Source: a virus
Length of the DNA stretch: 24,018 nt
IMG/VR virus record: IMGVR_UViG_3300031774_000152
Span: 1 to 24,018 of that record
Reading direction: 5' to 3' (one strand)
The notes beneath the pieces were generated by a model that did no database searches, was not told where the DNA came from, and saw only the letters and a program-made list of their open reading frames with translations. A program made the translations under genes and the position numbers. Positions 1 to 24,018 of this stretch are shown piece after piece (the first letter of the stretch is position 1; every line of letters starts with the position of its first letter).

Positions 1-42
1 GCCTTCAAGAGCGCCGAAAACATACGAGTATATAATGTCTAA
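1..42 (+). CDS. 3' end of an upstream gene (partial)
   Basis: Frame 1 is open from the window edge to a TAA at 40-42 and encodes the last 13 residues (AFKSAENIRVYNV). Its stop lies inside the start of the next gene (ATGTCTAA), the tight overlap seen between most genes here. That makes it a genuine gene end rather than chance. The product cannot be identified from 13 residues. In a podovirus-like order it would be another late structural gene. Confidence 0.6.
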   Translation, partial: AFKSAENIRVYNV

Positions 43-3000
43 ATTAAAAGAACTTGCTGGTTCCGATGCGAGAAGACAAGCATCAGTTGTAACAGAAGTT
101 CATTACAATAAAGGTTTAAATCCTGTTTTAAGCAACTTCCACGAAGAAGAATTTGTTTTCAGGGGTGTACATTTTTCAACAGCAGAAGGCGCATATCAAG
201 CTTGGAAAACAGGAGAGTATGTACCCGGATTTGAAAACCTTACAGGTGCGTCGGCTAAATCCAAAGGACGCAAATTAGCACCTGATACTGATACGAATAC
301 AGAATTGATGAGAGAGATCCTTCAAGCTAAATTCGATCAGTCTCCTACATTCAGAGAAAAACTATTAGCATCAGGGCAGATTACTCATCCTGTTAAAGAC
401 ACATTTTGGGCAGGTAAATTCCCTGAGTTGCTTGAAGAACTTAAGAGCAGTGTGCAAGGTTCTACGGATCATCCGTTGATTTCTTTCCCATCTCCTATCA
501 GGGGCGTATCAGTAGAAGCTGTTCCTAATCCAGAAGGTAATTTAGCGTCTGTTTCACATTCTGGCGGCTCGTTCAGTATTGATCTTAGGGCGATAGAAGA
601 AGCATATGAGAACCGTAATTTCACAGGGACAACTTTTGATTCTTTGAAACAATTCGGTTGGGGTCGTACTGATGATTTTGTGACAATACTTGCGACAAGA
701 AACATAGTTCCTTCTCAGCTTAGTGATGGTGAAAGGTTTGTTGAGTTAGTAAACTTATATGCAGAAACTCGTGGTATAGATACTGTCATTGGTTTGGATA
801 CACCATTAACTGACCAATTTGCTTTAATGGCTTATGTTTGGGAAACACAAATGTCACGCTTAAGATACGGTTACGCTACAAAACCCGCGGATAATGTTGA
901 AGCAGTAGCACGAGCCAATCAAGCTAACATGCTTACCTTATCTGAGCTTGGTATCCCTATACCTAATGTTACTGATGGTATTCCACGCGGAAATCAAAGC
1001 ACCCAAATAGCACATTGGTTATTTGGAAATCCGGGAAGATACAAAGATCCAAGCAAATTACATTATGCAGAGGATTCTTTAAAAGATGCTATGCAAAAGG
1101 CATATGTTGGGGCGCATAACACACCGGAAGGTCAGCAAGCACATACCAGTGCAGTTCGATCAAATATGGTTAGTGACCCATCATCCCCTTACATATCTGA
1201 AGCTATACCAGATTCTGTAGTAAGAAGTTTCGTGCCAATGGTCCCTACTTCTATAGCAGAAGATTTGACTTCTTTAATGATAGCTGATCCTGAATTAGTG
1301 GGGGCTACCAATAAATTCCATCAAATATTACAAAAGAACCTCACACGTAAAATAGATGAAATAGGTGGAACTGGTCCTAAGAGACTAAGCGATGGAGTGG
1401 TTGCCGTTACACAGTTATTAAACCCAGCGGTGAGTATAAAGGGCGCTCGTAATAGTGGTATTACTTACATGAAATTAGCTGAACAATGGGCTGATGCGGG
1501 TCATTTCCCATTAGTTACAGCTTCTACAGATCCAATGGTTGCTAAGGCTATAGCTGAAAGTGTTGTAGAAACAATCGCAGAAATGAAAGGCATCCCTGTT
1601 GAACAGATAGGTATGCCAAGGATAGGAACTAAGGATCTTCATGGTGATGAGTTCTTCAACAAACCCGGATATTACAGAAGAGAAAGAGAAAAGAATGCTC
1701 AGACTCCTGACTGGGATCTTGAACGTGGTGGTTTAACTTCAACAGAAAGTAACGCTTCGTTTGGTGATATACGCACAATGAATCATGTTTATGGTTTTGC
1801 TAGTGACGGTAGTGGTGCTGTTACTTCTGCACAAATGGGAGGAAGTGGATTAAGGGGGAAAACAGTATTTGGTATAGGTTCACATCGTTTAAGTCCGTTT
1901 GAGGGTCTTACACCTGTGCCTATGTCAGCTAATGGCGAATATCAAACAAGTAAAAAGATAGTAGCTAGGCATAAAGACAAGCTTCGCCCTAATGCAATTA
2001 TTGATCCTAATGATTCTTATGAATTGTCGTGGTATAAACCTGATGAATGGGATCTTGAGGAACAAATATTTAGTGGTCCGACAATTCATAATAAAATTTC
2101 AGAAACTGGGCAACTTGTTATAGATCATATTTTACATACGTACACGAATGAGCATAGAAGGTTGGGTACTACTCAGCCACTTAAAGTTTTCCATCCTTGG
2201 GTTGATGAAGTGATTAATGATGCTCCTATTGATGCTGGTCGCATGGGAACTAATGCTGATAATGACTCATGGTGGAGCAATGCACCGCAAGAATTGGTAG
2301 GTTTCGCTCCTGCTGAAGCAGAAGAACAAGGTGCGTTTTATTTGAAACTCTTTAGAGGATTCTTTGATGGTGTTGTTCACCCAATGTTAGGAGCAATGGT
2401 CAGGGAACCGTTATTCCATGAGTATCTGACAAAAGGCATGAAGCAGTCGGAAGGATTCAGGCAAACGTATTTCCATGCACCTGATAGATTCAAGACTCTT
2501 AATACTCGCTTAGGTAAAACATCTAGCGTTAATGATAATAAACAGTTAGTTATTGCCGGATGGGAAGATTTTGTAAAGCAAAACGCTTTGAGTCGAGTAC
2601 CTGATGCAGATGATCCTGTTACCAGCCTTTTCTACGCTATAGAAAACAGAAACAAAAAGGGTGTTGAAAACAGTTTAGAGTTGATATTAAACGGCACAGA
2701 AGAAATTGCGCCTTTAGCGTTACCGCCACAAATAAAAGAGTTCTTTGAAGAACTGTATGTGATGGCTGGTTCAAACACTAAAGTTGATGCAAAGCTATTA
2801 GATGATTTCTTTTCTTATAACGCAGGTTTAGAGAAGCAACTCGAATTGTGGAGAGATACCGGTCTTCAAAGGGCGATGACGTTAACGAGTTCGTTCATTG
2901 ATGACCATAGAATCAGATCAAACTTCCAAACAATGGTCAATACAGCTGTACCATTCTGGTTCGCTGAGGACACGTTCCTTAGAAGATTCGCACGAGGGTT

Positions 3001-4558
3001 AGCGCATAACCCATTAATGTTACGAAATTTGAACCTCTTCACAGGAGCGTTACGTGATATGAGTATTGTTCAAAAAGACCAATACGGGAATGACATCCTT
3101 GTAATTCCGGGATCAGGTGCTACAACAGGTTTCGTAATGGAACAGTTAGATAGATTCCCTCTTGTAGACCAAGTTTTTGGGGGAGGCTTAGGTAGTGTAG
3201 CTAAACCAAATCTAGCTTCAAGCCTTCATGTAATTCCGGGTTATGATTTAGACAGAATGGGTCAGATGGGCTTTGGTCCTTTGCTTTCAATCCCTATAAA
3301 TCTAGTCGCTAACATTGATTCGACTATCAGAAAGACTTTTGAGAACAACCTTTCAGGTGGCAGGTTCACCCCAGAGAATCGTGGAGAAGTAGTTTGGAGT
3401 GCGGTAGTTCCACAAGTTCTTGCACGACCTGTTTCTGCAATAATGGATGGATTCGGTTTTGAATCTAAAGGCAAGATCAAAGCTCAGATGGAAGTCATCA
3501 AGTATCTAGGGTTGCATGGTCAGCTTCCAACACCTGAAGAGATAGCGGCTCAACCTAATCCTGAAGTTTTCATGGAGAGATTCATGGATAAAGTAGCGCA
3601 AATGGGTAGACAGTATGCTCTTCTGCAAACAATGACATGGTGGGCTGGTCCTGCTACTGCACGGTTACATGACCTTATGAACAATGAAGCGTTTGAAAAA
3701 AACGAAGAGTTATGGGATCTAGTCGGTAATGGTGTCCCTTGGGAGGAAGCCTACGGAATGTGGATGGAGAAGATCATTGCTGAAGAAGGCGAGTTCGATC
3801 CGTTTGTACACACACCATTTATGGTAGGTACGCATAAAAAAGGTACCGTAGCTGTTTTAAGCACGACGCAAGAATCTAACGATTGGATTGTTGACAACGA
3901 TCCGTTTATTAAAAACTTTCCTAACACTTCGGCTTTCTTTATGGATCGTGGTTTTGTTGGTGGTGAGGATGATTACGAAGCAGACGCTAAAGCAAGATTG
4001 GTAGCACACGGTCTTTTAGAGTTGCAAACACCTGTAGACTTTTTGAATGAGGTGTATTACAAATCTGCGATGCCTCAGTATCAGAAAATGAAAACAGATT
4101 ATCTTGAAAAGAAGTACGCATTATTAGCTAGTAAGCAGGATACTTCGGCTTTAGATAGGCAATGGGATTCAGATAATTTACAGTTTATGGCTACTAACCC
4201 AGTGTTTGCTAAAGAATATCAGGGTGGTCGGTCGAGGGATAAACGGGAAGCTTCTATGAAAGAGATAGAGTTGCTTGCTAATAACCCTGAAAAAATTCCT
4301 GAAGGTCCATATAAAGCAGATTTGCTTGCAGTTATGGGACTAGCTACTCAGATGCAAAGAGACTTATTTAAGTTAAAAGGCTTAACAACTAGCGAAGCTA
4401 CACAACAAAGGAACAATGTTAAAGTGATGGTTTATTTGACTCTTCGTGACTTTGTTCGTGGTAAGCCGTGGTTAAATGAAATATATTATAGTTTAGTGCT
4501 TCCATTATTGGGAGAGAATTTTGTTGCAAAATTTGAGAATGGATTGATAAAAGTATGA
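35..4558 (+). CDS. Giant virion/ejection-like protein with N-terminal NADAR domain
   Basis: The protein has 1507 residues. Residues ~20-137 read as a NADAR/YbiA-like domain: LSNF at 32-35, the signature TAEGAYQAWK at 49-58 with the expected acidic residue E51, an AKF motif at 98-100, and an aromatic-rich end (DTFWAGKF, 122-129). The family processes ADP-ribose derivatives, and some members remove ADP-ribose from guanine in DNA. The other ~1370 residues match no catalytic family I recognise. They resemble the very long internal or ejection proteins of podoviruses, for example the aromatic stretch near residues 965-1000. The gene heads a chain of large genes linked by ATGA overlaps and stands two genes before a transglycosylase. 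The NADAR call is fairly secure. The ejection role is inferred from size and position. The usual TxEH signature has Gly instead of His at residue 52, so activity is uncertain. Confidence 0.8.
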   Translation: MSKLKELAGSDARRQASVVTEVHYNKGLNPVLSNFHEEEFVFRGVHFSTAEGAYQAWKTGEYVPGFENLTGASAKSKGRKLAPDTDTNTELMREILQAKFDQSPTFREKLLASGQITHPVKDTFWAGKFPELLEELKSSVQGSTDHPLISFPSPIRGVSVEAVPNPEGNLASVSHSGGSFSIDLRAIEEAYENRNFTGTTFDSLKQFGWGRTDDFVTILATRNIVPSQLSDGERFVELVNLYAETRGIDTVIGLDTPLTDQFALMAYVWETQMSRLRYGYATKPADNVEAVARANQANMLTLSELGIPIPNVTDGIPRGNQSTQIAHWLFGNPGRYKDPSKLHYAEDSLKDAMQKAYVGAHNTPEGQQAHTSAVRSNMVSDPSSPYISEAIPDSVVRSFVPMVPTSIAEDLTSLMIADPELVGATNKFHQILQKNLTRKIDEIGGTGPKRLSDGVVAVTQLLNPAVSIKGARNSGITYMKLAEQWADAGHFPLVTASTDPMVAKAIAESVVETIAEMKGIPVEQIGMPRIGTKDLHGDEFFNKPGYYRREREKNAQTPDWDLERGGLTSTESNASFGDIRTMNHVYGFASDGSGAVTSAQMGGSGLRGKTVFGIGSHRLSPFEGLTPVPMSANGEYQTSKKIVARHKDKLRPNAIIDPNDSYELSWYKPDEWDLEEQIFSGPTIHNKISETGQLVIDHILHTYTNEHRRLGTTQPLKVFHPWVDEVINDAPIDAGRMGTNADNDSWWSNAPQELVGFAPAEAEEQGAFYLKLFRGFFDGVVHPMLGAMVREPLFHEYLTKGMKQSEGFRQTYFHAPDRFKTLNTRLGKTSSVNDNKQLVIAGWEDFVKQNALSRVPDADDPVTSLFYAIENRNKKGVENSLELILNGTEEIAPLALPPQIKEFFEELYVMAGSNTKVDAKLLDDFFSYNAGLEKQLELWRDTGLQRAMTLTSSFIDDHRIRSNFQTMVNTAVPFWFAEDTFLRRFARGLAHNPLMLRNLNLFTGALRDMSIVQKDQYGNDILVIPGSGATTGFVMEQLDRFPLVDQVFGGGLGSVAKPNLASSLHVIPGYDLDRMGQMGFGPLLSIPINLVANIDSTIRKTFENNLSGGRFTPENRGEVVWSAVVPQVLARPVSAIMDGFGFESKGKIKAQMEVIKYLGLHGQLPTPEEIAAQPNPEVFMERFMDKVAQMGRQYALLQTMTWWAGPATARLHDLMNNEAFEKNEELWDLVGNGVPWEEAYGMWMEKIIAEEGEFDPFVHTPFMVGTHKKGTVAVLSTTQESNDWIVDNDPFIKNFPNTSAFFMDRGFVGGEDDYEADAKARLVAHGLLELQTPVDFLNEVYYKSAMPQYQKMKTDYLEKKYALLASKQDTSALDRQWDSDNLQFMATNPVFAKEYQGGRSRDKREASMKEIELLANNPEKIPEGPYKADLLAVMGLATQMQRDLFKLKGLTTSEATQQRNNVKVMVYLTLRDFVRGKPWLNEIYYSLVLPLLGENFVAKFENGLIKV

Positions 4559-7161
4559 ACGAATGGATTGAAGAAGTACAGATGATTCTTCAGGCTATTA
4601 CTGGCGATGTCATGGATTTCTCTGATATGTCTGAAGAAGAGACTCTTGAATATATAGAGGGTCTTGATCCTGCTTTACTCCAAGCAGTACAAGATCAGCT
4701 AGGTGACCCTAATATAGAGGCAACATCTGATGCCCGTGTTTTTGCTGAACTTGCTTTTGCATTAGCACCAATACCCGGATTAGGTAAATTCAAATTATTT
4801 AAGAAACTTGGATCTAAACTGATCCCAGCCAGAAAAGCAGGCAAGCAGGGGATTTTACCAAGAAAGATTTTAACTAAAACTTCGCAAGGTGCTACACCAT
4901 TAAGAACTGGGCGAAGACCAAGAGTACAAGGCGAATTTATGAACCTTCCGAGTGGTCGAACTGCCGCTGGTAAAGGACAAACAAGTGCTGGTGTGAAACA
5001 AACAAGAAGCCTTCGACCAACAGGTCCCGGTCATCCAAATCCTAAATGGGATGTTAATACAGGTGTCAATATGGGTGTTCTTTCAAAATTCAACACGCCT
5101 CTTGGTGGGATGTTAGAAGCGGCAAGAAGTCCTTCAGGACAAATACTGGCAAAAAGAGGAACTGCACTCACAGGATTAGCGGCTTTACAATATGGTATCG
5201 CTAACACAATGACACCCGGATTACCCGGAACTGATGTGACAATAGATGACGATGAAGTTAGTGAAGACGGTTACACTATGGGACAAGGCGGGTTGGGTAA
5301 TCTTACGGCTGAGACAGGTTCAGAATTTGGATCAGACTTTGGTGCCACACCTGAAAGCGAAGAGATTCTTAAAAAAATAGCTTGGGAAGGTCATACTATA
5401 AATTCTGCTAACGACAAGTTTATGCGTGTCGTGTTAGAACAGCCTCATTTAATGGGTGAAATGCCACAAGATTTCAACACGTTGGAACAGTACATAGCTG
5501 GGCAAGACAGTTTAGATATTATAAACGTTACAACTGGTCAAGGTCGGGATGATTTAGCTGGTTATATGGCAGAAGATTGGTTTAATATTCCCGGATTGCA
5601 TGAACAGTTGCTTGCTGAAGCACACCGACGGTTTGAAGATTTCGTTAACGTCAAAGATCAAGACATGGAATCTTTAACTGATATACCAATGCTAGGTAAT
5701 GATGAAGCACAAATGTGGGATGAAATTTTAGGATCAGATGCTCTGCCAGTACAGTCTATGGACTATATGGGTATGGAACCGATGGCTACTGGTGAATCGG
5801 GACAAACAATGCCACAGAATATTATTCAGCACATGGAGCAACAACTCGGTAAGGATGTGACAAGCAGGGTTCTTTCAGGTGCTAGAGATAAAGTGATTCA
5901 AGAATACATTACGAAAAGCACGAGAGCGAATCCGTATATGATTATGGATGCTAAAAATGGCGGTATCATTACAGGCTTTAACGAAGCGTATGACACTTCC
6001 AGTTTTGGGCAAGTCACAACAGCACAAGATCTTTTCTCAGGAGATTACGGGGTTAAAGTTGGACCAGTACACGCGGCTTCTTACCTTACGGATTTGTTCC
6101 ATCGGACTAACGACAGTTCAGGAAATGGTTCTTCTGTGATATCAGCATTCCAGCAAACTGCGTATGCGATGGGTTACATGGATCCAACTATGGGTCAGTT
6201 CCCTCCTCCTGATCGGTGGGGTCATGTTGACGATCAGACGATAAATGCTTATAAAGCAATGCAATGGGATATTATTCAAAATTATGATGAAGCTGAACGA
6301 TTGGGTTTAAACCCTGACGTTAAACTTCTTTGGAAAGAAATGCAGAACGAAGGCGTTATTCAAAGGATGGCTGGATCTGATATGGATGCAGAAGGGCAGT
6401 TTAGGATAGACGCATCTAGCAGATTCGCTGACTATGCTAAAGAAAAATTCTCTAAGAGGCTTGTTCCTACAATGAACATGCCTGAAGAAGAAATAAATAA
6501 GACTATAGATCAAGTGTTGAGTGACATGACTGATGAGGAAAGAAACATGGCTTGGGGTATGGGTGGTAATCCTGACGAGGTTGTGATGGCTGAAGAGATT
6601 TTAAAAGCTTTTTATAACGACGATCCTGATTGGGGTAGCAACATACGGTTCGGGCATAACAATTCAGATTTTATGAACTACGCCAATAAGGTCGGGGCTT
6701 TAACAGATAAAGAAAGAGAACAACACGCGGCAGATCTTATGGAAGGCCGTTCTAGCCCAATCGGGAAAGATGTAGCTATATCAAATTTCTTAATGATGCT
6801 TGATGGTGGTCTTGACGCAGAGGGTAAAAGAATGAAAGGTGATATTACAAACTCTACAAGGGATCAGATTCGGTCAGGGTTGGTTAGATACGCAAACACT
6901 ATAGGTTTTGAACACTCAAAGAACAGTGGTTTTACTCCTGATGACATTTTCCGACTTGCAGATACAGGCATGTCAGCGGCACGTTCAGCTGACACACAGG
7001 ATTATGACGAGTTGATGACGACCTTAGAAGGCAGAATGGATCTTTTAACAGATTACAGTTCTCGTGGTATCAGTTCAGGTAACTCGATTCTTTGGGGTAC
7101 TACGATGCCAAGAAGTGTGGTTAATATGCCGGTGCGTGATAAGGGTGGTAAAGCATTATGA
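4555..7161 (+). CDS. Large putative virion-associated protein, function unknown
   Basis: The protein has 868 residues, and its ATG overlaps the preceding TGA (ATGA), which suggests translational coupling. The N-terminus is acidic. Residues ~65-85 form a short hydrophobic segment containing FALAPIPG, followed by a strongly basic, Gly-rich linker to ~165. A second hydrophobic stretch lies around 200-220, and then a long acidic, Met- and Gln-rich helical region runs to the end. I see no enzymatic signature. A basic segment flanked by potential membrane-active segments suits an internal virion protein released with the DNA, as does the position between the giant NADAR protein and a transglycosylase. 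This is inference; a minor tail component is the main alternative. Confidence 0.7.
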   Translation: MNEWIEEVQMILQAITGDVMDFSDMSEEETLEYIEGLDPALLQAVQDQLGDPNIEATSDARVFAELAFALAPIPGLGKFKLFKKLGSKLIPARKAGKQGILPRKILTKTSQGATPLRTGRRPRVQGEFMNLPSGRTAAGKGQTSAGVKQTRSLRPTGPGHPNPKWDVNTGVNMGVLSKFNTPLGGMLEAARSPSGQILAKRGTALTGLAALQYGIANTMTPGLPGTDVTIDDDEVSEDGYTMGQGGLGNLTAETGSEFGSDFGATPESEEILKKIAWEGHTINSANDKFMRVVLEQPHLMGEMPQDFNTLEQYIAGQDSLDIINVTTGQGRDDLAGYMAEDWFNIPGLHEQLLAEAHRRFEDFVNVKDQDMESLTDIPMLGNDEAQMWDEILGSDALPVQSMDYMGMEPMATGESGQTMPQNIIQHMEQQLGKDVTSRVLSGARDKVIQEYITKSTRANPYMIMDAKNGGIITGFNEAYDTSSFGQVTTAQDLFSGDYGVKVGPVHAASYLTDLFHRTNDSSGNGSSVISAFQQTAYAMGYMDPTMGQFPPPDRWGHVDDQTINAYKAMQWDIIQNYDEAERLGLNPDVKLLWKEMQNEGVIQRMAGSDMDAEGQFRIDASSRFADYAKEKFSKRLVPTMNMPEEEINKTIDQVLSDMTDEERNMAWGMGGNPDEVVMAEEILKAFYNDDPDWGSNIRFGHNNSDFMNYANKVGALTDKEREQHAADLMEGRSSPIGKDVAISNFLMMLDGGLDAEGKRMKGDITNSTRDQIRSGLVRYANTIGFEHSKNSGFTPDDIFRLADTGMSAARSADTQDYDELMTTLEGRMDLLTDYSSRGISSGNSILWGTTMPRSVVNMPVRDKGGKAL

Positions 7162-8195
7162 CTTATACCCCAATAGAGGGTAATCTCCACTCTGACGAAC
7201 TTTTACAGCTTGCTATGGATGCAGGGTTTTCTTTTGAAGAAGCTGTGACTGCTACTGGTATCGCTTTAGCTGAATCAAACGGCAATCCTAATACGTGGAC
7301 TGATAATGATAGTGGTGGAGCGTATGGTTTATGGCAGATTTCAGGAGTTAATAAGCAATGGGCGATAGAGAATATTCCCGGAATTGATTCTGTAGAAGAT
7401 TTGTATGATCCAGTTCTTAATTCTAAAGCGGCATTTGCTGTAGCGATGCACCATTCTTATAGCGAACCTAGAACAACTCCTAATTGGGAGCATTTCGACG
7501 GATATAAAACAATGAACACGTTTAATGAGTATGCGTATGGAGGGACAAGTAATAACTGGGAGTCGGAAGAAGGGAATATTATTCTTCCGACTGCCAGTCA
7601 AGAAGGTAGGAATGCTGGTGCGCGTTATCAGAGAGTAGAGCAAGGGCGTTTGAATCCTGAGACTGTTGATTTAGATAATGTTTTAGACCCGTCTAATGTT
7701 GGTGATATGACTGTAGGGGAAATTAAAGATAAATATAATTTAGGTTTACATGCTCGTATTGGTAGGAGTGCTGAGGCTTTTATAGATAGTAGTAAGGGTC
7801 ATGTGCGTCCTGTTGTGGGGAGGGTAGAACCTCAATTTACTGAAGAATGGATAAAGAATCTTGAAGGTAAGGGAGAAACTAAGCTGGCTGATACTTTACG
7901 TCGCGCTAATTTGTCTGATGGTAATGCTATTATGTTTGATTATCCGTACGGACCAGAGTGGGCTGAAAAACATGCTCATAGGTTTGGTATAAAATTATGG
8001 GATGGTGCTAAAGAAATCGGCAGTATGTTAAGTGATGGTCTTGAATATGATTGGAAGTTGCTTAAGTCTGATCCTGTTGGTTTGAGAAAGATGTTAGGTA
8101 GTTGGCTTATGGAAGATAGTCTATCCGAAAGATCACCTGAATCACTACCTGAAAGAGCTGGTCCTTCTAGAAGAGGTGGTGTTATCGATGAGTGA
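7158..8195 (+). CDS. Virion-associated lysozyme-fold transglycosylase
   Basis: The protein has 345 residues, with an ATGA overlap to the gene before it. Residues ~12-135 have the goose-lysozyme/SLT-like pattern: a predicted catalytic Glu (E39) in ALAESNGNP (37-44), then GGAYGLWQIS (53-62), the usual G-L-(W/M)-Q-I motif. The substrate is expected to be peptidoglycan glycan strands. The C-terminal ~200 residues are unassigned and may anchor it in the particle. It lacks a signal peptide and lies far from the holin, so local wall opening during DNA entry is a better fit than lysis, for which a separate M15 endolysin exists near 17.5 kb. The domain call is confident; the entry role is inference from context. 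Confidence 0.82.
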   Translation: MTYTPIEGNLHSDELLQLAMDAGFSFEEAVTATGIALAESNGNPNTWTDNDSGGAYGLWQISGVNKQWAIENIPGIDSVEDLYDPVLNSKAAFAVAMHHSYSEPRTTPNWEHFDGYKTMNTFNEYAYGGTSNNWESEEGNIILPTASQEGRNAGARYQRVEQGRLNPETVDLDNVLDPSNVGDMTVGEIKDKYNLGLHARIGRSAEAFIDSSKGHVRPVVGRVEPQFTEEWIKNLEGKGETKLADTLRRANLSDGNAIMFDYPYGPEWAEKHAHRFGIKLWDGAKEIGSMLSDGLEYDWKLLKSDPVGLRKMLGSWLMEDSLSERSPESLPERAGPSRRGGVIDE

Positions 8196-9150
8196 CGAAA
8201 TGGGGTTACCTGCCAGTTTAGATGAGTGGATGGAGCATCATTGGGCTTATCAGATCCCTGAACTTAAACCTTATGTTGATGCGTTTATACAAAAAATAGA
8301 AGACGAGACGTATGCGATAGCTGATATTTCGATTCTTAAAGAAATCTTTCTAGCTGGTATTCGTGATTCAGTTTGGTGGACTGCTGAAGGGCAACACGAA
8401 CCAAACCGCAACATGGATATGTTGCAACACACCGATTTCCAAAGTTACCAAGCGCTTATTAAAGAAGAAGCTGAAAGATTAAAAGGGATACTTGGTGACG
8501 CTGGGTATCGTAATGTTGCTAGAGAAACTCTCGAACTTCTTGGAGAAGCTAGCTTAAGGTCAGCTGTAGACGGCTGGGGTGAAGAGGCGGTTAAACACAA
8601 CTTCACTCAAGGTTGGATACCTGAAGATCAAAAACAATTAAGCACAGGAAGCATCACAGAACAAGCAGATGATTTAATACAATTAGCGTTAGGCAACGGT
8701 ATAACTTTATCTGCTACTGATGCCGAAAACTTGGCTAAAGATTTGTGGGCTGGCGCTAAGGATGCAACCCAAATACGAGCAGGAATTTATGCTGATGCTC
8801 GTATAGCTAATCCGTGGCTATCTGATGACGAATGGGATCGGATAGAATCAAGTGGTTCTACTTTAGATGCAAGATTTTTGAACTCTAGAACTGCTGTTGC
8901 TAATGTTTGGGAGTTAGGTAATGCTGACAATTTGCACATCAGTGACCCTTGGTTCCAATCGAACATGTTTTATGAAGCAGAAGATGGTACTCAAAAAATG
9001 TTAGATCCATTAAAAGCAGAAGAACTTGCCATGTCAGGTGATGGTGGTAAAACTCCTACTCCGCAATATGCGAAAACAAGAGCATATAAAACCGATTCAC
9101 GTAAATCAGATCGAAGTATATTAGAAACACTTGGGGTGTTAAGCATATGA
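8188..9150 (+). CDS. Putative virion protein, unknown
   Basis: The frame is open from GTG codons at 8176 and 8179. I choose the ATG at 8188 because a purine-rich AGAAGAGGTGG lies about 8 bases upstream and the start then overlaps the previous stop by 8 bases. The product has 320 residues, is mostly helical and acidic, and is rich in Trp (for example SVWW near residue 62). It has no signal peptide, membrane segment or known motif, and its C-terminus is Ser/Thr/Lys-rich and probably flexible. It lies in the coupled chain of large late genes, so a particle component or chaperone of the ejection proteins is plausible. I do not recognise the family. Confidence 0.65.
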   Translation: MSDEMGLPASLDEWMEHHWAYQIPELKPYVDAFIQKIEDETYAIADISILKEIFLAGIRDSVWWTAEGQHEPNRNMDMLQHTDFQSYQALIKEEAERLKGILGDAGYRNVARETLELLGEASLRSAVDGWGEEAVKHNFTQGWIPEDQKQLSTGSITEQADDLIQLALGNGITLSATDAENLAKDLWAGAKDATQIRAGIYADARIANPWLSDDEWDRIESSGSTLDARFLNSRTAVANVWELGNADNLHISDPWFQSNMFYEAEDGTQKMLDPLKAEELAMSGDGGKTPTPQYAKTRAYKTDSRKSDRSILETLGVLSI

Positions 9151-10289
9151 GTACTGGTTCAGTATGGGAACTTGTGGAGGGGCAAGGGTTAGTATTAAGA
9201 GATCCGGGAACATCAGGATTGCAAGCAGGAATGATGATTCCCAACAATGCTGATGGTGAGCATTTTGCTTCTACTGGTAATCTGCGTATTCAGGGTGAAA
9301 CACATGCAGGTACGGTAGCTTCTCAAACTGGTTATGTGCCAATGTCTATTGATGGTTTGCCAATGCCAGTAAGCGGATTGGGGGATGGAAGCCCACCAGC
9401 AGACGGAACTGTGCCATCGGGTGACAGTACCACTGTTAGAAGTAAAAGTGATTTTGCAACACAGTTAAGCAGTATAGGCATACCTATAAATATGGCTGAC
9501 GAATTATGGGATTGGGCGCAAGAAAGAGTATTAGATCCTACTTATGATATGGAGAATATTGAAGTGGATATACAAGGAACACCAGTATTTAAACAAAGAT
9601 TCCCTGCTATTGACACAATGCGAGCCGCTGGAGTCACTCCTATTTCTGCAAGCGATTACATAGATTTTGAAACTTCTATTAGAAAACTTTTAACTAGGTA
9701 CAATGTCGGTGACCAATCTCTTAATTTTAACGGACTGGTTACCAATTTGCTTGTTAACACAGTCGGAGAGGTTGAAGTAGAGAATCGTTTGAATACAGCT
9801 ATGAGGGTTCTTGGTAATGTCCCGACTGAAGTAACTGATATATATTATGAGTGGTTTGGTGAAGAAATGGGAATGCAAAATTTATTGAAAACTTTCCTTG
9901 ATCCTACTGATGAGTGGGGTGGAAGTTGGCAACAGTTACAAGATGAAGTTGCTACAGCTGAAGTAGCTGGTCAAGCTAGGATGCGTTTAAATTTGGATAC
10001 TTCTATGGATGTAAGGGAAGAGTCTGCTAAAGCGATAGCTCGACAAGGTTTAACTCAAAGAGAACTATGGCTCAAGTTAGATGCTCTGCAAGATAAGGCT
10101 AGTCTTTTTGCTGAGAAACAAGGAGAACAGGATCTTAGTATAGAACGAGAAGGCTTTGAGCAAGAATTTGATTTGGATGATAGTAATTCAGTTGAGCAAA
10201 GAGAAAAAGAAAGACTAGCAGAATTCGCTGGTGGAGGTGGTGCTATGATTTCAGGTACAACTACAGGATTCGGGAGTGCAAATGCCTAA
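9147..10289 (+). CDS. Putative virion protein, unknown, with coiled-coil C-terminus
   Basis: The protein has 380 residues, and its ATG overlaps the preceding stop (ATGA). The first ~90 residues are Gly/Ser/Pro-rich and look unstructured. The middle is helical. Residues ~285-350 are charged with coiled-coil character (heptad-like Leu/Ile with Glu/Arg/Lys), and the end is a Gly-rich tail (AGGGGAMISG and following). It is the last member of the five-gene coupled chain of large proteins. No catalytic motif is visible. The architecture suggests an oligomeric structural or assembly protein, but I cannot name the family. Confidence 0.65.
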   Translation: MSTGSVWELVEGQGLVLRDPGTSGLQAGMMIPNNADGEHFASTGNLRIQGETHAGTVASQTGYVPMSIDGLPMPVSGLGDGSPPADGTVPSGDSTTVRSKSDFATQLSSIGIPINMADELWDWAQERVLDPTYDMENIEVDIQGTPVFKQRFPAIDTMRAAGVTPISASDYIDFETSIRKLLTRYNVGDQSLNFNGLVTNLLVNTVGEVEVENRLNTAMRVLGNVPTEVTDIYYEWFGEEMGMQNLLKTFLDPTDEWGGSWQQLQDEVATAEVAGQARMRLNLDTSMDVREESAKAIARQGLTQRELWLKLDALQDKASLFAEKQGEQDLSIEREGFEQEFDLDDSNSVEQREKERLAEFAGGGGAMISGTTTGFGSANA

Positions 10290-10365
10290 ATATGCAACAA
10301 GCTCTTCAAAAGGGAAAGCAAAGAAAGTACCATATAAAAAGATAAAGAAAGGTAAACGTAAATAA
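10282..10365 (+). CDS. Tiny Lys-rich basic protein (27 aa)
   Basis: The ATG at 10282 overlaps the previous stop by 8 bases, and the TAA shares its last A with the next gene's ATG (TAATG), so both ends fit the coupled layout. The 27-residue product has 11 Lys and 1 Arg. Its second half (from KGKAKKVPYKKIKKGKRK) is almost entirely basic, and a Ser-rich N-terminus precedes it. Such a peptide could bind DNA or RNA, neutralise packaged DNA, or act on membranes beside the holin. These are guesses. The gene call rests on the two exact overlaps and the non-random composition. Confidence 0.6.
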   Translation: MPKYATSSSKGKAKKVPYKKIKKGKRK

Positions 10366-10553
10366 TGTTTAACAAAGATGTACTAGAAAGAGTGGTTGCC
10401 ACATTCGCGCAGTCATTCCTTGCTGTGTTCACTATTGGTGACATGGGAAGTATGAAAGCGGCTGGAATTGCAGGAGGTACTGCTGTTCTTAGCCTTGTTA
10501 AGAGTGTTGTTGCATCACGCTTTGGTGATGGATCGGCTTCAGCCGCCAGCTAA
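10365..10553 (+). CDS. r1t-type phage holin
   Basis: The protein has 62 residues. The layout matches the small r1t-like holins common in actinophages: a short charged N-terminus (MFNKDVLERVV), a first hydrophobic helix ~10-26 including TFAQSFLAVF, a Gly/Ala-rich second helix ~30-50, and a short Ser/Ala/Gly tail with GDGSAS. Two membrane helices would assemble in the inner membrane and permit release of the endolysin. It is flanked by the Lys-rich peptide and two other membrane-anchored proteins, which suggests a lysis cluster, although the endolysin itself lies about 7 kb downstream. The start overlaps the previous stop as TAATG. Confidence 0.75.
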   Translation: MFNKDVLERVVATFAQSFLAVFTIGDMGSMKAAGIAGGTAVLSLVKSVVASRFGDGSASAAS

Positions 10554-11029
10554 TGACTGACGTTACCGACCTCAAACAAGTCAAAGTATCCAAGATAACC
10601 CTCGGACTCATCATGTCCGTGGCTATTACCAGTGGAGTCGTAGTATGGAATGCGGCTAGTATTGCTGGCAGGATCGACGATTTGGAAAAACAGGTGCAGG
10701 TAATTGAAGGAAACACTGGAACAGACAGTACAGTTCTGGCAAAACTTGATGAAATATCTCAAGGTGTCATGGAAAATGCTGGCGGTCTTGATGATTTGCG
10801 GAGCGCTAGGGTCGATGACCTTAGCCGTTTTACTCCTTCTCATATTACAAGCGCTATGGCAGGTGATTTAGAAACAATTAAAGGGGATGTTGATGAGATG
10901 AAAGAGATCATCGCTTCGCTTGCTTGGGTTCCGTCAGAATTTAGTACGATCTGGGATCGTATATATCTAGCCGAAGAAGCCATTCAAAGTAAGACATGGG
11001 GTAGAAACTTCTACGAAGAAAATGAATAA
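10553..11029 (+). CDS. Membrane-anchored coiled-coil protein next to holin
   Basis: The protein has 158 residues and starts by TAATG overlap with the holin stop. One strong hydrophobic helix at ~15-36 (GLIMSVAITSGVVVWNAA) is followed by a helical, coiled-coil-like region ~38-125 with regular Ile/Leu/Val spacing, and an acidic end. The predicted topology is a single N-terminal anchor with a long soluble rod. It could be a holin partner, an antiholin or a wall-facing lysis accessory protein. None is demonstrated by sequence. The neighbour on each side is also a small membrane protein. Confidence 0.65.
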   Translation: MTDVTDLKQVKVSKITLGLIMSVAITSGVVVWNAASIAGRIDDLEKQVQVIEGNTGTDSTVLAKLDEISQGVMENAGGLDDLRSARVDDLSRFTPSHITSAMAGDLETIKGDVDEMKEIIASLAWVPSEFSTIWDRIYLAEEAIQSKTWGRNFYEENE

Positions 11030-11204
11030 GACTGTTAAGCTTATTACAGCGATAACAGCCTTGTTGGTAGCTATAGGTACATTAATAGGAACAATCACTG
11101 TAACTCTAGGGAAGAATGACCCTAGTCCTTATCAGGGTGGTATGACCATAGTTCTAAATAGTCCTGAAGCCTATGCGGAATTCCTTGAAAACCATCCCGG
11201 CTGA
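11022..11204 (+). CDS. Small membrane-anchored or secreted protein
   Basis: The protein has 60 residues, and its ATG lies inside the end of the preceding gene (8-base overlap). Residues 1-6 are basic, 7-31 form a hydrophobic helix (ITAITALLVAIGTLIGTITV), and ~30 hydrophilic residues follow. There is no lipobox Cys, so a signal anchor is likelier than a lipoprotein. It is the third consecutive predicted membrane protein after the holin, which supports a lysis-related or envelope role. I do not recognise the family. Confidence 0.6.
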   Translation: MNKTVKLITAITALLVAIGTLIGTITVTLGKNDPSPYQGGMTIVLNSPEAYAEFLENHPG

Positions 11205-11449
11205 TGCCAAAAGTTTGGATTGACCAAGACTTATGTACAGGTGATGGGTTATGCGAAGAGATAGCACCTGATGTATTCTTTGGGTATGATGACGGCTTAT
11301 TTTATGTAAGAGAAGTAGGCACTCCTGTACCTAAAGAACCCACTCATCGTATGGGAGAGTCAGTTAAAGTACCTGACCACCTGTTAGAAGTGGTTATTGA
11401 AGCGGCAGAAGAATGTCCCGGAGAGTGCATATTCCTTGATGCGGACTGA
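11204..11449 (+). CDS. Single-cluster ferredoxin
   Basis: The protein has 81 residues and begins on the last base of the preceding TGA. Cluster ligands are visible: C11-x5-C17 (CTGDGLC) and C71 in ECPGEC with a following Pro, the pattern of actinobacterial-type [3Fe-4S]/[4Fe-4S] ferredoxins. Asp14 takes the middle position of C-x2-D-x2-C, as in ferredoxins where Asp replaces a Cys ligand, and an extra Cys (C75) follows. The spacing between C17 and C71 is long because of an insertion around residues 28-60. It would carry single electrons, in hosts often to P450s or desaturases. No partner enzyme is encoded in this window, so it presumably works with host enzymes. Its placement among late genes is odd. 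Confidence 0.85.
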   Translation: MPKVWIDQDLCTGDGLCEEIAPDVFFGYDDGLFYVREVGTPVPKEPTHRMGESVKVPDHLLEVVIEAAEECPGECIFLDAD

Positions 11450-11463
11450 TATTCCGCTATAAT
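11436..11463 (+). promoter_or_regulatory. Predicted sigma70-like promoter for capsid genes
   Basis: TTGATG (11436-11441) and a perfect TATAAT (11458-11463) are separated by 16 bases. The -35 lies inside the end of the ferredoxin gene. Transcription would start near 11470, at the beginning of the only sizeable intergenic gap of the plus-strand arm. It would drive scaffold, zinc ribbon and major capsid. This is read by eye and not experimentally supported. Confidence 0.55.
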
Positions 11464-11472
11464 AATCTTATT

Positions 11473-11499
11473 GGCCGTTGGCGAGCCGTTAGCTCGGCC
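11473..11499 (+). promoter_or_regulatory. GC-rich hairpin at the expected 5' end of the capsid mRNA
   Basis: GAGC (11483-11486) pairs with GCTC (11492-11495) around loop CGTTA. Adjacent GGCC (11473-11476) can pair with GGCC (11496-11499) across a one-sided 6-base bulge. The element begins within a few bases of the predicted transcription start, so it could be a 5' stabilising stem. No T-run follows, so it is unlikely to be an intrinsic terminator for the ferredoxin gene. The rest of the gap (to 11602) contains no clear gene; see the start-less reading frame noted among the findings. Confidence 0.4.
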
Positions 11500-11602
11500 C
11501 ATCGTGTGCCACAACCATTAGGATCACCCACGCCCTTAATGAGTATGTAGTGGAGGTTGAACCAGATAGTGACGACTGGGGAAACTTAAAGTAGTCACGC
11601 AC

Positions 11603-11625
11603 CGCATAGTTCCTCCGACTATGTG
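11603..11625 (+). promoter_or_regulatory. Leader hairpin upstream of scaffold RBS
   Basis: CGCATAGT (11603-11610) pairs with ACTATGTG (11618-11625), 8 bp with one G-T, around loop TCCTCCG. The loop is complementary to a GGAGG at 11552-11556 upstream and resembles an anti-Shine-Dalgarno. It ends 8 bases before the ribosome site AAGGGAG (11634-11640). A role in translation control or RNA processing is possible but untested. Confidence 0.4.
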
Positions 11626-11648
11626 CGACAGCAAAGGGAGTGATAGAT

Positions 11649-12125
11649 ATGGCAGATGAAACCAGTGGCATCAAAGAATTACGAGATGCCGCAGAACGTG
11701 GTCGTCAAGCTTCTCAAGAACTTGAGGAGATGAAACGAGAAATGGCGTTTATGAAAGCTGGTGTTGATACTGATTCTAAAGCAGGGCAACTCTTGTTTAA
11801 GGCTTACGATGGAGAACTGGAAACAGAATCCATACAGGCTGAATGGCAGGAATTAGTTCCTACCCCTGTTCCCGTTGAAGAACCGGAACCGGCGCAGGAC
11901 ACTGTTAATGAGACTGATACGCAAGTATCACAACAGAGACAGGCTTTAGCTGAAGATAGTGTTTCAGTAGAGGCAACTACTCAGAGTCCTTATGAACAAG
12001 GGTTTCAAGAGTTTCAGAAATCGTATGATTCGGGTCGTCCGAAAGATGAATCGGCGGCAAGATTTGTACACACTGTGCTTGAAGCCGCTGGTCAAGGCGA
12101 CGAACGAGTTGTATCTGACATCTAA
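11649..12125 (+). CDS. Capsid scaffold protein
   Basis: I choose ATG 11649, with AAGGGAG ending 8 bases upstream, over the in-frame GTG at 11640. The product has 158 residues, is acidic and largely helical. An N-terminal coiled-coil segment (~6-38) leads into a conserved-looking KAGVDTDSKAGQLLFKAYDG stretch (~36-55), typical of putative scaffold proteins placed just before capsid genes in actinophages. A Pro/Glu-rich flexible middle (~70-110) and a short helical C-terminal region follow; the latter would be the capsid-binding part in known scaffolds. It would guide procapsid assembly and then leave or be degraded. Support is position, size and composition. Confidence 0.72.
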   Translation: MADETSGIKELRDAAERGRQASQELEEMKREMAFMKAGVDTDSKAGQLLFKAYDGELETESIQAEWQELVPTPVPVEEPEPAQDTVNETDTQVSQQRQALAEDSVSVEATTQSPYEQGFQEFQKSYDSGRPKDESAARFVHTVLEAAGQGDERVVSDI

Positions 12126-12487
12126 TGCCTACATATGTTTATGAATGTAAGGAGTGCTTCTTCCTTTGGGAGTTAGTACAAAGCATGAAGGACGAACCTG
12201 TAAAGGTTTGCTCTGAATGTGGTGAGGAATCCGCACAACGGATTCTTCAGTCACCAGCTTTAACGGCTGATGCTACTCCGAACAGGACACGAAACAAGGT
12301 TCCTCCTCGTGGACCAAATAATAATTGGGAAAGAGGAAAAGCCGGAGAGCATAGAGCCGATGGTTCTTTTGTTCCATATGTTAAAGCTGATGGTGACAAC
12401 ATACCTGTCAAAGAATTTGCTGATAATCGCTCAAAGTATGAAGGACTGTTGCGGGAGAGAAAGAACAGACAATCCACTACTAAATAA
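12125..12487 (+). CDS. FmdB-type zinc-ribbon protein
   Basis: The protein has 120 residues and begins on the final A of the scaffold stop (TAATG). Residues 1-45 have the FmdB/CxxC zinc-ribbon form: MPTYVYEC, C8-x2-C11, then C29-x2-C32-G, with QRILQSPA following as in this family. The remaining ~75 residues are basic and polar with no recognised fold. Zinc-ribbon proteins of this type occur in both bacteria and phages without firmly assigned functions. Its place between scaffold and major capsid suggests a late role: a capsid assembly factor or a regulator of late gene expression. The domain is clear; the function is unknown. Confidence 0.75.
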   Translation: MPTYVYECKECFFLWELVQSMKDEPVKVCSECGEESAQRILQSPALTADATPNRTRNKVPPRGPNNNWERGKAGEHRADGSFVPYVKADGDNIPVKEFADNRSKYEGLLRERKNRQSTTK

Positions 12488-12499
12488 AGGAGCGATAAC

Positions 12500-13684
12500 A
12501 TGGCTATAGTAGGCTATGGAGGTAAAGTAACCTCATACGATCTTGCCGTTGGCGTTAAGATCAACATGGATGAACTCATTTATATGATTTCACCAACAGA
12601 CTCTCCGTTTATCAACGGTATTGGAACTGATGGAAGGCAACTTCTTTCAAGTTCTCCCGTAGATCAGCAAGAGTTTAAATGGATGGACGAAGAACTTTTG
12701 CTTCCTCGTGCAACCGCCGCTGGTACAGGAGCCGCAGGAGCAGGTGACACAACTATTACAGTTTCAGCCGCCGACTCTTACAAGTTCCAAGTAGACGATC
12801 TTCTAAACATTGGTGAAGAAGATGCTGTCGTTAATGGTGCCGTTAAGAGAATCACAGCAATTAATAATACCAGTGGTGTTATTAATGTAAGTGATTGGGC
12901 TAATGGTTCAGCTTGGCCAGCAACAACCGCCGCACACGAAGACACAATTATATGTCTTGGTACTGCATTGGTTGAAGGTTCAGATCCGGGACAATCGCGT
13001 ACAGCAGATCGCACGATCCACTCAAACTATACGCAGATCTTCGGACCTACACCTATCCACATGTCACGTACTGAACAGCAGGTATCCCGTTACGGTGTAT
13101 CTGATGAGTTCGCCAAACAAGTTTATGGTCGCTCAGTTGAGAACGTGATAACTCGTGAACAAGCATACCTTTATGGTAAGCCAGTAAACGACACTACCAA
13201 CAAGCGCCGTTCAACTGGTGGCTTGATGAACTTCATTACTACTAACACTGACAGCTCAACAACTACGTTGACTATCACAGCGTTAGAAGCTTTGATGCAG
13301 AAATGCTATAACGCAGGTGGTATTCCCGATCTTTTGATCGCTAATCCAGCTTCGTTTGCTACCTTGAATGCTATATCAGATAGTGGTCGTGTCCGCACAA
13401 CCATTGATGATCCTCGTCGTGGTCGCGTACCTGTATCTTCTGTCTTCACCGAGTTTGGTGAAACACAGATGGTAAGGAACCGCTGGTGCCACTCTGAGAG
13501 TGCATTCGTAGTCCAGAAGGAAAATATTTCCCGACGGGTTATGCAACCACTCGTGGTTGAAGCTCTCGCCAAAACTGGTGACAGCGACAAGGTGCAAATT
13601 GTTTGTGAAGAAGGACTCCAAGTTAAGGGTCAGTCTCACATGGCAAGATTCACTAATCTAACTGGCTACACGGATACTCCGTAG
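12500..13684 (+). CDS. SU10-like major capsid protein
   Basis: The protein has 394 residues and starts at an ATG with an excellent AAAGGAG (12486-12492) seven bases upstream, one of the strongest ribosome sites in the window, as expected for the most abundant protein. The sequence follows the SU10-type capsid family (DUF5309): an N-terminal region ending in DSPFINGIG (~35-43), FGPTPIHMSRTEQQVSRYG (~178-196), TREQAYLYGK near 215, and a C-terminal region with LQVKGQSHMARFTNLTGY. It forms the icosahedral shell with an HK97-like fold. An insertion at ~75-120 is Gly/Ala/Thr-rich and may be a surface loop. It follows the scaffold and zinc ribbon and is followed directly by a long hairpin. Confidence 0.85.
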   Translation: MAIVGYGGKVTSYDLAVGVKINMDELIYMISPTDSPFINGIGTDGRQLLSSSPVDQQEFKWMDEELLLPRATAAGTGAAGAGDTTITVSAADSYKFQVDDLLNIGEEDAVVNGAVKRITAINNTSGVINVSDWANGSAWPATTAAHEDTIICLGTALVEGSDPGQSRTADRTIHSNYTQIFGPTPIHMSRTEQQVSRYGVSDEFAKQVYGRSVENVITREQAYLYGKPVNDTTNKRRSTGGLMNFITTNTDSSTTTLTITALEALMQKCYNAGGIPDLLIANPASFATLNAISDSGRVRTTIDDPRRGRVPVSSVFTEFGETQMVRNRWCHSESAFVVQKENISRRVMQPLVVEALAKTGDSDKVQIVCEEGLQVKGQSHMARFTNLTGYTDTP

Positions 13685-13699
13685 TAGTTAACTAGAAGT

Positions 13700-13735
13700 T
13701 TGTTGGGGGGCGGGTGTATACCTGCCCCTTAACAA
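13700..13735 (+). terminator. 15-bp hairpin after capsid gene (terminator or processing site)
   Basis: Bases 13700-13714 (TTGTTGGGGGGCGGG) pair along their full length with 13721-13735 (CCTGCCCCTTAACAA), allowing three G-T pairs, around loop TGTATA. It starts 16 bases after the capsid stop. No T-tract follows (CCGCTATTATTT), so classical termination may be partial. Because no promoter is evident before the next gene at 13753, it may instead tune read-through or protect the capsid mRNA 3' end. Confidence 0.65.
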
Positions 13736-13752
13736 CCGCTATTATTTAACTC

Positions 13753-14670
13753 ATGGCTACGATCGCTGATTGCATAACACGCACTAAAAGACTTATTCAT
13801 AGTAATACTCGTACTGAATTAGACGCTATCCATACAGGCATTGCCGTTGATGATACGCAAATAAGACTCAAGTATCAGGCTGATGGTATTCGTGCAGGCT
13901 CTTATATCTCTATCAGTAATAGCACTACTGAACCTGAAACTATGTATGTTCATTCACGCAATGGTGAATATGCAACAGTGAGTCGAGGTGTTGATGGTAG
14001 TACTGCTAATAACTGGGTTGCTGATTCTGTTATAGAAGTAGAACCTAGATTCACAGGATTTCAAATAGCGGAAGCTGTAAGAGATGCTATAAGGTTTATG
14101 CCCAACAATTTATATGGTGTAAGCACAACAAGTGTTTCCTTTGGCACTAGCACACAATCAGTAGCTTGTCCTGATATGACCTCTACAGGATTTTTTCATG
14201 TGCTATCAGCTACACGAACTGCACGTAGTTCAGAAGATCGCTTACTTAATTTTAATATAAGTATTCAAAGACAAACAGATGATACTTTTAAAGTAATAAG
14301 ACAAGAAGGTTTAGAGAAAGCTATTACTTGTAATATTATTTACGCTCACCCATTTAATATTAGTACTCTAGATTTGAGTACATCTCTTGAAACCACTGTC
14401 GGAATGACAAATTCGATGATAGATATTCCAGCACTAGGAGCAGGATCAACTCTGATTCTAGGTGAAGAAAGTCTTCGATTGGATCTTCATAGTCAAGGGG
14501 ATAGTCGTACGGATGCGTCTGTTGGCGCAGGTGATCGAACGCGCTACTCATTGATATTACAGGCGCAGTATGATCGTCGGGTAGGGGAGGAAGCTCGTCG
14601 TCTGATGTCTCTTTATGGCGTGAGGAATGGAGCATCTGCTTCCTCCGTGTTTCCAACGACACTACGTTAG
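13753..14670 (+). CDS. Head-tail connector / neck adaptor protein (putative)
   Basis: The protein has 305 residues. The first ATG after the hairpin lacks a recognisable Shine-Dalgarno. Residues ~1-25 are helical. Residues ~28-100 form a beta-rich module (SYISISNSTTEPETMYV, then VSRGVDGSTANNW), a pattern seen in phage neck or adaptor proteins that handle a short beta-domain. A helical segment (TGFQIAEAVRDAIRFMP) and further beta strands follow. Its position directly between the major capsid and the nozzle-like protein is the usual place for a connector. There is no catalytic motif. The specific family is not certain, and a minor capsid or decoration role is possible. Confidence 0.55.
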   Translation: MATIADCITRTKRLIHSNTRTELDAIHTGIAVDDTQIRLKYQADGIRAGSYISISNSTTEPETMYVHSRNGEYATVSRGVDGSTANNWVADSVIEVEPRFTGFQIAEAVRDAIRFMPNNLYGVSTTSVSFGTSTQSVACPDMTSTGFFHVLSATRTARSSEDRLLNFNISIQRQTDDTFKVIRQEGLEKAITCNIIYAHPFNISTLDLSTSLETTVGMTNSMIDIPALGAGSTLILGEESLRLDLHSQGDSRTDASVGAGDRTRYSLILQAQYDRRVGEEARRLMSLYGVRNGASASSVFPTTLR

Positions 14671-14673
14671 ATA

Positions 14674-16500
14674 ATGTCTCTTCATCAGACAATTCGGGAC
14701 TCTCTTCCAGTTCGATTAGGTAATCGTAAGTATAATATTGATGTTGGTCGTTTAGCGAGAGCTACTATAGATCCGATACGTCAAGGGTTTGATACTCAAG
14801 GTAGTCCGGGTGAACAGTCTTTGAATCAGGCTGGTGTTTGGAAAAGAAGCAGGGATGATTGGGAGCTTGGGGCTGGTCAGCGTGAGGCTGATACTCCTGA
14901 GTCTGGTTCTCGTAGGTTTTTTGAGTCTACTGGTGTTAACCCTTGGGTTAAGAACGAACTTACTTTATTGAAGAACACGGAACGTGCTTGGTCTGATGGT
15001 TCTACGAATCTATATATGGCTACAGCTAAATCTGGTGGTACTTCTCGTGCTTATATGTGTGACGGTCCTAATATACAGGCTTCTGACAATTTGTTTGGAT
15101 CTGCTACTGCAATTACTAATCCTTGTGGCGATGACATACTTGGCATAGCTAGTGATGGTACTAATATTTTTGTAGCTGGTAACGGCAAGGTAGTTAAAGT
15201 AACTGGCACTACATTTACCAGTCCGGGTGCTGACGGTACGGATTATTGGACGTTAGCTAATGTCGATGACGTATGGGTAGCTTTGGGTTACGTTATAGCT
15301 TCGGTGGATGACAGACTCACTATTCTTTCTGCTGGTTCTGTAGCTAGTACTAATGCTGATATAGCTAGTTCTGATTTTAATAAAGTTGATTCATGGGTGT
15401 CTGTTGTTGGTTCACCTATGGGTATATTCGCGGCAGGTAATAAAGGGCTTCAAGGAGCTGTCTATTATATTCAAGTTAATGATTCAACAACTTCAGTAGA
15501 GGCTCCTGTTATAGCGGCTGAATTACCAGTAGGTGAAACAGTTAATACTATTGCAGAGTATGGTGGTTTGCTTGTTATTGGTACTTCTAAAGGTGTTCGT
15601 TTAGCTGAGATACAAGGACAAGGGTTTATACAACATGGTCCTCTTATTGAGATAAGCGGTGGTGTTAATTATCTGCTTCCACAAGGAGAGTTTATTTATT
15701 TCAACTGGGATAATTATGTTTCCCCGTTTGATTCAACTACCCGTTCAGGGTTAGGACGTATAAGTCTTGAAGAACTAACTGGTTTACTTACACCAGCTTA
15801 TGCTAGTGACATCATGGTTACTGGTACTACTGCCGCTTTGCAAGGGATAGTAATGGATGAAGGCAACTTACTGTTCAGTATTAGTGGTGGAGGTGTGTAT
15901 AAAGAATCCACCAACTATTTATCTACTGGGAGTATTAATGAAGGCAGGTTCAGGTGGGGTGTGACAGAACTTAAAGCTCCTGTGTCTGTTGAGCTACGTC
16001 ATAGTAGTTTAGCAACGAGTGAGTCAGTAGCGATTACAGTAACTTCTGATGATACAACAACAGCTACAATAACTTCTGATACTGAAGATACTTACACATC
16101 AGGTATCAAAGCTATCTCTGGTGTGACAGGAGAATATATAACTCCTACTATTACAATAACTGGAGCAGGTTCAACTGCTACTCCAACTCTTCAGAGATGG
16201 ACAGTTCGTTCTATACCTATGCCATTTGTAGCCGAGGTTATACAGCTCCCTATTATTCTCACTACTCAAACTCAATATCAAAATCGTGATGTTTACCAAG
16301 ACACATGGAATGATTATTCTTATATACGTTCTTTGTTAGAAGATCGTGCGCTTGTTACTTTTGGTATGGGTGATGAATCTAAAACAGTTTATGTAGCAGG
16401 GGTGTCGTATGAACAGGGGTCTATTGTTAAATGGTCTGACGATGACGGTTGGTTTGAAGGAGTGTTAACTGTTTCTGTTGTAACGGTACAGGGATCGTGA
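14674..16500 (+). CDS. Tail nozzle / tail tubular-like protein (putative)
   Basis: The protein has 608 residues and starts three bases after the previous stop. It is almost entirely beta-rich, with repeated propeller-blade-like units such as SDGSTNLYMAT (~109-119) and SDGTNIFVAGNGKVVKV (~161-177), and a Thr/Ser-rich beta domain near 440-510. Propeller-bearing nozzle proteins form the distal short tail tube of podoviruses and contact the fibres. Position after the neck protein and before the fibre fits. There is no enzymatic motif. The role is inferred from architecture and order. Confidence 0.6.
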   Translation: MSLHQTIRDSLPVRLGNRKYNIDVGRLARATIDPIRQGFDTQGSPGEQSLNQAGVWKRSRDDWELGAGQREADTPESGSRRFFESTGVNPWVKNELTLLKNTERAWSDGSTNLYMATAKSGGTSRAYMCDGPNIQASDNLFGSATAITNPCGDDILGIASDGTNIFVAGNGKVVKVTGTTFTSPGADGTDYWTLANVDDVWVALGYVIASVDDRLTILSAGSVASTNADIASSDFNKVDSWVSVVGSPMGIFAAGNKGLQGAVYYIQVNDSTTSVEAPVIAAELPVGETVNTIAEYGGLLVIGTSKGVRLAEIQGQGFIQHGPLIEISGGVNYLLPQGEFIYFNWDNYVSPFDSTTRSGLGRISLEELTGLLTPAYASDIMVTGTTAALQGIVMDEGNLLFSISGGGVYKESTNYLSTGSINEGRFRWGVTELKAPVSVELRHSSLATSESVAITVTSDDTTTATITSDTEDTYTSGIKAISGVTGEYITPTITITGAGSTATPTLQRWTVRSIPMPFVAEVIQLPIILTTQTQYQNRDVYQDTWNDYSYIRSLLEDRALVTFGMGDESKTVYVAGVSYEQGSIVKWSDDDGWFEGVLTVSVVTVQGS

Positions 16501-17489
16501 GATTCTTTCCTAGGTATTCTCGTAGTATGCCTCCACGTAGGGCAAAACAACGTGTAGGCAGTGGCGGTTACACAGAGTTTAAAGGCTCATCGGCTGATGG
16601 TGGCGGTGGTGTAAAGATAGGTGTAATAGATAACGCTAATGATTCTTATGACGCTTACGGTTATATATCATTTGATACTGGACACAGCAGTCAGGTTTAC
16701 AATGGGTTTCTTGCCGGTAGTACTGATTCAGCTACAACTTACGGACGGTATGGGCAAGTAACGCTAGGAACTCCTGTTTTTCATAATGATAGTATTCGTG
16801 CTTACACATATGGTAGAGAATACGATAATGCTTCTAGCCATGGTGGTCGATCTTTCTGGGCTAGTGGTGTATTAAATAGTAGTACTGATAATGGGAAAGA
16901 AGCTAATACTTTTTGGATACATTATGCAGATGGTACTGCTCAAATAAATTCTTACGCTAAAACAGGACATACTTGGTGGGACGCTCCTGATACTGGTTCA
17001 CATACAAATTTAATGTCACTCAATAGTTCAGGTAATCTAACTGTTTTAGGCTCATTGTCTAAAGGTTCCGGGTCATTTGACATACCTCACCCAGTAACAG
17101 AAGGTAAAAGGTTACGCCACTCATTTATAGAGGGACCTTATGCTGATCTAATATACAGAGGCACTGTGACATTAGGTGCTGAACCAGTAACTATCTGCAT
17201 GGATGAACAGTATGGTATGGCTGAAGGTACGTGGAAAGCATTGAACACTAATCCTTGGTCTATGGTTTCAGCATCAGGCAAGCTGGTTGAATGGTCGTTA
17301 GATGAATGTGAGTTGACTATTACTGGGGATGAAGGAACAGTTTGTCAATGGATGGTGATAGGTGAACGTAAAGATCAACACATGATTGACACGGATAGTA
17401 CTGACAATGATGGTAGACTTGTATTAGAGTATATTCCGACGGCTGAACCAGAGGACATACATGAGCAACCCCCTACTTCCGGTAACTGA
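16497..17489 (+). CDS. Tail fibre / receptor-binding protein
   Basis: The frame opens with GTG at 16497, overlapping the nozzle stop (GTGA). ATG 16527 is an alternative start giving 320 residues. The product is Gly/Ser/Tyr/Asp-rich and beta-structured. Residues ~190-235 contain GSFDIPHPVTEGKRLRHSF followed by IEGPYADLIYRG, close to a motif found near the ends of many phage and bacteriocin fibres (…HPL…YL.HSFVE.P…IY.G). The basic N-terminus (~1-22) probably docks to the tail. The 3' end overlaps the endolysin gene by 29 bases, unusually long for this window. Receptor binding is the expected role. Confidence 0.72.
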   Translation: MRFFPRYSRSMPPRRAKQRVGSGGYTEFKGSSADGGGGVKIGVIDNANDSYDAYGYISFDTGHSSQVYNGFLAGSTDSATTYGRYGQVTLGTPVFHNDSIRAYTYGREYDNASSHGGRSFWASGVLNSSTDNGKEANTFWIHYADGTAQINSYAKTGHTWWDAPDTGSHTNLMSLNSSGNLTVLGSLSKGSGSFDIPHPVTEGKRLRHSFIEGPYADLIYRGTVTLGAEPVTICMDEQYGMAEGTWKALNTNPWSMVSASGKLVEWSLDECELTITGDEGTVCQWMVIGERKDQHMIDTDSTDNDGRLVLEYIPTAEPEDIHEQPPTSGN

Positions 17490-18222
17490 TAAGAGTATTG
17501 ATCTAAGTATTCTGCATCCTAGATTCGTAGACAGATTAGAAGATTTCTTTTCTCACGGGCGCATAGGCAATAAGGTGGCAATCTGCTCAGGTGCTAGGTC
17601 ATACGCCTCTCAGAAAGCCCTCTACGACCGTTACAAGCGAGGTAAAGGTAACCTTGCGGCGAACCCTGACTGGCTTAGACCCGATGGTTTCTTTCGAGGA
17701 TCATTTCATCAAGAACAACCAGATGGATACTCATATGCAGTTGACCTACGCATAGTTAAACGAGGTATAACTACTGATGAAGTTACGCATATAGCTGACA
17801 GATACGGTATAAGACCAACAGTCAAGGGAGAATGGTGGCATTTCCAACCACGCAACGCATACAACTGGTTCCCTGAAAAGACTTCTACATCTGCATTTAA
17901 AAATAAACTAGATGACTTAAGTGAAAAACCACCTGAACCAAAAGTTGATTGGGATGGAATCCAAGCCATCATAGACGACATGGGTAGACAGATAGGAATG
18001 TCACCACTCAGGCGAGGATCTAAAGGAGATATCGTCAAGGTTGCACAATCGAAACTCAACTCGTTAGACTTTAATTGCGGAATAGCAGACGGAGTATACG
18101 GACGCAAAACGCTACGAGCGGTGCTGATGTTACAACGATCTATGCTACTGAAAGAAAGTGGGACTATGGATCATAAGACATGGACTGCTATGTGGAAACC
18201 GGAGATACCTATTGGCCTCTAA
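17461..18222 (+). CDS. Endolysin: M15-type peptidase with peptidoglycan-binding domain
   Basis: The protein has 253 residues. ATG 17461 has an AGAGGA just upstream within the fibre gene. Residues ~20-132 form an M15/VanY-like zinc peptidase: SGARSYASQKALYDRYKRG at 43-61 (typical S-G-x-R-S), zinc ligands H83 and D95, and EWWHFQ (124-129) with E124 as the likely catalytic residue and H127 as the third ligand. The H-to-D spacing is five residues longer than the common H-x6-D. Residues ~180-250 form a PG_binding_1 domain (LRRGSKGDIVKVAQSKL … DGVYGRKTL). It would cleave stem or cross-bridge peptides at lysis once the holin opens the membrane. No signal peptide is present. Confidence 0.87.
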   Translation: MSNPLLPVTDKSIDLSILHPRFVDRLEDFFSHGRIGNKVAICSGARSYASQKALYDRYKRGKGNLAANPDWLRPDGFFRGSFHQEQPDGYSYAVDLRIVKRGITTDEVTHIADRYGIRPTVKGEWWHFQPRNAYNWFPEKTSTSAFKNKLDDLSEKPPEPKVDWDGIQAIIDDMGRQIGMSPLRRGSKGDIVKVAQSKLNSLDFNCGIADGVYGRKTLRAVLMLQRSMLLKESGTMDHKTWTAMWKPEIPIGL

Positions 18223-18433
18223 ATCTTTAGAAGAATTTGCAAGCGAAGGACGTAAATTACCCGGAGCTTGGATAGATACATTACCTGATGAGCTTTACAA
18301 CCAAGTATGGGATGCGTTAAATACTGACATGCCTATTGGAAAGATAATAATAACCAGATGGTTACAATCGGAAGGTTATCCTGATGCGACTCAAGGAAAG
18401 ATAGCGGCAATCCTTACCCGTGAGCGACGCTAA
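18212..18433 (+). CDS. Small protein of unknown function (TTG start)
   Basis: The frame is open from further upstream, but TTG 18212 has GGAG seven bases before it and overlaps the endolysin stop by 11 bases. This start gives 73 residues. The sequence begins with SKSLEEFASEG, nearly repeated at the start of the next gene (AKSLEDYALEG). The remainder is helical, with ITRWLQSEGYPDATQGKIAAIL resembling a small helix-turn-helix, so DNA binding is possible. It overlaps the phosphoesterase gene by 14 bases. The function is unknown. Confidence 0.62.
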   Translation: MASKSLEEFASEGRKLPGAWIDTLPDELYNQVWDALNTDMPIGKIIITRWLQSEGYPDATQGKIAAILTRERR

Positions 18434-19475
18434 ATCCCTAGAGGATTACGCCTTAGAAGGCGCAGATATCCAACAGATAACGCAACTATCTAGACAGATA
18501 AGTAAAGTTAAAACTGAACGGGATATATTTAAAAGCCAAGTTAAAGAGCTTGAAGAAGCATTAGATGAATCAGAATTGCGTAGTCATGTACTTACCCATT
18601 TATCTAAAGCTGATTACAAACCACCAACATGGTTGACTAAGAAGAAAAAGAAATCAACAGGTGTAGTATGCACAATACTTTCTGATACACATTTTGATGA
18701 GGTAGTTAAGCCAGAAGAGATACAGTTCCGCAATGAGTACAATAGAGAGATAGCTGTTAAAAGACTTGAAGCTTATTTCCAAAAAATAGTATTGCTTACC
18801 AATGAATATATAACTGGTATTGAGTATGAAGGAATAGTTTTATTCTTAGGAGGTGACATTTTTTCAGGTGATATCCATGAAGAACTATCTGAAACTAACG
18901 AAGATACAATGCTCGCATCTATTATCTTTTGGACTGAGCAACTATCAGCGGGTATTAATTTATTGTCTGAGCATTTTAATCATGTACATATACCTTGTGT
19001 GGTAGGTAATCATGGTAGGCGTAGTCGTAAACCTAGACATAAGCTTAGGGTTAAAGATAATTTTGATTGGTTTCTATCTAAAACATTAGAGCAACGCTTT
19101 AGTGATAATGACAAAGTTACATTTGATGTAGCGACAGGAGCAGATTTAATAGTTGATGTTCAAGATACAAAATATTTATTAACACACGGAGATCAAGCTA
19201 AAGGTGGCGGTGGTATTGGTGGTATATGGCCACCACTTATGAGAATGGTGGCACGTAAACGACAGAACACTGACTTTGATTATATGGTACTCGGACATTT
19301 TCATCAGTTAATTATGGCACCATCATCAGGGTTCCTACTGAACGGTAGCCTCAAGGGTTACGATGAGTACGCTTCGATAGGCAACTTTGCTTTCGAAGTA
19401 CCGCAACAAGCACTATGGATTAATGTCCCAGACAAAGGTGTGTTGTGGCAAACAGCTTTACTCGTCGATGATTAA
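18420..19475 (+). CDS. Calcineurin-like metallophosphoesterase
   Basis: The start is GTG 18420, overlapping the preceding gene, and the product has 351 residues. Residues 20-55 are coiled-coil-like. The phosphoesterase fold runs from ~82 with all metal-binding motifs: D89-x-H91 (SDTHF), GGDIFSG (144-150), GNHGR (196-200), THGD (255-258) and GHFH (292-295). It would hydrolyse phosphodiesters or phosphomonoesters with two metal ions. Related phage proteins are annotated as nucleases of the SbcD/Mre11 type, but the sequence alone does not fix the substrate. It is the last plus-strand gene and overlaps the minus-strand zinc ribbon by 18 bases. It has no SbcC partner here. Confidence 0.82.
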   Translation: MSDAKSLEDYALEGADIQQITQLSRQISKVKTERDIFKSQVKELEEALDESELRSHVLTHLSKADYKPPTWLTKKKKKSTGVVCTILSDTHFDEVVKPEEIQFRNEYNREIAVKRLEAYFQKIVLLTNEYITGIEYEGIVLFLGGDIFSGDIHEELSETNEDTMLASIIFWTEQLSAGINLLSEHFNHVHIPCVVGNHGRRSRKPRHKLRVKDNFDWFLSKTLEQRFSDNDKVTFDVATGADLIVDVQDTKYLLTHGDQAKGGGGIGGIWPPLMRMVARKRQNTDFDYMVLGHFHQLIMAPSSGFLLNGSLKGYDEYASIGNFAFEVPQQALWINVPDKGVLWQTALLVDD

Positions 19476-19607
19476 TGGACTAGCAAAACAAAGAGGACAT
19501 TCGTTTTCAAAGTCATCTCTTTTAGTAATGTTCTTACCGATATACCCATCACAGTTCCAACACTTTGTATAGTCTTTAGCTCTGCCAGTTTGATGTTCCT
19601 GCGTCAT
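19458..19607 (-). CDS. Small zinc-ribbon protein (49 aa)
   Basis: The minus-strand ATG at 19607 has AGGA five bases upstream. The product has 49 residues with two Cys pairs, C16-x2-C19 (CWNC) and C37-x2-C40 (CPLC), in a 20-residue frame typical of a minimal zinc ribbon. It overlaps the end of the preceding minus-strand gene by 32 bases and the end of the convergent phosphoesterase by 18 bases. It would bind one zinc and perhaps nucleic acid or a protein partner. The regular Cys spacing and ribosome site make it credible despite its size. Confidence 0.65.
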   Translation of the reverse strand: MTQEHQTGRAKDYTKCWNCDGYIGKNITKRDDFENECPLCFASPLIIDE

Positions 19608-19830
19608 AATTCCTGTCGTCTATTTCTCCGAGATCATACTTAACTAACCTGTCGAACTTCGCTTCGTCCCATAATTTCTGTACGATACCAGTATCACTAG
19701 CGTCTAGTAAAAAGAACAATAGTGTTGACGCTGAACCAGTAGCCATGATACGCCACATCCTAGTTTCAGGATCCATCTCCAACTGTATTTCAAACGGAGG
19801 CGCATCAGTATCTTCTTCTTCTTCAAACAA
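19576..19830 (-). CDS. Acidic protein of unknown function (TTG start)
   Basis: The protein has 84 residues. Translation very likely begins at TTG 19830 because a full AAAGGAG stands seven bases upstream, inside the end of the HNH gene. It overlaps that gene by 8 bases. The N-terminus is strongly acidic (FEEEEDTDAPP). The middle has beta character (FEIQLEMDPETRMWRIMA), followed by a hydrophobic helix (TLLFFLLDA). No motif is recognised. It lies between an HNH nuclease and a small zinc ribbon and could be an accessory of either. Confidence 0.62.
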   Translation of the reverse strand: MFEEEEDTDAPPFEIQLEMDPETRMWRIMATGSASTLLFFLLDASDTGIVQKLWDEAKFDRLVKYDLGEIDDRNYDAGTSNWQS

Positions 19831-20182
19831 GACCCATCTCCTTTGCTATCTTTCTTAATCGTTTAGCTTCTGCTTCCCAATCCATCTTAGCTATCACTTC
19901 CTTTTTGCGATAGAGAGCGTAGTAGTTCTCTTCGCCTATTTGTTCAATCGTAAATTTTCCGAACTCAACAGGATTATCAGTAAACGTCATGTGACATGAT
20001 GCACACAAACAGAAAGCGTTATCTAGATCAGTACGTGTTTGAGAATACTTACGTGAAATAATATGAGCGCATTGCAACGCATTAGTATTACCACAGTTCA
20101 TACACTTACCGAAGTCTCTAGTAATTAACGCATGTAATCTTGTTGCTCTGCCTTTAGCACCCTTACCATATATGTCAGCCAT
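19823..20182 (-). CDS. HNH endonuclease
   Basis: The frame is open to 20275, but ATG 20182 overlaps the previous stop in the pattern GATGGCTGA and gives a compact 119-residue protein that begins just before the conserved part. The zinc-bound HNH fold is clear: C27-x2-C30 and C60-x2-C63, His at 40 in CAHI, Asn at 55 in LDNA, His at 64 (CHMTF). The C-terminus is a charged helix. It would nick or cut DNA. Phage relatives act in packaging, recombination (NinG-like) or as free-standing homing nucleases. Its fixed place within overlapping genes argues for a core role rather than a recent mobile insertion. Confidence 0.78.
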   Translation of the reverse strand: MADIYGKGAKGRATRLHALITRDFGKCMNCGNTNALQCAHIISRKYSQTRTDLDNAFCLCASCHMTFTDNPVEFGKFTIEQIGEENYYALYRKKEVIAKMDWEAEAKRLRKIAKEMGLV

Positions 20183-21032
20183 CAGCAGGCACATACTTTG
20201 GTGGAGGATTAGGATTTCTTTTAACAGATACACCTGCTGGTGGGGTATCCCATCCCTCTTCAACAACTTCAGCATCTAGAATAGTAGCTACTAAAGAATT
20301 AGGTTCAACTAATTCAAGCACCGGCGCTGGAGGTGAGGGGTCTTCCAACGCCGATGCCATTCCCTGACCTTCTAAAATCTTATCAGCTGAACTATTCATA
20401 GATAATCTAGGAACAACAAAATGTCTAGTCTGACCTGCACTTACCTTGCTTCTTTTCTCTAAACTAAGAGTACATTCAGCCAACCCTATAGCCTGTAATT
20501 GACCTAACATTCCAGCCATTCCGGGTATTTCATTTGCCGCGTTCCATCCATTAGATTCTAGTCTCCATACACCACCAAATTTAATTTCGGGTAACACAAC
20601 TCGAAGCCTAGTAACAGGAGAACACAACATTGAATCCTCATTTGAACACAGACAGGGAACAGTATCTAGATCCATGCCATCAGGAGTCGCCATTGGAACC
20701 TCCACATTTTCACCATCGCATCGACGCTGACAACCACCTGCTGACCACGCTTCATACCAGACATCAATGCTATGTGGAGGCAAGAATACCCTTATCTCAG
20801 ATGCTTGTGTAATTACTTCCCATTGATCTTGTTTACTTCTAGGTGGCTTCCAATCATTTACCGAGCCACCATATATCTCAGCAATTTCTTCAATGGCTCC
20901 CTTATCAGGAGAAGTAAACCGAAATGTCTCTAATGATTTAGGAAAACCTTTTCCTTTATCCTTAACACCCAACCGTATACGCCCCTGTTCAGGTGTCCTA
21001 CCTAGTTCATTAAGTGGTTTGATCTCTCTCAT
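20175..21032 (-). CDS. Gp3-like recombination directionality factor family protein
   Basis: The protein has 285 residues. The sequence strongly matches the phiC31 Gp3-like family: GRIRLG (17-22), TFRFTSP (36-42), a YGG at 54-56, QWEVIT (70-75), GGCQRRCDG (99-107), then CLC (127-129) and C137, together a probable zinc site, and FGGVWRLESNGWNAA, SAGQTRHFVVP further on. In phiC31, Gp3 turns the serine integrase from integration to excision. Many phages without a visible integrase also carry a relative, so this one may have another DNA-transaction role. The neighbours are a Cas4-like nuclease and an HNH nuclease. The last ~50 residues are Pro-rich and flexible. Confidence 0.82.
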   Translation of the reverse strand: MREIKPLNELGRTPEQGRIRLGVKDKGKGFPKSLETFRFTSPDKGAIEEIAEIYGGSVNDWKPPRSKQDQWEVITQASEIRVFLPPHSIDVWYEAWSAGGCQRRCDGENVEVPMATPDGMDLDTVPCLCSNEDSMLCSPVTRLRVVLPEIKFGGVWRLESNGWNAANEIPGMAGMLGQLQAIGLAECTLSLEKRSKVSAGQTRHFVVPRLSMNSSADKILEGQGMASALEDPSPPAPVLELVEPNSLVATILDAEVVEEGWDTPPAGVSVKRNPNPPPKYVPADG

Positions 21033-21880
21033 TCTTTTCCTTCTTTAAGATTATCTAATACACAACGATCTTGGAAGTCACAATAATTGCATTGCCAAAC
21101 CTTTCCAAACTCTGTGCCATCTCTCCAAGTACCATTACTCGGTGCTGTAATCTCAGCAGGGAATGGTATATCAGGATCAAAGTGAGAGAACCTTCTCGGT
21201 ATATCTATAGGCACAAGTCCTTCATCATGTATAGCAGAAGTAATACCTTCTAATCTTTCAACTTCAGCTTCAGCTATAGGAGTAAACTCTTCTTTCGTGT
21301 AATGCCATTCACTAGCGAACGTGCCGATATCATCAATACCAAACTTTGACGCACGACCAGCTGAAATGTTTTCTAAAGAAAGATAACCAATGACCAACAG
21401 ATCAGCGTCAATAGCATGAGCATACATAGAACCTTGGACTACAGCATTATGTCGTGGTCCTTCACCTCGTTCAATAGCCATCTTGTATCCGAAACCATTA
21501 ATAGTTTTAAGCTCTAACACTATTTTCTTTCCATCAACTGTTTCTAAAACAAGATCAATATGACCGTGACCATACTGACCTAACTCAACTGTCATCTCTT
21601 CTTGTATCTGCACACTGTCATCATTCTTTAACCATGCTTGAACAGCAGGCTCTAACAATTCGTGAACAACAGAACCCAACCCCATTCTCCATATACTAGA
21701 GACACTAGGTGGATTACTCGGCTCTTCACCGGCAGTATTATAGGCAACCCAACGAGCGCACCTCGCCGCCCAAGACCCACGCCAACGCGTGCCTTCAGGT
21801 TGCGATGGTGCTTCATTGGTTTCTGCCCAGTGTTCAGCTATTCTATGAACGAATAGTCTTGTATCAGGATTCGCTAACAT
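21029..21880 (-). CDS. Cas4/RecB-like Fe-S exonuclease (PD-(D/E)XK)
   Basis: The protein has 283 residues. Nuclease motifs appear in order: H73 in GSVVHELL, D109 in GHIDLVLE, E123-x-K125 in LELKT, and a Gln-Tyr motif in VVQGSMYA. An iron-sulphur cluster is indicated by C41 near the N-terminus and C264-x2-C267-x5-C273 at the C-terminus, the split arrangement of Cas4/AddB-type nucleases. It would resect DNA ends for recombination or recycle host DNA. The start overlaps the preceding gene by 17 bases and its stop overlaps the Gp3-like gene (ATGA). It is not near any CRISPR array, so adaptation is not implied. Confidence 0.83.
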   Translation of the reverse strand: MLANPDTRLFVHRIAEHWAETNEAPSQPEGTRWRGSWAARCARWVAYNTAGEEPSNPPSVSSIWRMGLGSVVHELLEPAVQAWLKNDDSVQIQEEMTVELGQYGHGHIDLVLETVDGKKIVLELKTINGFGYKMAIERGEGPRHNAVVQGSMYAHAIDADLLVIGYLSLENISAGRASKFGIDDIGTFASEWHYTKEEFTPIAEAEVERLEGITSAIHDEGLVPIDIPRRFSHFDPDIPFPAEITAPSNGTWRDGTEFGKVWQCNYCDFQDRCVLDNLKEGKE

Positions 21881-22121
21881 TATTTCCCCTCAAATTTTTA
21901 ATAAGAAAGCCATCTGGCATTTCTACAGTACTTATTTTACCATATTCATGTTGCTTTCGATAAACCATATTTCTAAAAGATTCTTTTTTAATAACAAAAT
22001 CAATATGTTCTTGAACATGCCACCAATTTCCATCCATCCACGTATTCCACGGATACTTTTTAAAACTAGAATTAGACAACACCAATTCTTCTGCTTCTTC
22101 ATTACTTAATTGTTTAGCCAT
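21864..22121 (-). CDS. Protein of unknown function (85 aa)
   Basis: The ATG at 22121 lies two bases after the DUF932 stop, and the gene overlaps the nuclease start by 17 bases. The 85-residue product is rich in aromatics and charges, with a Trp cluster (KYPWNTWMDGNWWHVQEH, ~22-39). There is no membrane segment or Cys pair. I do not recognise it. The location immediately before the nuclease suggests a DNA-processing accessory, but that is only context. Confidence 0.6.
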   Translation of the reverse strand: MAKQLSNEEAEELVLSNSSFKKYPWNTWMDGNWWHVQEHIDFVIKKESFRNMVYRKQHEYGKISTVEMPDGFLIKNLRGNNVSES

Positions 22122-22123
22122 TA

Positions 22124-23239
22124 TTATCCTTTAGTTAAGAGAGCTAATGCTTTATCAGCAAGACGAGTCTTACCCTCAACAGCTTTAGTCAAAGCCCTAT
22201 GTTGATTCTTAATTCTTCTAGGTTTATACCCTGCATTTATATAATGTTGTTCAGCACCCTGCACAGCATTATAAGCAAGCCATCTATTACCACGCTTTAC
22301 TGTTATAAAATTATCCTGAAGATTACCGTCACCATCTTCATTCTGAAAAGTTTCTTCTACACCCCATGCCTGCTTCTCTTTACCCCAAGCATCTAAGACT
22401 GCCATTGATCTTTCTTCATGGTGCCTTTGAGCTTGATGATGAGGAGGAACTATCGTATGTACACCAGTTACTTGATCCTCAACAGTTATACTTTCAGGTT
22501 CAGGTAAAATCTGTGCCATCAATCCATAGAATTGCATGTCAGTGTATTCAGAATCTTTTAACACACGAGCCATAGTCGTGAGCTTCTCGAATCTTTCCAT
22601 TGTTGTCTGAACAATCTCACATCTCTCTTCCAACATGGTTCTATGATTCTCAGTTCGCCTTACTTTAAATAAGGCTTTACCCATGTTCAACATATTTGAA
22701 CAGAACACACGGCTTGAGAAATCAAACACACCTGTAGACCAAGTACCATTAAACGATGCAGTCCACGCTATGTTAGGGCGAATGATATCTCCGCCACCTA
22801 AATCAACAGGATCACCTATCTCTTGAACAATCATGCAACGCTGACCTTTATCAAAGATAGTGCAATTTGTTGTGCTGTCCGGGAACATCTCATCAGCCAT
22901 GTCAGCTAAGAAAGTATAACTATTTTCTTCAGCGTAACCATGACCATGCAATCCCAATACAATAGGTTTCTCACCACCAGAACCTAAGTCTTCTCTAACA
23001 GCAAACTTATATGCAGATACATAATCACCATGTCTGTTCTTAACTGTTGGTGTTTCTACATAACTCATATCAGGAAGACCACTCATTCCAAAATTTTCAT
23101 GGTCTGTGTAACTAGGTAAAAAACCAGCCGGTCTGTACTTCACTAGAAAAATACCATCAGCATCTGACAAATGTTCATTAGCTGATTTCTTTATACCTTG
23201 CTTAAGGACTCTATCCTTAAACCCCTCATTCATTATCAT
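22124..23239 (-). CDS. DUF932 family phage/plasmid protein
   Basis: The protein has 371 residues. I use the first ATG, at 23239, because AAAGGAG lies nine bases upstream and the stop of the previous gene shares the start (TAATG). An in-frame ATG two codons later is too far from the ribosome site. The sequence resembles DUF932 (TIGR03299) proteins in the region SFNGTWSTGVFDFSSRVFCS (~162-181) followed by NML and a charged helical half. These proteins are widespread on phages and plasmids, often near DNA-processing genes, and have no settled function. The neighbours here, a nuclease and a Gp3-like factor, fit that pattern. The C-terminus is basic. Confidence 0.7.
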   Translation of the reverse strand: MIMNEGFKDRVLKQGIKKSANEHLSDADGIFLVKYRPAGFLPSYTDHENFGMSGLPDMSYVETPTVKNRHGDYVSAYKFAVREDLGSGGEKPIVLGLHGHGYAEENSYTFLADMADEMFPDSTTNCTIFDKGQRCMIVQEIGDPVDLGGGDIIRPNIAWTASFNGTWSTGVFDFSSRVFCSNMLNMGKALFKVRRTENHRTMLEERCEIVQTTMERFEKLTTMARVLKDSEYTDMQFYGLMAQILPEPESITVEDQVTGVHTIVPPHHQAQRHHEERSMAVLDAWGKEKQAWGVEETFQNEDGDGNLQDNFITVKRGNRWLAYNAVQGAEQHYINAGYKPRRIKNQHRALTKAVEGKTRLADKALALLTKG

Positions 23240-23514
23240 TATCTATCTCTCCTTTGTTTGAGATTTTGTTTTGCTTCCTCAATATTTTTGAGGTTACGTT
23301 CTATCATTTCATCTGTTATCTCCACAGAATCCCCTTCATAAAATTTCTTAGGGGCTTCTTGACTAACCGCCCCTTGTAACACACCTCTTATTGAGCGGAT
23401 TAACGCCAACGTTCTAGCGTGATCCTTCTTAGTATCAAAAGGTTTACTCCTCATAGATTTAACAAATATATTAAGTTCTTTGTTTATTTCTGAGAGGCGT
23501 TTGTTTACGTTCAT
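23239..23514 (-). CDS. Helical protein of unknown function (91 aa)
   Basis: The ATG at 23514 lies within the end of the WhiB gene (44-base overlap) and the stop overlaps the DUF932 start. The 91-residue product is basic and almost wholly helical, with amphipathic stretches ~3-45 and ~68-91 (MIERNLKNIEEAKQNL) that may form a coiled coil. No domain is recognised. It may bind DNA or partner with WhiB or DUF932, but nothing in the sequence proves this. Confidence 0.58.
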   Translation of the reverse strand: MNVNKRLSEINKELNIFVKSMRSKPFDTKKDHARTLALIRSIRGVLQGAVSQEAPKKFYEGDSVEITDEMIERNLKNIEEAKQNLKQRRDR

Positions 23515-23800
23515 ATGCGAACCTGTACCTTTCAGCCTCTACTACACATGACAGATAAGTGTCACGTAAATCTTTCTTATGCCAGAACCACAACTCTTCA
23601 CGTTTGTTAGCAAGCACACCCCCACGTATAAACATGGGATGGTCACTTAGTCGATCATCAATTTTAATCGCATCCCATAAACACTGGGCTTGTACTGGGC
23701 AACCCCAACACACTTCACGTTTAACATTTTCAACTTTCATTCCCTTGCATTGTGCTTCATGCCACCAACTATCCAGTTCAGATTGTGTAGGTACTTTCAT
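23471..23800 (-). CDS. WhiB-family iron-sulphur transcription regulator
   Basis: The protein has 109 residues; the ATG at 23800 has GGAG five bases upstream. The four cluster Cys are C18, C31, C34 and C40 (C-x12-C-x2-C-x5-C, with CWGCPVQAQC at 31-40). The family's turn appears as IRGGVLANKREELW. A basic C-terminus follows (ERKQTPLRNKQR). WhiB proteins carry an oxygen- or NO-sensitive [4Fe-4S] cluster and act with the primary sigma factor. Phage copies can steer host transcription or block superinfection. Its presence is the best evidence for an actinobacterial host. It leads the visible part of the minus-strand gene set. Confidence 0.88.
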   Translation of the reverse strand: MKVPTQSELDSWWHEAQCKGMKVENVKREVCWGCPVQAQCLWDAIKIDDRLSDHPMFIRGGVLANKREELWFWHKKDLRDTYLSCVVEAERYRFAYERKQTPLRNKQRT

Positions 23801-23816
23801 AAGACTCCAATATTAT

Positions 23817-23891
23817 TTAATAGGTGTGACAGTGACAGGGGTTAGCGTCATCTCGGCAATGCCATTGACCTTTATCCCCTGCCACTATCAA
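23817..23891 (-). CDS. Micro-ORF, Cys/His-rich 24-aa peptide (putative)
   Basis: The TTG start at 23891 overlaps the previous micro-ORF stop (TTGA). A GTG two codons later is an alternative start. The product ends GQWHCRDDANPCHCHTY, with three Cys and three His in 14 residues, which suggests a tiny metal-binding peptide. No Shine-Dalgarno is visible, so it would depend on re-initiation. It lies 16 bases before WhiB. Confidence 0.42.
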   Translation of the reverse strand: MIVAGDKGQWHCRDDANPCHCHTY

Positions 23892-23959
23892 CTGATACAA
23901 GATTCAACAATCACTTTCATCCCTTTCGGGAACCGGATTGCATGTCCTCCATGTATCAA
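23888..23959 (-). CDS. Micro-ORF, 23-aa peptide (putative)
   Basis: The TTG start at 23959 lies within the TTGA formed with the upstream stop. The product reads HGGHAIRFPKGMKVIVES in its core, a plausible small beta element. Start and end use the same TTG-ATA/TTGA arrangement as the next micro-ORF. There is no ribosome site. Evidence is the overlap geometry and peptide character only. Confidence 0.35.
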   Translation of the reverse strand: MIHGGHAIRFPKGMKVIVESCIS

Positions 23960-24018
23960 TGTTCTACTACTCGGTCTGATGTACATTCTCCCTTCGGGAC
24001 CAGTACATAGCGCACACC
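23956..24018 (-). CDS. 3' end of a gene entering from the right (partial)
   Basis: The minus-strand frame is open from the window edge to TGA at 23956-23958, encoding 20 residues ending VRYVLVPKGECTSDRVVEH. A GTG at 24015 could itself be the start, giving a 19-residue micro-ORF. It shares a PKG core and the underlying GGT-rich DNA repeat with the following micro-ORF. Identity unknown. Confidence 0.35.
   Translation of the reverse strand, partial: GVRYVLVPKGECTSDRVVEH
23979..24008. repeat. Nested inverted repeat near right edge
   Basis: ATGTAC (23979-23984) pairs with GTACAT (24003-24008), and inside it TCCC (23989-23992) pairs with GGGA (23996-23999) around a 3-base loop. A related hairpin, TCCC-TTTC-GGGA, stands at 23920-23931, with similar flanks. 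The pair is a diverged direct repeat (about 76 bases apart). It may be operator, RNA structure or simply shared coding sequence of the micro-ORFs. Confidence 0.45.

Follow-up and report, generated by a model that had tools for sequence, protein, structure and literature searches.

A NADAR domain in an exchangeable block of a giant, portal-adjacent phage protein

The giant gene and its neighbourhood

The window, i.e. the whole stretch of DNA analysed, is a 24,018-base linear viral fragment, whose features are listed in Table 1. When read from the ATG at position 35, its first gene encodes 1,507 residues, and the first-pass annotation described a protein of that length with a NADAR domain fused to its N-terminus. 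The frame, nevertheless, is open to base 2 of the window. In the near-identical contig IMGVR_UViG_3300037674_000146 the complete giant ORF has 3,889 residues; its residues 2383-3889 are 99.9% identical to the window ORF, whose residue 1 corresponds to residue 2383 of the giant. The ATG at position 35 encodes a methionine within the protein, where the preceding DUF7831 domain ends. Judged from this comparison, the window begins inside the giant gene and contains the last 39% of its coding sequence. A scan with ORF residues 1-150 recovered nine related viral contigs. The fusion as such recurs, since NADAR lies within the giants of relatives, but its terminal placement does not: the stretch is deep inside one open frame in all nine contigs and occupies residues 2397-2519 of the complete giant. 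Two mid-sized proteins have a NADAR domain near the N-terminus, namely: L050 (residues 47-164 of 777) and L051 (residues 27-144 of 769). They are candidates for the type of fusion that had been proposed.

Table 1. Features of the window, with positions counted from its first base.
Feature	Coordinates	Strand	Basis
Giant gene, C-terminal 1,518 codons (residues 2372-3889 of ~3,889)	2..4558	+	Frame open to base 2
DUF7831 tail (whole domain: giant residues 2276-2384)	2..40	+	Pfam PF25176, E=3.6e-32, full-length relative
Cargo block, C-terminal part (right boundary approximate)	2..1045	+	Block missing in short relatives
NADAR domain (giant residues 2397-2519; ORF residues 15-137 from ATG 35)	77..445	+	Profiles, structure
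Catalytic Glu (E43 of 8bau)	185..187	+	Profile alignment; Glu in every A3 row
Catalytic Lys (K50 of 8bau)	206..208	+	Profile alignment; A3 columns
Pyrophosphate-binding Arg (R79 of 8bau)	269..271	+	Profile alignment; A3 columns
Third catalytic position, His (E125 in 8bau)	386..388	+	Profile alignment
Asp and Trp (D130, W133 of 8bau)	398..409	+	Profile alignment
Conserved C-terminal body of giant	1046..4555	+	Common to short forms over 2720-3889
868-aa protein; homologues after giant in many relatives	4555..7161	+	No convincing family match (Pfam, PHROGs)
SLT/lysozyme-like protein	7158..8195	+	Pfam SLT_3, 2.4e-13
SU10-type major capsid protein	12500..13684	+	Pfam PF17236, 3.8e-59
Gp3-like recombination directionality factor family protein	20178-21032	-	Pfam, 2.3e-36
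WhiB-like protein	23474-23800	-	Pfam, 2.3e-4, slightly below gathering score

Several unrelated enzymatic domains are combined in the 3,889-aa ORF. In addition to DUF7831 and NADAR, a Pfam scan of the complete ORF identified an AlkB-type 2OG-Fe(II) oxygenase (residues 2115-2245, E=1.5e-24), which retains the HxD...H and RxNxTFR motifs, and gave a weak match to YAcAr SLOG (residues 1345-1393, E=0.0073). The same scan detected no LPD domain in the giant itself, and an NCBIfam search of the giant returned no match.

Upstream of the giant gene lie the genes for the large terminase subunit (TerL, 4.7e-50) and then the portal protein (3.4e-8). The TerL-portal-giant order is kept in relatives whose stretch extends far enough upstream, and the capsid gene is found downstream where it is reached. 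This gene order, together with the fold of the domain described below, supports the earlier view that NADAR is embedded in a giant late protein in a portal-adjacent, ejection-like context. The body of the giant has no match among the annotated phages in the collection. For the terminase and portal, the main annotated matches are Streptomyces phages, at 23-27% identity; along with the WhiB-like protein, they suggest an actinobacterial host. The Gp3-like recombination directionality factor was noted in connection with a possible temperate past.

The NADAR domain and its catalytic residues

The stretch assigned to NADAR at the head of the window ORF proved to be well above chance. Its Pfam matches, to NADAR (E=4.8e-5; 24.1 bits vs. 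a gathering score of 35.1) and to Phage_30_3 (E=2.4e-6), both fall under the curated cut-off, which is a scoring convention and no biological trait, and PHROGs searches matched it to phrog_652 (7e-10) and phrog_1017 (1e-9). A profile built from 27 relatives matched YbiA (2.7e-15) and the NADAR structure 8bau (2.5e-9) in the PDB; the latter is an ADP-ribose-bound NADAR from Phytophthora and is our reference for residue numbering. An AlphaFold2 model of window positions 74-484 has a pLDDT of 91.6, and its top structural matches are YbiA (2b3w; Z 13.9), 8bau (13.4) and 8bat (9.0), followed by a row at 2.1; Foldseek rows past the NADAR structures were treated as noise. The NADAR domain is real, being weak by sequence and secure by structure. 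A second model covering AlkB, DUF7831 and NADAR (mean pLDDT 60) was good only in NADAR and is excluded from our claims about the fold. Between close relatives, the dN/dS of the NADAR domain is 0.2-0.4, which points to purifying selection.

The catalytic residues were placed by profile alignment to 8bau and checked in an alignment, A3, of 21 embedded copies (ORFs of 583 to 4,601 aa as available) and six small stand-alone proteins (149-333 aa). At the third catalytic position, every one of the 21 embedded copies has His and all six stand-alone proteins have Glu. A charged residue at this position has been described as Glu in YbiA, Asp in BC4488 and His in phage (PMC11125620). Glu, Lys and His are retained in nearly all embedded NADAR copies, but two ligands of the ADP-ribose pyrophosphate, W89 and R93 of 8bau, are not conserved in the phage domain. 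The ligand roles of the 8bau residues are taken from PMC11543638. L061 and L065 have a split NADAR with an altered third catalytic motif; these copies were at one stage regarded as half domains, which we reject, as their NADARs are split by a SLOG insertion. It should be noted that the row of L059 in A3 is misaligned upstream of His because of its split domain, while its N-terminal NADAR piece itself contains the catalytic Glu and Lys. The alignment supports a catalytic centre that looks intact.

The first-pass annotation had also remarked that Gly replaces the usual His after the catalytic Glu, and had taken this as a possible sign of degeneracy. The observation is correct, but the interpretation can be discarded: T4 gp30.3, which shares Glu-Gly, Lys and His with the phage domain, hydrolyses guanosine-ADPr on DNA in vitro, although it gives no rescue from DarT1 in vivo (PMC11125620). 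Gly at this position is therefore no sign of decay.

An exchangeable block within the giant

A search with the C-terminal 610 residues of the body found 51 loci, five of which are close relatives already known. Among these loci are 26 ORFs with neither end open, which are short forms of 2,517-2,849 aa (L077-L079, L081-L084, L086-L088, L091-L096, L099-L103, L105, L107, L118, L120 and L122); some of their contigs may be near-duplicates. The NADAR, AlkB, SLOG and DUF7831 profiles have no match in any of the 26 (E 0.01, domain 0.05). A further complete ORF, L090, has the same C-terminal body in only 1,190 aa and no cargo-profile match, and may represent a giant gene that was split or truncated.

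Of 13 short forms compared with the 3,889-aa protein, most aligned at residues ~18-1251 and ~2720-3889, at identities of mostly 27-38%, with 68-161 residues (361 in L099) between the two flanks. As the flanks align on either side, the long form has residues ~1252-2720 in addition. In this phage, the extra block holds the SLOG-like domain, the AlkB-type oxygenase, DUF7831 and NADAR. The difference may stem from an insertion in the long form or from a deletion in the short form. Where the sequence extends to these genes, the terminase and portal proteins of relatives with the short form share 77-96% identity with those of this phage.

The content of the block varies among the giants. SLOG, AlkB and NADAR occur together in L055/L116 and L085; SLOG and AlkB in L112 and L113, with no NADAR in the available part of the ORF; and SLOG, AlkB and DUF7831 in L114 and L115. 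The close relatives G005 and G006 (L043, L045) are without DUF7831 and retain AlkB and NADAR. In many giants SLOG lies next to NADAR or inside it; it is nested in NADAR, and so splits it, in L056, L060/L106, L061/L111, L065/L110 and L108, and DUF7831 is nested in NADAR in L059. AlkB stands immediately before NADAR, or before its DUF7831 neighbour, in the giant studied here and in its close relatives; in L055/L116, NADAR itself comes straight after AlkB. Among the giants, SLOG is the commoner partner of NADAR, compared with AlkB.

The body of the short forms matches no PDB, PHROGs or annotated-phage entry. Its profile gave only a weakly suggestive hit to a 1,648-aa protein of Streptomyces phage Immanuel3, whose gene lies downstream of that for the portal (E=0.018, probability 2.6). 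In a more distant phage, the giant that bears NADAR also carries Pfam ‘Large polyvalent protein associated domain 38’ (LPD38); the body profiles have no match in LPD38-bearing C-termini.

Known systems and the predicted role of the domain

The occurrence of NADAR in viruses, its predicted packaging into virions and polyvalent proteins are already in the literature. The last are giant multidomain proteins of phages and conjugative elements for which injection has been predicted (Iyer et al. 2017, PMC5512222). Our protein resembles them as a giant from a phage with the portal-terminase arrangement that mixes unrelated enzymatic domains, but it differs in having no detected LPD domain and a body unmatched to any known family. 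NADAR, SLOG, AlkB and oxygenase are absent from the text of PMC5512222. According to PMC9503650, phage NADARs typically occur as stand-alone proteins. The presence of NADAR in a giant does have a precedent in the public record, in one crAss-like phage, cr126_1, whose DUF1768 protein (MT774391, QOR59539) is a 2,402-aa giant with a NADAR match (E=1.7e-13). In contrast to the giant studied here, that protein has NADAR near its true N-terminus, belongs to an unrelated phage and shows no other Pfam domain; its gene (L038, 5509-12717, - strand) lies beside that of a putative RNA polymerase subunit. No mention of the exchangeable AlkB/DUF7831/SLOG/NADAR block of these phages turned up in the literature searched.

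With regard to the enzyme, NADARs of the T4 gp30.3 type (Phage_30_3; PMC11125620) share with the phage domain the catalytic Glu and Lys, the Glu-Gly motif and His as the third residue. They differ in context: T4 gp30.3 is a stand-alone protein of 152 aa, whereas the domain studied here shares a 3,889-aa protein with AlkB, DUF7831 and SLOG-like domains. The DarT1-linked NADAR antitoxins (PMC11543638) have the NADAR fold and the conserved Glu and Lys in common with it, but they carry Asp at the third position and an N-terminal DNA-binding extension of YbiA fold; the phage domain has His and, in the model, the core domain only, and thus lacks these hallmarks of a DarT1 antitoxin. None of the window proteins scanned matched DarT.

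The giant body is most likely an internal virion or ejection protein, its packaging and ejection being plausible from gene context. Our preferred proposal, which we put at a little under an even chance, is that the giant is ejected from the virion with an exchangeable cargo, in which NADAR hydrolyses ADP-ribose N-glycosidic bonds, soluble substrates being slightly favoured. One protein would thereby combine conserved N- and C-terminal body regions with an exchangeable enzymatic middle block; this block would reach the cytoplasm with the phage DNA, and at an early stage of infection NADAR would then cleave N-glycosidic bonds to ADP-ribose. The domain, its fold, its catalytic residues, the presence or absence of the block and the gene context are observed; activity and substrate, like packaging and ejection, are predictions. 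Soluble ADP-ribose or NAD-derived signals or toxins would be slightly favoured over guanine-ADP-ribose in nucleic acid: the recurrent SLOG partners, nested in several NADARs, suggest that soluble ADP-ribose derivatives are no less likely than DNA to be the substrate, and such derivatives have been argued to be phage NADAR substrates (PMC9503650). The position between portal and capsid genes and the body-cargo anatomy fit a polyvalent virion protein. Counting against an ejected hydrolase are the loss of W89 and R93, the Pfam score under the cut-off, the lack of a detected LPD domain and a body that matches neither LPD38 C-termini nor annotated phages.

The adjacency of AlkB points instead to a nucleic-acid substrate. 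A virion-borne NADAR could have as its substrate guanine-ADP-ribose in the incoming DNA (or in RNA), countering DarT1-like host toxins, while AlkB removes alkyl adducts, so that the phage would bring a pre-emptive base-repair kit. DNA de-ADP-ribosylation is possible by analogy with T4 gp30.3 and its activity in vitro, the two being of the same His type; the failure of T4 gp30.3 to rescue from DarT1, the absence of the DarT1-antitoxin features, the greater frequency of SLOG partners and the fact that no host DarT1 is known here leave base repair a rather unlikely account. A combined version, in which a single virion protein carries an exchangeable de-adduct kit (AlkB and NADAR, with SLOG/DUF7831 helpers) that reverses both ADP-ribosylation and alkylation of DNA/RNA before any phage gene is expressed, appears unlikely. 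It is more doubtful still that a giant synthesised late would work in the cell that produces it, or remain in the particle uninjected, its cargo countering late host responses or aiding assembly. The backing for packaging is gene position, and some phage NADARs are early genes expressed inside the cell (PMC9503650), but being part of a giant encoded in the portal-terminase cluster is a context described for polyvalent proteins with predicted injection (PMC5512222). Finally, a degenerate, or purely binding or structural, NADAR domain would agree with the lost pyrophosphate ligands, the sub-threshold Pfam score and the altered split copies of L061 and L065, but is improbable given the catalytic triplet kept in nearly all embedded copies, the purifying selection and the high-confidence predicted fold.

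Under the preferred reading of an ejected giant with exchangeable cargo, the value of the locus lies in the distribution of the block: NADAR sits in an exchangeable part of a portal-adjacent giant that is present in some and absent from other phages with 77-96% identical terminase and portal proteins. This natural presence/absence series would make a virion-delivered ADP-ribose counter-defence directly testable.
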